From Clostridiaceae bacterium (GTDB taxonomy: Bacteria; Bacillota; Clostridia; Saccharofermentanales; DTU023), in contig JAAYRL010000050.1 in NCBI GenBank assembly GCA_012518795.1, forward strand, positions 62,001-126,000: a stretch of DNA of 64,000 nt. Reading direction: 5' to 3'. The position numbers were made by a program, and so were the translations under genes. The notes under the pieces were generated by a model that searched no databases, was not told the origin of the DNA, and saw only the letters and a list, made by a program, of their open reading frames with translations. Numbering within the stretch: position 1 is the first letter of the stretch; each line of letters starts with the position of its first letter. This document shows, piece after piece, positions 1 through 64,000 of this stretch.

Positions 1-167
1 TTATTATGCATAGAATTTCAGAGACAGTCTTTATTTTACCTCGTGAATAAGTTATAATATTGAAAATTAGCTGAATAAATGCACTTGTTTTTCAGCAGAG
101 ATAGTTTTAATAAAGAGAATTTAACAAAGCAAATTTCAGCAAAGTGATTTCAGTGAAGAGAATTAAT

Positions 168-1421
168 ATGGAAATAAAACGTGATTTATATTTACAGCAA
201 TTAATTGATCGTATGCATAACGGAATGATTAAAGTCATAACCGGTGTTAGGCGAAGCGGAAAGTCATATCTTGTTTTTAAGATTTTTAAAGAATATTTAC
301 TCGGCAATGGCATTGATCATAAACACATTATTTCGCTTGAATTGGACAGAATTGAAAATAAAAAGTATCGTAATCCGGATGTAATTTATGAATATATTAA
401 CAGTCAACTGATTGACAACCGAAAATATTATATTTTGCTTGATGAAGTACAAATGTTGAACGATTTTGAAGAAGTTTTAAATTCGTTACTATATAAAAGC
501 AATGTGGATGTTTATGTGACCGGCAGCAATTCGAAGTTTTTATCAAAAGATGTCATTACTGAATTTCGCGGCAGGGGGGATGAGATACACATCTATCCAC
601 TTAGCTTTCAGGAATTTATGAGTAAATATGATGGCGATATGTATCACGGTTGGGCTGATTATGTAACTTATGGCGGTTTACCGCTCATATTATCGATGAA
701 AAACGAAGAGCAAAAAATTAATTATCTAAATTCTCTTTTCACAGAAACATATATTAAAGATATAGTTGAAAGAAATCATATAGAAAAAGTTCAGGAATTG
801 AATGATCTGATCAATATTTTGGCTTCCGGCATTGGTTCTCTTAGCAATCCTTCAAAAATTTTATCAACATTCAAGAGCCGGCTTAAATCTGATATCAGTT
901 TAAATACTATTAGAGCATATATTGAATATCTTCAGGATGCTTTTTTGATTAATGAGGCTTATCGATATGATGTTAAAGGCAGGAAATATATCGGTACACC
1001 ACTTAAATATTATTTTGAAGATGTAGGTTTAAGGAATGCTCGATTAGGCTTTAGGCAAGTTGAAGAAAATCACGTTATGGAGAATATTATTTATAATGAA
1101 CTTCGATTTAGAGGGTATCAAGTAGACGTGGGTATGGTTGCCAAACGCTTTATCGATAAAGAAGGCAAACAAAGATCAAAACAATTAGAAATTGATTTCA
1201 TTGCAAATCTTGGCAGCAAAAGATATTATCTTCAATCAGCTTTTAGCATGCCTACAGAACAAAAAATCAATCAAGAAAAAGCACCCCTGATTAATGTAAG
1301 TGATTCTTTCAAAAAGATAATTATTGTAAAAGATGTAATCAATGTCCGCAGAGATGAATATGGAATAACTACAATGAGTATCTTTGATTTTTTATTAAAT
1401 GAAAATAGTTTAGAATTATAA
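168..1421 (+). CDS. AAA+ ATPase of the DUF4143 type
   Basis: A predicted ATP-binding protein with a P-loop AAA+ core and a C-terminal DUF4143-like nuclease-fold region. A Walker A motif GVRRSGKS lies at residues 26-33 of the chosen reading, and an LLDEVQ Walker B strand follows about 75 residues later. The rest matches the family pattern: VTGSNSKFLS sensor region, FRGRGDEI segment, and a C-terminal EIDFIA stretch typical of the restriction-endonuclease-like fold in this family. I chose the ATG at 168 over one 24 bases upstream because the family normally starts with a short MEIKRD-type helix; neither start has a strong ribosome site. The gene stands alone, convergent with rtcB. Family members are widespread, often mobile, and functionally uncharacterised, so the cellular role is unknown. 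Confidence 0.85.
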   Translation: MEIKRDLYLQQLIDRMHNGMIKVITGVRRSGKSYLVFKIFKEYLLGNGIDHKHIISLELDRIENKKYRNPDVIYEYINSQLIDNRKYYILLDEVQMLNDFEEVLNSLLYKSNVDVYVTGSNSKFLSKDVITEFRGRGDEIHIYPLSFQEFMSKYDGDMYHGWADYVTYGGLPLILSMKNEEQKINYLNSLFTETYIKDIVERNHIEKVQELNDLINILASGIGSLSNPSKILSTFKSRLKSDISLNTIRAYIEYLQDAFLINEAYRYDVKGRKYIGTPLKYYFEDVGLRNARLGFRQVEENHVMENIIYNELRFRGYQVDVGMVAKRFIDKEGKQRSKQLEIDFIANLGSKRYYLQSAFSMPTEQKINQEKAPLINVSDSFKKIIIVKDVINVRRDEYGITTMSIFDFLLNENSLEL

Positions 1422-1525
1422 ATAATGAGTGAATAATGGCATTTTGATTGGAAATCACGTTCTCAGAAGGCCTTTTATCTTCTGAAAATGCGTTGCCAAA
1501 ATTGCTCTAAGCGAAATCTGTAGCA

Positions 1526-2776
1526 TCAAGCTTTGAAATTGTAAATAGGTTTCATGATATCTATGATGTCTACAGATTCTCTAATTGCATCAATAATATC
1601 TTCTAATGCCTTATATGCCATGGGAGCTTCATCAAGGGTTGAAGCTTTGACTGAAGTTGTATAAATACCTTGCATTTCTTTTTTGAAGTCTGCTAAAGAA
1701 ATTTCTGATTTGGCTTTAGTCCTCGACATAATTCTGCCGGCGCCATGCGGAGCAGAATAATTCCATTCCGGGTTTCCTTTGCCGTATGCCAAAATAGAAC
1801 CGTCTCTCATATTGATCGGTATCAGAACTTTTTCTCCTTTTCTGGCAGAAATTGCCCCTTTTCGCAAGATCATTTCTTTTGTATCAATATAGTTATGGAT
1901 TGTGTGGAAACCATCTGTGCCGGCAAGACCGGTTTTATCCAAAATAATTTCAACCATTCTTTCTCGATTTCTTTTCGCATAGTTTTGGCAAATTTCAACG
2001 TCATGTAAATAATCATCCATATATTCACCGTACAAGAAACATAAATCTTCCGGTATAGTGGGTTCTTTCTTTGTCCAATATAAATTTTTAAGAGCTGCCT
2101 GGATTTCTTTGCGTCTGCCTTGTGCTTTGTAGAATTCGATAATTTGATCTCTTTGTTTAAAATAAGTTTCTTTGCCTTTATGTAAATCAATTGCCAATTT
2201 CTGATAAAGATCAGCAACTTGTTTACCGAGATTTCTGCTTCCGCTATGAATTACCAAGTAATTTGTTCCATCTCCGGCTCGATCAATTTCAATAAAATGA
2301 TTGCCGCCACCAAGAGTGCCGATGCTGCGTTGAATTCTTGGGGTGTTGTTTAAGTATCTATAGCATCGCATATCGGTTAAATTGAAGCTTTCTGTACGAC
2401 TTTCCCAGACGTTTTTACCGGAAGGAATATAATGTGCAATTCTATCAATTTTTTTCAAGTCGATATCATTTTTACCCAAGTTTACCGTGTACATACCACA
2501 GCCGATATCTACACCGACAACATTAGGTACAACTTTATCTTTGATAGTCATGGTAGTTCCGATTGTACATCCTTTACCATAGTGCACGTCAGGCATGATA
2601 CGGATTTTGCTACCCTTGGTAAATTCGTAATCACACATCCTTTTAATTTGTTGGATGGCATCTTCTTCAATTACTTTAGCAAAGCTGATTGCTGTATTAT
2701 ATTTTCCTTTGATTTCTAACATTTGTTCTACTTTCATTGAATTAGGAATTTCCGGACATTTCATGCAATATATCAT
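1526..2776 (-). CDS. rtcB: RtcB-family RNA ligase
   Basis: RtcB ligases join RNA 2',3'-cyclic-phosphate (or 3'-phosphate) ends to 5'-OH ends using Mn2+ and GTP. The family signatures are all visible: VDIGCGMYTV with the metal-binding Cys93, GTLGGGNHFIEI around His158, IHSGSRNLG around His175, and PHGAGR near the C terminus, whose His is the guanylylated residue in characterised enzymes. At about 416 residues it belongs to the shorter bacterial branch. Several in-frame ATGs occur near the start (residues 1, 5, 14 and 19); none has a clear Shine-Dalgarno site, so the N terminus is uncertain and may begin at MLEIKGKYN, which resembles the usual family start. No archease or Rtc regulator lies next to it, so the substrate (tRNA or rRNA repair) cannot be inferred. 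Confidence 0.9.
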   Translation of the reverse strand: MIYCMKCPEIPNSMKVEQMLEIKGKYNTAISFAKVIEEDAIQQIKRMCDYEFTKGSKIRIMPDVHYGKGCTIGTTMTIKDKVVPNVVGVDIGCGMYTVNLGKNDIDLKKIDRIAHYIPSGKNVWESRTESFNLTDMRCYRYLNNTPRIQRSIGTLGGGNHFIEIDRAGDGTNYLVIHSGSRNLGKQVADLYQKLAIDLHKGKETYFKQRDQIIEFYKAQGRRKEIQAALKNLYWTKKEPTIPEDLCFLYGEYMDDYLHDVEICQNYAKRNRERMVEIILDKTGLAGTDGFHTIHNYIDTKEMILRKGAISARKGEKVLIPINMRDGSILAYGKGNPEWNYSAPHGAGRIMSRTKAKSEISLADFKKEMQGIYTTSVKASTLDEAPMAYKALEDIIDAIRESVDIIDIMKPIYNFKA

Positions 2777-3019
2777 AGAACAATTTAGTTGTCATCTTGC
2801 CTCTGGTCTTCTGTTTTAAAGCTGACATGATGAATTGAAGTTGATGAAAGTCAGGAAGTTTTGTAAATTAGCTATATCTTACTGATAATATAAAAAAGAA
2901 TAATATCCAAAGTATAATCCGAATTAAAATTTAAGTAGTAATATAAAACTACAATATATTAAATTAAAATGTGGAACAAAAATCATGCTTCAAATAAATG
3001 GAATTATTTAGGAAATGAA

Positions 3020-3754
3020 ATGGAACGTATTGATAAAATTTTGGCGAAATCCGGTTACGGAACGCGTAAAGAAGTAAAGCAATTACTAAAAGATGGCAGA
3101 GTTGATTTAGCCGGAGAAGTAATAACTGATGCAAGTTTCAAAATTTCGGAGAAAATGTTCAAACAAATTTCAGTTGACGGTAACAAAGCGGAAATTCATA
3201 GTTCGTTGACTTTTATGCTAAACAAACCTGCAGGTTTTATCACAGCTTTATCCGATAAACGTCATAATACGATAGCTGAATTTATTCCGCAAAAATGGCG
3301 AAACAAAGGACTTGTACCGATCGGTCGTTTAGATAAAGATACCGAGGGATTGTTATTGCTGACTAATGACGGTCAATTGTCGCATCGAATTTGTTCACCA
3401 AAATGGGAAATTGAAAAAGAATATCATCTAATAACTCAAGGTCGTCCATTTGACCAACAAGATGTTATTAACTTTGCTCAAGGTTTCAAAACCCTTGACG
3501 GAACTGAATTCAAACCTGCCAAACTGAAATTGGTTGATGGATTTGAGGCTTATCTTACAGTTTACGAGGGACAGTATCATCAGGTAAAGCGGATGGCGAA
3601 ATCTACAGGACGAGAAGTCAAATATCTGAAACGGATCCGTATCGCTGATTTAGAACTGGATCCTGCTTTGGAACCGGGCGAAATCCGCATACTCACAGAC
3701 GATGAACGTGACAAATTATATTTATCCTGTCAACTTGCTAAATTAGAGTTGTGA
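3020..3754 (+). CDS. RsuA/RluB-family pseudouridine synthase
   Basis: A predicted rRNA pseudouridine synthase. An N-terminal S4 RNA-binding domain (MERIDKILAKSGYGTRKEVKQLL) is followed by the catalytic domain with the motif GRLDKDTEGLLLLTNDG, whose first Asp is the family's catalytic aspartate. A further motif, EGQYHQVKRM, is typical of the RsuA/RluB/RluE/RluF group. I chose the ATG at 3020 because it opens the S4 domain and has AGGAAATGA just upstream; the longer frame from 2969 adds a non-conserved leader. The window has another member of this group at 27626. The protein length (244 residues) is normal, and the target uridine (16S or 23S) cannot be told from sequence alone. Confidence 0.88.
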   Translation: MERIDKILAKSGYGTRKEVKQLLKDGRVDLAGEVITDASFKISEKMFKQISVDGNKAEIHSSLTFMLNKPAGFITALSDKRHNTIAEFIPQKWRNKGLVPIGRLDKDTEGLLLLTNDGQLSHRICSPKWEIEKEYHLITQGRPFDQQDVINFAQGFKTLDGTEFKPAKLKLVDGFEAYLTVYEGQYHQVKRMAKSTGREVKYLKRIRIADLELDPALEPGEIRILTDDERDKLYLSCQLAKLEL

Positions 3755-3827
3755 ATATCCCGAAGAGAATGTATATATAGTTAAAAAAATTGTATGTTTC
3801 TCCAAAAATCATTTGGCATGCAATCAC

Positions 3828-3866
3828 TTTACATGGATTTTACAATTGTTTTATCTAGTAATAACA
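3828..3866 (+). promoter_or_regulatory. Predicted Pho box upstream of the pst operon
   Basis: Four hexamers sit at exactly 11-bp steps: TTTACA at 3828, TTTACA at 3839, TTTATC at 3850 and ATAACA at 3861. Each is separated by 5 bases. This matches the known layout of PhoP sites in Bacillus (TTAACA-like repeats with about 5-bp spacers). The same arrangement occurs before the Na+/phosphate symporter gene at 43134. The box is 283 bases before the pstS start codon, so a long leader transcript is implied. The exact -10 element is not obvious. Confidence 0.65.
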
Positions 3867-4148
3867 AACTCTCGATAAGCTAACGGTGTTATGAAGTAGA
3901 GTGATTTTCTTTATAGAGGGCTTCAAACATAATTTTAGTTGAAGTTCTAAATTAAATTCAAAAGAGAATTCAAAGAAAAACCATAAAGAAAATCAATAAG
4001 AAGGAATAGATTATTTCTTTTTATTCTTCTATAACATCAAACAGTTTGCAGTAATGAGTAAGTTATCAGATGCAAAATCAAATTGTGTGGATAAAATTAC
4101 CTGTTATCAAGCAAAACAATATTAAAAAATACTATCTGGAGGTAGAAA
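3867..4148 (+). other. Long untranslated leader before pstS
   Basis: Between the Pho box and the pstS start are about 280 AT-rich bases without a credible gene. The only clear signal is the strong ribosome site CTGGAGG just before the GTG start at 4149. I found no recognisable riboswitch. Confidence 0.4.
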
Positions 4149-5261
4149 GTGAAAAATTTAAAGAAAATCTTAGTTCTAGTACTTGCTTTAGTTATGATGA
4201 TTTCAGTTGTAACTGCATGTGGTGGTGACAAGAAAGACGAAAAAGAAGAAAAAGAAACTAAAGAAGAAGTAAAAAAAGAAGAAAAAACCGAAAAAGAAAC
4301 TGAGAAAGAAACCGAAAAGGAAACCGAGAAAGAAACCGAAAAGAAAACTGAGAAAGAAACCGAAAAAGAAACCGAAGTTGAAGTTGAAGAAACTGAAGCA
4401 GAAGCTCCTGCCGGCGAAATGACCGGACAAATTAATGTTTATACCCGTGATGCCGCATCAGGAACTCGTGAAGGTTTTGAAAGTGTTGTCGGTTTTAAAG
4501 ATCAATTAACCGATAATGCTAATGAAGTTTCCTCAAATGGTGACATGGCAACCAAAGTTGGCGAAGACGCTCAAGGTATCGGTTATGTTTCATTAACAAC
4601 AGATTTTGAAGCTAATAATTTGCAACCGGCAGATTATGAAGGCGTAGAACCTTCAGTCGAAACCGTAATTGACGGTTCTTATCTTTTAAGCCGTCCTTTC
4701 TGCTATACAACACGTGCAGAAGGCGACTATGAAAGTGATGAATTAGAACAATTAGTCAAAGCTTTCATCGTATTCTTGACTGAATCAACCGAAGGTAAAG
4801 AAGCTGTTTTAAGTGCCGGCGGAATCGTTGATGTAGAAGATAGTACACCCTGGGATGAACTCAAAGCTGATCATCCGATCGTTGATCAAGATAATTCAGG
4901 TCTCACTATTACAACCGGTGGTTCGACATCAGTTGAAAAATCCTTGAATGCTGCTTTGGAAGCCTTCCAACCTTTAGCAGGCAACTTTGATAAAGTTGTA
5001 AACCAAACAGGTTCAGGTGACGGCTGGAAACGTACATTAGGTGATGATAAAGACGGTCCTAACGCTTCCGATATCGGATTTGCTTCACGTAACTTCAAAG
5101 ATGAAGAGCCGACAGAAGATGCTATGAGTGCCGATAAATATTGTGATGATGCTATCGTAGTAGTTATTGAAAAGAACAACCCTGTGACAAACTTTACTCA
5201 AGAAAATTTATTTGATATCTTCACAGGTGCAGTTACCAATTGGGAAGATATTGCTAAATAA
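4149..5261 (+). CDS. pstS: Phosphate-binding lipoprotein PstS, circularly permuted
   Basis: The extracytoplasmic phosphate-binding protein of the Pst ABC transporter. It starts at a GTG behind CTGGAGG. A lipoprotein signal peptide ends in the lipobox VTAC (Cys24). Residues 30-88 form a highly charged linker of repeated KETE units that should hold the domain off the membrane. The ligand-binding part is in unusual order: residues 94-230 (NVYTRDAASGTREGFE... through LTESTEGKEAVLSAGGIV) match what is normally the C-terminal half of PstS. Residues 251-370 (LTITTGGSTSVEKSL, DIGFASRNFKDEE, NNPVTNFTQENLFDIFTGAVTNWEDI) match the normal N-terminal half. This is a circular permutation, not truncation, since both halves and the phosphate-contact motifs are present. 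A strong stem-loop follows the gene. Confidence 0.9.
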   Translation: MKNLKKILVLVLALVMMISVVTACGGDKKDEKEEKETKEEVKKEEKTEKETEKETEKETEKETEKKTEKETEKETEVEVEETEAEAPAGEMTGQINVYTRDAASGTREGFESVVGFKDQLTDNANEVSSNGDMATKVGEDAQGIGYVSLTTDFEANNLQPADYEGVEPSVETVIDGSYLLSRPFCYTTRAEGDYESDELEQLVKAFIVFLTESTEGKEAVLSAGGIVDVEDSTPWDELKADHPIVDQDNSGLTITTGGSTSVEKSLNAALEAFQPLAGNFDKVVNQTGSGDGWKRTLGDDKDGPNASDIGFASRNFKDEEPTEDAMSADKYCDDAIVVVIEKNNPVTNFTQENLFDIFTGAVTNWEDIAK

Positions 5262-5331
5262 TTTAACTTAGCAAAGAAAGTTTTATTCAACACGAGTTTC
5301 GGTAATTGCTGAAAGAAAATAAAATATAAAA

Positions 5332-5360
5332 GTTTCAGTAGTTTCTAAAACTACTGAAAC
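5332..5360 (+). other. Stem-loop between pstS and pstC
   Basis: A perfect 13-bp inverted repeat (5332-5344 with 5348-5360, loop of 3 bases) lies in the pstS-pstC gap. No T-run follows, so it is not a standard terminator. An RNA hairpin here could stabilise the pstS message or reduce read-through, which would give the excess of binding protein over permease usual for ABC importers. That role is inference. Confidence 0.6.
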
Positions 5361-5382
5361 AGCAGAATAAAAGAGAGTTTCT

Positions 5383-6342
5383 ATGACTACTGAACAACAA
5401 AATAAAAATAAAACTTTAATAAGAGAACGGTCTGCAAAGCGCCGTTCTCTTTACAAGTCTGTCGATCGTACTATGCAATTTATTTTCCGCCTATGCGGAT
5501 TGATTGCTGCATTGATGATTATTCTGATTGTATTTTTCGTAGCTGCACGCGGTATTCAGGTTTTCTTACCGGGCTATGAAAATCCCGTTTCATTGGGAGA
5601 GTTCCTGACGGGTATGAGATGGCGTAGTGATCAAGGTGTTTACGGTGTATTATTTATCGTAATTAATACAATTATCACGGCTTTTTTTGCCGGATTAATT
5701 GCTTTCCCCTTATCTGTATTATCAGCTTTAATGATCGTAAAAATTGCTCCGAAAAGATTAAGTAATGCTTTAACCACTGTTGTTGAATTGTTAGCGGCAA
5801 TACCTTCAGTTGTTTACGGTGTTTTTGCCTCAGGTGCCATTACCGATATTGTTGAAAAAATGGCGGGATGGTTTAACTATACCACCTTCGGTGGTAACTC
5901 GATGTTGGCAGTTATTCTTTTGTTGGCAATAATGATTTATCCGACCATAACTTCGATGGCTGTAGTTGCAATTCGTGCAGTTCCTGAAAGTCATGAGCTA
6001 GGTTCATTGGCACTCGGTGCTTCCAGAACACAGACCAACTTTAAGGTTGTACTTTCATCTGCAAAATCAGGTATATTTGCCGGACTTATTCTCGGTTTAG
6101 GACGAGCATTCGGTGAAGCGACCGCTGTTTCAATGGTTGCCGGCAATGCCTTCGTCGGGCCGACTTGGAATCCGTTTGATTTAACCAGAACATTAACTAC
6201 AACAATGCTGTCGGGTTTACATGAAACAGTAGGTGTCGATTATGACGTACGTTTCTCGGTCGGTATTGTATTAATGATCATTATTTTGATTACTAATTTA
6301 GCGATCAATGCATTACGTAAAAAAATGGAGTCGGGAGATTAG
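5383..6342 (+). CDS. pstC: Phosphate ABC transporter permease PstC
   Basis: One of the two membrane subunits of the Pst phosphate importer. The sequence has an N-terminal basic stretch, a first membrane segment at about residues 34-57, and then five more hydrophobic segments. The binding-protein-dependent permease signature with the EAA-type loop is seen around ESHELGSLALGASRTQTNFKVVL. The motif LLAAIPSVVYGVFA is typical of PstC. Length (319 residues) is normal. The start is an ATG behind GAGAG. It follows pstS by 121 bases and precedes pstA by 113 bases; both gaps carry inverted repeats. Confidence 0.95.
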   Translation: MTTEQQNKNKTLIRERSAKRRSLYKSVDRTMQFIFRLCGLIAALMIILIVFFVAARGIQVFLPGYENPVSLGEFLTGMRWRSDQGVYGVLFIVINTIITAFFAGLIAFPLSVLSALMIVKIAPKRLSNALTTVVELLAAIPSVVYGVFASGAITDIVEKMAGWFNYTTFGGNSMLAVILLLAIMIYPTITSMAVVAIRAVPESHELGSLALGASRTQTNFKVVLSSAKSGIFAGLILGLGRAFGEATAVSMVAGNAFVGPTWNPFDLTRTLTTTMLSGLHETVGVDYDVRFSVGIVLMIIILITNLAINALRKKMESGD

Positions 6343-6348
6343 GTATCC

Positions 6349-6412
6349 GATTGATTAGTTGATTTTTAAAATTCTTTCTAAATTAGATTTATTAATTTTC
6401 ATCTAATCAATC
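6349..6412 (+). other. Inverted repeat between pstC and pstA
   Basis: A 10-bp perfect inverted repeat, GATTGATTAG at 6349 and CTAATCAATC at 6403, encloses a 44-base loop in the pstC-pstA gap. It could form an RNA hairpin that tunes expression inside the operon. It lacks a clear terminator T-run. Confidence 0.4.
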
Positions 6413-6455
6413 TGTTTAGTTTTCTAATCTATGTAAGAAAATATGAGAAAATAAT

Positions 6456-7745
6456 ATGAATAGAATAAGAATAATAAAAGATAGAATAGCTGAAGGCTTA
6501 ACTTGGCTGTCATCCGGCATTTCAGCTCTTGTGCTGATTGCGATATTCGTGTTTATTTTTAAACGTGGTTGGTCTACATTAAACTGGGATTTGTTAAAAA
6601 ACAATTACAATTCAGAAAATCTGATGGCAGGTTATGATCATATCGATTGGGATGAGCATGGTGCTTTCGCAGCTCCCGATACACTCCCTGAGAATGCATT
6701 CTTTTCGGAAAAATACGGCGTAGCCTTTGTAGACAGCGTTAGTGCGGCAAAAGAATCACAGATGGAAGTTGTTTTTCTTGATCCTGAATCACCTTTACAA
6801 GATGGTAAAATCACAACTGCCGGACCCAGACAAGGTGATAAACTCGGTTTGGAAGAAGGGCTATATCTGAAAAAAATATCCTACATCAATCTTGAAGGTG
6901 ACAAGAAATCTGCCGGTTTAACTGCAACTCAAGGTAAAACTTCTGAAGAATTAGTTTCAGTCTTAGATAATGATTCGCAAGAAGTGGTTGACTTCTATGC
7001 TCAAACTGAAGGCGGCGGACTTAAAGGTTCCATCATTACAACTTTGCTGTTGATTGGTCTTACTTTAATTATTGCTTTACCGATCGGTGTTTTTGCTGCA
7101 ATTTATTTACATGAATTAGCCCCGAAAAATAAACTTACAGCTTGGATCAGATCTTCAATTGAATTATTGTCAGGTGTTCCGAGTGTTATCTTCGGTCTAA
7201 TGGGAATGACAATGCTATTTCAAGTTACTCGTTTGATGGGCATAACAGGACAAAGTACGATGTTAGGTGCATTAACTTTAGCAGTAATCCTTTTGCCTGT
7301 TATAATAAGACAAACCGAGGAAGCTTTGATCAATGTTCCCGACGGATATAGAATGGCTAGTTTGTCAATGGGTGCTACTCAATTTCAAACAATATATAAA
7401 ATTATCATTCCTAATGCTATGCCGGGTATTTTAAGTGCAACACTTTTGTCGATCAGTCGAATTATCGGTGAGTCGGCAGCTTTGATCTTCACTATGGGAA
7501 CGGCGATTATGGATAATCCGGCTTGGAATACACGTGGTACTTCTCTAGCGGTACATATATGGACAGTTATGAGTGGAGAACAACCGAACTTTGAACTTGC
7601 TTCAGCAATTTCAATTGTTATTTTGATTATTGTCTTGATTTTGAATGTAAGTGTAAAATACCTTACTTATCGTATGACAAGAGATAAAGATGATCAGAAA
7701 AAGAAGAATACAAAAGTAAAAGTAAAAGCTACAACTGAAACCTGA
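6456..7745 (+). CDS. pstA: Phosphate ABC transporter permease PstA with enlarged external loop
   Basis: The second membrane subunit of the Pst importer. After a first membrane segment (about residues 18-36) there is a hydrophilic stretch of roughly 145 residues (42-188) before the transporter core starts at GGGLKGSIITTLLLIG. PstA proteins are usually 280-300 residues; the extra length here (429) lies almost wholly in this stretch, predicted to face outside. The core has LLSGVPSVIFGLMGM and the EAA-type loop VPDGYRMASLSMGATQFQTIYKIIIP. The C terminus is rich in lysine. The insertion has no family I recognise; it might contact the unusual PstS, but that is speculation. Confidence 0.93.
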   Translation: MNRIRIIKDRIAEGLTWLSSGISALVLIAIFVFIFKRGWSTLNWDLLKNNYNSENLMAGYDHIDWDEHGAFAAPDTLPENAFFSEKYGVAFVDSVSAAKESQMEVVFLDPESPLQDGKITTAGPRQGDKLGLEEGLYLKKISYINLEGDKKSAGLTATQGKTSEELVSVLDNDSQEVVDFYAQTEGGGLKGSIITTLLLIGLTLIIALPIGVFAAIYLHELAPKNKLTAWIRSSIELLSGVPSVIFGLMGMTMLFQVTRLMGITGQSTMLGALTLAVILLPVIIRQTEEALINVPDGYRMASLSMGATQFQTIYKIIIPNAMPGILSATLLSISRIIGESAALIFTMGTAIMDNPAWNTRGTSLAVHIWTVMSGEQPNFELASAISIVILIIVLILNVSVKYLTYRMTRDKDDQKKKNTKVKVKATTET

Positions 7746-7859
7746 GTTTAAACAGAACATTGTAAAATTCTTAGTTTAGGTTGCGAATACAATGATAGAA
7801 TTTGATTTCATTCAAAATAAAGATATTCTAAAGTTGTTATTGAAGGAGTAATTATTTAA

Positions 7860-8639
7860 ATGACACAACAAGTACAAGTAAAAACTGATTATGCGTTTGA
7901 TATAAAAGATTTGGATCTTTTCTATACGGATTTTCACGCATTAAAGAAAATTAATATGCAGATTCCTTTAAATAAAGTTACTGCTTTTATAGGTCCATCA
8001 GGCTGTGGGAAATCAACCTTGTTACGTTGTTTTAATCGTATGAATGACTTAATTGAAGGTGTGAGAATTGAGGGCGAGATTTACCATCACGATGTTGAAA
8101 TTCATAGTAAAGAAGTTGATGTTGTTCAATTAAGAACGGAAGTCGGTATGGTATTTCAACAACCGAATCCCTTTCCTATGTCAATATATGATAATGTGGC
8201 TTATGGACTGCGTTGCCAGGGTGTCAGGGATCGCAAAATATTAGATGAAGTTGTTGAAACCTCTCTAAAACAGGCTGCACTTTGGGACGAAGTGAAAGAT
8301 CATCTCAATCGCAATGCGACCAAGCTTTCCGGCGGTCAGCAACAAAGGCTATGTATTGCCAGAGCAATTTCTTTGACTCCGGAAGTTATTCTGATGGATG
8401 AACCAACCTCAGCTCTTGATCCGATTGCAACAAATAAAATTGAAGATTTAATTACCGAGTTGAAAGAATCGTATACAATAATAATTGTGACGCATTCAAT
8501 GAGTCAAGCGGCACGTGTAAGTGACATGACAGCTTTTTTCCTTTTGGGAGATATGATCGAATATGACGTTACGGATAAAGTTTTTCATAATCCTAGAGAT
8601 GAAAGAACTGAAGATTATATTTCTGGAAAGTTTGGTTAA
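7860..8639 (+). CDS. pstB: Phosphate ABC transporter ATPase PstB
   Basis: The ATP-hydrolysing subunit of the Pst importer. It shows Walker [10 protein letters not shown], the Q-loop in [23 protein letters not shown] (a PstB hallmark), the ABC signature [14 protein letters not shown], Walker [14 protein letters not shown], and the switch His in [16 protein letters not shown]. The length of 259 residues is normal. It starts at an ATG behind GAAGGAG. It is followed 64 bases later by phoU, as in most bacteria. Confidence 0.97.
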
Positions 8640-8703
8640 TTTTTGAAAAACTTGGTAGAATTCTGATTATATTGAGATTGAAACAGGAGAAAGGAATAAG
8701 AAT

Positions 8704-9405
8704 ATGTCTCAACGTGTAAATTATCAAAAAGAATTGGAGAGCTTACATCAAAGCATGATCCGTATGGGTTCCGATGTTGAAGAATCCATTCATTTAGCAG
8801 TTCTTGCTTTAACTGAAAATGATGTTGAATTAGCAACAAAAGTAATCGATCGTGATGATGTTATTGATGAACAAGAACGCAAGATAACCCAAGATTGTAT
8901 TTTGCTAATAGCCCGTCAACAACCGGTTGCCAGTGATTTGCGCAGCATTGCAGCTAATATGAAGCTGGTCACTGATTTGGAAAGAGTAGCTGATCATGCT
9001 GAAGATATTGCGGAACATGTTGTCTTTTTAAATGATAAAAACTATAGTGTTATTGTACCGCATGATGTTGTAAAATTGACGGAGCATACATCGAAGATGA
9101 TTCATGCTGTTTTAGATGCCTATGTTGAGAGTGACTTAGAAAAAGCAAAACAAGTAGTCATGATGGATATTCGTGTCAATGCTCTCTATGGCAAATTGAA
9201 AAAATATCTCGTGCGTCAAATGAAACTTGATCCGAATGTTGCACCGGCAATGGTTGAAATGTTACTGGTTTGCAAGCACTTGGAACGAATAGGTGATCAT
9301 GCGAAAAATATTGCGGAATGGATTGTTTATTTTATTGAAGGTGAATATGTAACATCTGCTGAAATCCGAAGAGAAGCCGAAGCAAGTGAAAAAGACAAGG
9401 AATAG
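8704..9405 (+). CDS. phoU: Phosphate signalling protein PhoU
   Basis: PhoU relays the transport state of PstSCAB to the PhoR kinase and limits phosphate uptake. The sequence contains two three-helix PhoU repeats, each with the metal-binding signature: LERVADHAEDIAEH in the first half and LERIGDHAKNIAEWIVY in the second. An N-terminal YQKELESLHQSMIRMGSDVE segment is typical. Length (233 residues) is slightly above the usual 215-235. The start has AGGAGAAAGG upstream. The gene ends two bases before the response-regulator start, which supports co-transcription and functional coupling. Confidence 0.96.
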   Translation: MSQRVNYQKELESLHQSMIRMGSDVEESIHLAVLALTENDVELATKVIDRDDVIDEQERKITQDCILLIARQQPVASDLRSIAANMKLVTDLERVADHAEDIAEHVVFLNDKNYSVIVPHDVVKLTEHTSKMIHAVLDAYVESDLEKAKQVVMMDIRVNALYGKLKKYLVRQMKLDPNVAPAMVEMLLVCKHLERIGDHAKNIAEWIVYFIEGEYVTSAEIRREAEASEKDKE

Positions 9406-9407
9406 CA

Positions 9408-10178
9408 GTGGGAGAGCAATCATTTGTCGTTGTTGTAGAAGACGATCAATCAATAGCCGAATTAATCCGTTACAATCTTGAAAGTGAAGGTTATCAAGTT
9501 TTGCACGTTGAATCGGGCGATGAGTTGTTCCAAAAACTAAGCCGGGAAAAACGGAATGTTGATCTCTTTCTTCTGGATGTTATGTTGCCGGGTATTGATG
9601 GATTTGAGATTTGTCAGACACTCAGGAAAAACAAGAAATATTTCTGGTCATCTTTTTTATTTTTGACTGCACGTTCAACAGAGAAAGACAAGTTGGAAGG
9701 CTTTAATGCCGGGGCAGATGATTTTTTAACGAAACCTTTCGGAATGAGAGAATTATTAGCGAGAGTGAAAATTCTGGTCAATCGGAGCAAGGAACGGGTG
9801 GCTTTGAGTGAAGGCCAGACGTTTCAATCCGATCCGGTTGCCGGCAAATCTGAGTCACCGGAAAATGAAATTATCTCTATTGGCGAAATAACTTTAGATG
9901 ATGCCAGACATCGTGTTTATGTAAATGATCTTGAAGTTTCAATGACTCATCGTGAATATGAATTGCTTAAATTTCTTATGCAAAATAGTGGTTTGGCTTT
10001 TACCAGAGATGATTTGTTAAATCATGTTTGGGGTTATGAGTATAGCGGGGAAACTAGAACAGTCGATGTTCATATTCGTCAATTACGTCGTAAAATTGAA
10101 ACTGATTCTTCTAAACCGATTTATATCCAAACGGTACGAGGTGTCGGATATCGTTTTGCTGAAATAGATGATGGTTGA
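9408..10178 (+). CDS. phoP: PhoP/PhoB-type response regulator
   Basis: An OmpR-family DNA-binding regulator. The receiver domain carries the acidic pair EDD at residues 11-13, the phospho-acceptor Asp57 in FLLDVMLPG, and the conserved Lys in LTKPFG. The C-terminal winged helix ends in TVRGVGYRF. It begins at a GTG just after the phoU stop and precedes its kinase by 38 bases. Being inside the pst operon makes phosphate response the most likely role. The direct repeats upstream of pstS (3828) and of the Na+/phosphate symporter (43134) are the natural candidate binding sites; this link is inferred. Confidence 0.9.
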   Translation: MGEQSFVVVVEDDQSIAELIRYNLESEGYQVLHVESGDELFQKLSREKRNVDLFLLDVMLPGIDGFEICQTLRKNKKYFWSSFLFLTARSTEKDKLEGFNAGADDFLTKPFGMRELLARVKILVNRSKERVALSEGQTFQSDPVAGKSESPENEIISIGEITLDDARHRVYVNDLEVSMTHREYELLKFLMQNSGLAFTRDDLLNHVWGYEYSGETRTVDVHIRQLRRKIETDSSKPIYIQTVRGVGYRFAEIDDG

Positions 10179-10216
10179 AATGATAGAATAAACAAGATTT
10201 TCTAAGAGAGCTATCT

Positions 10217-12067
10217 ATGAAAAAACGCTTACGAATATTGGGAAACATTGTAATCATTTTAGCAATAACCATAGTTTCAATTTTGAATTATCGAGAACTA
10301 AGATCAAAACTCATTCAAAGTAACGAGAATTACTTAGCCAATATTACATCTTTTTTTGATCGTGCATTAAGTCATAATATAGAGAAATCAGGCTCTAATG
10401 ATGATTTTGCAACAATTGATGAGAATGAGGAATCAAGTCAGACGGAAATTACCGACCAAAGAAGTACTGAAAATAGTAATGTGACTCAAGAATTGCTTGA
10501 GCAAACAATTGGTCTGACATTTGAAACTTTTAATGTTTTAACGTCGGATTTACGAATTACCGTAATGGATGAAACCGGTAAAGTTCTTGCAGATAGCAAT
10601 TTCCCGGGTGATAAATTGAATAATCACCGAGCCAGACCTGAAGTCTGGGGTGTGATTTCCGGTGAAGAAAGCCACTCTAATGTGCGTTTTTCGAATACAG
10701 AATCTGTTGAGCGTCTATATTTTTCAGCCAGATCCACTCATGATAATATGATTGTCAGAGCGGCGGTGTTAATGGACTTCTTATCTAATGCCGCCTCGAC
10801 AATTACACTTTCCGGCTTTATTATCGGTGTTGCAACATTAGTGCTATTCAATTTAGTTTTACACTTATTATTCAAAAAGCAAGATAAACATCAGGCTGAT
10901 TTAGAGAAAGTTTTAATAAAACTTGAGTCCGGGGATTTGTCCGCCAGGATGGAAGAAGATCGTAATACTTTTGCCAATTATCGCAAGTTTGCCGAAAATT
11001 TTAATCAGACTGTTACGAATTTCGAACATGATTTCAATGAAATGCAGGCAGGACGAGCATGGCTTGAAGAAATGGTTAATTCACTAATGGAACCCCTAGT
11101 CGTAGTGAATAATGACCTGCAAGTAGTTTTTGCCAATAAATATGCCAAAACTCTATTCAACCGGGACATTGATCCTATAGAAAATCCTTATCCTTTCGTG
11201 CTGTTAACGCATGAAGACAAATTAGACGATCTTTGTCAACAAGTTCTTAACAATGGCAAAACTGTACGTAAGGAATTTAAATTGCAGGTAACCGGACGTT
11301 ATAATGCTTTCCAAGTTATGCTTTCTCCAATTGATGTGGATCATGTAGTTGTGTTGTTTAATGACATTTCCGCTGAATACGAGGCTCGTGAACTACGGTC
11401 CAGCTTTGTAGCAAACGTAACTCATGAATTGAAAACGCCCTTAACTTCTATTAGAGGTTTTGTTGAGACTTTGCGTAATCGCAACAATACTGCACCTGAA
11501 CAGGTCAATAATTTCTTGGAAATCATCGATATTGAAGCAGCCCGACTAGAACGATTAATCAATGACATTTTGCGTCTATCGGATATTGAACGCTTAAACA
11601 ATGATTCTGAAATGGAAGATTTTGATTTGGTCGAATTATTAGATGAATGTTTAGTTCAATTAGATGATCAAGCCAGTGAAAAACAAATCAATCTGATTCC
11701 GAGTGATGATCCTACATTTTTGCCGGTTAAAGCGAATCGTGATCGAATTAAACAAGTGTTACTGAATTTATTAGAGAATGCGATTAAATATCATCGCAAG
11801 AAAGGTAATATTTGGATTGATCTGAAGCGCAAAGGAAGATTTGTCACAATCAAAGTTAAAGATGACGGTTATGGCTTTGATGAACAATCTGCCAAAAGAG
11901 TCTTTGAACGTTTTTATCGTGTGGACAAAAGTCGTTCTCGTATGCTTGGAGGTACCGGCTTAGGTTTATCAATCGTTAAGCATATTGCTTTATTGTATGA
12001 CGGTGAAGCCAGTGTTAAAAGTATACCTGATAAAGGTAGTACTTTTAAAGTTATGTTGAAAATCTAG
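10217..12067 (+). CDS. phoR: PhoR-type sensor histidine kinase
   Basis: A membrane sensor kinase paired with the regulator immediately upstream. The first membrane segment is at about residues 7-24 and the second at about 197-219; between them lies an external domain of some 170 residues. A HAMP-like region, a PAS-like domain (about 285-385) and the kinase core follow. The phospho-accepting His403 is in SSFVANVTHELKTPLTS. The N box reads LLNLLENAIKYH and the G boxes DDGYGFD and GGTGLGLSIVKH. Length (616 residues) is typical of Gram-positive PhoR. In the known system PhoU and Pst restrain this kinase when phosphate is plentiful. Confidence 0.9.
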   Translation: MKKRLRILGNIVIILAITIVSILNYRELRSKLIQSNENYLANITSFFDRALSHNIEKSGSNDDFATIDENEESSQTEITDQRSTENSNVTQELLEQTIGLTFETFNVLTSDLRITVMDETGKVLADSNFPGDKLNNHRARPEVWGVISGEESHSNVRFSNTESVERLYFSARSTHDNMIVRAAVLMDFLSNAASTITLSGFIIGVATLVLFNLVLHLLFKKQDKHQADLEKVLIKLESGDLSARMEEDRNTFANYRKFAENFNQTVTNFEHDFNEMQAGRAWLEEMVNSLMEPLVVVNNDLQVVFANKYAKTLFNRDIDPIENPYPFVLLTHEDKLDDLCQQVLNNGKTVRKEFKLQVTGRYNAFQVMLSPIDVDHVVVLFNDISAEYEARELRSSFVANVTHELKTPLTSIRGFVETLRNRNNTAPEQVNNFLEIIDIEAARLERLINDILRLSDIERLNNDSEMEDFDLVELLDECLVQLDDQASEKQINLIPSDDPTFLPVKANRDRIKQVLLNLLENAIKYHRKKGNIWIDLKRKGRFVTIKVKDDGYGFDEQSAKRVFERFYRVDKSRSRMLGGTGLGLSIVKHIALLYDGEASVKSIPDKGSTFKVMLKI

Positions 12068-12082
12068 CTTTATTTCGTTTGT

Positions 12083-12246
12083 CAAACATGCGATTTTCCA
12101 TACAAAATATTGCAGTAATTATTAGCCAATGAAATCACTTCTGATGCGTACTGCTAAAAATTCTAAAAACTAAAGGCTCATTGTCTAAAAATCGCAAACT
12201 CGGGCTAAAGCCCTCAAACATGCGATTTTCCATGCAAAATATTGCA
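12083..12246. repeat. Two-copy 32-bp direct repeat
   Basis: A 32-bp sequence starting CAAACATGCGATTTTCCAT occurs at 12083-12114 and again at 12215-12246 with a single mismatch (A or G after CCAT). The copies are 132 bases apart, between phoR and the RelBE pair. The intervening DNA has no gene. The repeat may be the trace of a duplication or of an element that is gone. Confidence 0.8.
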
Positions 12247-12315
12247 TTACTTATCTTTACATAAATAAACTATTTGTTTACAATGAATACATGTAGTCGA
12301 TTCGGAGGTGATACT

Positions 12316-12543
12316 GTGCCTACTTCAGTCAGATTAAGTGAAGAAACAAATCAAAGATTAGATCGATTGGTAAAACGTACCGGTCGCTCAAAAGCTTTTT
12401 ATTTAAGACAACTTATTGAATCCGGTTTGGATCAACTAGAGTATGAATACGACATTTTACAAGATGTTTCTGACTACAGAGCAGGAAAATTAGAAACATA
12501 TTCTATTGAGAAAGTAAGAGAAAACTATGGCTTGGAAGATTGA
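12316..12543 (+). CDS. relB: RelB/ribbon-helix-helix antitoxin
   Basis: The antitoxin half of a type II toxin-antitoxin pair. The N-terminal segment TSVRLSEETNQRLDRLVKRTGRSKAFYLRQLIESGLDQLE is a ribbon-helix-helix DNA-binding fold, and the acidic C-terminal part should wrap the toxin. I chose the GTG at 12316 because GGAGG lies 8 bases upstream and because it opens the conserved fold; a longer frame from 12274 lacks a ribosome site. It is 75 residues. The toxin gene overlaps its last 17 bases, the usual arrangement for tight co-expression. Antitoxins of this class usually repress their own promoter. Confidence 0.88.
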   Translation: MPTSVRLSEETNQRLDRLVKRTGRSKAFYLRQLIESGLDQLEYEYDILQDVSDYRAGKLETYSIEKVRENYGLED

Positions 12544-12790
12544 GTTTTCACCAAGGGCTTTTAAGGCGTTTAATAAAATAGACAAATCTTCGGCAATCAG
12601 GATTCTTGCTAAACTTGAAGAAATATCTAACTTAAAAGATCCAAAAGAAACAGGATCCCCTCTAACCGGTATTTTATCAGGCTTATGGCGATACAGAATA
12701 GGGGATTATAGGGTTATCTGTTCTATCGAATATGAAACAATAGTTATATTTGTTGTAGATATTGGGCATCGAAGAGATATTTATCGTTGA
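12527..12790 (+). CDS. relE: RelE/ParE-type toxin
   Basis: An 87-residue RelE-superfamily protein. The pattern matches the family: MAWKIEFSPRAFKAFNKIDKSSAIRILAKLEEI, then a central LSGLWRYRIGDYRVICSIE and a C-terminal IVFVVDIGHRRDIYR with the basic residues and final Tyr characteristic of ribosome-dependent mRNA endonucleases of the RelE type. The gene overlaps the antitoxin by 17 bases. Intact key residues suggest activity, but RelE versus ParE (gyrase target) cannot be decided with certainty from sequence; the C-terminal HRR-Y favours RelE. Confidence 0.88.
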   Translation: MAWKIEFSPRAFKAFNKIDKSSAIRILAKLEEISNLKDPKETGSPLTGILSGLWRYRIGDYRVICSIEYETIVIFVVDIGHRRDIYR

Positions 12791-12850
12791 ACTTGATCTT
12801 CCAATTATTTACTTTATTTTCAATGTCTGAATATAATATAGTCAAAACAC

Positions 12851-12886
12851 ATAACATTAAATAAATATCTAAATGTTATATTTTTA
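12851..12886 (+). terminator. Possible terminator after relE
   Basis: ATAACATT at 12851 and AATGTTAT at 12872 can pair, followed by ATTTTTA. The stem is AT-only and weak, so this is tentative. Confidence 0.35.
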
Positions 12887-12971
12887 TCAGTACACATAAG
12901 AAGCGATTTCCTTGTCTAATAATTAAAAAAAATACATTATAATTTTGCAATATACTTATCTGGTTTCTTAA

Positions 12972-15110
<2,139 letters not shown>

Positions 15111-15188
15111 GGTTATGTTATCGAAGTTACCGGATAATGGTATAATAATACTGTAATTTTAACATTTAACAGCAGTAGGAGCTTGTAC

Positions 15189-15710
15189 ATGCCTTTATTT
15201 TTTTTATTTTCATTAGGTGTTAGCCTGATACTGGCAATTGCTTTATTTGCATTGTTAATTAATAGGCTGCAAGTTAATTGGACAAGACAAAACAAGATAG
15301 GAATCTCGTTTTTACTACCGGTTTTAATTACTATAATTTTTATCTTTGTTGTATATCTTGATACTCAACCCAAGATATTAGACTTAATCAATTTAATTCA
15401 GGGCAATACGAAAACTATTGAAGTACAAAGCGAGGAAATTAAAGTACAAGGTAATAATTTGATCATAGATGATCAAATCTATCTCTTGAGTCCGCTGAGT
15501 GAGAAAATTTCTGATCAGAAAACTTATCGTTTCAGTTATTTGCCGAACAGTAAAATCATAGTTTATCAAGAATATGATGCTACTTTACCTATAATGCAAG
15601 AGGTTACTGCAGATGGAACCCCGACTGAGTCTGATCCGAATAACCTTGAGGATTCAGATAATCCGACAGATACTACGACTCCGGTAGAAGTTATAGATCC
15701 TGCATTCTGA
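15189..15710 (+). CDS. Small membrane protein of unknown function
   Basis: I do not recognise this protein. It is about 173 residues, starts at an ATG behind CAGTAGGAG, and has two hydrophobic segments (roughly residues 3-26 and 38-58) separated by a short basic loop. The rest is hydrophilic, with a folded-looking stretch (residues 75-140) and a tail rich in Asp, Thr and Pro (ESDPNNLEDSDNPTDTTTPVEV) of the kind often found outside the membrane. It follows ligA by 78 bases on the same strand. Nothing suggests a function beyond membrane attachment. Confidence 0.7.
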   Translation: MPLFFLFSLGVSLILAIALFALLINRLQVNWTRQNKIGISFLLPVLITIIFIFVVYLDTQPKILDLINLIQGNTKTIEVQSEEIKVQGNNLIIDDQIYLLSPLSEKISDQKTYRFSYLPNSKIIVYQEYDATLPIMQEVTADGTPTESDPNNLEDSDNPTDTTTPVEVIDPAF

Positions 15711-15835
15711 GATGTGAGATTGATTAATTTATATTTATTATTATGTTGTCAATTAACTTTAATTGATATAATCTAAATACAAATTATCTTTTTCTTTAGT
15801 TCAAATACTTTCAACTTTTAGTGGAGGTATTTTTT

Positions 15836-16484
15836 ATGAAAAATAATATCGAAATAATCCGAAAGCAGCCCGATTTACATTTTTCAATTTGCAGCTCGAA
15901 TAAAGAACTATTTCTAAAGTTTGAACAAATTCTCAAAAAAGACGGATTGATTGGAATACCGGATTTACAAGGGAATTTACATTATATCGTTGATGCACGT
16001 AAAGGATTTTATACTGCGTACAGTAAAGTCAAACAGACAACTCTGGAACTGATGGAACAAAAATTTGAACAAAGAGAAAATCAAATCTTAAGATATGAAG
16101 AGATTGCAGAAAATCTAATTACGAAATATGAATTTGATAGAAGCTTAATATGAATTTGATAGAAGCTTAATCGGTACTAAATTTGTTAAATATATAATAG
16201 TTCATTGTTTACTCGATAAATCTTTAATGGTTTCATTATCAAAAAAACTATATCCGGCTATTGCTAAGATTTTTTCCAGCACGGCAAATAAGGTTTGTTA
16301 TAGTACCCGTTATTCATTACGTAAAGTTGAATTGTTAGAAAAAAAACAGAGACAACAAAAAATAAACAAAGAATATCTACTGCCTGACAATGCATCGTAT
16401 AGCAATGGTGTAGCTTTGCATAAATTAATTAATGAAGGTGAATTAATGTTGCAAAAGAATCAGTCAACAGAAACTTGCAACTAA
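15836..16484 (+). pseudogene. Spo0A-C-domain gene split by a 22-bp tandem duplication
   Basis: Two adjacent frames together encode one protein. The first (15836-16153, ATG behind GGAGG) ends IAENLITKYEFDRSLI then stop. The second frame resumes with YEFDRSLIGTKFVKYI and continues to 16484. The break is a perfect tandem copy of 22 bp (16125-16146 and 16147-16168), which shifts the frame. Removing one copy restores a 208-residue protein. Its C-terminal part (KKLYPAIAKIFSSTANKV...YSLRK) resembles the DNA-binding domain of the sporulation regulator Spo0A ([25 protein letters not shown]). The N-terminal 100 residues are not a receiver domain and I do not recognise them. Either the gene is newly broken, the repeat varies in copy number, or the assembly is wrong here. 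Confidence 0.75.
16125..16168. repeat. 22-bp perfect tandem duplication
   Basis: Two identical copies of a 22-bp unit beginning AATATGAATTTG lie head to tail inside the Spo0A-C-like gene. Since 22 is not a multiple of three, the second copy shifts the reading frame and creates the premature stop at 16151. Confidence 0.95.
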
Positions 16485-16602
16485 TACGTGGAATACAATG
16501 ACAAGAAATGAAATTTGCACATTTTCAGGAGTCCGGCAAATTAAAATTTGTCCAGCTCCGGATTCTGAGCAGAAATCATGTTATGAGAAAAAATATTTAA
16601 AA

Positions 16603-16636
16603 ATAAAAAAGGCCATCGAATGCGACAGCCTTGCAA
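16603..16636 (-). terminator. Rho-independent terminator of the HU gene
   Basis: Read on the minus strand, AAGGC...GCCTT (with an inner TCG/CGA pairing) is followed by a run of six T and then ATTTTT. It lies just downstream of the HU stop codon. Confidence 0.8.
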
Positions 16637-16653
16637 AGTAAAGATACAAAAGA

Positions 16654-16929
16654 TTATGAATTAACACGATCTTTTAAATTTTTACCAGCTTTAAAAGCAG
16701 GTGATTTTGATGCAGGAATTTTAATAGGTTCTTTTGTAGCAGGATTTCTGCCCATACGTTCTGCGCGATAACGAACCTCAAAAGTACCAAAACCAACTAA
16801 AGTAACTTTTTCTTCTTTTTCAAGTTCTTCAGTAATTGTTTCTAAAATAGCATTTACTGCTTTTTGGCTATCTTTTTTGCTTAAGAGTGTTTTCTCTGCA
16901 ACTGCAGCAATTAATTCTGTTTTATTCAT
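16654..16929 (-). CDS. hup: HU-family DNA-binding protein
   Basis: A 91-residue histone-like protein that bends and compacts DNA as a dimer. It begins [13 protein letters not shown] and has the family signature [45 protein letters not shown], including the RNP tip motif that intercalates at DNA bends. I chose the ATG at 16929 because AGGAGG lies 7 bases before it; the frame upstream is an unconserved leader. It has its own promoter (16960-16989) and terminator (16603-16636), so it is a monocistronic unit. Confidence 0.96.
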
Positions 16930-16959
16930 AGGAGCCTCCTTTTTTATAATGCAATCAGT

Positions 16960-16989
16960 ATTATGCTTTGTTTTGGAGGAATTTGTCAA
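16960..16989 (-). promoter_or_regulatory. Promoter of the HU gene
   Basis: On the minus strand a consensus TTGACA (16984-16989) is followed after 18 bases by CATAAT (16960-16965), about 30 bases before the HU start codon. Confidence 0.7.
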
Positions 16990-17279
16990 TAGTAAAATGG
17001 CTGAAAATCCTTATATATCAAGATATTTCTTGTTTTTTTCAATTAAAATGAGAATATTGCAAGAAATTAATTTATAAAACAAATAAAACACATACATTAC
17101 AATATATTTTATTAACTAATATGATTAACCTAATTATTTGTAGTTATGTAGTTGCTGTTAAATTTCATAGTTACGTTGTCACTGTTACTTAAGATTTCCT
17201 AAACAACAAATTGATGTCATGAGTATAATTCAGATAGTTGCACAGTCCGAGAATTTTAGCTAAAATAGATTTCTGAAAT
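16990..17279. other. AT-rich gap between HU and tRNA-Pro(GGG)
   Basis: About 290 bases without a convincing gene. A TATAAT at 17224-17229 could be the -10 box for the tRNA, but I see no good -35 element at the right distance. Confidence 0.4.
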
Positions 17280-17356
17280 CGGGGTGTAGCTCAGGTGGCT
17301 AGAGTGCGTGCTTGGGGTGCACGAGGTCGCAAGTTCAAGTCTTGTCACTCCGACCA
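17280..17356 (+). tRNA. tRNA-Pro (anticodon GGG)
   Basis: A complete 77-base cloverleaf with encoded CCA. The acceptor stem pairs CGGGGTG with CACTCCG. The anticodon loop is TTGGGGT (anticodon GGG), between the stems CGTGC and GCACG. The T arm contains GTTCAAGTC. One of three proline tRNAs in this window. Confidence 0.95.
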
Positions 17357-17362
17357 ATTTGT

Positions 17363-17416
17363 TAAGGCTTTTCGTACATTTCGTAATTTGATATGATTCG
17401 GAAAGCCTTTTATTAT
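17363..17416 (+). terminator. Terminator after tRNA-Pro(GGG)
   Basis: AAGGCTTT at 17364 pairs with AAAGCCTT at 17402, followed by TTATTATTTTG. The position right behind the tRNA supports it. Confidence 0.65.
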
Positions 17417-17529
17417 TTTGTATTTGCAGAACTGATTTTAATAATCGATAATATTTAAAATAGCATAGTCAGACCTGTTGAATAATCAAATAATAATGTG
17501 ACTTTTGTGCAAAAAAAGAGGAATTTCAA

Positions 17530-18027
17530 ATGAAAAAAAGAGAAGATTATATTTCTTGGGATGAATATTTTATGGGAGTTGCATTGCTCTCAGCTCAACG
17601 CAGCAAGGATCCCAATACTCAAGTCGGTGCTTGTGTTGTTAATTCGGACAATAAGATTGTTTCTGTAGGTTATAACGGGATGCCGTTAGGTGTTTCAGAT
17701 GATGAATTTCCATGGGCAAGAGAGGGAGAATTTCTTGATACAAAGTATCCATATGTTTGTCATGCTGAACTGAATGCGATTTTGAATAATCCGGGAATGT
17801 CTTTGAAAAATTGCAGCATTTATGTTCCTTTATTTCCTTGTAATGAATGTTGTAAAGCAATTATCCAGTCCGGTATTCGCAAAGTGTTTTATTTGTCGGA
17901 TAAATATGCTGCTACAGATAGTGTCATAGCATCAAAAAGAATGATGGATTCAGCCGGTGTTGAATATAGTCAACTGCAAACAAATTTAGAAGAACTGACG
18001 ATTTCATTCCGAGTAGAAGATGTTTGA
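17530..18027 (+). CDS. Deoxycytidylate deaminase-like protein
   Basis: A zinc-dependent deaminase of the dCMP deaminase/ComEB family, which converts dCMP to dUMP for thymidylate synthesis. The zinc and catalytic motifs are intact: HAELNAI (His78, Glu80) and PCNECC (Cys104, Cys107). The N-terminal sequence SAQRSKDPNTQVGACVV and YNGMPLGVSDDEFPW are typical of this family. It is 165 residues, normal length. ATG start behind AGAGGA. The gene stands alone between tRNA-Pro and a small membrane protein. Confidence 0.9.
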   Translation: MKKREDYISWDEYFMGVALLSAQRSKDPNTQVGACVVNSDNKIVSVGYNGMPLGVSDDEFPWAREGEFLDTKYPYVCHAELNAILNNPGMSLKNCSIYVPLFPCNECCKAIIQSGIRKVFYLSDKYAATDSVIASKRMMDSAGVEYSQLQTNLEELTISFRVEDV

Positions 18028-18140
18028 TTAAAAGAATAATTTGTAATCTAATTGTAAACCGAACAAAGTTTTGTTTTCTTGACTTTGCGGAGTACAGATG
18101 TTAAATTACCAACAGAACAAATGTTCTGGAAGGTGTTAAT

Positions 18141-18500
18141 ATGATTACAATCTTTTTTTATATAGCTTTATTTGCAGTTGCTGTTTTTACTTATTATCAG
18201 ATGAAACGAGAAGTGAGAGCAGAAAAGCTTTTACTACAGGAAATTATTGAACTTGAACAAAAGTTACAATATTTTGATTCGCAAAGGTATTTGCTGAAAC
18301 AAAATCAAACAAGACAATCAGATTCTAAGAAGAACAAGTCGAATAAAGCCAGGATTATCAATTATCAAAAACATGTAAGATCTTCGAGCAACCAAAAAAT
18401 TAAATCTAAAATTAAATCTCAAATAATACCTGCTCAATCCAATACGATACCTAATCAAAGCTTGGCTTTTTATCTTGAGGATATAGATAAAATTGCTTAA
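18141..18500 (+). CDS. Small membrane-anchored protein of unknown function
   Basis: I do not recognise this 119-residue protein. It has one N-terminal membrane segment (residues 2-20), followed by a heptad-like stretch (VRAEKLLLQEIIELEQKLQYFDS) that may form a coiled coil, and then a very basic, Lys/Asn/Ser/Gln-rich tail. An AAGGTG site lies before the ATG. It is followed by tRNA-Ser. Confidence 0.6.
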   Translation: MITIFFYIALFAVAVFTYYQMKREVRAEKLLLQEIIELEQKLQYFDSQRYLLKQNQTRQSDSKKNKSNKARIINYQKHVRSSSNQKIKSKIKSQIIPAQSNTIPNQSLAFYLEDIDKIA

Positions 18501-18547
18501 TTTGTATTACTTCGCTATAATTCTAAAGCAACTTTATTTATATATAT

Positions 18548-18639
18548 GGAAGCGTAGCGAAGATGGCCGTAACGCGCCGCACTCGAAATGCGGTTGTCCA
18601 GAGATGGGCACGTGGGTTCGAATCCCACCGCTTCCGCCA
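18548..18639 (+). tRNA. tRNA-Ser (anticodon CGA)
   Basis: A 92-base class II tRNA with a long variable arm and encoded CCA. The acceptor stem pairs GGAAGCG with CGCTTCC, followed by G and CCA. The anticodon loop CTCGAAA gives anticodon CGA (codon UCG). Confidence 0.95.
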
Positions 18640-18652
18640 ATTTTATATTCTG

Positions 18653-18702
18653 AAAGCTTGTAATGTACTCATATCAGTGCTTACAGGCTTTATCGTTTTT
18701 TA
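18653..18702 (+). terminator. Terminator after tRNA-Ser
   Basis: AAAGCTTGTAA (18653) pairs with TTACAGGCTTT (18681) through one G-U pair, then ATCGTTTTTTAAT follows. Confidence 0.75.
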
Positions 18703-18793
18703 ATAATTAAAATAGTTTAGATTTGTCTAAACAGTATTAAACCGGAATTACCAGTTTGGTATTGGTGTTTACCGGTACGAAGTGCCCATAGGG

Positions 18794-18889
18794 GATCGAA
18801 CTTAGCTAAGCTTATTAAGTACAGTAATGCGAAAACTTATCAATTAATACGTGATTGAAGATCGAACTTAGCTATGCTTATTGAGCACA
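18794..18889. repeat. Direct repeat around the end of the diguanylate cyclase gene
   Basis: A 30-bp sequence beginning GATCGAACTTAGCTA occurs at 18794-18823 and at 18860-18889, with 27 of 30 identical. The second copy contains the last codons and stop of the diguanylate cyclase gene on the minus strand, so the first looks like a copied gene end. Confidence 0.75.
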
Positions 18890-20043
18890 TCTCTTCTATC
18901 GGGAAGTATTCCTTCATAAATCTTTCTCTTCTTGTCTTCATACATAGAAACATCGATCTTCCTCAAAAAATTATCTACTGAATCAAGCTTGCTTTCGTAT
19001 GTACTGTAACCAATTGAAAAATGTATCTTATAAGGTTTCTTTTCTGATTCATTGAACAAAGTTGTTTGTGTTTTAATGATGTCAATCATATCTATAATTT
19101 CTTTCTGAGAGTTTATTTGCATTAATATGACAAACTCATCACCCCCACACCTAAATATTGTTCCTTGATTACCCACAGCTGTGCGTAATATCTTTCCGGC
19201 TATTAAAATGGCTTCATCACCTACTAGATGTCCAAATTTATCATTTATGCTTTTGAAACCATCAATGTCTAACATGATTCCGGCAAGTGTATAGGGAGTA
19301 TCTCCTTTTTTGCTATGCATTAATAACGTATTATTTAAGTACTGTCTGTTATATAATCCCGACAGCACATCGATATAAGATGCTTCATTTTGAAAACTGA
19401 CGAATAGTGACACCATCCCTATAGCCACTCCAAGCCACATGAGAGAGTATCCATAAAAGAAGAATTGTAAGAGAGTTCCAAGCATGATGGGAGTTATAAA
19501 CACAAGAGCAGGAAAAAACAAGTACTTAAGAACCTTCTTACGATACGAATAAATTAATATAACCCCATATGCAATATAAAAATATGTCACAGCATATGGA
19601 ATGATATACAAACCTGCTCTTTGATAAACATTATATTCATCGATTAAAAAATATACGGGCGTTATCAAGTTTACTAAGCAACCGATTATTGTCAGCATGG
19701 CAGGTATAGCTACAAAAGGATATATTCGCTTGATTCTTTTCATATCTGTAAACAATTTAAAGTCCACATAAACTACCCATAAATAAGCAAATATAGTACT
19801 GTTAATAAATAGAATGGTATTCAGTACTATTGTCAGCGTACGATATCCATAGCCGATTTTACCATCCATAATAAAACCAGCTGTTTCAATAAAGCATTGC
19901 ATAATATTTAAAATTATCATCGTATAGAATATTTTTTCTTCAAACAATCCATGACGTATTGGGCTTTTTAAACTCAATAAGATAACTATTAACAGCAGAA
20001 TTGCTGTTCCATTTGCGATATATATAGCTGGGAAATTAACCAT
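18868..20043 (-). CDS. Membrane-bound diguanylate cyclase (GGDEF)
   Basis: Predicted to make the second messenger c-di-GMP from GTP at the membrane. The first 215 or so residues form about seven to eight hydrophobic segments of a sensor I cannot name. The GGDEF domain follows: DVLSGLYNRQYLNN, IMLDIDGFKSINDKFGHLVGDEA, and the intact active-site GGDEF at residues 300-304. No RxxD product-inhibition site is present in front of it. I chose the ATG at 20043; a GTG at 20088 would add 15 residues, but that part falls in a 19-bp tandem duplication and has no ribosome site. The gene is monocistronic. Confidence 0.88.
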   Translation of the reverse strand: MVNFPAIYIANGTAILLLIVILLSLKSPIRHGLFEEKIFYTMIILNIMQCFIETAGFIMDGKIGYGYRTLTIVLNTILFINSTIFAYLWVVYVDFKLFTDMKRIKRIYPFVAIPAMLTIIGCLVNLITPVYFLIDEYNVYQRAGLYIIPYAVTYFYIAYGVILIYSYRKKVLKYLFFPALVFITPIMLGTLLQFFFYGYSLMWLGVAIGMVSLFVSFQNEASYIDVLSGLYNRQYLNNTLLMHSKKGDTPYTLAGIMLDIDGFKSINDKFGHLVGDEAILIAGKILRTAVGNQGTIFRCGGDEFVILMQINSQKEIIDMIDIIKTQTTLFNESEKKPYKIHFSIGYSTYESKLDSVDNFLRKIDVSMYEDKKRKIYEGILPDRRDVLNKHS

Positions 20044-20058
20044 TTCTAATATGTCCTT

Positions 20059-20096
20059 TTCTTTACCACTATATCCATTCTTTACCACTATATCAT
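20059..20096. repeat. 19-bp tandem duplication at the 5' end of the cyclase gene
   Basis: Two copies of a unit beginning TTCTTTACCACTATATC lie head to tail (20059-20077, 20078-20096), differing only in the last two bases. They lie just upstream of the chosen start codon. Confidence 0.9.
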
Positions 20097-20245
20097 AACT
20101 TATTTCATGTTAATAATATGTTAGTTTGACAGCAAGAATCGAGCCTCATTTCCGCAACCATTTTTTTGAAAATCAAAGCCGCGACGAACTCGAGAGGAGC
20201 TTGAGAAAATACGTAAAAGAAAAATTCAATTGAACTCTGTGAAAA

Positions 20246-20306
20246 TGTTACACAAACTTTACACCAACATTAAAAAACACTTTGCTTTTCGTAACAGAAA
20301 TGTTAC
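20246..20306. promoter_or_regulatory. Possible operator with TGTTAC/GTAACA sites
   Basis: GTAACA at 20291 and TGTTAC at 20301 form an inverted repeat with a 4-base gap. Another TGTTAC lies at 20246. The cluster sits 80-140 bases before the Panacea-domain gene and could be its regulator site. Confidence 0.4.
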
Positions 20307-20387
20307 ATTATTTATACAGAGTGTTAGACATTCTTTCTGAACCGTTAAAATTTATATCTAACAATATTATAAAGAAAGGGGATTGCT

Positions 20388-20828
20388 ATGGCAAGTGTAT
20401 TTGATGTGGCAAATTGGTTTTTGCATCATAATAAATTTTTAAGAAATTTTCTTGATCAAGACACAGATGAAATTAGTAATTTAAAATTACAGAAATTGCT
20501 TTATTATGCCCAAGGTTCATATTTGGCTCTCAAAGGCAAGCCTCTTTTTTATGATCCTATAGAGGCTTGGAAACATGGGCCTGTAGTAAAAGCAGTATAT
20601 AAGAAATATTGTGACTTTGGCGCATCCGGAATAAATAGGCTTGAATATTATCAATTAGAAGATGAAGAAAAAGAAGTTTTATTGAAAGTTTATAATAGAT
20701 TTGGTGGTTATTCAGCTTGGGGGTTAAGAAATTTAACCCATTCTGAAACTCCATGGAAAGAAACAGATCAGTTGTCCGAAATATCACAAGAAAAAATCAA
20801 GAAGTATTTCAAAAAACATTATGTTTAG
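20388..20828 (+). CDS. Panacea (SocA-like/DUF4065) antitoxin-type protein
   Basis: A 146-residue protein of the SocA/Panacea family. The family pattern is clear: VANWFLHHN...EISNLKLQKLLYYAQGSYLALKGKPLFYDPIEAWKHGPVVKAVYKKY, and later GGYSAWGLRNLTHSETPWKE. Panacea domains act as antitoxins for many different toxin folds, and SocA is a proteolysis adaptor-type antitoxin. No toxin gene lies beside it: upstream is the divergent diguanylate cyclase, downstream only a minus-strand relic. It is therefore either an orphan or acts in another context. Strong ribosome site AAGAAAGGGG precedes the ATG. Inverted TGTTAC repeats lie upstream. Confidence 0.85.
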   Translation: MASVFDVANWFLHHNKFLRNFLDQDTDEISNLKLQKLLYYAQGSYLALKGKPLFYDPIEAWKHGPVVKAVYKKYCDFGASGINRLEYYQLEDEEKEVLLKVYNRFGGYSAWGLRNLTHSETPWKETDQLSEISQEKIKKYFKKHYV

Positions 20829-20885
20829 ACTCGTAGAATAATATTTACCTGTGTCAAAGATGTATTTTCTTTACGAGATTTCACA

Positions 20886-20914
20886 TAAAAAAACCGACCC
20901 CTTATGGAGTCGGT
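20886..20914 (-). terminator. Strong terminator on the minus strand
   Basis: Read on the minus strand, ACCGACTCC and GGGGTCGGT pair around a short ATAA-type loop, followed by seven T. It follows the stop codon of the gene relic at 20939-21061. Confidence 0.8.
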
Positions 20915-20938
20915 CTTCTGATTCATCAGTGAATTTCA

Positions 20939-21061
20939 TTACTTAATGCGTTTCATGCTATTGTCTTCAAACGTCAGTGTATCGTCTTTAATCGTATAGG
21001 GCGCGTCTTCAAGTGGCGGGAAGGTCGGGTCATCAGTATTAACACCCAAGTTATAAGCTTT
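20939..21061 (-). pseudogene. C-terminal relic of an unknown gene
   Basis: On the minus strand an open stretch of 40 codons without a start codon reads KAYNLGVNTDDPTFPPLED, then APYTIKDDTLTFEDNSMKRIK and stop. A stop codon at 21062-21064 closes it upstream. It ends 25 bases before a strong terminator, as a real gene end would. Its GC content is visibly higher than the surroundings. It is too short to be called a gene; I take it to be the tail of a protein whose front was deleted. I do not recognise the family. Confidence 0.55.
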
Positions 21062-21098
21062 TTAATATAAATTGATAAAGAGTTCGAAAAAAGGCAAT

Positions 21099-21758
21099 CT
21101 ATTTTAAATCGACAATTTCATTTTCGTTTTTATAAATTTTTTGCGATTCAATAACACCTCTGACCATTGATAAAGGATAAATTATTGAGTTTTTGCCGAT
21201 CATAACTCCCGGATTAAGCACTGCATTGCAGCCGACTTCAACATGATCACCGATAATTGCACCGAATTTTTTCAAGCCTGTTTCAATTTGTTGATTCCGA
21301 TAATTTAATATTATATTCTTGCGATCAGCCTTAATATTTGATGTGATGGCTCCGGCACCGAGATGACTGTACGGGGCAAGAATTGAATCGCCGACATAAT
21401 TAAAATGCGGAGCTTCGACATGAGAGACTAAAATGCTGTTTTTTAATTCGGTTGAGTTACCGACGACACAGGAATCGCCAACTATTACGTTACCTCTGAT
21501 GAATGCACTATGTCTAATCTCGTTGTTAGGTCCAATGATTAGTGGTCCGTTAAGTAGAGCAGATTCTGCGATTATTGCAGTTTGATGAATCCAAACGTCA
21601 TCTTTGATTTGTTTATATTCTGATTTTGGCAAAGTAGGCCCTAAATCTAAAATAAATTGATTAATCAAGGGGAGTGCCTGCCATGGATATTCCACTTGTT
21701 CCAACAACTTTTCTGCTAAGGTTCCTTGATAAGAGATAAAATCTTTGGTTTTTAACAT
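21099..21758 (-). CDS. Left-handed beta-helix (hexapeptide) protein
   Basis: A 219-residue protein. After an N-terminal segment of about 45 residues (TLAEKLLEQVEYPWQALPLINQFI) comes a run of imperfect hexapeptide repeats (IIAESALLNGPLIIGPNNEIRHSAFIRGNVIVGDSCVVGNS), the fold of nucleotidyl- and acyltransferases. It resembles the C-terminal half of GlmU-like UDP-N-acetylglucosamine pyrophosphorylases, in particular HFNYVGDSILAPYSHLGAGAITSNIKADRKNI. The nucleotidyltransferase domain is absent, so it is not GlmU itself. The donor and acceptor are unknown. It lies 32 bases downstream of an RluA-type gene on the same strand, so the two are probably co-transcribed. Confidence 0.82.
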   Translation of the reverse strand: MLKTKDFISYQGTLAEKLLEQVEYPWQALPLINQFILDLGPTLPKSEYKQIKDDVWIHQTAIIAESALLNGPLIIGPNNEIRHSAFIRGNVIVGDSCVVGNSTELKNSILVSHVEAPHFNYVGDSILAPYSHLGAGAITSNIKADRKNIILNYRNQQIETGLKKFGAIIGDHVEVGCNAVLNPGVMIGKNSIIYPLSMVRGVIESQKIYKNENEIVDLK

Positions 21759-21790
21759 GTTATACTCCGTTCTTAATATATAGTATTCTT

Positions 21791-22522
21791 TCAGATTGAC
21801 TTTTTAAATAAGTCAAAAGGTTTTTGTTTCGGTTGACTTTTGAAAATACAAAGCTCGTCTTTAGTCGGATGTTTAAATTGTATAAATGAAGCATAGAGTG
21901 CAGGTCCATCCGTATTACGATCCAAGTCGGTAATTTTTCCATATAATCTGTCTCCTACTAAAGGATGATGATGAGCCCTCATTTGTGCTCTGATCTGATG
22001 ACTACGTCCGGTTTTTAAATCAACTTCAATCAGACTGAGATCACTCTCTGATAAATAATCTTGTAATTGATAACTTAACTCACACTTCTGATATTTAGTT
22101 TGATGTGATTTATCCGGTTGACTTATTACGATATATTTTCCTTGGACTTTATTGCGTGAAATAAAATCGGACCAAACAGCATTTTTCAGTTCAGGCTTTT
22201 TATGAATTACTGCTACATATTTTCTGACAAATTGATGTTCTCTTATTTGAGCAGATAATCTTGAGGCGGCTTTTGATGTTTTAGCAAATACCATTAAACC
22301 TCCGATCGGTCTGTCTAAACGATGAACTAAACCCAGCCAGGCAGCACCCGGTTTATTATATTTAATACGCAAATACTCTTTAATTATGTTGAGAAGATCA
22401 GGGTCTCCGCTCTGGTCTTCTTGCGATAGCAAACCAACCGGTTTTTCTACAACGATTAAATGATTATCTTCGAATATAATTGGTATATTAAATTCTTGAT
22501 TTTGATAAAATATTTTTGTCAT
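21791..22522 (-). CDS. RluA-family pseudouridine synthase
   Basis: Predicted rRNA or tRNA pseudouridine synthase of the RluA family. The catalytic motif reads GLVHRLDRPIGGLMVFAKTSKAASRLSAQI, with the catalytic Asp in HRLD. The second motif, LKTGRSHQIRAQM, and the third, HPLVGDRLYG, are also intact. No S4 domain is present, so it is a short form of 243 residues. The start is an ATG behind AAAAGGAAT. It precedes the hexapeptide gene in the same orientation. Confidence 0.92.
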   Translation of the reverse strand: MTKIFYQNQEFNIPIIFEDNHLIVVEKPVGLLSQEDQSGDPDLLNIIKEYLRIKYNKPGAAWLGLVHRLDRPIGGLMVFAKTSKAASRLSAQIREHQFVRKYVAVIHKKPELKNAVWSDFISRNKVQGKYIVISQPDKSHQTKYQKCELSYQLQDYLSESDLSLIEVDLKTGRSHQIRAQMRAHHHPLVGDRLYGKITDLDRNTDGPALYASFIQFKHPTKDELCIFKSQPKQKPFDLFKKSI

Positions 22523-22712
22523 ATTATTCCTTTTGACAGCTGCTCATTCTTATGGCTAAGTATTTATTGTCAAGTATGAAATATATTTAATATTATCATT
22601 TAAAAGCCGGTTTTTCTTAAGAATAAAAAATGTGCTGACAATTAAACAAAAAAACATATAAATGATCACGTAAATTAGTTATAATGTAAAAAAATATAAA
22701 GTAATAGGAAAT

Positions 22713-24098
22713 ATGATAAAAGTGCAACTTGAACGAAAACAGCAAAGACTGAGCAAGAAACAATTAAAATCGAATTTGACTCCACATGAAAAATCTGATT
22801 TGCATGGTAATCCGGATTCGGATATGTATATAAAATATAATTGGTTAATTTGTCTAACAATGTTTTTAGTATTCATGATATTGGGATTTGTTTTAGACAG
22901 TCCGAGTAATTTGTTGAGTGGAATTGTCCGGATTCTCTTGAGTTCCTCAGTATTAACTACCGACTATCTTGCTGTTGGCGGAGTCGGTGCAGCTTTAATT
23001 CACAATGCTTGTTTTCTGCTTTTGCTTTTGGTGGTAGTTTTGCTTAGCAGAACACGGCTAACCGGAAAAATTATGGTACATATTTTTATGCCGGTAGGTT
23101 TTGCTTTTTTCGGTATGAATATTTTAAACATTTTGCCATTTATTCTGGGTGTATATTTTTATGCCAGAAGGCAAAAACAACTATTTAGTAATTATATTAC
23201 TAATGCTTTCAATTTCGGATCTCTGGGCCCCATAGTCAGTTTTATCGCTTTACACAGTGGCTTGCCATTTTATTTTTCAATCCCGTTGGCAATTATGTGT
23301 GGTACGCTAATCGGATTTTTTGGAGTGCCTTTTGCTGCAAGCTGTTCCAAACTACATCGAGGTTTTACTTTATATAATACGGGGTTTACCGGGGGTTTTA
23401 TCGGAATATTGGTCTTTGGACTCTTAAGTGTTTTTAGGATTGAGGTAATTAGACCGGATATCTTAATTGAGCAAACATCTTTGCCTCTTGTTGTTTTTTT
23501 GATTATCTATTCTGTATTTATTCTTTTGTTAGGAATTATTCTGGCGAGTAATAAAGGTCCCGCTGAGTCAGGCAAATCGAAATCTTATTACAAGATTCTT
23601 AAATGTAGCGGATATGGTGAAGTTATTTACGAGTCTTACGGAGCGGAAATGACTTATATCAATATGGGAATTATGGGTTTGTTGGCGACGGGATTTGCTT
23701 TATTAATGGGAGCAACATTAACGGGGCCGGTTATGGCAGGTATTCTTTCTGTAATAGGCTATGCGGCACTCGGGAAGCATCCGTTAAACACTATTCCGAT
23801 TATACTGGGAGTGACTTTGAGTGGATTTGTAGCGGGAGCTGACTTATCCGGTACCGGTTTTGTCATGACAGGACTTTTCGGTACTGCTCTGGCACCGGTA
23901 ACGGGCAAGTTCGGATTAATTCCGGGTTTTGTCGCAGGTTTCATACACTATGCTATTGCCAGAATGACTTCCAATTTTCATGGCGGATTTGTTTTGTATA
24001 ATAACGGATTTGCCAGCGGTATTGTTGCTATTCTACTGGTAAATATTTTAATTAATTTACCGCAAAATATCTTTCGCAGAAATAATACAAATTCTTAA
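22713..24098 (+). CDS. DUF1576 membrane protein
   Basis: A 461-residue integral membrane protein. It has a charged cytoplasmic N-terminus of about 45 residues and then about eleven or twelve hydrophobic segments. Repeated glycine-rich patterns (NTGFTGGFIGILVFGL and FHGGFVLYNNGFASGIVAILL) suggest two related halves, and LTTDYLAVGGVGAALIHNA matches the DUF1576 family as I remember it. The function of that family is unknown; a transport role is plausible from the fold alone. The start has TAGGAAAT before the ATG. It is followed 59 bases later by the TIM-barrel-like gene, a probable operon. Confidence 0.8.
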   Translation: MIKVQLERKQQRLSKKQLKSNLTPHEKSDLHGNPDSDMYIKYNWLICLTMFLVFMILGFVLDSPSNLLSGIVRILLSSSVLTTDYLAVGGVGAALIHNACFLLLLLVVVLLSRTRLTGKIMVHIFMPVGFAFFGMNILNILPFILGVYFYARRQKQLFSNYITNAFNFGSLGPIVSFIALHSGLPFYFSIPLAIMCGTLIGFFGVPFAASCSKLHRGFTLYNTGFTGGFIGILVFGLLSVFRIEVIRPDILIEQTSLPLVVFLIIYSVFILLLGIILASNKGPAESGKSKSYYKILKCSGYGEVIYESYGAEMTYINMGIMGLLATGFALLMGATLTGPVMAGILSVIGYAALGKHPLNTIPIILGVTLSGFVAGADLSGTGFVMTGLFGTALAPVTGKFGLIPGFVAGFIHYAIARMTSNFHGGFVLYNNGFASGIVAILLVNILINLPQNIFRRNNTNS

Positions 24099-24157
24099 TA
24101 CAAATAACATTGTTTTCTGTTAGATTAGTAAAGAAATTTATTTTTTGGGAGAAAAAC

Positions 24158-24907
24158 ATGTCAGAACGAAATAGAAAATATATACCGGAAGTTCGATCCA
24201 GTTTAAGAGATGATTCTATAATTGTTACACCTTCGGTTATCCGTAATTCAAGCGGAATCAAAATTTATAATCGGAGAATTAAATCATTTATTTTTTCGAC
24301 CGATGTTGCGACTATAACATATTCCGATGCAGATGCAATTTTGGCGGTTTATCCTCAAACACCGCATCCGGCAATTATTGAAGCGATTACTGCTGTGGCA
24401 AGTCAACCGGTTTTTGCCGGTGTCGGCGGTGGAACGACAGGCGGTAAGCGTAGTGCCTATGTTGCCGAATTTGCTGAAGCAAGAGGTGCGATGGGGATTG
24501 TAGTCAATTCTCCGACTACGGTAGCGACGATTCGTTTACTGGAAGGTTCAGTTGATTGCCCGATTATTGCAACGATTGTTTCGCATTATGATGATATTGA
24601 AAGCAAATTAAAAGCCGGGGCAGATATTTTGAATGTAGCAGACGGTAAAAATACGCCAAATCTGGTGCAATGGATCCGTAAGCGATATCCGGAAGTTCCG
24701 ATTATAGCTACCGGAGGTCCGACAGACGAAACAATCCAAGAATCTATTGATGCAGGAGCTAATGCAATCAGCTGGACTCCGCCAACCAACGCTGAACTAT
24801 TCAAAAATAAAATGATTAAATACAGAATAGAAAAGCGTCAAACTTTCATGGATAATCATGACGGTATGACAATGAATGAATATGAAGACAGAAATCTCGA
24901 GCATTAA
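24158..24907 (+). CDS. TIM-barrel-like protein of unknown function
   Basis: A 249-residue protein that I cannot name. Its pattern of strand-glycine turns (ADAILAVYPQ, PVFAGVGGG, AMGIVVNSPT, CPIIATIVS, AGADILNVADG, VPIIATGGPTDETIQESIDAGANAISWTPPT) is that of a beta/alpha barrel with a phosphate-binding ATGG-type loop near the C-terminal end. I chose the ATG at 24158, which has GGGAG 8 bases upstream; the longer frame from 24110 has no ribosome site. The last 35 bases of the gene, including the stop, are exactly duplicated behind it. It follows the DUF1576 gene and precedes a two-component system; together they may form a sensing or metabolic unit, but that is speculation. Confidence 0.75.
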   Translation: MSERNRKYIPEVRSSLRDDSIIVTPSVIRNSSGIKIYNRRIKSFIFSTDVATITYSDADAILAVYPQTPHPAIIEAITAVASQPVFAGVGGGTTGGKRSAYVAEFAEARGAMGIVVNSPTTVATIRLLEGSVDCPIIATIVSHYDDIESKLKAGADILNVADGKNTPNLVQWIRKRYPEVPIIATGGPTDETIQESIDAGANAISWTPPTNAELFKNKMIKYRIEKRQTFMDNHDGMTMNEYEDRNLEH

Positions 24908-24942
24908 TGAATGAATATGAAGACAGAAATCTCGAGCATTAA
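24873..24942. repeat. 35-bp perfect tandem duplication spanning a stop codon
   Basis: The final 35 bases of the TIM-barrel gene (24873-24907, beginning TGAATGAATATGAAG) are repeated without a mismatch at 24908-24942. The first copy contains the gene's real stop codon. Confidence 0.97.
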
Positions 24943-25041
24943 AAAATGTATTGATTAGTTATTAAATATAGTGATTATTTGTAATAATCGGATTTTTGTT
25001 TTATCTTAACTATATTGACTTGATGATTTCCGGAGGAGTAT

Positions 25042-25737
25042 ATGAGCAGCATACCATTAATATTAATAAGTGACGATGATCCTGTCGTGCATGAAGCTTT
25101 AAGTATTTATTTAAATGAAGAAAACTATCAATATTTTTCTGTTTATGATGGTGAGGCTGCATTGACGGCATTTAAAGAAAAACAACCCGATTTAATTATT
25201 TTAGATTTAATGATGCCCAAGATGTCGGGAATGGATGTATGTAAAGAAATCAGGAAATCAAGCAATGTGCCTATTATTATGTTAACCGCAAAAGGTGAAG
25301 AAATTGATCGGATTTTAGGATTGGAACTCGGTGCTGACGACTACATCGTAAAGCCTTTCAGTCCTCGAGAAGTGGTTGCCAGAATCAAAGCTGTATTACG
25401 CAGAGCTAATGATGCGGAAGCAGGCAAGTCATCCTCGATTTTACGCTTTGACGGTTTGGAAATTAATATTGACAATTATGAAGTGCTTGTAGATGGTATT
25501 CCTGTAGCATTTACACCGAAAGAAGTTGAAATTTTACACCTTTTAGCTTCAAATCCGGGTCAGGTTATGGATCGTGAACAAATACTTTCTAAAGTATGGG
25601 GTTATGATTATTTTGGGGATACCAGAACTGTAGATACCCATATTAAAAGGATCAGACAAAAAATTGACAGTGATAATCATAAATACGCATTGCTTACAGT
25701 CTATGGCGTAGGTTATAAATTCGAACCCGGTCAATAA
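25042..25737 (+). CDS. OmpR-family response regulator
   Basis: A 231-residue DNA-binding regulator. The receiver has the acidic cluster SDDD (residues 10-13), the phospho-acceptor Asp55 in LIILDLMMPKMSG and the conserved Lys in VKPFS. The winged-helix output domain ends LLTVYGVGYKFE. It starts at an ATG behind CCGGAGGAG. It is followed by its kinase 21 bases later. It is distinct from the PhoP-like regulator at 9408, and its stimulus is unknown. Its arrangement resembles WalR/PhoP-type pairs of Gram-positive bacteria, but I would not name it. Confidence 0.9.
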   Translation: MSSIPLILISDDDPVVHEALSIYLNEENYQYFSVYDGEAALTAFKEKQPDLIILDLMMPKMSGMDVCKEIRKSSNVPIIMLTAKGEEIDRILGLELGADDYIVKPFSPREVVARIKAVLRRANDAEAGKSSSILRFDGLEINIDNYEVLVDGIPVAFTPKEVEILHLLASNPGQVMDREQILSKVWGYDYFGDTRTVDTHIKRIRQKIDSDNHKYALLTVYGVGYKFEPGQ

Positions 25738-25758
25738 ACAATTGCTTAGCGAAATTTT

Positions 25759-27603
25759 ATGCAGAAAAACTTTATTTTACGTCGAATTTTATTTTTGTTG
25801 CTTTTGGCTATTGTTTTATGGTCTATTTTAACCAGCATAGTATATCTAAGTATTGCCCGTCCGATTTTTCGCAATTTAAAATCCGAAAGCTTATATGATC
25901 AAGCCAGAATAATTTCTTATGTAGCATCTGAAGGAGACAAGCTTATTACCGATGATGTCATTCAACTTTTGGCTTTGTCCATTCGCTTTTACGAATCCGG
26001 TGTATTTATTACTGATGAAACCGGAATGACTTTGATTAGTAATTATCCTAAAGATATACCTGATTATTTTTTAGACGGCATTGACCAAGAATACGATAAT
26101 TTTGTGAATGATGTATTATCATTGCAGTCACGTCAATCAATGATTGTTTTTTCTGAGAAGTTAAATAAGGATTTGATTTTTGTAGGTGTGCCGATCATCA
26201 AAACGATTGAAGACAAAAGCTATTTGATGGGTTCAGTTGTTATAGTACAAACGGTTGATGAACTGCAAGCAAGCTATTCAAGTCTGAATTCTGCACTTCT
26301 TATTTCCACGATTATTGTGGGTTTATTAGTTGCAATACCGATTGCATTCTTCGCAAGTAAGGTGGTTCAACCTTTAACCAAAATGCGAGAGGCCGTATCT
26401 GCAATGGTTAAGGGAGATTTTTCACAAAGGCTGGAACCGATAGAAGAAGATAATGAGATTTCGTATCTGATCAATGCTTTTAATCATTTAGCTAGTGAGC
26501 TGGATTCCAATATCTCAAAACTAACTAATGAACGTAATCAATTACAACATATTATTGATGGTATTGCAGAGGGGATTATTGCGGTCAACAGTGAAGGTAA
26601 AGTTACCCAGAATAATGATATGGTTTGGCATTTATTTCATCAGAATACACGTATTTATACTGCTGATGAATTGTTGAAAATAATTGGTTTAGACGAATTA
26701 TTTGAAATTTGTTTAAGTGAACAAAGAATAGTTGTAGAAATAAAGGAATCCGGTAATGATTTGATCAATTGTTTGATTTCTCCTTTGCTTGATCAGGAAA
26801 ACGTTCTCTATGGAGCAGTTGGTTTATTCAGAGACGTTACGGAATCGGAAAAACTGGAAGAAACCAGGCGGGAATATGTAGCCAATGTATCCCATGAATT
26901 AAGAACTCCGATTACTGCAATACGTGGCTTGCTAGAACCGTTAAATGACGGTTTGGTCAAAAATGAAGAGAATAGACAAAAATATTATGCGATTCTGTTA
27001 CGTGAAACTAAACGCTTGTCAGATTTGATAGATGATATGCTTGAACTGTCGCGTATCCAAACTTCGGAAAAGATCATTAACTTAGAACCTGTATATTTAA
27101 AAAATGATTTGTTAGATTTGGCTGTGCGTTTTGAAGTATTAGCAGATCAAAAACAGATTACTTTTGAAATACAAGAGTCGCAAGAACAATGGTCTACAGT
27201 GTGGGGAAAAGCGGATCGGATAATTCAAATTCTTTCAACAATTATGGAGAATGCTGTCAAATTTACTCCGGAAGGCGGCAAGATAGTGATGTCAATTGCT
27301 GAAGATGAAACCGGTTTGACCGTATCTATCAGCGATAACGGACCGGGAATTTCACTCGAAGATTTACCGCATGTTTTCGAGAGATTTTACAAAGCGGACA
27401 AAGCACATAATGAGCGAGGAACAGGACTCGGATTATCGATTGCTGCTGAGTTGGCCGAACAGATGGGGCATACTTTGGAAGTTAACAGTGCAGAGGGAAA
27501 AGGTTCAACTTTTTCGCTTTCGATGCCGTTTGCCAGAGATGTCATGAAATCGGAACCTCATCTTAAAGATGTTTATGAAAGTGATTTTGATTCTGAAGAA
27601 TAG
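25759..27603 (+). CDS. Sensor histidine kinase (HAMP, PAS)
   Basis: A 614-residue membrane kinase that pairs with the preceding regulator. Membrane segments lie at about residues 9-31 and 178-200, enclosing an external domain of about 145 residues. HAMP (about 201-253) and PAS (about 262-365) domains lead to the HisKA domain, with the phospho-accepting His379 in REYVANVSHELRTPITAIRG. The ATP-binding core has the N box IMENAVKFTPEGG and the G boxes DNGPGIS and RGTGLGLSIAAEL. All catalytic motifs are intact. Confidence 0.92.
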   Translation: MQKNFILRRILFLLLLAIVLWSILTSIVYLSIARPIFRNLKSESLYDQARIISYVASEGDKLITDDVIQLLALSIRFYESGVFITDETGMTLISNYPKDIPDYFLDGIDQEYDNFVNDVLSLQSRQSMIVFSEKLNKDLIFVGVPIIKTIEDKSYLMGSVVIVQTVDELQASYSSLNSALLISTIIVGLLVAIPIAFFASKVVQPLTKMREAVSAMVKGDFSQRLEPIEEDNEISYLINAFNHLASELDSNISKLTNERNQLQHIIDGIAEGIIAVNSEGKVTQNNDMVWHLFHQNTRIYTADELLKIIGLDELFEICLSEQRIVVEIKESGNDLINCLISPLLDQENVLYGAVGLFRDVTESEKLEETRREYVANVSHELRTPITAIRGLLEPLNDGLVKNEENRQKYYAILLRETKRLSDLIDDMLELSRIQTSEKIINLEPVYLKNDLLDLAVRFEVLADQKQITFEIQESQEQWSTVWGKADRIIQILSTIMENAVKFTPEGGKIVMSIAEDETGLTVSISDNGPGISLEDLPHVFERFYKADKAHNERGTGLGLSIAAELAEQMGHTLEVNSAEGKGSTFSLSMPFARDVMKSEPHLKDVYESDFDSEE

Positions 27604-27625
27604 ATAGTAACAAAGCAATTTAGAG

Positions 27626-28339
27626 ATGAAAGATGATGGTATTCGTTTAAATAAATATATTGCAGCTGCCGGATATTGCAGTCGCCGCCAAGCAGATCGC
27701 TTGATTGCCGAGAATAAAGTCTATTTGAATGGGGTAATTGCTGAATTAGGAACAATTGTCATGCCCGGTGATACTGTTGAGATAGAAGGCAAATCTATTG
27801 TTGCGCAAACTGCAGACGATTTAGTTTATTTAGCATTTAACAAACCCCGAGGGATAGTGTGTACAGCCAATCCTAAAGTAAAAAATAACATTATTGATTA
27901 TATTGATTATCCGCAAAGAATATTCACAATTGGCCGTTTAGATAAAGATTCAGAAGGCTTAATTCTTTTAACTAATGATGGTTCGATTTTTAATAAAATT
28001 GTAAGAGCTGAATATGAAAATGAAAAAGAATATATAGTAGAATTAAATCGTCCTTATAATCAATCTTTTGTCCGGTCGATGGAAAAGGGTGTGCGAATTT
28101 TGGATCAGATAACCAATCCGACACAAGTAAAACCATTAAACAGGACCAAGTTTAAGCTGACTTTAACTCAAGGTCTGAATCGGCAGATTCGCCGCATGTG
28201 CGATGCACTAGGTTATCGGGTGATATTTTTGCAAAGAATTCGAATTATGAACATAACTTTGGGAAAATTACCACATGGTAAGTATCGCAAACTTTCAGAA
28301 CCTGAATTACGGGATTTGTTTGAACTGTTAGATAAATAA
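27626..28339 (+). CDS. RsuA/RluB-family pseudouridine synthase
   Basis: A 237-residue S4-domain synthase. The N-terminal S4 motif IRLNKYIAAAGYCSRRQADRLIAENKVYLNG is clear, and the catalytic motif is GRLDKDSEGLILLTNDG. NRQIRRMCDALGY is the conserved segment of the RluF/RluB group. It follows the kinase gene by 22 bases and may be co-transcribed. It resembles the synthase at 3020 in layout but differs in detail (MCDALGY here, MAKSTGR there), so they likely modify different uridines. Confidence 0.9.
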   Translation: MKDDGIRLNKYIAAAGYCSRRQADRLIAENKVYLNGVIAELGTIVMPGDTVEIEGKSIVAQTADDLVYLAFNKPRGIVCTANPKVKNNIIDYIDYPQRIFTIGRLDKDSEGLILLTNDGSIFNKIVRAEYENEKEYIVELNRPYNQSFVRSMEKGVRILDQITNPTQVKPLNRTKFKLTLTQGLNRQIRRMCDALGYRVIFLQRIRIMNITLGKLPHGKYRKLSEPELRDLFELLDK

Positions 28340-28463
28340 TTACGCAATATTTAAACTATAATAAAAAAACCAAATAGTATAGAGTAATAGATGCTTTGCT
28401 AATTAACAGAAGCTAAATGTTTATAGAATAAGACACGTGGTCTTTAGATTAGATAGGAAAACA

Positions 28464-29309
28464 ATGCGAAAAATACGATTTATATTAGGAATAATATTAA
28501 CTATCAGTTTGATATCAAGTATATTAGGTTGCAGTTCTGCTGAGAGTTCCAACTTTGAAAAAAAGTCAGCAGATTCAGCTGTTGTTATTGAAGAAGCAAA
28601 GAGTGATCAACTTGAACAGGAACAAACAACAACTCGAAAATCTGATATTCAAAGTGACGGTACAACGTCAAAAGAAAACTCATTCGATAAACAAACGGCT
28701 AATCAGACAACAATAACTAGTAATCGAACTTCAGTTGCAACGACTACAACATCGCATCAAACTGAAAAATCTTCAGAAGAAAGAACAACCACGGCAGGAA
28801 CAAGCCTTGCAACAACTCCCGCAGGAACAAGCCCTGCAACAACCACTGCAGCAACAACTCTTGCAACGACGCCGAGCCATGTGGTAACAACTCCGGCAGC
28901 AACGACTCCGGCAACAACGACTCCGGCAGCAACAACAGAAGTAATTCCGGATACAATCCGGGTGCAAATCAGTGTGGATTGTATCAATGCGTATAATGCC
29001 GGTAATGAGATAGCACAGGCAATTTCTTCCGACGGATGGATACTGGGGGCAACAGTCTATGAAATGCCGAAAAATTCGACCGTCTACGATTTGTTAATGG
29101 CTACCGGTCTGGTTATCGGCTCAACGACTTCAAGTTTTGGTGTATATATTAATTCAATTCAATCTTTGGCAGAATTTGCCGTAGGGGGAAGCAGTGGTTG
29201 GATTTACACTGTAAATGGCTCAATGCCGTCAGTCGGAGTTGATTCCTATATTCTGCAACCGGGAGATATTGTTCATTTCAGCTATACGGTTGAATTAGGG
29301 GATATTTGA
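28464..29309 (+). CDS. DUF4430 (transcobalamin-like) surface lipoprotein
   Basis: A 281-residue lipoprotein. I chose the ATG at 28464 (AGGAAA upstream) because it opens a normal signal peptide ending in the lipobox ILGC (Cys23); a GTG at 28437 would add 9 residues. Residues 55-160 are rich in Thr, Ala and Pro (ATTP repeats), a flexible spacer across the cell wall. Residues 165-280 form a DUF4430 domain (GWILGATVYEMPKNSTVYDLLMATGLV...GSSGWIYTVNG), related to the ligand-binding C-terminal part of transcobalamin. The next three genes encode a complete ECF importer. The protein is therefore likely to capture cobalamin or a corrinoid at the surface and pass it on, though I see no B12 riboswitch upstream. 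Confidence 0.82.
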   Translation: MRKIRFILGIILTISLISSILGCSSAESSNFEKKSADSAVVIEEAKSDQLEQEQTTTRKSDIQSDGTTSKENSFDKQTANQTTITSNRTSVATTTTSHQTEKSSEERTTTAGTSLATTPAGTSPATTTAATTLATTPSHVVTTPAATTPATTTPAATTEVIPDTIRVQISVDCINAYNAGNEIAQAISSDGWILGATVYEMPKNSTVYDLLMATGLVIGSTTSSFGVYINSIQSLAEFAVGGSSGWIYTVNGSMPSVGVDSYILQPGDIVHFSYTVELGDI

Positions 29310-29333
29310 CGCAAGACATACAGGAGAAGTCTG

Positions 29334-30272
29334 ATGCAAAGTTTAAAAGATTATCATCCGATCGCCAGTTTGTTTTATTTTGTTTGTGTTTTAACTTGCA
29401 GCATGATAACCAGAAATCCGATTTGGGTTTTGCTTTGTTTAATTTTCGCGATGATCTATGTTATTCAACTTAAAGGCCTCAAATATTTCCTGCTTCAGGT
29501 ACTCTATTTTCTGCCGATGTTAATTTTTATCGTTTTCATGAATAGTTATTTCAATAGCTTGGGTCTTACGGTTTTGTTTTATTTAGGCAAGGGTAGTCCG
29601 GTCACAGTAGAAAATCTTACCTATGGTATAATCAGCGGCTTGGCCTTATTTACGATATTATTATGGTTTATTTGTTTTAATTTACTTCTGAGTGCTGATG
29701 ATATTTTGGCAATTATGGGCAAGCGTTTGCCGACGATCGGTTTAAGCTTAGCGATGATCATTAAGTATATTCCGGATACGATCAAGCAAGGCAGAGAGGT
29801 TTTATTAAATCAAAAAGCAATGCTCAGTGAACAACAATTGACCGGTAAACAAAAAGTAAAATTTGCTACACGTATGCTCACCGTACTGCTTAGTTGGAGT
29901 ATGGAAAATTCGTTGGAAACAGCAGACAGCATGTTAGCCAAGGGCTATCCTGCCAAGAATCGTGTCAATTATAGCAGAGAATACTTTAATTCGACAGATG
30001 CAGGTTTAATTTTGACGATGGTAATTTTATTTCTCGGCCATTTGATTTGTGCATTTTCCGGGTCAATTAAATTTGCCTATTATCCATTTCTCAATTGGAC
30101 CGGCCTAACAACTAATAGGATTTTATTAATTGGTTCCCTGCTCAGTTTAAGTCTGATTTTGGTATTTCCTTTGCTTTTAGACATTATAAATTGGTTTAAG
30201 TGGCAGAGAATTCTTAAACAGGAACAAATAATGCAACAACACATTGTTGACGGAATAATAGTATATGAATAA
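29334..30272 (+). CDS. ecfT: ECF transporter transmembrane subunit EcfT
   Basis: The coupling membrane subunit of an energy-coupling-factor vitamin importer. It has about six to seven hydrophobic segments and the cytoplasmic helices with the EcfT signature near residues 195-215 (SLETADSMLAKGYPAKNR), which dock onto the ATPases. Length (312 residues) is slightly above average. It starts behind ACAGGAG and its end overlaps the ATPase gene by 8 bases, indicating translational coupling. Confidence 0.88.
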   Translation: MQSLKDYHPIASLFYFVCVLTCSMITRNPIWVLLCLIFAMIYVIQLKGLKYFLLQVLYFLPMLIFIVFMNSYFNSLGLTVLFYLGKGSPVTVENLTYGIISGLALFTILLWFICFNLLLSADDILAIMGKRLPTIGLSLAMIIKYIPDTIKQGREVLLNQKAMLSEQQLTGKQKVKFATRMLTVLLSWSMENSLETADSMLAKGYPAKNRVNYSREYFNSTDAGLILTMVILFLGHLICAFSGSIKFAYYPFLNWTGLTTNRILLIGSLLSLSLILVFPLLLDIINWFKWQRILKQEQIMQQHIVDGIIVYE

Positions 30273-32031
30273 ACAACAAACTTTAATTGAATTTCGGGAT
30301 TTTTCTTTTGTCTATCCTACGGGTGAGGATGTGCCGGCTTTACAAAAAATAAATTTACAAATTAAAGCCGGTAATCTGACTGTGCTCTGCGGAATGAGCG
30401 GCAGCGGAAAAACAACTCTCTTACGCCACTTGAAGCCGGAATTAAGTCCGGCTGGAAAAAAGACGGGAGATTTAATATTCGCAAATAGTTTAATACAAAA
30501 AAATACTCCGAACAATCGACAAAAAATTGCTTATGTAATGCAAAATCCATCTAATCAGATAATAATGGATTCGGTTTGGCATGAATTAGCTTTCGGTTTA
30601 GAAAATCAAGGGCTTAAAGTCCAAGAAATAGAACGTAGAATAGCTGAAATTGCAATTTTTTTCGGTATAGAAACTTGGATTGATAAGAAGGTCGCAGAAT
30701 TATCCGGTGGAGAAAAACAAATTTTGAATTTGGCATCCAATATGATTTTACAGCCTGATCTGCTTGTTCTGGATGAACCGACTGCCCAATTAGATCCGAT
30801 TGCAAGGCGGGATTTTTTGCAAATGTTATTCTATATACATTCAGAAACCGGAATTTCAATTGTTATTTCGGAACACAATCTCAATGATTTATTGGAAAAT
30901 GCTGATCATGTTTTTTTCTTAAATGAAGGTAAACTTGATTTTTCAGGTTCAGCAATCGGTTTGGCCGACTATTTATTCAGTAATGATCATCCATATAGAA
31001 CGGTGCTGCCGCTTGCAACGCAAGTCAGTTATTTACCTGGGATAAATCAAATAACGAAAAATTCATCAAATCGTCCGTTAAGTATCAAACAAGGTCGTGA
31101 TTTATTAAGTCGCACTTTACCATATAAATCAGCGATAAATCTTGTGGATGATCAAATGTATTTTTCCGATAATAAGCTTGGGATTACTGATAATGAGATA
31201 GATGGTTTCAGTGATGAAATAAATATTTCCGATGAAACGCTAAAGAGTTCAAATCTCAAATCAGAAAAGTTCGCCAATATTCTTACAGTTGATCGAATCT
31301 GGTATCGCTATAATCCGGATGATGATTTAGTTCTCAAAGAAGCCAGTCTTAACTTATATAAAAATGAAATATTTGTCATTATGGGTGGCAACGGCAGCGG
31401 CAAAAGTACTTTGCTATATTTAATGAGTCGAGCTTTAAAACCGTTTAAAGGACAAATAAAAAGCACGGAACAAAAAAGGATTGCAATGTTAGGACAAAAT
31501 CCGGAAGCGGTTTTTGCTCAAGATACGGTGTTACAGGTGTTGACAGAATTCAAGCAGCGTTTTGCCAATACCGAGCAGGAAATCAACGATATGATTGATC
31601 TGTTTGATTTGCGTGATCTCTTACAACGCCATCCCTACGATTTAAGCGGAGGTGAAAAACAAAAACTGGCTTTAGCAAAAGTTTTATTAATAAAACCTGA
31701 TATCTTATTATTGGATGAACCTTTCAAAAGCCTGGATGTAATAAATAAACAGAAAATCAAGCGAATATTGCTGGATTTAAAACAAAAAATGTCAATTGTG
31801 ATTGTGACGCATGATGTTGATTTTATTGCAGAAATTGCGGATCGTTGTGCCATGATTTTTAATCGACGGATAATTGCTCAGTCTTCTACGACGGATTTCT
31901 TCCAGAAAAATTCATACTTCACAACGACAACTTATCGTTTAACCAGAGATATTATTCCAAAATGTATTATTTATCATGATTTACAACAAAAACTGCAAAG
32001 TATCATGAACGGAGAAATATCTGATGCGTAA
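30265..32031 (+). CDS. ecfA: ECF transporter ATPase, two fused nucleotide-binding domains
   Basis: A single 588-residue protein with two ABC ATPase domains, replacing separate EcfA and EcfA'. The first has Walker A GMSGSGKT (residues 43-50), signature LSGGEKQILNLASN and Walker B LLVLDEPTAQLDP. The second has Walker A GGNGSGKS (about residues 374-381), signature LSGGEKQKLALAKV and Walker B ILLLDEPFKSLD. A hydrophilic linker separates them. It overlaps ecfT at its start and the S-component gene at its end by 8 bases each, so the whole operon is tightly coupled. Confidence 0.93.
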   Translation: MNKQQTLIEFRDFSFVYPTGEDVPALQKINLQIKAGNLTVLCGMSGSGKTTLLRHLKPELSPAGKKTGDLIFANSLIQKNTPNNRQKIAYVMQNPSNQIIMDSVWHELAFGLENQGLKVQEIERRIAEIAIFFGIETWIDKKVAELSGGEKQILNLASNMILQPDLLVLDEPTAQLDPIARRDFLQMLFYIHSETGISIVISEHNLNDLLENADHVFFLNEGKLDFSGSAIGLADYLFSNDHPYRTVLPLATQVSYLPGINQITKNSSNRPLSIKQGRDLLSRTLPYKSAINLVDDQMYFSDNKLGITDNEIDGFSDEINISDETLKSSNLKSEKFANILTVDRIWYRYNPDDDLVLKEASLNLYKNEIFVIMGGNGSGKSTLLYLMSRALKPFKGQIKSTEQKRIAMLGQNPEAVFAQDTVLQVLTEFKQRFANTEQEINDMIDLFDLRDLLQRHPYDLSGGEKQKLALAKVLLIKPDILLLDEPFKSLDVINKQKIKRILLDLKQKMSIVIVTHDVDFIAEIADRCAMIFNRRIIAQSSTTDFFQKNSYFTTTTYRLTRDIIPKCIIYHDLQQKLQSIMNGEISDA

Positions 32032-32695
32032 ATGGAGTTGGTTGGCAATAATAACTTTAATTTCAGTAATGGTAATTTGTACCATACTGCGAATTGAGCA
32101 AACCGCATTATTTACTTTTTTTGCGGCAGTTATTGCCATAATTCCTTTTTTTATTTCCTATGAACAAAAAAAGCCTAAACCACGCGACTTGATGCCGGTA
32201 GTAGTTTTATCTGCTTTAGCAGTTGCCGGCAGAATACTGTTTGCAGCATTACCGAACTTTAAACCGGTAACTGCAATTGTGATTATTGCCGGTATGGCTT
32301 TCGGTTCGGAAAGCGGATTTATGACCGGAGCATTATCCGGTCTAGTCAGCAATCTGTTTTTCGGTCAAGGTCCGTGGACACCTTGGCAGATGTTAGCTTG
32401 GGGTCTGATCGGCTTTATTGCCGGAATATTATCCGAGAAAAACATTTTAGCCAAACCTTGGTCGATATTTTTGTACGGTATTTTAGCAAGTTTCGGTTTC
32501 GGCTTATTTATGGACACTTGGAACATTTTAGGTTTTGTTCAACCCTTAAATTATAAAAATATAATTTCGGCTTATCTCTTAGGTATTCCTTTTAATATCA
32601 GTCATGCGGTCTCGACCGTAATTTTTCTTTTGCCGGTATATAAGACATGGCTTTGTCAATTAAAGCGAATCAAGCTTAAATTTAATCTCAAATAA
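32024..32695 (+). CDS. ECF transporter substrate-binding (S) subunit
   Basis: A 223-residue membrane protein with about six hydrophobic segments. GSESGFMTGALSGLVSNLFFGQGPWTPWQMLAWGLIGFIAGIL is the pattern of cobalamin-type S components (CbrT-like), as I remember the family. Together with the DUF4430 lipoprotein, EcfT and the fused ATPase it forms a complete importer. Cobalamin or a related corrinoid is the most likely substrate; other ligands of this S family cannot be excluded. The start codon sits behind CGGAG inside the end of ecfA. Confidence 0.85.
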   Translation: MRKWSWLAIITLISVMVICTILRIEQTALFTFFAAVIAIIPFFISYEQKKPKPRDLMPVVVLSALAVAGRILFAALPNFKPVTAIVIIAGMAFGSESGFMTGALSGLVSNLFFGQGPWTPWQMLAWGLIGFIAGILSEKNILAKPWSIFLYGILASFGFGLFMDTWNILGFVQPLNYKNIISAYLLGIPFNISHAVSTVIFLLPVYKTWLCQLKRIKLKFNLK

Positions 32696-32724
32696 TGTGC
32701 ATTTAGTAAAAATACAACATCTTT

Positions 32725-32753
32725 TTGACAGTTAATCTAAGATTAAGTATATT
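32725..32753 (+). promoter_or_regulatory. Promoter of the fatty-acid operon with operator-like inverted repeat
   Basis: TTGACA (32725-32730), a 17-base spacer and TATATT (32748-32753) form a near-consensus promoter 77 bases before acpP. The spacer contains the perfect inverted repeat TTAATC-TAA-GATTAA (32732-32746), well placed for a repressor. A further 14-bp palindrome, ATTTTAATTAAAAT, lies at 32777-32790. A MarR/FabT-like regulator is encoded at the end of the same locus. Confidence 0.75.
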
Positions 32754-32829
32754 TTAATTAATTAAATAGTTAAAAAATTTTAATTAAAATGTTAAAACTA
32801 TTTAAACTTACAACCTGAAAGGACATCAA

Positions 32830-33057
32830 ATGGTATTTAATCAAGTCAAAGCTGTCTTAGTTGACGTAATGGGTATAGCTGAAGCTGATGTGGTTCCAAG
32901 TGCATATCTGATAGATGATTTGGGCGCGGATTCATTGGATGCAGTTGAAATATCATTAGTTTTACAAAATCAATTCAATATTGAAATAGAGGATGACGAT
33001 ATCCTGAAAATGCATACGGTCAGCGATATTGTTGACTATATTGAGCAAAACCGTTGA
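32830..33057 (+). CDS. acpP: Acyl carrier protein
   Basis: The small acidic carrier that holds growing acyl chains on a phosphopantetheine arm. The attachment Ser35 sits in the invariant LGADSLDAVEI motif. Length 75 residues, four-helix pattern, strongly acidic. AAAGGACA precedes the ATG. It is the first gene of the fatty-acid cluster. Confidence 0.97.
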   Translation: MVFNQVKAVLVDVMGIAEADVVPSAYLIDDLGADSLDAVEISLVLQNQFNIEIEDDDILKMHTVSDIVDYIEQNR

Positions 33058-33154
33058 ATAAATAATTTTTGGTAATGAAATTAATTATTGAGCGATCTAA
33101 AACATGAAAATTTACTGAGATAAATAGAGAGATATAAATAAAACGGTATAAATT

Positions 33155-33610
33155 ATGGATAAACAAGATATTAAAGAGTTAATGCAACAATTTGATCAAA
33201 GTTCTTTGAACAAATTCAAATTAAAAAAATCAGATTTTGAATTAAGTTTTAGCAAAGAAATTAATTTTGATCTTTCGCAAGCCGATTCTGCAAGACTTAT
33301 GCAAGCATCATCTCAATCTATTGACCCAAATGCCGATCTTAAACAAGCTGAAGAAAACAATTTGGTTGAAGTCAGATCACCGATGGTTGGCACATTTTAT
33401 GCTTCAGGTGAAGAAGGCGGTAAACCCTATGTTGAAGTAGGTGATCAAATAAAAGCCGGGCAAATTGTTTGCATAATTGACGTTATGAAAACGATGAATG
33501 AGATTCCTGCTCCTGTAGACGGAAAAGTCGTCAGCATTCATGCCGAGGACGGTGAATTAATGGAATTTGATTCATTGTTAATGATTTTGGATACTGAAAA
33601 TGTTTCGTAA
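33155..33610 (+). CDS. accB: Biotin carboxyl carrier protein of acetyl-CoA carboxylase
   Basis: A 151-residue subunit carrying biotin between the two half-reactions of acetyl-CoA carboxylase. The C-terminal biotinyl domain begins VRSPMVGTFYASGEEGGKPYVEVGDQI. The biotin-accepting Lys112 is in IDVMKTMNEI; the residue after Lys is Thr rather than the usual Met or Leu, a mild variation. The N-terminal half is a less conserved linker. Its start has only a weak ribosome site. It overlaps accC by 11 bases. Confidence 0.95.
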   Translation: MDKQDIKELMQQFDQSSLNKFKLKKSDFELSFSKEINFDLSQADSARLMQASSQSIDPNADLKQAEENNLVEVRSPMVGTFYASGEEGGKPYVEVGDQIKAGQIVCIIDVMKTMNEIPAPVDGKVVSIHAEDGELMEFDSLLMILDTENVS

Positions 33611-35009
33611 AATTTTAATTGCCAATCGAGGAGAAATAGCAGTTCGTATTATGCGTTCATGCCGTGAAATGGGAATTGATACGGTGATGGTTTATTCGAC
33701 AGCGGATAAGCATGCATTGCACGTACAATTAGCCAGAGAAGCTTATTGTATTGGCGGACCGGCACCGAAAGACAGCTATCTCAATATGCAGGCAATTCTT
33801 ACAGTTGCTTTGGCAACAGGTTGTGAAGCGATTCATCCCGGTTACGGTCTTTTATCAGAAAATGCGGCTTTTGCCGATATGGTTGAAGCGGCAGGTCTGA
33901 AATTCATCGGACCCTCCGGTGAAACGATTGATGCTTTAGGAGATAAAGCGAATGCCAGACGCTTGATGATAGAAGCCGGCGTTCCTGTTCCTCCCGGCTC
34001 AGAGGGAGTTTTAGCCGATGCTGAACAGGCGATTGAAATTGCAGATAAAATCGGATATCCGGTTTTAATCAAAGCTTCTGCCGGCGGCGGCGGTCGCGGT
34101 ATGCGTCGAGTTGATAGTGCGGGACAAATGCCGCAAGCTTTTAATGAAGCAACTATGGAGGCTAAAAGTGCATTCGGCGACGGATCTTTATATCTGGAAA
34201 AATTAATAGAAAATCCTAAACATATTGAATTTCAGATATTAGCTGATCAACAAGGCAATGTGATTCATCTTGGAGATCGTGATTGCTCCTGGCAAAGACG
34301 TAAACAAAAGGTAATTGAAGAAACTCCATGTGCCAGATTATCCGATGATTTAAGAGCCGAAATGGGCGAAGCGGCAATTCGTGCGATTAAATCTGTTGCC
34401 TATGAGGGTGCAGGTACAGTTGAATTTATTTTGGATAGTCAACAAAATTTTTATTTCATAGAAGTAAATACCAGAATTCAAGTTGAACATCCGATTACTG
34501 AAATGGTAACCGGAATCGATATAGTGCGTGAACAAATTCGCATTGCAAATGGTGCTGATTTACCGATTACTCAAGATGAAATGCAAATTCGGGGTCATGC
34601 GATTGAATGTCGAATTAATGCAGAGAAGCCCTCAGATAACTTCAAACCGAGTCCCGGAATAATAAACAACTATATCATGCCCGGTGGTCGTTCGGTCAGA
34701 ATCGACTCAGCAATTTATCCCGGATATGAAATAAGTCCCTTTTATGATTCGATGGTGGCGAAAATCATTGTCCACGGTAACAACCGCAGTCATGCGATCA
34801 GACGTATGCGACGCTGTCTGGAAGAATTAATTATTGACGGAGTGGAAACCAATGCGGCATTGCTTTATGTTTCACTGTTTGATCAATCCATGATTCGCGG
34901 AACTTATGACACCTCAACTTTAGAAAACAACTTAGATGAATTGTTAAAATATGAAACTGTTTTTCATCTTCCTGCAAATGCGGAAATTAATCTTGAAGAC
35001 AATGAATAA
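33600..35009 (+). CDS. accC: Biotin carboxylase subunit of acetyl-CoA carboxylase
   Basis: Carboxylates biotin on AccB using ATP and bicarbonate. The ATP-grasp fold is evident: FRKILIANRGEIAVRIMRSCREMGI at the N terminus, the glycine-rich lid KASAGGGGRGMR, the DRDCSWQRRKQKVIEETP segment, and the metal and substrate motif FYFIEVNTRIQVEHPITEM. The length of 469 residues is slightly longer than the usual 445-455. It overlaps the end of accB and lies 27 bases before accDA. Confidence 0.97.
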   Translation: MFRKILIANRGEIAVRIMRSCREMGIDTVMVYSTADKHALHVQLAREAYCIGGPAPKDSYLNMQAILTVALATGCEAIHPGYGLLSENAAFADMVEAAGLKFIGPSGETIDALGDKANARRLMIEAGVPVPPGSEGVLADAEQAIEIADKIGYPVLIKASAGGGGRGMRRVDSAGQMPQAFNEATMEAKSAFGDGSLYLEKLIENPKHIEFQILADQQGNVIHLGDRDCSWQRRKQKVIEETPCARLSDDLRAEMGEAAIRAIKSVAYEGAGTVEFILDSQQNFYFIEVNTRIQVEHPITEMVTGIDIVREQIRIANGADLPITQDEMQIRGHAIECRINAEKPSDNFKPSPGIINNYIMPGGRSVRIDSAIYPGYEISPFYDSMVAKIIVHGNNRSHAIRRMRRCLEELIIDGVETNAALLYVSLFDQSMIRGTYDTSTLENNLDELLKYETVFHLPANAEINLEDNE

Positions 35010-35036
35010 AATTTGCAAAGGAAAGGAAATCATATA

Positions 35037-36701
35037 ATGAAAGATTTTTTTAATCTTAGGCGTAATCAATTGGAAAAAATTGATAAATTGACACGATTAA
35101 GAGCTCCTGCAAAGAAAAAAAAGGTTCCGGCAAATGTTTTTACTGCCTGTCCTGAGTGTGGAAAATCATTTACGCATCAAGTTTGGGATGAAAATCTTTA
35201 TGTTTGTCCGGAATGTAATAAACATCTCCGATTAGGTGTCAAAGCTCGCCTAAATCTGATTATGGATGCCGACTTTGAGTTCATTGACGAGCCGGCTGAA
35301 TTCCGCAATCCGATAGATTTTCCGGGATACGAAGAGAAGTGGTACAAAGCTTATGATAACACTGCTGCTGATGAAGCAATAGTTTTTGTAAAAGGTACAA
35401 TTTCTCAACAACCTTGTATTGTCGGTGTAATGGACACGAATTTCCTGATGGGTTCATTAGGCAGTATAGTCGGGGAAAGAATAATTAAAGCATTGGAACT
35501 GGCAACACTGGAAAAGTTACCGGTAATAATATTTACTGCCAGTGGCGGAGCAAGAATGCAAGAAGCTATTATCAGTTTAATGCAAATGCGTTATGTATCG
35601 GCTGCAGTAGGCAAGTTCCAACGTGCCGGCGGATTATATATTACAGTGATGACTGATCCGACAACCGGCGGCGTAACTGCAAGTTATGCTTCTCTGGGCA
35701 ATATAATTTTGACTGAGCCGGGCACTTTAATTGCTTTTGCCGGACCGCGAGTAATTAGAGACACAATCAAACAGGAATTACCGGAAGGATTCCAAACCGC
35801 AGAACATCTGGAAAAACGCGGTTTTATCGATCGGATTATCGAACGTAAAGACATGAAAACCGCTTTAGCTGAATTGCTGAAAATGCATAACAGCAAACAG
35901 AACAAAGTGGAATTTTCAGATGCCGACTTGGAAGAAACTATATGTCCGGAAAGCGATATTAAATCATATGAACAAAAACCTGATAGATTAACGGCTTTCG
36001 AACGGGTCAAAATGGCACGCGATCCTGATCGAATCAGCCCTAAGCAAGTACTAGAATTTCTTTGTTCGGATATTTTTGAATTACGGGGAGATCGCTTATA
36101 CGGTGATGATCGAACGATTTGCGGCGGACTTGCTAAGCTTGGCGGCCTGCCAATAACCTATATCTATACACAAAAAGGTGATGATCTGGATAGCAGGATT
36201 AAATTAAATTTCGGAATGCCGCATCCTGAAGGATATAGAAAAGCTCGACGTTTAATGCAGGAAGCAGAAAATTTCGGCCGTCCGATTTTGACTATTATCG
36301 ATACGCCGGGAGCATATCCCGGTATAGGTTCGGAAAACAGAGGAATGGGCGAGGCTATTGCCCAGAATTTAAGATTTATGTCAGCTCTGAAAGCGCCGAC
36401 AATAGCGTTGATTACCGGTGAAGCCGGCAGTGGCGGAGCCATAGCTCTGGCGTGTACGGATAAATTATTTATGTTGGAGAATGCAGTTTATACAATTTTA
36501 TCTCCGGAGGGTTTTGCAACAATTCTCTGGAAAGATGTTTCAAAAGTTGAAGAAGCATCTGCCAATATGCGTTTAACTGCGGAAGATATGTATGAATTGA
36601 AAGTATGCGACCGGATCTTTCCGGACAATTTAACAGGATTGAAACAAGCAATTGCGGAAACTTTTAATCAATTAATAGAAGAAAAACAAAGTAATAATTA
36701 G
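35037..36701 (+). CDS. accDA: Fused carboxyltransferase AccD-AccA
   Basis: Both carboxyltransferase subunits of acetyl-CoA carboxylase in one 554-residue chain. The N-terminal part is AccD (beta): a four-Cys zinc finger (Cys38, 41, 57, 60), then TASGGARMQEAIISLMQM and GGVTASYASLGNIIL. After a short linker (about residues 285-310) comes AccA (alpha): RLTAFERVKMARDPDRISPKQVLEFL, IDTPGAYPGIGSENRGMGEAIAQNL, and GEAGSGGAIALACTDKL. In most bacteria these are two genes. I chose the ATG at 35037 with AGGAAA upstream over an unmarked start at 35013. It precedes fabH by 66 bases. Confidence 0.94.
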   Translation: MKDFFNLRRNQLEKIDKLTRLRAPAKKKKVPANVFTACPECGKSFTHQVWDENLYVCPECNKHLRLGVKARLNLIMDADFEFIDEPAEFRNPIDFPGYEEKWYKAYDNTAADEAIVFVKGTISQQPCIVGVMDTNFLMGSLGSIVGERIIKALELATLEKLPVIIFTASGGARMQEAIISLMQMRYVSAAVGKFQRAGGLYITVMTDPTTGGVTASYASLGNIILTEPGTLIAFAGPRVIRDTIKQELPEGFQTAEHLEKRGFIDRIIERKDMKTALAELLKMHNSKQNKVEFSDADLEETICPESDIKSYEQKPDRLTAFERVKMARDPDRISPKQVLEFLCSDIFELRGDRLYGDDRTICGGLAKLGGLPITYIYTQKGDDLDSRIKLNFGMPHPEGYRKARRLMQEAENFGRPILTIIDTPGAYPGIGSENRGMGEAIAQNLRFMSALKAPTIALITGEAGSGGAIALACTDKLFMLENAVYTILSPEGFATILWKDVSKVEEASANMRLTAEDMYELKVCDRIFPDNLTGLKQAIAETFNQLIEEKQSNN

Positions 36702-36767
36702 AAATTAGAGAGTAATCTGATAATTGATTTGAAGAACTAAACAATTATTAGCAGAAAAGAGGATACG

Positions 36768-37709
36768 ATGGGTATAAGTTTGATAAGTGCAGCAAGATAT
36801 TTGCCGAAAGGTACATTAACCAATTTTGATTTGGAAAAAATGGTTGAAACCAGTGATGAGTGGATTCAGCAAAGAACCGGTTTAATTTCCAGGACAATCG
36901 CTGAAGATGAAACGATTGCTGAGATGGCAATTAAAGCCGGAGAAAAGTGTTTGCAAACAGTAGCTCCGGAAATTAAAAACAATATTAAGGTATTGATCGT
37001 GACAACAGCTTCTTATTTGCAAGTTGTACCACATGTTTCATCAGAAATTGTAGAACCTTTGGGCTTAAATAAGGATATTTTAGCTTATGACTTAAATGCC
37101 GGGTGTACAACTTTTATTTATGCAATGAATACAATTGAAAGATTCTTAACCGAACCCGGTGATTATGCTTTGATTGTATCTTCAGATAAAGTAAGCGATT
37201 ATATCGATTATACGGATCGCGGAACTTGTATTTTATTCGGAGACGGTGCAGCTGCAACTCTTTGGGGATATTCAGAAGAAACAGATTATTATTCAATTAA
37301 TCAAACGATAACCAATCCTGCAGTCCTTTACCGTGAAGGTAAATATGTTCATATGAACGGAGCAGAAATTTTTAAATTTGCTGTGGGTACATTACCGGGT
37401 TTAATCGAAGAAGTTTGTGCTAAAGGTAATGTTGCGATTGAAGATGTAGATTTTTTTCTTTTGCATCAAGCAAATGGTCGTATTGTTGAATCTGTTGCCC
37501 GTAAATTGAAAATTGATGACGAAAAATTTCCGGTCAGATTTCAAAATATCGGCAACACTTCTTCACCGAGCATTCCAATTTTGATGACTCAATTGATGGA
37601 TGAAAATAAATTACAGAAAGCAAAAAACATAGTTTTTGCCGGTTTCGGTGCCGGATTGAGTTTAGGAATTGTTTTATTGAAAGGAAACGGACAATATGTG
37701 GTTAAATGA
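36768..37709 (+). CDS. fabH: Beta-ketoacyl-ACP synthase III
   Basis: Starts fatty-acid synthesis by condensing acetyl-CoA with malonyl-ACP. The thiolase-fold triad is complete: Cys113 in DLNAGCTTFIYAM, His233 in LLHQANGRIV, and Asn263 in NIGNTSSPSIP. Length 313 residues. It has AGAGGA before its ATG and overlaps fabK by 14 bases. In clostridia fabH is usually first in the fab cluster; here it follows the acc genes. Confidence 0.95.
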   Translation: MGISLISAARYLPKGTLTNFDLEKMVETSDEWIQQRTGLISRTIAEDETIAEMAIKAGEKCLQTVAPEIKNNIKVLIVTTASYLQVVPHVSSEIVEPLGLNKDILAYDLNAGCTTFIYAMNTIERFLTEPGDYALIVSSDKVSDYIDYTDRGTCILFGDGAAATLWGYSEETDYYSINQTITNPAVLYREGKYVHMNGAEIFKFAVGTLPGLIEEVCAKGNVAIEDVDFFLLHQANGRIVESVARKLKIDDEKFPVRFQNIGNTSSPSIPILMTQLMDENKLQKAKNIVFAGFGAGLSLGIVLLKGNGQYVVK

Positions 37710-38640
37710 AAAATTTAATTTGAAATATCCTGTAATATCAGGGGGAATGGCAAATATAAGTACAGCGGTTTTTGCAGCCGCAGTAAGTAATGCCGGTGCT
37801 CTCGGAATGATTGGTACCGGTGCTTGGACAGCAGATCAAGTACGTGCTGAAATTAGAAAAGCGAGAGAATTAACTGATAAGCCATTCGGTGTTAACTTAA
37901 TGCTGATGAATCCGTATTCGGATGAAGTGGCAGATGTTGTGGTTGAAGAAGGCATCAAAGTAGTCACAACCGGTGCAGGCAATCCCGCCCCTTATATAGA
38001 AAAATGGCATGCAGCAGGAATCTCGGTAATACCGGTAATTTCTTCACTGTCTCAAGGTGAACGCATGCAAAAACTGGGAGTTGATGCTGTAGTAGGTGAA
38101 GGTCAGGAAGCCGGCGGACATATCGGTGATTCAACTTCAATGGTTCTGTGGCCGCTGTTAGTGAAAAATCTTGATATACCGGTGATTGGTGCCGGAGGTG
38201 TAGCACTGGGTAGTCATATTGTAGCCGGCCGTGTTCTGGGAGTTCAAGGTTTTCAATTAGGAACCTTGTTGCTGTCAGCAGAAGAATGCCCGATTCATGA
38301 TGGTTTCCGTGAACAATTAATTAAAGCTCGTGATTCGCAAATTACGGTAGTCGGTCGTGCCGGTGGCGGTATGCCGACCAGAATTATGAAAAATCCTTTA
38401 GCAAGAAAATATATTCAATTTGAAAAAGAAAATAGACCTAAGGAAGACTATGAAGAAATCATGAATGGTGCTTTGAAAAAAGCGGTCTTCAATGGTGATA
38501 AAAAAGATGGTTGTTTCATGATGGGTTTGGTTGCATCTTTAGTTGATGAAATTAAACCGATGGATAGAGTATTAGGTGATTTATTTGCTGAGGCTGAAGC
38601 CGAATATGCCAGAATTAAAGCCGAGGATATTTTAGCATGA
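37696..38640 (+). CDS. fabK: Enoyl-ACP reductase II (FMN-dependent)
   Basis: Performs the last step of each elongation cycle. The FMN-binding TIM barrel of the nitronate monooxygenase/FabK family is clear: LKYPVISGGMANIST, DAVVGEGQEAGGHIGDSTSMVLWPLL, VIGAGGVALGSHIVAGRVLGVQGFQLGTLLLSAEE and AGGGMPTRIMKNPLARK. No FabI is present in the window, so this is the only visible reductase. A bacterium relying on FabK is usually insensitive to FabI inhibitors such as triclosan. It overlaps fabH and, by the four bases ATGA, fabD. Confidence 0.93.
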   Translation: MWLNEKFNLKYPVISGGMANISTAVFAAAVSNAGALGMIGTGAWTADQVRAEIRKARELTDKPFGVNLMLMNPYSDEVADVVVEEGIKVVTTGAGNPAPYIEKWHAAGISVIPVISSLSQGERMQKLGVDAVVGEGQEAGGHIGDSTSMVLWPLLVKNLDIPVIGAGGVALGSHIVAGRVLGVQGFQLGTLLLSAEECPIHDGFREQLIKARDSQITVVGRAGGGMPTRIMKNPLARKYIQFEKENRPKEDYEEIMNGALKKAVFNGDKKDGCFMMGLVASLVDEIKPMDRVLGDLFAEAEAEYARIKAEDILA

Positions 38641-39596
38641 AAATAGTATTTCTTTTTGGCGGTCAAGGTAGTCAATTACCCGGAATGACTCTGGATATAC
38701 GTCAAGAGTTTCCGCAAACCGAGAAACTCTTTCAAACCACATTCAATGTTAATCCGGATTTAGAAAAAGTTTTGCAAAGTGAATCAGAAGATATTAATCA
38801 AACTAGATTCACCCAATCAGCAATTGCTTTATTTGGTGCAGCGACAACTCAAGTTTTAAGTGAAAACGGGATTGCAGCGGATGCCGCAATCGGTTCAAGT
38901 ATTGGTGAATATCCTGCACTTGCAGCTCTTGGTGTTTGGTCTTTAACTGATATGATCAAAATTGCATCTGCTCGTGGCAGTCTGATGACAGAACGCTTAA
39001 TTAAGCGTAAAGCGGAAGGCTTTACAGACGGTATGCATGCTGTATTGGGATTGACCGAAACGGAAATTGCTCCTTTGATTGAAAAATATGATCAACTTTG
39101 GATTACTAATATCAACGATGCAAAGCAAGTCGTGATTAGCGGTGCAACTGAACAATTGGCTGAAATTTCGGCAGAGCTTAAACAAATAGGAGCACGCAGA
39201 ATTGTACCTTTAGCTGTTGAAGGAGCTTTTCACACACCGATTTTTGCTGAAGAACAAAAAGAATTGTTGAAAATTATTGAACAATATCCATTGACCGTTC
39301 CCCAAAAAGAATTCTACTTTAATCGTAATTCCGGACCATTATCAGATGCTTCTGTTTCAGATGACGAGCAGAAAAATAATATTCAACTCTGGATGTCTGA
39401 ACAAATGATTTCACCGGTCAGATTTTACGAATGCGGTGAGAAACTGTTCACCGATAATGAATTTGATTTGGCGATCGAAATTTCGGCAAAACCGGTTATT
39501 GCAGGTATGTTAAGAAAAAATCTGAAAAATATCCCGACCGTTCAAATAAATTCAGCAGAACAATTAAAAGAGTTCCTGCAAACATTGAACAAATAA
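38637..39596 (+). CDS. fabD: Malonyl-CoA:ACP transacylase
   Basis: Loads malonyl groups onto ACP. Motifs: FLFGGQGSQLPGM near the N terminus, the nucleophile Ser88, and the catalytic His199 in EGAFHTPIF. The elbow motif reads GSSIGEY rather than the usual GHSLGEY, so the residue before the catalytic Ser is Ser, not His. The other parts look normal, so I expect it is active. It overlaps fabK by 4 bases. Confidence 0.93.
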   Translation: MKIVFLFGGQGSQLPGMTLDIRQEFPQTEKLFQTTFNVNPDLEKVLQSESEDINQTRFTQSAIALFGAATTQVLSENGIAADAAIGSSIGEYPALAALGVWSLTDMIKIASARGSLMTERLIKRKAEGFTDGMHAVLGLTETEIAPLIEKYDQLWITNINDAKQVVISGATEQLAEISAELKQIGARRIVPLAVEGAFHTPIFAEEQKELLKIIEQYPLTVPQKEFYFNRNSGPLSDASVSDDEQKNNIQLWMSEQMISPVRFYECGEKLFTDNEFDLAIEISAKPVIAGMLRKNLKNIPTVQINSAEQLKEFLQTLNK

Positions 39597-39653
39597 TTAA
39601 TTACTATCTTAATAGTATCGTAGTTTAAGTATTTTTAAAGAAAGGTTAACTGA

Positions 39654-40391
39654 ATGGAAAAAGAAATTGCATTAGTCACAGGTGGCGGAACAGGTATAGG
39701 TCAAGCTATTTGCGAACAATTAGCAAATTCAGATCGATATATTTATATTCATTATGGCGGTTCACAACAAGGTGCTGAACAGACTTTAAGCCTGGTAGAG
39801 GCTAAAGGCGGATCAGGTGAAATTATCCGGGCTGATCTAAACGACAGTGAACAAATATCAGCGATGATTCAAAAGATTAAAGAACAATCGGGACGTCTGG
39901 ATATTCTGGTAAATAATGCAGGGATTACCAAAGACGGTTTAGCAGTTCGAATGTCTGACCAAATGTATGACGATGTAATCAGAGTTAATCAAAAAGCGGT
40001 TTTCGTTACGATGCGAGAAGCCGGTAAACTCATGATGCGTCAACGTAAAGGCAAAATTATTAATATTAGTAGTGTTGTAGGCTTACACGGAAATGCCGGT
40101 CAAATTAACTATGCAGCAGCTAAATCAGCAGTCTTTGCTATGAGCAAATCTTTGGCAAAAGAATTAGCCACAAGAAACATTACGGTTAATTGTGTTGCAC
40201 CGGGTTATATTAACACCGCTATGACGGATGAATTATCCGATCAGGTTAAAAATGAAATTATTAGTCGGATTCCTCTGCAAAGAACCGGTGAACCGAAGGA
40301 AGTCGCTTATGCAGTGAAGTTTTTAGCTAGTAAGGAAGCTGATTATATTACAGGACAAAGCATTTCTGTTGACGGCGGAATGAATATGTAA
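39654..40391 (+). CDS. fabG: 3-oxoacyl-ACP reductase
   Basis: NADPH-dependent reduction of beta-ketoacyl-ACP. A Rossmann fold of the short-chain dehydrogenase family: TGGGTGIG cofactor motif (residues 9-16), NNAG at 87-90, and the catalytic set Asn112, Ser140, Tyr153 and Lys157 (YAAAK). Length 245 residues. AAAGG is located before its ATG. The last codons (GGMNM and stop) are repeated twice more behind the gene as 17-bp tandem units. Confidence 0.96.
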   Translation: MEKEIALVTGGGTGIGQAICEQLANSDRYIYIHYGGSQQGAEQTLSLVEAKGGSGEIIRADLNDSEQISAMIQKIKEQSGRLDILVNNAGITKDGLAVRMSDQMYDDVIRVNQKAVFVTMREAGKLMMRQRKGKIINISSVVGLHGNAGQINYAAAKSAVFAMSKSLAKELATRNITVNCVAPGYINTAMTDELSDQVKNEIISRIPLQRTGEPKEVAYAVKFLASKEADYITGQSISVDGGMNM

Positions 40392-40425
40392 GTGGAATGA
40401 ATATATAAGCGGAATGAATATATAA
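40375..40425. repeat. Three tandem 17-bp units at the end of fabG
   Basis: Units at 40375-40391, 40392-40408 and 40409-40425 follow the pattern GYGGAATGAATATRTAA. The first is the real 3' end of fabG, including its stop codon, and the next two are noncoding copies lying before fabF. Confidence 0.93.
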
Positions 40426-40438
40426 AAGGAAGGCAAAT

Positions 40439-41677
40439 ATGGAAAATAGAGTAGTTATTACCGGTATTGGTTTAGTGACCCCGTTGGGACTTGACCGTGA
40501 AACAACATGGCAGAATCTTAAAGATGGAAAAGTAGGGATTACCGAGCTTACCAGATTCAGTGCACCGGAGATTGATGTGCATGTAGCCGGTCAGATTCAT
40601 GATTTTAATACCAAAGAACATTTTGATCATAGAACAGCTCGTCGTATGGATCCTTTTACACAATATGCGGTAGTTGCTGCCAGAGAGGCTTTTGAACAAA
40701 GCGAACTGAATGACACCGAATTTAATCGTGATCGGGTGAATGTTATTGTATCTACCGGTATTGGCGGAATCATAACCTTAGAAACTAACAAAATAATCGG
40801 CGAAGAAAAAGGCTATAACCGAATATCACCTTTCTTTATTCCGATGGCAATAGCCAACATGGCTTCTGCAGCTATTTCTATGGAGTTTGGTCTGCATGGC
40901 CACTCTTCCTCTATTATTACTGCCTGTGCCGGCGGTACGGATGCTATAGGAGAAGCTTATCGACAAATTAAACATGGCTATATGGATGTAGCGATTACCG
41001 GTGGTACGGAAGCGACAATAACACCTTTATGTGTTGGCGGATTTGCCGCAATGCGAGCTTTATCCACATCTAAAGATCCGTTATCTGCTTCGAGACCTTT
41101 CGATAAAGATCGTGACGGTTTTGTCGCAAGTGAAGGTGCCGGAATTTTGATTCTTGAATCATTGGATCATGCTTTGGCAAGGAAAGCACCGATTATTGCA
41201 GAAATTATCAGCTATGCTACAACCAGCGATGCCTATCATATGACAGCTCCGGATCCTGAAGGTACGCAAGCAACCAGAGCAATGCAAGAATGTATAAGCT
41301 TTGCCGGTATTGAACCGACAGATGTTGATTATGTTAATGCTCATGGGACATCAACACCCTTAAATGACACAATTGAAACTCAAGTTATCAAAAATGCACT
41401 CGGTGAACATGCGTACAATGTGAAAATTTCATCAACAAAATCTATGCTGGGTCATGCTTTAGGCGGCAGTGGCGGTATAGAACTCTCAGTTACGGCTCTA
41501 TCCATTCGTGATCAATTTATTCATCCGACCATGGGACTGAAAGAAGCTGACCCGGAATGCGATTTAGACTATGTACCCGGCAAAGGACAATCACATAAAA
41601 TAGACATTGCAATCAGCAATTCGCTGGGTTTCGGCGGACATAATGCTTGTATTGCAATTAAGAAATTCAGTGAATAG
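40439..41677 (+). CDS. fabF: Beta-ketoacyl-ACP synthase II
   Basis: Extends the acyl chain by condensation with malonyl-ACP. The Cys-His-His triad is complete: Cys163 in ITACAGGTDAI, His302 in NAHGTSTPLND and His339 in SMLGHALGGSG. Length 412 residues, as usual. It begins at an ATG behind AAAGGAAGG, 13 bases after the fabG repeats. It lies between fabG and fabZ as in many Gram-positive fab clusters. Confidence 0.96.
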   Translation: MENRVVITGIGLVTPLGLDRETTWQNLKDGKVGITELTRFSAPEIDVHVAGQIHDFNTKEHFDHRTARRMDPFTQYAVVAAREAFEQSELNDTEFNRDRVNVIVSTGIGGIITLETNKIIGEEKGYNRISPFFIPMAIANMASAAISMEFGLHGHSSSIITACAGGTDAIGEAYRQIKHGYMDVAITGGTEATITPLCVGGFAAMRALSTSKDPLSASRPFDKDRDGFVASEGAGILILESLDHALARKAPIIAEIISYATTSDAYHMTAPDPEGTQATRAMQECISFAGIEPTDVDYVNAHGTSTPLNDTIETQVIKNALGEHAYNVKISSTKSMLGHALGGSGGIELSVTALSIRDQFIHPTMGLKEADPECDLDYVPGKGQSHKIDIAISNSLGFGGHNACIAIKKFSE

Positions 41678-41778
41678 TGAATAATGAAGGTGACAATAAA
41701 ACAACTTATGCTAAAAACCCGTGACACAAGTTGCAACGTTGTCACCAAACGACTTGAATACTTTTTAAAGGAGAAAAA

Positions 41779-42234
41779 ATGTCATTGAAATTTGAAAGTT
41801 ATGAAATAGAAAAAATTCTACCTCATCGTTATCCTTTTCTTTTAGTAGATCGGATCATAGATGGAGAATGGGGAGAGTTTGCCGTAGGGATCAAACAGGT
41901 GACTCGCAATGAGTGGTTTTTTGATGGACATTTTCCCGGAAAACCAATCATGCCGGGTGTCTTACAACTTGAAGCAATGGCGCAAGTAAGTGGTGTAGCT
42001 TTTCTTGGCTTACCGGAAAATGAGGGAAAACTTGCTTTGTTTGCCGGTGTAAAAAATGCGCGTTTTTCAAAACCGGTCCTACCGGGTGATTCCCTGACCA
42101 TTCGTACGGAATTTACCGGCAAAAAGATGAATGTAGTATTTGTAAAAGGTGAGATTCGTTCAGCTGATCAATTGGTATGCAAAGCAGACATGATGTTTTC
42201 CATAGTTGATGCTGATCAAAATATAAATAATTAA
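41779..42234 (+). CDS. fabZ: 3-hydroxyacyl-ACP dehydratase
   Basis: A hot-dog fold enzyme that dehydrates 3-hydroxyacyl-ACP. Signatures: LPHRYPFLLVDRI near the N terminus, His51 in DGHFPGKPIMPG and Glu65 in VLQLEAMAQV as the catalytic pair. Length 151 residues. AAAGGAG precedes the ATG. Its stop codon lies in a 12-bp tandem duplication (42223-42246). No separate isomerase (FabM or FabN) is seen in the cluster; how unsaturated chains are made cannot be told. Confidence 0.96.
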   Translation: MSLKFESYEIEKILPHRYPFLLVDRIIDGEWGEFAVGIKQVTRNEWFFDGHFPGKPIMPGVLQLEAMAQVSGVAFLGLPENEGKLALFAGVKNARFSKPVLPGDSLTIRTEFTGKKMNVVFVKGEIRSADQLVCKADMMFSIVDADQNINN

Positions 42235-42246
42235 ATAAATAATTAA
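42223..42246. repeat. 12-bp tandem duplication spanning the fabZ stop
   Basis: ATAAATAATTAA occurs at 42223-42234 and again at 42235-42246 without mismatch. The first copy carries the fabZ stop codon. Confidence 0.85.
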
Positions 42247-42261
42247 TAAAGATAAATCAAC

Positions 42262-42373
42262 AAAAAATAAACAATAAAACAAGGAAAATAAAATAAAATA
42301 AACGAAAAACAAACAATAAAACAAGAAAATAAAATAAACTAAAATAAACTAAACGAAACGAAAAATAAACAAT
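42262..42373. repeat. A-rich imperfect repeat before the MarR gene
   Basis: Units of AAAAATAAACAATAAAACAAG followed by AAAATAAAATAAA and ACG recur from about 42262, 42305 and 42361 (the last only partial). The strand is almost free of G and very low in C. It fills the gap between fabZ and the regulator and contains no gene. Confidence 0.75.
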
Positions 42374-42396
42374 GTATAAAAACGAGGGCTGTTAAA

Positions 42397-42879
42397 ATGC
42401 ATGATACTGAAATTAGAGACAATATTGCTCAAGATATTTATGAAATTTATCGCAAAGTTAAGTTATACACTTTTCATAGAATATTTCGTAAGATAACTAC
42501 CAAAGAAGAAGATTCCTTAACAGCACTTGAGGTATTGAGCCTAGATTTAATTCAAGGCATGGAAGATCCGACTCAAACAGAATTTGCCAGATACATCAAT
42601 GTTTCAATGCCAAATGCAACATACAAATTAAACAGCCTGGAGAAAAAAGGCTATTTAACTAAAGAGCAATCGGCTGAAGACGGCAGAATTTATTATTTAA
42701 GAGTTACCGAAAAAACAAAAGAACTACTCGGAACCAGTGAAAGATATTCAGATATTCTTTGCAAAAGACTACAACGAGAATTTAAACCGGAAGAACTAAA
42801 AGTGTTTGAGAAGGTAATTCATGCCGTCTCGAAAGACTTGATGAGCGAACTGGATCGTTACGTCGAATACAATATATGA
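42397..42879 (+). CDS. MarR-family regulator, FabT-like
   Basis: A 160-residue winged-helix regulator. The DNA-binding core reads LIQGMEDPTQTEFARYINVSMPNATYKLNSLEKKGYLTKEQSAEDGRIYYLRVTEKTKELL, typical of MarR with the wing DGRxxYLxxT. By analogy with FabT of other Gram-positive bacteria, which represses fab genes when long-chain acyl-ACP accumulates, it probably controls this cluster, but here it sits last rather than first. A perfect inverted repeat in the acpP promoter is a candidate site. Its start has GAGGG 8 bases upstream. Naming it fabT would go beyond the evidence. Confidence 0.85.
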   Translation: MHDTEIRDNIAQDIYEIYRKVKLYTFHRIFRKITTKEEDSLTALEVLSLDLIQGMEDPTQTEFARYINVSMPNATYKLNSLEKKGYLTKEQSAEDGRIYYLRVTEKTKELLGTSERYSDILCKRLQREFKPEELKVFEKVIHAVSKDLMSELDRYVEYNI

Positions 42880-42882
42880 AAA

Positions 42883-42957
42883 TGGTGACCCTAAGGGGAA
42901 TCGAACCCCTGATTCCGCCGTGAGAGGGCGGCGTCTTGACCGCTTGACCATAGGGCC
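42883..42957 (-). tRNA. tRNA-Glu (anticodon CTC)
   Basis: A 75-base tRNA with encoded CCA on the minus strand. The acceptor pairs GGCCCTA with TAGGGTC. The anticodon loop CTCTCAC gives CTC (codon GAG) between CCGCC and GGCGG. It ends 3 bases from the stop of the convergent MarR gene. Confidence 0.95.
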
Positions 42958-42975
42958 ATTCTATCTAATTGTTAG

Positions 42976-43004
42976 ATAATAACAGAATCGTATTTCAGCA
43001 TCAA
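42976..43004 (-). promoter_or_regulatory. Promoter of tRNA-Glu
   Basis: On the minus strand TTGATG (42999-43004) and TATTAT (42976-42981) are separated by 17 bases, 18 bases before the tRNA start. Confidence 0.65.
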
Positions 43005-43070
43005 GTATTTTTATTGCAAATTAAAACTATTAATTTCAAATATATCTGAAATTAATTTTTGTTTATTATA

Positions 43071-43109
43071 CAATCAGCTTCATCAATCAGCTTCATCAAT
43101 CAGCTTCAC
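43071..43109. repeat. Three tandem 13-bp units
   Basis: CAATCAGCTTCAT occurs three times in a row (43071, 43084 and 43097; the last ends in C). It lies 25 bases before the Pho box of the Na+/phosphate symporter. Confidence 0.95.
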
Positions 43110-43133
43110 TTTAAGCCGCAAGATATAAAAATA

Positions 43134-43172
43134 TTAACATAGACTTAACCTATAATTTACACAGGATTAACA
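43134..43172 (+). promoter_or_regulatory. Predicted Pho box before the Na+/phosphate symporter
   Basis: TTAACA (43134), TTAACC (43145), TTTACA (43156) and TTAACA (43167) are spaced exactly 11 bp apart, with 5-base spacers. This is the standard PhoP site layout in Bacillus and matches the box at 3828 before pstS. TATGAA at 43184 might be the -10 element. Confidence 0.75.
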
Positions 43173-43342
43173 ACAAGCCACTGTATGAATTAAATACAGC
43201 TAAACTCTTTATAAAAACGCAAATAAATGTTAGAGTAATGTAAAATCTAAGTAAAATATGGGGGAGAACGTGTATCTTAATTATGTATTGTGATAATTTA
43301 GGTACAATATATTCTTAATGATTCATCGTCTTAATTTGATAA

Positions 43343-45145
43343 ATGACAATTTTTAATTTTTTAGAATTGCTAGGCGGTCTTTGTCTATTTTTATTCGGTA
43401 TGTCTATCTTAGGTGATAGTCTTACAACAATTTCCGGTGGAAAATTAGAAACAATTCTCGGCAAGTTATGTTCTACTAAGATTCGTGGCTTGCTCTTAGG
43501 AATGTTAGTGACAGCTGTGATCCAATCTTCATCTGCTACAACTGTCATGGTGGTTGCTCTGGTTAATTCAGGAGTAATGAAGTTGGTTCACGCGGTTCCG
43601 GTAATTATGGGAGCAAATATAGGTACAACTGTTACCGGCTGGATTTTAAGTTTAAGTGGAATTTCCGGTGATACCATCTTTATCCAAATGTTAAAACCGA
43701 GTTCTTTTACACCGGTTTTGGCTACGATAGGAATTATTCTGATTTTCACTGCTAAAACTGAAAGTAGAAAGGCTGGAGGACATGCTTTACTAGGTTTTGC
43801 CGTTTTAATGTTCGGCATGGAAGTCATGTCCGGTTCGGTTGCTCCATTACAAGGGATGCCTGAATTTAGAAATATGTTCCAAGTATTTACGAATCCTTTA
43901 GTCGGAGTACTTGTAGGTGCAGTGCTGACAGCTATAATACAATCTTCGTCTGCTTTTACCGGAATTTTGCAAGCTTTGAGTACAACCGGAGCAATTACTT
44001 TCGGTTCAGTTATTCCATTAATAATGGGCCAAAATATTGGTACCTGTATTACAGCAACTTTGGCTTCAATCGGTGCAGGTCGCAATGCAAAACGAGCCGC
44101 TTTTATTCACTTAAGTTTTAATGTAATCGGGACAATCTGCTTTATGATTGCATTCTATACGATCAATTTTTTCTGGCCATTTCCGTTTATGGGAGATGTG
44201 GTCAATGAAGTCAATATTGCTTTGGTTCATACAATCTTCAATGTATTTACCACTATCCTATTATTTCCGTTTAGCAATCAATTAGTTAGATTTTCAAAAA
44301 TTGTTCTGCCACGTAAAGAACCGAAAATTAAAAAAGACGAAATTACTAACAATTTGAGACTTTTGGATCCGAGATTTCTTGAACGTCCGGGTTTCGCGGT
44401 TGAACAAGCATATACAGTAACTTGTAGAATGATTGAAACTGCAACAGCTTCGTTAAATGCAGCGATTGAATTGATTTATGATTTTGAGTATGAAGAATAT
44501 GCTCATGTTGAAGAACTGGAAAAACAGGTAGATCAGTATGAAGATGCATTGATGGAGTATACGATGGCAATTACTGCAGGTAGCCTTAATCAAGCCGACA
44601 ATCGCAAGTTGACTATCGTCATGCATTCCCTAAATGATATTGAAAGGATCAGTGATCATGCAATCAATATTGCTGATCAGGCAAAAATTAAACATCAGGC
44701 AGAGAATTCGTTCTCTGAACAAGCGATGATTGAATTGGAAGTTTATACCAAAGCAATTGTAGATATTATGCAATTGACACGAGATGCTTTTATTAATTTA
44801 GATCTTGATCTGGCAGAAAAAATATCTCCTTTGGAAGATAGAATTGATGAGATCAATAAAGTTTTGTACGATCGTCATATTGAACGTTTGAAGAATAACA
44901 TTTGTCGCATCGAAAACGGAATGACAATTGTCGAAATTTATACATGTTTCGAGAGGATATCCGATCATTGCAATAATATCAGTATTGTTTTACGTCAATT
45001 TAGCGAACAGCAGTTCCGCTCACATGATTTCGATAACAATCTGAACAGATCAAGTCCGGAATATAAAGATCTGCTCACAACCTATAAGAATAAATACTCT
45101 TTACCTGAAATGGGAAAAGTGTTAGAGAATTCTTGTGCTAAATGA
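43343..45145 (+). CDS. Na+/phosphate symporter with PhoU-like domain
   Basis: A 600-residue NptA/PNaS-type transporter. The membrane part has two inverted QSSSA repeats (residue 61 in VIQSSSATTVMV, and about residue 200 in IIQSSSAFTGIL), the hallmark of this sodium-phosphate cotransporter family. From about residue 350 a PhoU-like helical domain follows, with LNDIERISDHAINIADQA and CFERISDHCNNISIVL. The predicted Pho box upstream supports a role in phosphate uptake during starvation alongside Pst. The ATG has no strong ribosome site. Other Na/Pi family members can also move other anions. Confidence 0.88.
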   Translation: MTIFNFLELLGGLCLFLFGMSILGDSLTTISGGKLETILGKLCSTKIRGLLLGMLVTAVIQSSSATTVMVVALVNSGVMKLVHAVPVIMGANIGTTVTGWILSLSGISGDTIFIQMLKPSSFTPVLATIGIILIFTAKTESRKAGGHALLGFAVLMFGMEVMSGSVAPLQGMPEFRNMFQVFTNPLVGVLVGAVLTAIIQSSSAFTGILQALSTTGAITFGSVIPLIMGQNIGTCITATLASIGAGRNAKRAAFIHLSFNVIGTICFMIAFYTINFFWPFPFMGDVVNEVNIALVHTIFNVFTTILLFPFSNQLVRFSKIVLPRKEPKIKKDEITNNLRLLDPRFLERPGFAVEQAYTVTCRMIETATASLNAAIELIYDFEYEEYAHVEELEKQVDQYEDALMEYTMAITAGSLNQADNRKLTIVMHSLNDIERISDHAINIADQAKIKHQAENSFSEQAMIELEVYTKAIVDIMQLTRDAFINLDLDLAEKISPLEDRIDEINKVLYDRHIERLKNNICRIENGMTIVEIYTCFERISDHCNNISIVLRQFSEQQFRSHDFDNNLNRSSPEYKDLLTTYKNKYSLPEMGKVLENSCAK

Positions 45146-45205
45146 TAATTTGTTTGAGCTGAAGATCAAATGTAATCTTGAATCCAAATCTAAAGCTGTC
45201 TTTAA

Positions 45206-45245
45206 ATTGTTATAATTAAAGATCAATTGTTATAATTAAAAATCA
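45206..45245. repeat. 20-bp tandem duplication
   Basis: A unit beginning ATTGTTATAATTAAA occurs at 45206-45225 and 45226-45245 with one mismatch, downstream of the symporter gene. Confidence 0.9.
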
Positions 45246-45266
45246 GATGAATAAAGAATCATGTAC

Positions 45267-45295
45267 TTGACAATTTTGCATTGCAAAAGGATAAT
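45267..45295 (+). promoter_or_regulatory. Promoter before tRNA-Pro(CGG)
   Basis: TTGACA (45267-45272), a 17-base spacer and GATAAT (45290-45295) lie 49 bases before the tRNA. Confidence 0.65.
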
Positions 45296-45344
45296 GTAGA
45301 ACTGTATAAAGAAAAGGTACAGTTTGTATTTATTCTTTTAATAA

Positions 45345-45420
45345 CGAGGTGTAGCGCAGTTGGTAGCGTGCCTGCTTCGGGAGCAGGAAGTCGCAGGTTC
45401 AAGTCCTGTCACCTCGACCA
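45345..45420 (+). tRNA. tRNA-Pro (anticodon CGG)
   Basis: A 76-base cloverleaf with encoded CCA; the acceptor stem is CGAGGTG/CACCTCG. The anticodon loop TTCGGGA gives CGG (codon CCG) between CCTGC and GCAGG. Confidence 0.95.
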
Positions 45421-45422
45421 AA

Positions 45423-45464
45423 ACAACTCCGTGATATAGGTTATTGCGGAGTTGTTATTTTTAG
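45423..45464 (+). terminator. Terminator after tRNA-Pro(CGG)
   Basis: AACAACTCCG (45423) pairs perfectly with CGGAGTTGTT (45448), followed by ATTTTTA. Confidence 0.85.
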
Positions 45465-45540
45465 AAAAATTTGTATCTCTAAATATTCTTATGATTCTCA
45501 AGCGATTTGTTTGCTGTTAAAACTAAAGATATAATTTCAT

Positions 45541-45588
45541 CGAATTAAAGATCAAATTAAGGGTCGAATTAAGGATCAAATTCAGGAA
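45541..45588. repeat. 24-bp imperfect tandem duplication
   Basis: Units beginning CGAATTAAAGATCAAATT at 45541 and CGAATTAAGGATCAAATT at 45565 lie head to tail. The AATTAAAGATCA core also appears in the repeat at 45206. Confidence 0.8.
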
Positions 45589-45599
45589 AATCAGTTAGC

Positions 45600-45628
45600 T
45601 TGACAGAAAAGTAATTTGTAACTATCAT
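45600..45628 (+). promoter_or_regulatory. Promoter before tRNA-Pro(TGG)
   Basis: TTGACA (45600-45605), a 17-base spacer and TATCAT (45623-45628), 18 bases before the tRNA. Confidence 0.7.
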
Positions 45629-45646
45629 TGTTAATGCTGATTAAAC

Positions 45647-45722
45647 CGAGGTGTAGCGCAGTTGGTAGCGCACCTGTTTTGGGAACAGGGGGTCGCAGGT
45701 TCAAGTCCTGTCACCTCGACCA
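45647..45722 (+). tRNA. tRNA-Pro (anticodon TGG)
   Basis: A 76-base tRNA with encoded CCA; the acceptor stem is identical to that of tRNA-Pro(CGG). The anticodon loop TTTGGGA gives TGG (codon CCA and, by wobble, others). Together with GGG and CGG it gives a full proline set in this window. Confidence 0.95.
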
Positions 45723-45729
45723 AGCAATC

Positions 45730-45765
45730 AATAGTCCTGAGCTTTTGAATTTAGGACTATTTTTA
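45730..45765 (+). terminator. Terminator after tRNA-Pro(TGG)
   Basis: AATAGTCCT (45730) pairs with AGGACTATT (45753), followed by TTTT. Confidence 0.85.
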
Positions 45766-46106
45766 CTTTCAGCTAATTTTTTATGCTGTTTATAGTTTAT
45801 AGTTATTTTAATTTTATTAAGATAAACGTTACACGATTTTTACTTAGATAGACTGTACATTAATGATTCTTTCTAGTTCTATATAAGAGAAACCATGCTC
45901 GTTTATTATTAATAAAATTATACATTATTAATTATCTGTTTTGGCTTAGCAAAACTATACATAAATTGTTTATTTAGGCAATATAAATTAAAAAAATCGC
46001 TAATAATATGTATAGAGAATTGCTTAAGAAAATTATTATTGATAATGTTAACTTTGAGTGAATATTAATTCATTAATATGATTATTTTTAAGCGGACGGG
46101 AATAAT
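45766..46106. other. AT-rich upstream region of the serine operon
   Basis: About 340 AT-rich bases without a credible gene. I looked for a T-box or riboswitch fold and saw none. The ribosome site of serC (GGACGGG) is at its end. Confidence 0.4.
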
Positions 46107-47195
46107 ATGAATCGAATTTTTAATTTTTCAGCAGGGCCATCTGTATTGCCGGTAGAAGTACTGCAAAAAGCAGGTGAAGAAATGTTAGACTATCATGGCT
46201 TCGGTTTATCTGTAATGGAAATGAGTCACCGCTCAAAAGCTTATAGTGATATTCAAGATGAAGCTGAACAGCTTTTGAGAAAGCTGATGAACATTCCGGA
46301 TAATTATTATGTGTTGTTTTTACAAGGTGGTGCCTCAACACAATTTGCGATGGTTCCGCTAAATTTGATGAATAAAAATAATACAGCTGATTTTCTGATT
46401 ACGGGTAGTTGGGCGAGTAAAGCTCAACAAGAAGCTGCACGTTTTGGAGAGGCGAGAATTGTTGCATCTTCAAAAAATGATAATTATTCCTATATTCCGA
46501 AAACTGTCAAGTCTGATTTTAATCCGGATGCTGATTATGTGCATATTTGTACTAATAATACAATTTATGGAACGAGGATCAGCCCTGACAATATTCCGGA
46601 TATTGGTGCATTGGATCTGGTTGCAGACATGTCGTCAAATATTCTTTCTGAAGTTTATGATGTGAATAAGTTTGCTCTGATATATGCTGGAGCACAGAAG
46701 AATATGGGTCCTGCCGGTGTGACGGTTGTTATTATACGTGATGATTTGCTTGGCAATGCGATGGAATATACTCCGATAATGCTGAATTATAAAACTCATG
46801 CAGACAATGGTTCGATGTATAATACACCACCTTGCTACAACATTTATATATGCAAATTAGTTTTTGAATGGTTAGATAAATTGGGCGGAGTTTCTGCAAT
46901 TGAAGAAATTAATAAAGCAAAAGCTCAAAAACTATATGATTATATTGATAACAGTGATTTTTATCGTGGTACTGCAGAAAAAGATGATCGTTCCTTGATG
47001 AACGTGCCTTTTGTCTGTACTAATGATGAATTGAATGAGGAATTTGTTAAACAGGCAACAGCCAGGGGCTTACAGAATTTGAAAGGACATAGATCTGTTG
47101 GCGGTATGAGAGCGAGTATTTACAATGCGATGTCGTTGGATGGAATTGATGCTCTGATTTCTTTCATGCAAGAATTTGCCAAACAAAACGGTTAG
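46107..47195 (+). CDS. serC: Phosphoserine aminotransferase
   Basis: Converts 3-phosphohydroxypyruvate and glutamate into phosphoserine in serine synthesis. The PLP-binding Lys198 lies in IYAGAQKNMGPAGVTVV, and the family start NRIFNFSAGPSVLPVEVLQKA is intact. FLQGGASTQFAMVPLNL and HRSVGGMRASIYNA are further signatures. Length 362 residues is normal. It precedes serA by 40 bases and forms the start of a serC-serA-DUF1015 operon. Confidence 0.96.
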   Translation: MNRIFNFSAGPSVLPVEVLQKAGEEMLDYHGFGLSVMEMSHRSKAYSDIQDEAEQLLRKLMNIPDNYYVLFLQGGASTQFAMVPLNLMNKNNTADFLITGSWASKAQQEAARFGEARIVASSKNDNYSYIPKTVKSDFNPDADYVHICTNNTIYGTRISPDNIPDIGALDLVADMSSNILSEVYDVNKFALIYAGAQKNMGPAGVTVVIIRDDLLGNAMEYTPIMLNYKTHADNGSMYNTPPCYNIYICKLVFEWLDKLGGVSAIEEINKAKAQKLYDYIDNSDFYRGTAEKDDRSLMNVPFVCTNDELNEEFVKQATARGLQNLKGHRSVGGMRASIYNAMSLDGIDALISFMQEFAKQNG

Positions 47196-47235
47196 TTTTA
47201 AAAACAAATTTAGATTATATCTTTGGAAGGATAAA

Positions 47236-48417
47236 ATGAAAAATTATAAAATTTTAACATTAAATAATATTGATGAAACGGCTTTAAACCAAATTCCGAA
47301 ACATTTTGTTGTTGATAACGAAATTGCAAATCCTGATGCAATCATCGTCAGGAGCAAAGATATGCATGACATGGAATTTGGACCGGAATTGAAATTTATC
47401 GGACGTGCAGGTTCGGGTGTTAATAATATTCCTTTAGAAAAATGTTCTGAACAAGGTATTGTTGTTTGCAATTCTCCCGGAGCAAATGCTAACGGTGTTA
47501 AAGAATTAGTTGCCTTAGCGATGATAATGGCATCAAGAAATGTTGCAGAAGCTCTGAAATGGACTGCTGAATTGGATGCTGACGGTGAAGTTATTACCAA
47601 AGTTGAATCGGGTAAAAAAGAGTTTGTAGGTCCGGAACTTTATGGCAAAACAGTCGGTGTTATCGGTTTAGGAGAAATTGGAGCATTAGTAGCAAACATG
47701 TGTGTTGATTTCGGCATGCATGTATATGGTTATGATCCGTTCTTAACAGTGAAACATGCCTGGGCATTAAACAGCTGTATTAAAAGATCAAATGACGTTA
47801 ATGAATTATTCCAAAAATGTGATATTATTACAATCCACATTCCTTATAACAAGGATACTGATAGTTTTGTGAATGAAGAATTGTTAATGAACGCAAAACC
47901 GGGGTTAATTGTTGTTAACTTGGCACGTGGTGGCTTAGTTGATGTAAAGGCTATGAAAAAAGCAATTGACAACAATATTGTTTCACACTATGTTGTAGAT
48001 TTTCCGGATGAAGAAACTTTAAAATTAGATCGTACAATCAACATTCCCCATCTGGGAGCCTCGACTCCGGAAAGTGAATTCAATGCTGCTAAAATGGCTG
48101 TAGAACAAATGCTCGATTATCTTAAGAACGGCAATATTCATAATTCTGTCAATTTCCCGAATTTCGATTTTGGAGTATGTAACGGTTATAATCGAATTAC
48201 TGTGTTACACAAAAATATACCGAACATGATTAACCAAATTACGAGAATCTTAGCAAATAAAAATATTTCGCGATTGAGTAATCGTCATAAAGAAGGCTGG
48301 GCTTATACGATGCTGGATGTAGACGATGAAGTTGATCGTGAAACAATCAATAAAATTAAAGCGATTGATGGTGTAGTTCGTGTCAGAAAACTCATCGGAG
48401 GAAACGGACTGGATTAA
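47236..48417 (+). CDS. serA: D-3-phosphoglycerate dehydrogenase
   Basis: Oxidises 3-phosphoglycerate to phosphohydroxypyruvate, the first step of serine synthesis. NAD-binding motif VGVIGLGEIGALVANMC, catalytic Arg in VNLARGGLVD and catalytic His in IPHLGASTPESE. The C-terminal 75 residues form an ACT domain (RITVLHKNIPNMINQITRILANKNISRLSNRHK) for possible feedback by serine. I chose the ATG at 47236 behind GGAAGG; the frame further upstream overlaps serC and has no ribosome site. Length 393 residues, the short ACT type of SerA. Confidence 0.95.
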   Translation: MKNYKILTLNNIDETALNQIPKHFVVDNEIANPDAIIVRSKDMHDMEFGPELKFIGRAGSGVNNIPLEKCSEQGIVVCNSPGANANGVKELVALAMIMASRNVAEALKWTAELDADGEVITKVESGKKEFVGPELYGKTVGVIGLGEIGALVANMCVDFGMHVYGYDPFLTVKHAWALNSCIKRSNDVNELFQKCDIITIHIPYNKDTDSFVNEELLMNAKPGLIVVNLARGGLVDVKAMKKAIDNNIVSHYVVDFPDEETLKLDRTINIPHLGASTPESEFNAAKMAVEQMLDYLKNGNIHNSVNFPNFDFGVCNGYNRITVLHKNIPNMINQITRILANKNISRLSNRHKEGWAYTMLDVDDEVDRETINKIKAIDGVVRVRKLIGGNGLD

Positions 48418-48429
48418 AAAAGGAACAAT

Positions 48430-49674
48430 ATGGCAAAAATTAGAGCTTTTAGGGCAATTCGTCCTGTTGCAAAATACGCTTCCGAAGTGGCTGCACTTCC
48501 ATATGATGTAATGAACAGTGAAGAAGCTCGTACTGAAATTCAAGGCAAGCCGAACAGTTTTATGCGGATTGACCGACCGGAAACGACTTTAGACAAGAAT
48601 ATTGACATTTATGATGAGCGGGTTTATCAACAAGCGGTCATTAACATGAATTCTCTGATTGAGCGTGGAATCATGCAGCAAGATTCTACAGCTAATCTTT
48701 ATCTTTATGAATTAACTATGAATGATAGAAGTCAAACCGGTGTGGTTTGTTGTGCCTCAGTAGATGAATACTTGAATGAAACAATAAAAAAACATGAAAA
48801 AACAAGAGCGGACAAATTAGCAGATCGCATTAAACATGTTGATGTATTAGATGCAAATACCGGTCCCATTTTTTTAGCTTACAAAAAACAAGAGAAAATT
48901 AATGCAATTGTTACAACTTATAAACAAAACCAAGCGGAATATGATTTCACTGCTTCTGATGGCGTAACACACCGAATCTGGGTGATTGATGATTCTGCAA
49001 TTATTCAAAAATTAATTGATGCTTTTGCAGAAATAGATGTACTTTATATTGCTGATGGTCACCACAGATGTGCTTCCGGTGTAGAAGTGGCTAAAAAACG
49101 CAGAGTAGAGAATCCGGACTATTCAGGTGATGAAGAATTCAATTATTTCTTAGCTGTTGTTTTCTCGGATCATGAATTGAAAATTATGGATTATAACCGT
49201 TTAGTCAAAGATCTAAACGGGTTATCAGAAGATGAATTTTTCGAAAAAATAAAAGAAAAATTTAATGTTGAAAATGTCGGAAATAAAATATATCATCCTC
49301 AGACTAAAGCTGAATTCGGCATGTATTATCAAAGTAAATGGTACAAATTAACAGCGAAGCCCGGTACTTTTGATCCGAAGGATCCTGTTAATTCATTGGA
49401 TGTTGCGATAATGCAAAACAATCTTTTACACCCAATCTTGGGTATTGAAGATCCTCGTACAGATCAAAGAATTGATTTTGTCGGTGGAATAAGAGGACTC
49501 ACGGAATTGGAACGCAGAGTTGACAGCGGTGAAATGAAAGTGGCTTTTTCTATGTATCCGACATCAATTTCTGAACTGTTTGATGTTGCAGATGCAAATG
49601 AATTAATGCCACCCAAATCAACTTGGTTTGAACCAAAATTACGCAGCGGTCTTTTTATCCATAAACTGTCTTAA
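48430..49674 (+). CDS. DUF1015 protein
   Basis: A 414-residue soluble protein of the DUF1015 family. Recognisable stretches are ALPYDVMNSEEARTE near the start, YIADGHHRCASGVEVAKKRR in the middle, and ILGIEDPRTDQRIDFVGGIRGL near the end. Its function is not settled. It regularly sits with serA and serC in clostridia, and a role in serine metabolism (for example a serine kinase-like or missing phosphoserine phosphatase step) has been considered; no serB is seen in this window. AAAGGA precedes the ATG, 12 bases after serA. Confidence 0.87.
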   Translation: MAKIRAFRAIRPVAKYASEVAALPYDVMNSEEARTEIQGKPNSFMRIDRPETTLDKNIDIYDERVYQQAVINMNSLIERGIMQQDSTANLYLYELTMNDRSQTGVVCCASVDEYLNETIKKHEKTRADKLADRIKHVDVLDANTGPIFLAYKKQEKINAIVTTYKQNQAEYDFTASDGVTHRIWVIDDSAIIQKLIDAFAEIDVLYIADGHHRCASGVEVAKKRRVENPDYSGDEEFNYFLAVVFSDHELKIMDYNRLVKDLNGLSEDEFFEKIKEKFNVENVGNKIYHPQTKAEFGMYYQSKWYKLTAKPGTFDPKDPVNSLDVAIMQNNLLHPILGIEDPRTDQRIDFVGGIRGLTELERRVDSGEMKVAFSMYPTSISELFDVADANELMPPKSTWFEPKLRSGLFIHKLS

Positions 49675-49675
49675 A

Positions 49676-50287
49676 CTACTGTTCTGCTTGATTCGCTATA
49701 AACTCTTGAATAATGTCATTGACTTCGTTTAATTCGAATCGAGTTGAAGAAATTGCTGTTGCGCCATCAGTCAGAGCTTGTAGAATATCTTGTTTGGTCC
49801 GGATTAATCCGCCGGCAATAATCGGAATATCAGAATATTCTTTTATGAGAGCAAATGCTTTGGTTGCGATACCCGGTAAGATTTCAATCATATCCGGATT
49901 TGAATAATCGATATTTTGATAACCGTTTTCCAGAGCCATCGAGTCTAACATAAAAATTCTTAATACCGTAATTAAACCGAATTTTTTTGCGTATTTTAGC
50001 AGGCGTGCTCTTGTTGAAATTACCCCATCTGCTTTTGTATATTGATGTATAAAATCTATGGCTATTTCTCGATTAGTGATACCGTCAACCAAATCCAAGT
50101 GAACAAAAATATATTTTCCGTGTTGTTTAGCTAATCTTGTATATTCTTCGATATTACAGATGTTTCCGAATAACATAAAAATAATTTTACATTCACTTTT
50201 TAGAGCTTTTAGCAGAGATTCTTCATCTTTAACAGCTAAGATAACAGGAGACTTCAACAGATGTTTTTGTAAAACCTGAAATTTCAT
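49676..50287 (-). CDS. glpP: GlpP-family antiterminator
   Basis: A 203-residue TIM-barrel protein of the GlpP family (glycerol-3-phosphate-responsive mRNA antiterminator). The sequence PVILAVKDEESLLKAL...IFMLFGNICNIEEY, FVHLDLVDGITNREIAIDFI, DGVISTRARLLKYAKKFGLITVLRIFMLDSMAL and PIIAGGLIRTKQDILQALTDGATAISSTR fits the family throughout. In Bacillus GlpP lets RNA polymerase read through a leader into glpD. No glp gene is near. I chose the ATG at 50287 with AAAGGTG upstream; a TTG at 50308 is less likely. It ends two bases from DUF1015 on the other strand. Confidence 0.9.
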   Translation of the reverse strand: MKFQVLQKHLLKSPVILAVKDEESLLKALKSECKIIFMLFGNICNIEEYTRLAKQHGKYIFVHLDLVDGITNREIAIDFIHQYTKADGVISTRARLLKYAKKFGLITVLRIFMLDSMALENGYQNIDYSNPDMIEILPGIATKAFALIKEYSDIPIIAGGLIRTKQDILQALTDGATAISSTRFELNEVNDIIQEFIANQAEQ

Positions 50288-50366
50288 ATTGATCAAGACA
50301 CCTTTCAAAATAAATATGATTTTTTGTTATTATTATTTCACAGATTTTATTATAAAACCATAACAC

Positions 50367-50394
50367 TTGACTTTGGAAGCATTTATGATATTAT
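50367..50394 (+). promoter_or_regulatory. Promoter of tRNA-Ala
   Basis: TTGACT (50367-50372) and TATTAT (50389-50394) with a 16-base spacer, 13 bases before the tRNA. Confidence 0.6.
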
Positions 50395-50407
50395 TAATTT
50401 TGCACTT

Positions 50408-50483
<76 letters not shown>

Positions 50484-50485
50484 GA

Positions 50486-50525
50486 TAAGGTAGCAGATTT
50501 TGACAGAAGGTTTGCTGCCTTTTAA
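50486..50525 (+). terminator. Terminator after tRNA-Ala
   Basis: AAGGTAGCA pairs with TGCTGCCTT (one G-U), followed by TTAATTTTG. Confidence 0.7.
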
Positions 50526-50689
50526 TTTTGCTGAAACTTTTTGATTGTAAAGGGAAATTGTTTGTCTTGTTAATCTTTAATGAGCTTGATATACTGTGAA
50601 CGTGTTCAAATAAGCTACGATGTTTTACATGTACGAGAACATATCGTAAAAAAGGAAAATAATCGCAAAGAATATTTATTTCATAGATC

Positions 50690-50731
50690 TAGGCCGGTGC
50701 AATTGTAAAATAGGTCGGTGCACTTGTAAAA
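50690..50731. repeat. 21-bp tandem duplication before the prepilin gene
   Basis: TAGGCCGGTGCAATTGTAAAA (50690-50710 without its last base exceeds the unit count given here) is followed by a copy with two mismatches at 50711-50731, ending 26 bases before the prepilin start. Confidence 0.85.
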
Positions 50732-50757
50732 CTTTCCGTCAGGAATATGGGAGTTGA

Positions 50758-51237
50758 ATGAAAGTGAAAATCAGAAATAAAAAAGGTTTTACCCTAATGG
50801 AAGTACTTATCGTGGTCGCAATCATTGCCGTCCTCGTAGCGATAGCTATTCCTGTTTATAATGGCTTGGTAGAGAAGGCCAGGGTAGCGGCGGATGCCAA
50901 AGTTATGAGGCATGCCAAAACCGCATTTGTAATTTATGAGTTGGAAACAGGCGAAAAGCCTATAGAGAGAGCAATTTACGACATAAAAAGCAATACATTC
51001 ATTACAAGGAACGAATTTTTAGCTGGGAATAAGTTTGAAACATACCCATATTACGGTCAGGCCTATAATAATAATGGCGGATTGAGTCAGAGTGGTAGCA
51101 TTAGTGAAGGTATAAACGGTCATATATATGTCTCTGAAGAAGGCATAAAAGAATCTGGTGAGGACAACTACGGTCCCGAGGTTTTGCGCTGGTGGGCTGA
51201 TAACAAAACAGAACACCCCGACCGGTGGGGTGAATGA
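50758..51237 (+). CDS. Type IV prepilin-like protein
   Basis: A 159-residue protein with a class III signal peptide: a short basic leader KVKIRNKKG, cleavage between Gly10 and Phe11, Glu at position 5 of the mature chain (Glu15) and a 20-residue hydrophobic helix (LIVVAIIAVLVAIAIPVY). The rest is a hydrophilic head rich in Gly, Tyr and Glu. It is a pilin or pseudopilin that needs a prepilin peptidase and an assembly ATPase, none of which is in the window. The start has GGGAG upstream. It is next to two c-di-GMP enzymes; in clostridia pili are often controlled by c-di-GMP. Confidence 0.85.
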   Translation: MKVKIRNKKGFTLMEVLIVVAIIAVLVAIAIPVYNGLVEKARVAADAKVMRHAKTAFVIYELETGEKPIERAIYDIKSNTFITRNEFLAGNKFETYPYYGQAYNNNGGLSQSGSISEGINGHIYVSEEGIKESGEDNYGPEVLRWWADNKTEHPDRWGE

Positions 51238-51267
51238 GAGTTTACGCCTATACCCCTCGATTTGGAA

Positions 51268-53175
51268 TCAATTTAAAATTCTGTAACTCCATTGAGGATA
51301 TTTTCTCTTATATTTCTGTTTATTTATATACATGGCTCTATCAGCATGTTTTATATAGTCTTCGACTGTCTCATTATTAGGATTATTCGGGTCATAAAAT
51401 GATACACCGAATGACATTACAACGGGAATATGTTCTGTAACACCTTCCACATAAACCTCTTCTGATTTATACTTAGACAGTTTTTCATAGTCAATGTAAT
51501 ATTCAAATATTAGAACAAATTCATCTCCGCCTATTCTAAATATATCACTGCCTCTAAATTTTTCTTTTAAGTATTCAGCAACACCTTTAATTGCTTTATC
51601 ACCTGATTTATGTCCTAACTTATCATTGATAAATTTTAAGTTGTTTAAATCAACAAACATTATTACACATTTGTTATTAGATTTATTCAAATCAAATAAT
51701 TTACTCTCATAAGCGTATCTACTGCCTAATTTTGTAAGGTTATCAGTCCTTAATGCTTCATCCATAAATGAGAAATGAATTCTTTCTTTTTCAATAGTTT
51801 CAAAATATTTCAATGCAACTGATATCAGGAATATTATGAACAAAATAGTTTCTGCAGACAATACATAATTGAATATGTGAAATTTAAGATAAGTCGAATT
51901 TATCATTGATAAAGCATTCATAATATATATTAATGCATAAAAGATTTTCTCAAATTTACTTAATTTATCCCTGTTTATGACACAGGTTAATACGAATACA
52001 AATGAGGTTAATACAGTCAAAGTTACACTAATTAATATAGTATCTATATATGCTATGTATCCGTTTATTGATAATATGAATTGTATAATAGAGTTTAAAA
52101 TAGTTAGAACTATCAGTACCTGTCCGGATATGGACACAACTTTATTCCATTTATTCGGCTGAGAACGATTAATATCCGTATCTTTATACTCTAAAGTATG
52201 TCCAAACCTGGTTGTTATATAGTTAATTATAGGTACGTTTATTAACTGCGATGATATATACAACATGTAATAGATAGTATTTAATTTGGATGGGAAAATT
52301 GCTTTCAGAAAATCTGTTTGGCATAGTAACATTAATCCTGTAAGCCCTGCTAATTCAGTTAAATACAGTATGCTGATATATTGCTTTTTATATAACCTGC
52401 GAATAGTATATACCAGTATACCTATCAAACCGACAATAATCATAATAACAGACGGTATTACAAGATGTACCTCTTTTAAAAATATCACCGTCATTAATTC
52501 AGCCGGATTATTTACGTTATATATATTAGTAACGATGCCTGTATCTGAATCTTTTATAGGATTTAAGGTTATTTCTAAATATCTACCTTTATACTCACTT
52601 GGAATTTTAATTACTTTAAAATTATCTTTTCTGGCTAAATTATCAATTTTCGGTACGCTTATATTTTTGTGACTTCCGCTCTCATTTATATAACCGGAAT
52701 ATCTTTCGTCATAACTACTGTATAAAGTATCACCATCAGATGTTGTTACTTCTATATCGGAATATCCATAATTTATTACTATAAAATTAGATAAATCCGA
52801 TATATCATCCGACCTTTTTCTATCTACAGAAAATTTTAATCCGGTTTCGGTCTCTAAAGGTAATTTCTTTTTATCTTGAACATCCGAATCGGAATTGTAT
52901 TCTATAACATTGTAAGCATTTTCTACTGTACTTTTATTTATACTGTTATTTATACTGTAATTCCAATTATCTTCAACTTTCTTCGATTTTATTGAGAATG
53001 GTATTATAATGCACATTGTTATTAAAATTACAGTTAATACTATGCTTGGTATATCTATTTTATTCTCACTGTCAGGGTTGTTTTGATTATCTAAATTGTT
53101 TTCTTCTCTTAAATAATTACTCATATCTACTACACTTTTTTCCAGCCTTATCATTTTTTCGGTAACTTTTAACAA
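51268..53175 (-). CDS. Membrane diguanylate cyclase with external domain
   Basis: A 635-residue protein. One membrane segment (about 42-62) leads to an external domain of about 165 residues, followed by about seven membrane segments (about 235-460) and a C-terminal GGDEF domain with intact GGDEF at residues 549-553 in FRIGGDEFVLIFEYY. The layout resembles 7TMR-DISM-type receptors. An RGSD motif lies close before GGDEF, but the spacing is one residue short of the usual product-inhibition site. The start is uncertain: a TTG at 53175 has AGGAAAAGAGG before it; ATGs occur at 53154 and 53121. Confidence 0.87.
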   Translation of the reverse strand: MLKVTEKMIRLEKSVVDMSNYLREENNLDNQNNPDSENKIDIPSIVLTVILITMCIIIPFSIKSKKVEDNWNYSINNSINKSTVENAYNVIEYNSDSDVQDKKKLPLETETGLKFSVDRKRSDDISDLSNFIVINYGYSDIEVTTSDGDTLYSSYDERYSGYINESGSHKNISVPKIDNLARKDNFKVIKIPSEYKGRYLEITLNPIKDSDTGIVTNIYNVNNPAELMTVIFLKEVHLVIPSVIMIIVGLIGILVYTIRRLYKKQYISILYLTELAGLTGLMLLCQTDFLKAIFPSKLNTIYYMLYISSQLINVPIINYITTRFGHTLEYKDTDINRSQPNKWNKVVSISGQVLIVLTILNSIIQFILSINGYIAYIDTILISVTLTVLTSFVFVLTCVINRDKLSKFEKIFYALIYIMNALSMINSTYLKFHIFNYVLSAETILFIIFLISVALKYFETIEKERIHFSFMDEALRTDNLTKLGSRYAYESKLFDLNKSNNKCVIMFVDLNNLKFINDKLGHKSGDKAIKGVAEYLKEKFRGSDIFRIGGDEFVLIFEYYIDYEKLSKYKSEEVYVEGVTEHIPVVMSFGVSFYDPNNPNNETVEDYIKHADRAMYINKQKYKRKYPQWSYRILN

Positions 53176-53497
53176 CCACCTCTTTTCCTGGACTTTTCAG
53201 CAACATAGACATACATTGCATTGGTGAAGTGGTCTTAGTCCCTTTATGGGGAATGATTGGTTTCGAATCCAGTATATAATTTATCACAACTTATTTGTTG
53301 TTACAATTGTTACTTAACCTCGCTGTTTCCGCCTTGTATCGTTTAAAAAAAGCAGAGAAAAGAAAGGAAATGATATTTACAGGCTTTCTCAAAGACTAGA
53401 TTGTAAAACTTTAGATAGATATAATATAATAGCTTGAATATAATCAAATTTGGTAGAATACAGGATTTTACCTTAGAATCGGGATATAATAGATATA
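53176..53497. other. Gap between two divergent c-di-GMP genes
   Basis: About 320 bases, AT-rich on the right side. TATAAT-like sequences near 53421-53429 and 53485-53490 may serve the GGDEF-EAL gene. I found no gene or riboswitch here. A T-arm-like stretch near 53255 does not make a tRNA. Confidence 0.4.
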
Positions 53498-56400
53498 ATG
53501 TTATCAATAATCATTTATGCCATCGGCTTTTTTTACGTGCTCTTTGGTGTATACGCAATATCGATATATAAAAAAGGCACCATTAACCGATTGTTTTTGT
53601 TGATGACAATTTCGTTGGCAATTTGGTCGTTCTCATATTCCGTTGCTCTTGCAGCACACACTGCTGAACAGAGTATTTTTTGGCGCTGTGTCACGGTTTT
53701 CGGCTGGGGAATCATTTACAGCATTTTTCTCCACTTCGTATTAGTGCTTGGGAATAGCCGTTTATTAAAAAGACGGATGACCCTTGTTGTAATTTATTTA
53801 CCTGCAATAATAAATATTATTTTGTATGCCCCGTTTGGGATTTTTGGTCCCAAACAGTACAAAATGGTGCAGACCCAATTTGGTTGGGTAAATACATTTC
53901 CTACAACTGTCGACTCTTATTGGCTGTTTTTTTATTATATTGCATTTGGAGTCGTCAGTATCGTATTACTTTTTCGTTGGTTGGGAAAAGTCGAGTCTAA
54001 TGCTTTATTAAAAAATGATGTATTTCAATTCAAGCTATCCTTCTACTTAACAGTTGTTTTGGGCATAGCAACAGATATTTTACCTGACATCTTAGAAATA
54101 AAGTTGTTTCCCAAAATAGCAGTTTTAATCCTTTTTATTCCGGCAATAGCGTTGTTTTTGACATTGAAAAAGTTCGGATTGTTTCTTGAAAAGAAAAAGA
54201 CAGCACCCCAGTATTTAACATATGGCAGATTGATGACAAACGACCGATTGATATTGTTTAGAATAGTCGGATACATATTTATAGCAAGCGGTGTAATATC
54301 TTTTTTAATAGGATTCTTCATAATGAGGGGTCCATTAGAAATTGAGTTTTTGCTCTCTTTAAGACCGGTTTTTATGGGAATAGTTACCGCACTTGTACCG
54401 ATTGTTATAAAAAATCAGACAAATCAAAATACCATGTTTTTACTGATATCTGTAGCAGGCACATTGCTTTTCTCATTGGAATATTTTGAAACAGGGGCGA
54501 TAACTATATGGGCGATATATGTTATTTTCTTCCTGCTTACAGTTATTCTGGGAAATAAAATCCATTCCATTATTTTTGCTTTAGTAAGCATAGTCGTGCA
54601 AATTATTTTTTTTATAACTCAACCGGAGATTGTTGTCACTGTTGGCCGCACCGATTATGTGGCAAGGATTGCCATTATTGTACTTTCTTATGCAATTACG
54701 CAATTTTTAATGACCTTACAGACAGTGAGAATGCAGAAGTATGAAAAGTCCACAAAGGAGCAAAGTATCCTTGAAAGAATTTCTTCCAAATTCATTTCCT
54801 ATAGTAAAGATGATGCTGAGGAAAAACTTAATGAAATGTTTGAAATGTCCGCTGAAATTCTTAATTTTGATTATGCATATTTATTAGAAATAAGTCCCGA
54901 TTACGAGAACACAACCTTCGTAAGTACGTATGTCAATAGTAGCTTGGATGAGGATTCATCCCCCTACTATTCGGAAGTAGATGCCAAGAATGCAATTTCA
55001 TCCATTTGCGAGTCTATAATTACTAGCAAACAGCCTATAGTATGTGACGATGTTACAGGTATTTCTATTCGTGAATATGAGTCCGCAAGAAATTACTTTA
55101 TGGCAAAGGAAATCAATTCGTTTTCCGCACTGCCTGTATTTGTTGATGAGAGGATACATGGAATTCTTGTTGTTGAATATCGTAGCTGCAATGATAAGCA
55201 CACCTGGGAAAATCGACTATCTATTTTAAAAATATTAACTAATGTCTTGGCTGATGCAAGGAAAAAACTACTTTACGAAAAAAGGCTGCATGAATTTGCT
55301 TATTTTGATGAGACTACAAAAATGGCCAATTATAATATGCTCAGAAAAACATTGGAATCAATTTTGCAAAACGGAGAAGAATCAAAGAATATAGCAATTT
55401 TGAATATTGAAATAGAGAATTTAAAGCTGATTAATGACACTTTTGGCCATGTTGTCGGAGAACAGGTAATAATAAAATTTGCATCAATCCTTGAGAATCT
55501 TTTTCAAGACTGCATCATTATTTCAAGGACAGGTGCAAAAGAGTTTATAGTTGTTCTAACCTACTGTGGCAATAAGGATGAAGTAAAGGATAGGGCGCAG
55601 GAAGTGATTAACACTTTTTCCAGTCCTTTATTGACTGAAACCGGAGTAGAAGCCTTATTTGTTATTATCAACATAGGTATATCATTGTATCCGCAAGACG
55701 GAAAAGATGTAAACGTTCTTTTAGAAAGTGCTGAATTAGCAGGAAATGAGGCTGAACACTCTGACAGTAAGATTGCTTTTTATACCTCAATAATAAAAGA
55801 ACATATTACAGAAACCACCTTGCTTACCAACAGACTTTTCAGATCATTGCAAAACAATGAATTTTATCTGGAATTTCAGCCTCAAATCAATCTTGCAACG
55901 GGAAAAACTGTCGGAGTTGAATCTTTACTCAGATTGACATCTGAAGATAATAAAATAGTAGATCCTGATAGATTTATCCCCATCCTTGAAACCACAGGGT
56001 TAATTTACGATGTAGGAGCCTGGGCACTTAAACAGTCAATAATGGCACATCAGCGGCTTGTAATGAAGGGATTTCCTCCTCTTCGCTTTTCTGTAAATGT
56101 TTCAGCTGTACAGTTCCAAAGGTTTAATTTTGTGGATGCTATTTCAAAAATTATAGAAGAATGTCAAATAGAATCGCAGTATATTGAATTAGAACTCACG
56201 GAAAGTGCATTGTCTGAAAATTTATCAGAAATGATAGAAAAAGTATCAGAATTGAAGAAATTGGGAGTAAGTATTGCCATTGATGATTTCGGCAAAGGAT
56301 ATTCATCATTGCATCGATTAGAAGCTATACCTTTTGACAGAATAAAAATAGATAAAAGCATTACAGATAATATTAATTTGGGAAGAAGAACAAACATTGT

Positions 56401-56581
56401 TACTGAAATGATTATTTCGCTGGCTAACGCCTTTAAAACTTATACTACTGTTGAAGGTGTTGAAACAAAGAACCAAGTCGATTTTTTGAAGGAGTTGGGC
56501 TGCCATGAAGCACAAGGATATTATTTTTCAAAGCCTTTATCCATCGACAAATTAGAAGAATTTCTTAGAAACGAGATTTAA
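53498..56581 (+). CDS. Membrane GAF-GGDEF-EAL protein
   Basis: A 1027-residue c-di-GMP protein. The first 405 residues hold many membrane segments, the front like the 7TM sensor of some histidine kinases. A GAF-like domain follows (about 425-590), then GGDEF and EAL. The GGDEF signature is degraded to GAKEF (679-683), so cyclase activity is unlikely. The EAL motif reads ESLLR (808-812). The residues known to bind metal and substrate are present: Asn867, the ELTES segment near 899-903, Asp929 and Asp930 in DDFGKGYSSL, Lys950 and Glu986 in VEGVE. It is therefore probably a phosphodiesterase whose GGDEF domain may sense GTP or only give structure. No good ribosome site is visible before the ATG. 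Confidence 0.9.
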   Translation: MLSIIIYAIGFFYVLFGVYAISIYKKGTINRLFLLMTISLAIWSFSYSVALAAHTAEQSIFWRCVTVFGWGIIYSIFLHFVLVLGNSRLLKRRMTLVVIYLPAIINIILYAPFGIFGPKQYKMVQTQFGWVNTFPTTVDSYWLFFYYIAFGVVSIVLLFRWLGKVESNALLKNDVFQFKLSFYLTVVLGIATDILPDILEIKLFPKIAVLILFIPAIALFLTLKKFGLFLEKKKTAPQYLTYGRLMTNDRLILFRIVGYIFIASGVISFLIGFFIMRGPLEIEFLLSLRPVFMGIVTALVPIVIKNQTNQNTMFLLISVAGTLLFSLEYFETGAITIWAIYVIFFLLTVILGNKIHSIIFALVSIVVQIIFFITQPEIVVTVGRTDYVARIAIIVLSYAITQFLMTLQTVRMQKYEKSTKEQSILERISSKFISYSKDDAEEKLNEMFEMSAEILNFDYAYLLEISPDYENTTFVSTYVNSSLDEDSSPYYSEVDAKNAISSICESIITSKQPIVCDDVTGISIREYESARNYFMAKEINSFSALPVFVDERIHGILVVEYRSCNDKHTWENRLSILKILTNVLADARKKLLYEKRLHEFAYFDETTKMANYNMLRKTLESILQNGEESKNIAILNIEIENLKLINDTFGHVVGEQVIIKFASILENLFQDCIIISRTGAKEFIVVLTYCGNKDEVKDRAQEVINTFSSPLLTETGVEALFVIINIGISLYPQDGKDVNVLLESAELAGNEAEHSDSKIAFYTSIIKEHITETTLLTNRLFRSLQNNEFYLEFQPQINLATGKTVGVESLLRLTSEDNKIVDPDRFIPILETTGLIYDVGAWALKQSIMAHQRLVMKGFPPLRFSVNVSAVQFQRFNFVDAISKIIEECQIESQYIELELTESALSENLSEMIEKVSELKKLGVSIAIDDFGKGYSSLHRLEAIPFDRIKIDKSITDNINLGRRTNIVTEMIISLANAFKTYTTVEGVETKNQVDFLKELGCHEAQGYYFSKPLSIDKLEEFLRNEI

Positions 56582-56717
56582 ATTTTTGCAAAATAAAATG
56601 GTGACACGTCTTAATATTAATTCCGGAGCATTTGCCTACTTTACAAATAAAAGCGATGAAGACAATGACTCCTGAAATAGGCCTAATGATGAAATAATGT
56701 TCTGTGAATGAATAATA

Positions 56718-56773
56718 ATTAGCATAATTTGAATTAGGATAATTTAGATTATGCTAATTTGATTTATGCTAAT
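56718..56773. repeat. Inverted and direct repeats before the ATPase gene
   Basis: ATTAGCATAAT (56718-56728) and ATTATGCTAAT (56748-56758) form an 11-bp perfect inverted repeat, and a second right arm TTATGCTAAT ends at 56773. These lie 45-100 bases before the ATG of the ATPase gene and could form an operator or an RNA hairpin. Confidence 0.7.
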
Positions 56774-56817
56774 TCTTTATATATAATTTTAGGTAGAAAA
56801 TCATCTAGGAGGATCTT

Positions 56818-58209
56818 ATGAACTTTTTTGGAAGAAAAAATGAATTAGCTGAATTAGAAAAATCCTATAGATCTGATAAATTTGAGTTTACGGTTATATA
56901 TGGAAGAAGAAGAGTTGGAAAAACTTTTTTAATTCAAAAATATATTGAGGATAAAAATAGTATCTATTACATGGCAAGTCAAACCGGCGGATTGAACTTG
57001 GAGAGACTTTCCATCTTAGTTAATGAAAAATTAGGCTTGGGAAATTTTGGACCCGTCTACAAGGATTATTTTTCCTTGTTTCAAGCTGTTGGAAAACTGG
57101 CACAAGATAAAAGACTTGTATTTGTAATTGATGAATATCCATATCTTGCAGAGTCCAATCAGGGAATATCGTCAGTTATTCAAGCCATGTGTGATCATGA
57201 TTGGAAAAAAAGTAAACTCCATTTAATTTTATGCGGTTCATCCATGTCTTTCATGGAAAAACAGGTTTTATCTGCCAAGAGTCCGCTTTATGGAAGGAGA
57301 ACTTCTCAAATTCAGCTAAGGCCTTTTACTTTTTTTGAGACTAAAGAAATGTTGGAAGGTATGGATAAGGAGGATATTGCGATTATTCATTCTGCGACCG
57401 GCGGAGTTGCAGATTATCTTTCGTACGTGGATAAAAACATAAACTTAGATGATAATTTGATTAATTTATTCTTAAAACCATCCGGCAGACTTTTTGAAGA
57501 ACCGATTAATTTATTAAATCAAGAGCTGAAAGCACCTGAAGTTTATAATCAAATAATTTATGCTATTGCCAATGGGGCAAGTAAAAACATTGATATTGCT
57601 AATCAAACCGGAATTCCCAGTGGAAGTTTGTCTCCCTATTTGAATAATTTAATCGAACTGGAAATCATAAAAAAAGAAGTTCCTTATGGGAAAAATAGTG
57701 GAAGAAAAACCATATACAGAGTAAAGGATGGATGTTTCAGATTTTATTTCAAATATGTTTTGAGGTTTCAATCTCAAATTGTCGGTATGAATGGTGAGAA
57801 AATTTATAATGAGTTTATTAGAGAAGATCTTCCTAACTTTATGGGGGAAGGTTTTGAAGAGATAGCCTATGAATTTTTTGAAAAACTCAATCGGGAAGAC
57901 AAGCTTCCGGGACTTGTTCATTCTTATAGCAGGTGGTGGGGAAACAACCCATTAGAAAAACGAGAAGAAGAAATTGATCTTCTGGCTGAGGGAAAAGATT
58001 TTTCAATTTTTGGAGAAATTAAGTGGCGAAATAAAGATTTTGATATGAGCGAATTAGAAAAGTTGATTAATAAAAGCAGGTTTGCCCCGGTTAACCAATC
58101 TAATTCATACTACATAATTTTCACCAAACAAAACTTTTCAAGCGAAGTCAAAAAATTGATTGAAACAGATAAGAAAATTATAGGCTATTCTTTTGCAAAA
58201 GATTTCTAA
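56818..58209 (+). CDS. AAA+ ATPase with DUF234 domain
   Basis: A 463-residue ATPase of the archaeal-ATPase/DUF234 family. The N-terminal P-loop is GRRRVGKT (residues 29-36), Walker B VFVIDEYPYL, and the conserved ILCGSSMSFMEKQVL follows. A winged-helix stretch (SGSLSPYLNNLIELEIIKKEV) leads into DUF234 with GEGFEEIAYEFFEKLN and the nuclease-like EEEIDLLAEGKDFSIFGEIKWRN. Family function is unknown. It has a very strong ribosome site, TAGGAGG. It precedes hsdM by 220 bases and is not obviously part of its operon. Confidence 0.85.
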   Translation: MNFFGRKNELAELEKSYRSDKFEFTVIYGRRRVGKTFLIQKYIEDKNSIYYMASQTGGLNLERLSILVNEKLGLGNFGPVYKDYFSLFQAVGKLAQDKRLVFVIDEYPYLAESNQGISSVIQAMCDHDWKKSKLHLILCGSSMSFMEKQVLSAKSPLYGRRTSQIQLRPFTFFETKEMLEGMDKEDIAIIHSATGGVADYLSYVDKNINLDDNLINLFLKPSGRLFEEPINLLNQELKAPEVYNQIIYAIANGASKNIDIANQTGIPSGSLSPYLNNLIELEIIKKEVPYGKNSGRKTIYRVKDGCFRFYFKYVLRFQSQIVGMNGEKIYNEFIREDLPNFMGEGFEEIAYEFFEKLNREDKLPGLVHSYSRWWGNNPLEKREEEIDLLAEGKDFSIFGEIKWRNKDFDMSELEKLINKSRFAPVNQSNSYYIIFTKQNFSSEVKKLIETDKKIIGYSFAKDF

Positions 58210-58429
58210 ACTACCCTGTTAGTCCGGAAGATCATGGAACGTATATATAACAATAATTAGCTCGTATACCACATTCTTTGTTATAATTTCATAAGAATAT
58301 GATTGCTTTTCTTAATAAATTTATGGGAATGTCACTTTAATTCAAAAAAATTAATATCAAATGCTTTTCGGATTCATTTTGCTTTGAACTTAATAGAACA
58401 AACACAAATCAATATAGAAGAGAGACAAT

Positions 58430-59932
58430 ATGACGGAACAAATAAACGGTGCGAACCTAGGTTTTGAAAGAGAAATTTTTGCAGCGGCAGATAAATTAAG
58501 AGGCAATATTGATGCAGCAGAGTACAAAAATGTAGTCTTAGGTCTGATCTTTCTTAAGTATATATCTGATAGTTTTGAAGACAGGTATCAAGAACTTGTT
58601 AATGAGGGTGAAGGATTTGAAGAAGACAGAGATGAATATCTCGCTGAAAATGTCTTTTTCGTTCCCAAAAAAGCCAGATGGGATTTTATTGCTTCCCAAG
58701 CAATGACTCCCGAAATAGGTCAAGTCATTGATCAAGCTATGGTTTCTATCGAAGAGGAGAATAATCGGCTCAAAGGAATTCTGCCTAAAAATTATGCCAG
58801 ACCGGAATTAGATAAAAGACGTCTAGGCGAAGTGGTTGATTTATTTAATAATCTCAACCTGAAAGAACATGGAAATTCCAAAGATATATTGGGGCGTACT
58901 TATGAATATGCTTTAGCTCAATTTGCTTCTTTGGAAGGGAAGAATGCCGGTGAATTTTATACGCCTTCAAGCGTTGTAAAAACCCTGGTAGAAATATTAC
59001 AACCTTACAAAGGACGTGTATATGACCCGTGCTGTGGCGCCGGAGGGATGTTTGTTCAGTCTGCTAAGTTTGTTGAAAATCATCAAGGGCGAGTTAGGGG
59101 ACTTTCTATTTATGGTCAAGAATCAAATGCCAATACTTGGAAACTGGCACAGATGAATTTGGCAATTCATGGACTGGAAGGAGACTTAGGACAAGGCCAT
59201 GCCAATACTTTCTTTAATGATTTACATTCATCAATGAGAGCTGACTTTATCCTGGCAAATCCACCTTTTAATATGAAAGATTGGGGTGGAGATCGACTTA
59301 TAGAAGATGCTAGATGGAAATATGGACTTCCGCCGGCAGGAAATGCCAACTATGCCTGGATGCAACATATGATTTATCATTTAGCACCAAAGGGAAAGCT
59401 GGGTTTAGTTTTAGCGAATGGTTCATTGTCAGCTAGTGGCAAAGAGGGTGAAATTAGAGAAAACATTATCAGAGATGATTTAGTGGAATGTATTATTGCA
59501 ATGCCGGACAGACTCTTTTATTCAACAGGGATTTCTGTTTGTCTATGGATTATCAATAAAGATAAAAAGCAAAAAGGAAAAACCTTATTTTTAGATTGCA
59601 GAAATATAGGTCATATGGTAGATAGGGCTCATAGAGATTTATCGGAGGAAGATATTGACAGAATTTCCGGAACTTATAAAGACTTTGTATCCGGTAAGGA
59701 TGTTGAAGAAGCCGGTTATGCTCATGTAGCTGACCTTGAAGAAATAGAAGAAAATAACTTTGTGCTAACACCGGGTAGATACGTAGGGCTTGAAGAAATA
59801 GAAGATGACGGTGAACCTTTTGAAGAAAAGATGGAGAGATTGACAACTGAGCTTTCTCAACTCTTTGCAGAATCTCATAAACTTGAAGATTTGATTAAAG
59901 AGAATCTTGGTGAGATTGGGTATGGAATATAA
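58430..59932 (+). CDS. hsdM: Type I restriction-modification methyltransferase subunit
   Basis: The N6-adenine methyltransferase subunit of a type I system. S-adenosylmethionine motif I DPCCGAGGMF is at residues 199-208 and the catalytic motif IV NPPF at 277-280, with EFYTPSSVVKTLVEIL before them. The N-terminal helical domain (NIDAAEYKNVVLGLIFLKYISD) is the usual HsdM start. Length 500 residues. AGAGAG before the ATG. It overlaps hsdS by 11 bases, so the subunits are translated together. Confidence 0.96.
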   Translation: MTEQINGANLGFEREIFAAADKLRGNIDAAEYKNVVLGLIFLKYISDSFEDRYQELVNEGEGFEEDRDEYLAENVFFVPKKARWDFIASQAMTPEIGQVIDQAMVSIEEENNRLKGILPKNYARPELDKRRLGEVVDLFNNLNLKEHGNSKDILGRTYEYALAQFASLEGKNAGEFYTPSSVVKTLVEILQPYKGRVYDPCCGAGGMFVQSAKFVENHQGRVRGLSIYGQESNANTWKLAQMNLAIHGLEGDLGQGHANTFFNDLHSSMRADFILANPPFNMKDWGGDRLIEDARWKYGLPPAGNANYAWMQHMIYHLAPKGKLGLVLANGSLSASGKEGEIRENIIRDDLVECIIAMPDRLFYSTGISVCLWIINKDKKQKGKTLFLDCRNIGHMVDRAHRDLSEEDIDRISGTYKDFVSGKDVEEAGYAHVADLEEIEENNFVLTPGRYVGLEEIEDDGEPFEEKMERLTTELSQLFAESHKLEDLIKENLGEIGYGI

Positions 59933-61142
59933 AACACTAAAAAATATTACGCTTAAAATTGCTAGTGGTGCTACTCCGCGTGGGGGACAAAAGGTTTATA
60001 TTGAGAATGGAATGCCGCTTATAAGAAGCCAAAATGTTTTGGACTTTTCTTTTTCTAAAGAGGGGTTAGTTTTTATAAACCAAATTAATTCAGAACAATT
60101 ATCAAATGTTAAAGTCGAAAAAAATGACGTGCTTTTGAATATTACTGGTGATTCGGTCGCAAGAGCATGTATTTTTCCAGAAGAGTTGAAGGAAGCAAGG
60201 GTTAATCAACATGTCATGATTGTTAGACCATATAGCAAAGTTATGGATACGAATTATTTACTTTGCTATCTTCAATATATAAAGCCACACTTATTACAAC
60301 TTGCAAGTGGTGGTGCTACTAGAAAAGCATTGACAAAAAGTATGGTTGAAAATTTATCTGTACCGAACATTACGATAGAAGAACAAAGAAAACAGACAAA
60401 TCTTTTAATGCTGATAAATGAGAAAATTAAAAACAATAATAAAATCATTTCTAACTTAGAAAACCAAGCACAAGCTATTTTCAAATCTTGGTTTGTAGAT
60501 TTTGAACCTTTCCAAGACGGAGAATTTGTTGAGAGTGAATTAGGTTTAATTCCTGAAGGATGGACAGTAGTTGAATTGCTTGAACTTGTAGATTTTGTTG
60601 GTGGTAGTCAACCACCAAAATCAGAACACATATATGATATGGAACCTGGGTATGTTAGATTTATACAAAACAGGGATTATAATTCTTCTGTAGACCATTT
60701 AACTTATATTAAAGAAAATAGTAAAAATAAAATGTGTACTAGAGAAGATATACTAATGGATAAGTATGGTGAAGCTGGTAAGATAAGATTTGGCTTAGCG
60801 GGAGCATATAATGTTGCTTTAGCCAAGATAGATCCTTTAGATATAAAAAATAGAGAATATATTAGAAGATTCCTAGAACAAGAACATGTTCAAAGATACA
60901 TTTATAATTCTTCAATGGCGTCTACAAGACCCTCGGTGAGTAAAAACACTTTAACAAATATAAAATTGGTATATCCTAATACAAATCTGTTAGAAACATT
61001 TACCGTATTATCAGAATGGGTTGTAAATATTACGTTGAGAAAAACTGATGAAAACAAAACCCTCGCCCAACTCCGTGACACCCTACTCCCAAAGCTAATG
61101 TCCGGCGAAATTGATGTAAGTAACATAAGTGTATGGATATAG
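59922..61142 (+). CDS. hsdS: Type I restriction-modification specificity subunit
   Basis: The target-recognition subunit of the type I system. It has two variable recognition domains, about residues 1-145 and 205-350, separated by a conserved coiled coil (NLENQAQAIFKSWFVDFEPF) and closed by a second (LAQLRDTLLPKLMSGEIDVS). I chose the ATG at 59922, inside the hsdM end; the TTG at 59907 is less likely. Length 406 residues. Both recognition domains look intact. The target site cannot be read from sequence. Confidence 0.93.
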   Translation: MEYKTLKNITLKIASGATPRGGQKVYIENGMPLIRSQNVLDFSFSKEGLVFINQINSEQLSNVKVEKNDVLLNITGDSVARACIFPEELKEARVNQHVMIVRPYSKVMDTNYLLCYLQYIKPHLLQLASGGATRKALTKSMVENLSVPNITIEEQRKQTNLLMLINEKIKNNNKIISNLENQAQAIFKSWFVDFEPFQDGEFVESELGLIPEGWTVVELLELVDFVGGSQPPKSEHIYDMEPGYVRFIQNRDYNSSVDHLTYIKENSKNKMCTREDILMDKYGEAGKIRFGLAGAYNVALAKIDPLDIKNREYIRRFLEQEHVQRYIYNSSMASTRPSVSKNTLTNIKLVYPNTNLLETFTVLSEWVVNITLRKTDENKTLAQLRDTLLPKLMSGEIDVSNISVWI

Positions 61143-61154
61143 AGGATAGTAGCT

Positions 61155-64000
61155 ATGGCTGAAATATATATTGAAGAAGGTTTTGAAAAATTATTTATAA
61201 AATATATTCAAGATTTAGGTTATGAGTACGTTCCTCAGCAAGAGATTGTTAGGGACAGAATGAAATCTCCTGTTGCCGTGGAAATTTTAAAAGAAGCACT
61301 TATCAGAATTAATCCCAATCTTCCTGTAGAGGTTATTGAGCAAACTATTTACCAAATAAAAAATATCGATGCAGGGCTTTTAGAAATCAGAAATGAAATC
61401 TTTTTTGAATATCTGCAAAATGGAATAGAAATATCCTACTACACAGATGACAGACAACAAACAGAAAGAGTTTACCTGTTAGATTATGAAAACATCGACA
61501 ACAATTCATTTATTATTACCAATCAATTAACTATTATAGGCAAAGATACAAAAAGACCGGATATTATTCTATATATCAATGGTTTACCTTTAATTGTCAT
61601 TGAACTTAAATCTCTGACATCAGAATCGAGTGATGTATCCAGTGCTTATCGTCAGATCAAAAATTATCAATACGATATTGAAGAATTGTTTGTTTATAAT
61701 GCTTTCAACATTATTTCTGATTTTACGACAACTAAGGTCGGTACTATTACAGCTGATGAATCCTGGTACAAGGAATGGAAATCAATCGACGGTTCTTATG
61801 AATCCACTCAATATGCAGATTACAAAACACTCTTAGAAGGTATTTTAGAAAAAGAACGTTTTTTAGACATCATCAAGAATTTTATTCTGTTTGAACACAA
61901 AGATGATAAAACGTATAAGATACTGGCTCAATACCATCAATATTTCGCAGTTCATAAGGCTATAAGGTCAACCTTGGAAGCCATGCAAAGAGGTGATGGT
62001 AGAGGTGGTGTGTTTTGGCATACTCAAGGATCCGGTAAATCTTTATCTATGGTTTTCTATACAGGTTATTTGATAAGAATTTTAGAACAACCAACTTTTG
62101 TAATTCTGACTGATAGAAATGATTTAGATGATCAATTATACGGACAGTTTTCAAGAGCTAAAAAGTTTTTGCGCCAAGAACCTATTCAAGCGGAATCAAG
62201 GAAGAATCTGGATCAATTGTTAAATGACCGGAAATCGAACGGTATATTTTTCTCGACCATGCAAAAATTTGCTGAATCGGAAGAAGCCCTGACCGATAGA
62301 AATGATGTGATTGTGATAGCTGATGAAGCCCATCGCTCACAATATGGTTTAAGAGAAAAGATAAATAAAGACGGTCAAATCCAAAGCGGTATGGCAAGAC
62401 TGGTTAGAAAATCTTTGCCGAATGCTACTTATATCGGTTTTACCGGAACACCCTTAAGTGTCAACGATAGAGATACCCGAGAAGTCTTCGGAGAATATAT
62501 TGATGTTTACGATATGAGCCAATCTGTTGAAGATGGTGCTACTAAACCTGTTTTTTATGAAAATAGAGTTATCAATCTGGGTTTAAAAGAAGAGATTCTC
62601 AAAGAAATAGATAATAAATATGAAGAACTTTCTGCAATTGCCAATGAAATGGATATTGAAGCCAGTAAGAGAGAATTGAGCAGATTGGAACAAATCATCG
62701 GCTCCGATGAAGCAATCAATACTCTCGTCCATGACATTATCAATCACTATGAAGAAACCAGAGCTAATCTTTTGACCGGCAAAGCAATGATCGTTGCCTA
62801 TAACAGACAAATTGCCATCAAGATATATAAGAAGATTTTAGAACTCCGGCCGGATTGGGATGCAAAAGTACAAGTGGTTGTAACAGCCAATAATAACGAT
62901 CCGGAAGAATGGAAAGCAATTATCGGTTCCAGAGCTGACAAAGACGAATTGGTTAAAAAATTCAAAGACGATGAAGACCCGTTCAAGATAGCTATCGTTG
63001 TAGACATGTGGTTAACAGGTTTTGATGTTCCCAGTTTAGCAACCATGTATGTTTACAAACCGATGAAAGAGCATAATCTGATGCAGGCGATAGCCAGGGT
63101 CAATCGTGTTTTCAAAGATAAAGCAGGCGGCTTAGTTGTTGACTACATTGGCATAGCTAATGCTTTGAAAGCAGCTATGCGGGATTATACAAAAGCAGAT
63201 CAAAAAGCGATACAGAATGCTGATATACGTGATTCTGCTTATCCAATGTTTCAAGAAAAACTGGAAGTTTGCCGAAATGTATTTTTCTATAATTTTAATT
63301 ACTCTCACATTTTTTCAGAAAGTATAGAGAATACGGAATTAGCAGATTTAATAACAGAAGGCTTAAATCATATATTTACTTTCCCGGAAAACAGACAGAA
63401 TGAATTCATAAAAGAAGCTTATGCCTTAAAACAGGCACATACCCTTTGTTCATCCATAACGACAAAATCCGAGCAAAGAGAAGCAGCATATTTCGAAGCT
63501 ATCCGTACAAGCATAAACAGAATAACTTTGCCCGGAAGATTAAAGAAAGAAGATATCAATAAACAAATAGGTGAACTGTTGGAACAATCGATTCATAGTG
63601 ATGGTGTTATTAATTTATTCCAGGACTTTGATAAGGGATTTAGCATTTTTGATCCATTGTTTCTTGAGAAGATTGCCAAGATGAAACAGAAAAATCTTAG
63701 CATCGAACTTCTTAATAAATTACTTCAAGATGAAATCATCATCTATACCAGAGGAGACATAGTAAAAGGCAGAGAGTTTTCTGAAAGATTAAAAAATATC
63801 ATGAAAAGATATCGGGAAAGCATGCTGGACAATGCAGAAAGTCTTGACCAGTTTTTTGGCTTAATTGATGGAGCTACTGAACCATATCAATTAACTTCTG
63901 TAAGAGAATCATTATTAAATCTGGCCCAGGATATTGTAAAACTTGATCAAGAAAACAAATCCTTAGGACTAAGTAAAAAAGAATTAGCTTTTTATCATGC
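61155..64000 (+). CDS. hsdR: Type I restriction enzyme R subunit (partial)
   Basis: The translocase-nuclease subunit, cut by the end of the window after 948 codons. It starts at an ATG 12 bases after hsdS. The N-terminal PD-(D/E)xK nuclease has Asp136, Glu150 and Lys152 (RPDIILYINGLPLIVIELKS). The helicase part has Walker A HTQGSGKS, the DEAH box IVIADEAHRSQYG, GFTGTPL and the motif VI-like MQAIARVNRVFKDK. No internal stop is present. With hsdM and hsdS it makes a complete type I system. Confidence 0.95.
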   Translation, partial: MAEIYIEEGFEKLFIKYIQDLGYEYVPQQEIVRDRMKSPVAVEILKEALIRINPNLPVEVIEQTIYQIKNIDAGLLEIRNEIFFEYLQNGIEISYYTDDRQQTERVYLLDYENIDNNSFIITNQLTIIGKDTKRPDIILYINGLPLIVIELKSLTSESSDVSSAYRQIKNYQYDIEELFVYNAFNIISDFTTTKVGTITADESWYKEWKSIDGSYESTQYADYKTLLEGILEKERFLDIIKNFILFEHKDDKTYKILAQYHQYFAVHKAIRSTLEAMQRGDGRGGVFWHTQGSGKSLSMVFYTGYLIRILEQPTFVILTDRNDLDDQLYGQFSRAKKFLRQEPIQAESRKNLDQLLNDRKSNGIFFSTMQKFAESEEALTDRNDVIVIADEAHRSQYGLREKINKDGQIQSGMARLVRKSLPNATYIGFTGTPLSVNDRDTREVFGEYIDVYDMSQSVEDGATKPVFYENRVINLGLKEEILKEIDNKYEELSAIANEMDIEASKRELSRLEQIIGSDEAINTLVHDIINHYEETRANLLTGKAMIVAYNRQIAIKIYKKILELRPDWDAKVQVVVTANNNDPEEWKAIIGSRADKDELVKKFKDDEDPFKIAIVVDMWLTGFDVPSLATMYVYKPMKEHNLMQAIARVNRVFKDKAGGLVVDYIGIANALKAAMRDYTKADQKAIQNADIRDSAYPMFQEKLEVCRNVFFYNFNYSHIFSESIENTELADLITEGLNHIFTFPENRQNEFIKEAYALKQAHTLCSSITTKSEQREAAYFEAIRTSINRITLPGRLKKEDINKQIGELLEQSIHSDGVINLFQDFDKGFSIFDPLFLEKIAKMKQKNLSIELLNKLLQDEIIIYTRGDIVKGREFSERLKNIMKRYRESMLDNAESLDQFFGLIDGATEPYQLTSVRESLLNLAQDIVKLDQENKSLGLSKKELAFYH

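Follow-up and report, generated by a model that had tools for sequence, protein, structure and literature searches.

Mirrored repeats ahead of a sodium/phosphate symporter gene suggest a two-promoter Pho regulon in a Clostridiaceae bacterium

Background

The 64,000 nucleotides of a Clostridiaceae genome that were analysed here (the window) carry a pst locus and, 39 kb away, the gene of a Na+/phosphate symporter. In Bacillus subtilis, the hexamer of the PhoP box is TTAACA. The initial annotation of the window described four hexamers of this kind at 11-bp steps before each of the two transporters, considered chance an unlikely explanation and proposed a small regulon for the PhoP-like regulator encoded at 9408. 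The locus raises the question of whether the two importers answer to one regulator and, if so, whether they do so in the same sense.

Results and discussion

Arrays of 11-bp repeats in the window

Both arrays are present on the forward strand with exact 11-bp steps, as TTTACA, TTTACA, TTTATC and ATAACA at 3828, 3839, 3850 and 3861 before pst, and as TTAACA, TTAACC, TTTACA and TTAACA at 43134, 43145, 43156 and 43167 before the symporter. When compared with four copies of TTWACA, the pst array matches at 21 of 24 positions and the forward symporter array at 23 of 24. Markov shuffling of the window (40 replicates, both strands scored) gave a mean of 0.05 sites at 20 or more and none at 21 or more, while convolution of the window's hexamer scores gave an expectation for the 1.87-Mb genome of 0.15 sites at 21 or more and 0.0003 at 23 or more. 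Repeat spacings of 8, 9, 10, 12, 13 and 14 bp returned nothing above 19 in the window, and 11 bp returned both arrays. The claim that chance is unlikely is thus borne out by the shuffles and the genome expectation, and the forward arrays at 3828-3866 and 43134-43172 are real. A third array had been overlooked; it lies on the reverse strand before the same symporter gene, at 43228-43255, and it is the conserved one (Table 1).

Table 1. Positions of the features discussed in the text
Feature	Position	Strand	Basis or remark
Predicted Pho box of pst, TTTACA TTTACA TTTATC ATAACA at 11-bp steps	3828..3866	+	scans, conservation, profile
Candidate pst -10, GATAAG, 7 bp past fourth repeat	3874..3879	+	alignment; assignment inferred
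pstS, phosphate-binding lipoprotein, circularly permuted order	4149..5261	+	profile/structure searches
pstC	5383..6342	+	
pstA, ~180 additional N-terminal residues ahead of matched permease domain	6456..7745	+	
pstB	7860..8639	+	
phoU	8704..9405	+	
Response regulator of PhoB/PhoP (PnpR) type, proposed to bind each of the three arrays	9408..10178	+	sequence comparison
PnpS-type sensor histidine kinase	10217..12067	+	
tRNA-Glu	42883-42957	-	
Forward four-repeat array before Na+/Pi symporter, window species only	43134..43172	+	scans
-35 of conserved symporter promoter, TTTATA	43208..43213	+	sequence comparison
Extended -10, TGT TAGAGT, 17-bp spacer	43228..43236	+	sequence comparison
Conserved reverse array, TTTACT TTTACA CTAACA, predicted repressor operator	43228..43255	-	overlaps -10
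NptA-type Na+/Pi symporter, PhoU-like domain at C-terminus	43343..45145	+	

At the level of the whole genome, four copies of TTWACA with at most three mismatches were found only at these two forward arrays (control, 0). A degenerate four-repeat pattern with at most two mismatches gave three matches, namely both arrays plus an AT-rich stretch of contig C10, as against five for its control. Across the seven genomes of the genus, the former pattern gave six matches versus five for the control, so match counts alone are non-discriminating, and it is position and conservation that discriminate. The hexamer consensus alone was also rejected as a test of the regulon, three copies of TTWACA with at most two mismatches yielding 50 matches versus 55 for the control in the seven genomes. 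The only approach that discriminates Pho sites genome-wide is a profile which includes the spacers.

The pst locus and its box

The regulator at 9408 is encoded in one locus with pstS-pstC-pstA-pstB-phoU and a PnpS-type kinase, and the pst array is conserved alongside it, in agreement with the role first proposed for it. Against TIGR02154 the regulator scores 220 bits, under the cut-off of 296 bits, and is therefore PhoB-like, not PhoB, by that model. For comparison, 59 genomes were used (the window's own and relatives, those named in public records being Clostridiaceae/Eubacteriales MAGs, Mageeibacillus and Fastidiosipila), 43 of which have a PstC match. Each of the six genus genomes with a close pst locus (the window's own, G000, together with G001 and G003-G006) has the array in register, and its odd third and fourth repeats (TTTATC, ATAACA) are kept in most of them; likewise, most genus relatives retain a GATAA-like -10 at a distance of 7 bp from the fourth repeat. 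Regions upstream of pst were scanned in 31 of the 43 genomes, the others being cases of contig ends, non-adjacent pstS or sequence not retrieved. A forward three-repeat array reached a shuffle p<=0.05 in 20 of the 31 and a reverse one in a single genome. Arrays can also be recognised by eye in other genera, for example CTAACATACTT TTTACATTGGC TTAATCGAGCT ATTATC in G017 and TTTACCTAGTT TTTACAATGAT TTAATCGCGGT ATTATC in G011. Judged by these comparisons, the pst array is a genuine, ordinary and well-conserved predicted Pho box of the PnpR-pst1 kind, recurring across the order.

In the whole genome, searches detected neither Pit (PF01384) nor a second pst (by PstC); with Pit absent, the phosphate importers identified are pst and the Na+/Pi symporter. 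Pit is present in one of the seven genus genomes (0 in G000), and alkaline phosphatase (PF00245), considered as a further target, in none of the seven.

A conserved promoter and a mirrored array at the symporter

Relatives share a promoter frame upstream of the symporter gene, TTTATN-N17-TGT-TARANT, with an extended -10 of the TGTTARAGT form. A regular expression for this promoter, TTTNNN-N17/18-TGY-TANNNT, which was composed after the sequences had been inspected, is matched in 11 of 11 genomes of genera g1 and g2. From the -10 onwards, the genus relatives G001 and G003-G006 carry TGTTAR or TGTAAA every 11 bp, these being the hexamers of the forward arrays placed on the opposite strand. The window reads TGTTAG AGTAA TGTAAA ATCTA AGTAAA in forward-strand letters, its reverse array overlapping the predicted core promoter. 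The three repeats are perfect in G004 (0/18 mismatches), four repeats stand in register within the same promoter frame in G019 (genus g2), and G028, a member of genus g6, has TGTTAA ATTTG TGTAAG CTATA TGTAAG; a similar array occurs in G055, from another family. G006 (shuffle p 0.43) and G023, where they adjoin the -10 and the third is degenerate, have two good repeats each despite the presence of the regulator. The array was not seen in genera g3 and g4 though the regulator is present, and beyond genera g1, g2 and g6 it is mostly not seen. Since the conserved element lies on the opposite strand and over the -10, regulation of the symporter probably runs counter to that of pst, and the two are probably not co-activated.

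A MAFFT pairing of the window's forward array with the reverse array of relatives was discarded, the conserved block CTCTTTATNAAAA...TGTTAGAG being situated further downstream in the window. The leader of the symporter gene (43260-43342) contains GGGGGAG and, after it, a mini-ORF with a GTG/TTG start (TTG TAT... in G001, G004 and G005), and no clear ribosome site precedes the ATG.

Extent of the predicted regulon

A 33-bp sequence-only profile was built from nine sites of relatives (five pst, four reverse symporter), none of them from the window's genome, and run on the seven genus genomes. In the 1.87-Mb genome of the window, the ranking is led by the pst box with 26.2 bits (E 1.7e-5); the reverse symporter array comes second with 20.1 bits (E 0.0017), followed by a third match at E 0.41. 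The small phosphate regulon that had been proposed is supported in that the two clear sites in the genome both precede phosphate genes; it needs revision at the symporter, where the conserved site is the reverse array and not the one at 43134, which attains just 11 bits with this profile (window E 0.047). With a PWM derived from the same relatives, the top three positions of the window are +3828, -43255 and +43134, and by four-repeat PWM score the 43134 array is second-best in the window. The pst and symporter repeats have spacer bases in common too (TTTACATGGAT / TTTACATGGAC in G004). The best profile match in G002, which is without the regulator, has E 0.21.

An extra site in G004 (E 0.025; L178:1492-1519, corresponding to G004:C62:62791-62818 on the reverse strand) reads TTAACG TTTACA TTTACA and has ~20 bp in common with the pst box. 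It precedes the gene of an SBP_bac_6 lipoprotein, adjoining a glycerophosphodiester phosphodiesterase, and a role of this lipoprotein in organophosphate uptake is plausible; a full-length match to it was not found in the other genus genomes.

Two candidates on contig C24 were rejected. The near-perfect three-repeat array TTAACATTTAGTTAACATTTAGATAACA at C24:30001-30028 (L171:6502-6529) is located between the genes of an FGGY kinase and L-fucose isomerase, with no phosphate gene, and is probably not a Pho site. The match at C24:25079 adjoins a sugar-type ABC transporter binding protein, again with no phosphate gene; neither is among the matches of the held-out profile at E<=1. Within the window, a weaker reverse array at 32768-32806 (20/24, PWM 15.8) lies upstream of acetyl-CoA carboxylase genes, which are not a known Pho target.

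Loss of the reverse array together with the regulator

Among the 11 genomes of g1 and g2, the summed score of the three reverse repeats (maximum 18) is 16, 16, 18, 17, 16, 13, 15 and 14 for the eight that have an orthologue of 9408, and 10, 10 and 9 for the three without one (G002, G007 and G013). There is no overlap between the two sets, a complete separation with a chance of 1/165 when kinship is ignored; the three genomes without the regulator are drafts (87-92% completeness) and represent just two independent losses (G002; G007 with G013). In these three the reverse array is eroded, with WalR and the promoter retained. In a tree of 38 regulators, the best matches in G002, G007, G013 and G026 prove to be different paralogues, which the window's genome also possesses, and each of the four genomes retains a WalR orthologue. 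Relatives that miss the regulator and the predicted operator together can be regarded as natural knock-outs.

Over 33 genomes of the family, the reverse array reached p<=0.05 in 10 of the 20 with the regulator and in 2 of the 13 labelled as without it (Mann-Whitney 0.003, kinship ignored). These two are G033 and G022, and the latter in fact carries a regulator, cut by a contig end. The unrelated pst of G002 still has a forward three-repeat match (p 0.033) in a genome without 9408, and other PhoB-type regulators may therefore read similar boxes; the regulator adjoining that pst clusters with that of G033 in the tree.

Proposed mechanism and alternative readings

The reading that we favour, with moderate confidence, is that the regulator at 9408 activates pst and represses the symporter at low phosphate by means of mirrored repeats over the core promoter. 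This PhoB/PhoP (PnpR)-type protein, encoded in the pst operon itself, would bind the arrays. The head-to-tail array of four repeats at pst stops 7 bp short of the candidate -10, which is the layout of an activator, and at low phosphate the phosphorylated regulator would turn on pst along with its own operon. At the symporter, the predicted site is a mirror image, made up of two to four opposite-strand repeats, of which the first falls within the extended -10 and the others run through the start region; from this position over the -10 we infer that the same phosphorylated regulator would block the promoter, and at low phosphate the ABC pump would take over uptake from the sodium symporter. Opposite regulation of two phosphate importers is thereby predicted from how the same repeats are oriented and placed, which makes this a specific, testable case.

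Alternatively, the forward array at 43134 could make the symporter a co-activated member of the Pho regulon, just as pst. The array is strong (23/24, with 0.0003 expected per genome, and the second-best four-repeat PWM score), and a contrary precedent to repression exists in Staphylococcus aureus, where expression of nptA is described in PMC13170248 as PhoPR-dependent and raised in regulator mutants, so that activation of an NptA-type gene also occurs. Nevertheless, the supposed sameness of layout at the two transporters does not extend to conservation, the array being absent from all five genus relatives that bear the regulator (G001, G003, G004, G005 and G006; forward shuffle p 0.14-0.88). 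Moreover, 35 bp separate its end from the conserved -35, which is not activator spacing, and the nearest -10-like hexamer (TATGAA at 43184) is 11 bp past the array as compared to 7 bp at pst. We consider co-activation unlikely; in the window species the forward array is an extra one gained upstream, which may act as a second operator or drive a new upstream promoter. A perfect-looking Pho box can be species-specific while a less obvious one on the reverse strand is conserved, which calls for caution. Just upstream of the forward array, at 43073-43108, there is a 13-bp tandem repeat in three copies (ATCAGCTTCATCA, the last one shortened).

Another candidate reader of the reverse array is WalR (YycF), a WalR-like regulator being encoded within the window at 25042 as part of a YycF/WalR-like pair (25042/25759). 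The WalR consensus TGTWAH-N5-TGTWAH, as quoted in PMC9210968, is the reverse complement of the PhoP repeat, and TGTTAA-N5-TGTTAA of G004 fits it; the TGTTAG of the window mismatches at H. However, the array does not track WalR here, being eroded in G002, G007 and G013, which keep WalR orthologues, and the profile common to pst and the reverse array takes in spacer bases as well, which leaves WalR a distinctly unlikely reader. Somewhat less credible still is that the reverse repeats arise by coincidence from the AT-richness of the extended -10 and have no operator function. The first repeat does belong to the -10, and the good repeats number only two in G006 and in G023, but repeats 2 and 3 considered without the first score 7-12 of 12 in genomes with the regulator and 4-5 in those without, G004 matches at 18/18, and the array has E 0.0017 genome-wide in the held-out genome. 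Activation by the reverse array of a leftward transcript toward tRNA-Glu, which its orientation and the reverse-strand tRNA would suit, is highly improbable, as the array persists at the symporter in G006, with no tRNA sequence in 520 bp upstream, and in G019 (genus g2), where the upstream gene lies on the forward strand and there is no leftward gene for it to serve.

Returning to opposite regulation of pst and symporter by 9408, the wider picture would be a minimal two-promoter Pho regulon, in which a PhoB-type regulator swaps importers purely by site polarity, the mirrored site is lost with the regulator and one species is re-wiring its symporter by adding a forward array. This picture we put forward only tentatively, leaning slightly towards doubt.

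Comparison with known systems

The closest known pst arrangement is PnpRS-pst1 of Streptococcus pneumoniae, which has in common with the window a PnpS-type kinase and a PhoB-type regulator, a pst operon that has phoU as its last gene and is preceded by a Pho box, and NptA, there a third importer (PMC4913102). Unlike in S. pneumoniae, the regulator and kinase genes of the window stand at the end of the pst operon, a conserved mirrored array is found at the symporter, and no second pst was detected in the genome by the PstC search. The PhoP box of B. subtilis (PMC4415409) resembles that of the window in its direct repeats of 11-bp period, its PhoP-type regulator and its pst target, whereas the third and fourth pst repeats of the window deviate in a conserved way (TTTATC, ATAACA) and the predicted regulon consists of two promoters only.

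A precedent for repression of a secondary importer on phosphate starvation is orfA-pit of Sinorhizobium meliloti, whose PHO box is located downstream of the usual position, just ahead of the translation start (PMC3131613); the likeness is in the repression and in the box position, and the importer is Pit, of another family and in another phylum than the Na+/Pi symporter of the window. Conversely, in Streptomyces a series of 11-nt direct repeats for PhoP precedes pitH2, the gene of a secondary phosphate importer (PMC7866108); it is activated, unlike the predicted repression here, and the motif differs. In titles and abstract starts, with partial coverage of the literature, we found no publication that mentions the genus or, at a gene of the NptA type, a mirrored Pho box.

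Circular permutation of PstS

Canonical PstS proteins of relatives match residues 251-369 of the window's PstS first and residues 94-239 second, and a swap of the halves merges the two matches into one (against L092, 80 + 70 bits become a single 143 bits). The PstS of G002 is an exception, matching the window's order. In profile searches of the PDB, two swapped stretches were obtained for 4Q8R and 4GD5 and one collinear stretch for 4H1X, S. pneumoniae SP_2084, whose fold is the closest; 4H1X is also the best Foldseek match to a model of the window's PstS (E 8e-15), the mean pLDDT of this model being only 63.6. These matches indicate that the window's PstS is circularly permuted, like 4H1X. A title-level literature search returned no publication describing circular permutation in PstS. 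Permuted PstS (L138-L160) is also seen in Erysipelothrix and Merdibacter and, by 4H1X, in S. pneumoniae SP_2084. Permuted units are in some cases fused in tandem in one frame, with three copies in L149 (990 aa ORF) and two in L162 (622 aa ORF), and such fusions may represent an intermediate step when circular permutation proceeds through duplication.

Follow-up and report, generated by a model that had tools for sequence, protein, structure and literature searches.

The first gene of the pst operon in the DNA that we analyzed (the window, 64,000 nucleotides in all) encodes a PstS whose two halves occur in swapped order, and its product is very probably a functional lipoprotein that binds phosphate, namely a PstS with a circularly permuted chain. 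Permuted PstS is a known kind of protein that seems not to have been discussed; what is apparently new is the window's type (class I) together with an insert in the permease subunit PstA.

Organization of the pst Operon and the pstS Gene

The operon is complete (pstSCAB-phoU-phoB-phoR) and contains the only PstS, PstC, and PstA found in the genome. Downstream of pstS (4149–5261, plus strand), and on the same strand, lie pstC (5383–6342), pstA (6456–7745), pstB (7860–8639), phoU (8704–9405), and genes for a PhoB/PhoP-type response regulator (9408–10178) and a PhoR/PnpS-type sensor histidine kinase (10217–12067). PstC, PstA (over residues 184–407), PstB, and PhoU scored over the cut-offs of TIGR02138, TIGR00974, TIGR00972, and TIGR02135, respectively. 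A 13-bp inverted repeat between pstS and pstC (5332–5360) has no T run on the plus strand and may stabilize the pstS transcript. Elsewhere in the window are an ordinary toxin–antitoxin pair (a ribbon-helix-helix protein and a ParE-type toxin, 12274–12790) and, on the minus strand, a gene for an RtcB-type RNA ligase (1526–2776).

The pstS gene starts with GTG, just downstream of a Shine-Dalgarno-like TGGAGG, and encodes 370 amino acids. An earlier reading of the sequence alone (the sequence-only reading) had the protein fixed to the membrane by a KETE-repeat linker, and the N terminus bears this out: a signal peptide with the lipobox VTAC (4149–4220; detected in a lipobox scan, with the Cys at residue 24) is followed by an acidic/lysine KETE-repeat linker of about 67 residues (4221–4418), which leads from the lipid anchor to the binding domain and varies in both length and letters among relatives. 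The binding domain begins with what is the C-terminal half of a normal PstS (the B half; YTRDAASGTRE ... RPF ... AGGIVD, approximately residues 91–228, 4419–4832), continues through a junction linker that connects the old C terminus to the old N terminus (VEDSTPWDELKADHPIVDQDNSGL, 4833–4904, a class I signature in our linker table), and finishes with the N-terminal half (the A half; GSTSVEK ... DIGFASR ... IFTGAVTNWEDI, residues 253–370, 4905–5258).

The Two Halves of PstS Occur in Swapped Order

The PstS model TIGR02136 matched the window protein twice, first with profile positions 163–290 (E = 5.8e-20) and then with positions 39–168 (E = 1.7e-18), placing the C-terminal half at about residues 94–225 and the N-terminal half at about residues 252–368. 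With significant matches to both, the halves of the PstS domain are complete, as had been claimed, and their swapped order was confirmed with PF12849, with PDB sequences, and by fold prediction. The score against TIGR02136 (131 bits) was below the curated cut-off (206.6, for one chain in normal order) and hence formally below membership, which is expected because the halves are swapped; PF12849 exceeded its cut-off (85.7 versus 27). A profile of the permuted proteins matched PDB entry 4h1x as a single stretch (2–279, E = 1.2e-50), and the normal PstS proteins that it matched over both halves were matched in two swapped stretches.

The genome is a draft in 54 contigs, and an assembly or gene-prediction artefact, with the normal half lost nearby, might be thought to have produced the permuted order. 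We regard the chance of this as negligible: a profile search of the genome found no second PstS or leftover PstS half, and the same order recurs in 21 class I genes, complete or nearly so, from the window's taxonomic order (the window's included), in L001–L005, in a further 53 or so genomes of the class, in plasmid records, and in one crystal structure. Misassembly and a split gene are ruled out by these independent genomes.

Predicted Fold and Known Relatives

AF2 run with six close relatives only, a shallow alignment, gave a model with a pLDDT of 49, which was discarded. A second alignment, to which halves of viral PstS had been added, gave a model with a pLDDT of 91.9 and a pTM of 0.86. Its best match in the PDB was S. 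pneumoniae PstS2 (4h1x), with 287 colinear columns (E = 5e-24, TM 0.75/0.82), whereas normal-order PstS structures matched over about 90 columns (4gd5, rmsd 1.3; 1twy_E) or, in the case of 4q8r compared over the whole length, poorly (TM 0.38–0.42). The superposition that the sequence-only reading had proposed as a check thus gave an end-to-end match with a protein of the same order, and matched normal-order PstS only half by half or poorly. On the strength of the predicted model we take the permutation to be real, but the fold is not new, because 4H1X is already a crystal structure of a permuted PstS. The sequence-only reading, which knew of no study of the layout, had not been aware of this structure; we found no paper that discusses a permuted PstS layout in the literature searched.

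S. pneumoniae PstS2 (SP_2084) shares its order and cut point with the window protein and is colinear with it at full length in both sequence and fold; the two are about 26% identical, and the 4H1X linker is shorter (class II). The normal-order PstS of C. perfringens (4Q8R/4GD5) has the same halves and motifs (each half with an E value of about 1e-25) in the opposite order. For MglB-2 (Tp0684) of T. pallidum, a circularly permuted glucose-binding protein, the authors suggested that permutation may serve to adapt a protein to tethering, and they proposed a permuted subclass (PMC4990184). MglB-2 resembles the window PstS in being an ABC binding protein that is naturally permuted and tethered; unlike it, MglB-2 is a cluster B (type I) sugar-binding protein of another fold class, and the sequence and fold matches of the window protein go to PstS, not to cluster B. 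Glycine betaine- and molybdate-binding proteins are reported to make up a circular-permutation family (PMC2395249). The glycine betaine-binding protein OpuAC (2B4L), a member of this family and the second-best fold match, has the same chain order as the window PstS, but the likeness is weak (TM 0.48), the ligand is different, and the two are not homologous at the sequence level here.

Probable Phosphate Binding by the Permuted Protein

The R/SGTR, GS.S, and ASR residues, the S of the GSG loop, and a D were invariant in 11 divergent members. The GS.S, GSG, ASR, and R..SGTR residues are those assigned as phosphate ligands in PstS structures. One might also consider a permuted PstS-like protein that binds a different ligand or acts as a sensor and does not serve in phosphate uptake, in view of the divergence of class I (a branch of 1.42 in the tree) and of an insertion near the DIGFASR motif of its A half. 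We give this little credence, as the phosphate-loop residues are invariant and the protein, encoded with pstC, pstA, pstB, and phoU, is the sole PstS and belongs to a complete pst-phoU-phoBR operon.

For the phosphate-binding PstS that we favor, we infer phosphate binding, transport, and an altered tether geometry. The old N and C termini are joined through the 24-residue linker, and the chain starts just before the RDAASGTRE strand and ends just after TNWEDI. It would fold into the usual two-lobed clamp, hold phosphate between the lobes, and pass the bound phosphate to PstC/PstA/PstB; owing to the swap, the domain would be tethered to the membrane at its SGTRE end instead of its GSTS end.

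Distribution of Permuted PstS

We distinguished class I, the window's type with its own 24-residue linker, from class II, the S. pneumoniae (4h1x) type. A third, divergent permuted sequence (L075 in G204), whose PstC/PstA branch adjoins class II (92/90), was omitted from both counts. Searches of genomes of the order, class, and phylum detected class I in the window's own order only. Class II was present in about 53 of the 291 genomes of the class, a number counted from the match list, in which ORF lengths exclude tandem dimers and individual ORFs were read only in part. About a dozen of the 399 genomes of the phylum had a single full-length permuted match, of the 4h1x type (class II). Class II also occurs in Monoglobus pectinilyticus and on a Treponema saccharophilum plasmid, in both cases at the head of a pstCAB-phoU operon; the plasmid (L247, pTS2) is that of a spirochaete, and the presence on it of a permuted, class II-like pst operon may reflect horizontal transfer. 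No permuted relative was found by A2 in viral contigs, and scans of these contigs seeded with normal PstS returned a few proteins, in normal order. The suggestion that the layout may be common to a clade, made with reference to some Lachnospiraceae binding proteins, was right, and the spread across genomes of the class and phylum and across plasmid records is far wider than that family.

Class I PstS Co-occurs with an Insert in PstA

In class I PstA, the first transmembrane helix is followed by an insert of about 130 residues (about residues 49–184 in the window protein, 6600–7007, plus strand). This insert, absent from ordinary PstA, corresponds to the enlarged external loop of the sequence-only reading, and the usual topology of such permeases would place it on the extracytoplasmic side. 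Profile searches found no Pfam or PDB match for it; a resemblance to a PDZ domain, seen by eye, had no Pfam or PDB profile support and is not claimed. PstA proteins encoded beside normal, class II, or dimer PstS were without the insert, and the class II operons examined thus have an ordinary PstA, in contrast to the window.

The insert profile matched 28 of the 188 genomes of the order and, among the 399 of the phylum, the window's own genome alone. All 28 genomes of the order also hold class I PstS sequence, which is complete or nearly so in 21 and partial, at a contig end or gap, in 7. No clear class I PstS was found in an insert-free genome among the 188; one genome (G460) has a 62-residue fragment that is not assignable to a class. 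Two genomes (G047 and G058) each contain two operons, one of the normal kind, which lacks the insert, and one of class I, which has it.

The co-occurrence is suggestive of a functional pairing. The 28 genomes represent one evolutionary event, because the class I operons form one clade in the PstC/PstA tree. This single event, together with the finding of class II permuted PstS beside insert-free PstA, would fit an insert that is unrelated to PstS and has stayed with class I only through block inheritance of the operon, a reading to which we give an even chance. Against it, both features are retained in genus g4, although pstS there is separated from pstCAB and neighbors a phosphoglycerate mutase gene (G015 and G021, read directly). 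At three loci (L236 in G015, L242 in G009, and L243 in G021), class I pstS adjoins the phosphoglycerate mutase gene and not pstC, and the signal peptide is without a lipobox. A more tentative proposal, which we think rather unlikely, regards class I as a phosphate importer of a distinct kind, whose permuted PstS and additional extracytoplasmic PstA domain evolved to match each other. If this were true, the insert would serve to hold the binding protein on the permease or to position it there, and the pairing could explain both the loss of the lipid anchor in one lineage (genera g4 and g5) and the unlinked pstS in one genus, with the two parts retained.

Origin of the Permutation

For the PstS trees, the halves were put back into normal order before building. 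Class I and class II each formed one clade (support 100/100 and 100/98), and the free tree placed the classes apart, so that two changes would be needed. An independent origin of the two classes is also favored by the PstC/PstA tree, which likewise splits them, and by the junction linkers, which are about 24 residues long and conserved (WDELKADHPIVDQDNS-like) in class I and 12–15 residues long in class II. However, a single permuted clade was not rejected by the AU test (p-AU 0.366 for PstS, 0.44 and 0.51 for the halves alone, and 0.146 for PstC/PstA), and the two classes are cut at exactly the same site. We put the probability that the permutation took place twice at slightly under one half.

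Duplications of the sort that a duplicate-and-trim origin requires are indeed found. Two pst operons (L073 in G370 and L074 in G413) encode fused normal-order A-B-A-B PstS dimers of 544 and 531 amino acids, each a single lipoprotein; G046 has normal-order pstS duplicates side by side; and G019 has two adjacent permuted pstS genes. The first pst-operon gene of L040 (G052; 479–3448, reverse strand) encodes a (B-A)x3 lipoprotein of 990 amino acids with three tandem permuted PstS domains. In G044, of the same genus as G052, a contig ends inside pstS, as a repeat would cause. A 701-amino-acid "double" frame in G019 was rejected as a fusion, being two neighboring genes read through a stop. In the tree, the A-B-A-B dimers are not the nearest relatives of either permuted class, and they therefore demonstrate that such an intermediate is possible but do not identify it as the ancestor. 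We infer an origin by duplication: most likely, a tandem pstS duplication would have given an A-B-A-B chain, from which the first A and the last B were then lost.

Implications

The class II PstS proteins of M. pectinilyticus and T. saccharophilum are named only "substrate-binding domain-containing protein" in RefSeq, because a swapped-order PstS falls below the standard PstS model, and surveys of phosphate uptake may miss such proteins in many Clostridia. With normal, fused-dimer, permuted, and triple-permuted PstS all present in one phylum, the route to a natural circular permutation is directly testable. The insert of class I PstA is an undescribed domain, and it may reveal the way in which a permease becomes adapted to a binding protein that is tethered differently.
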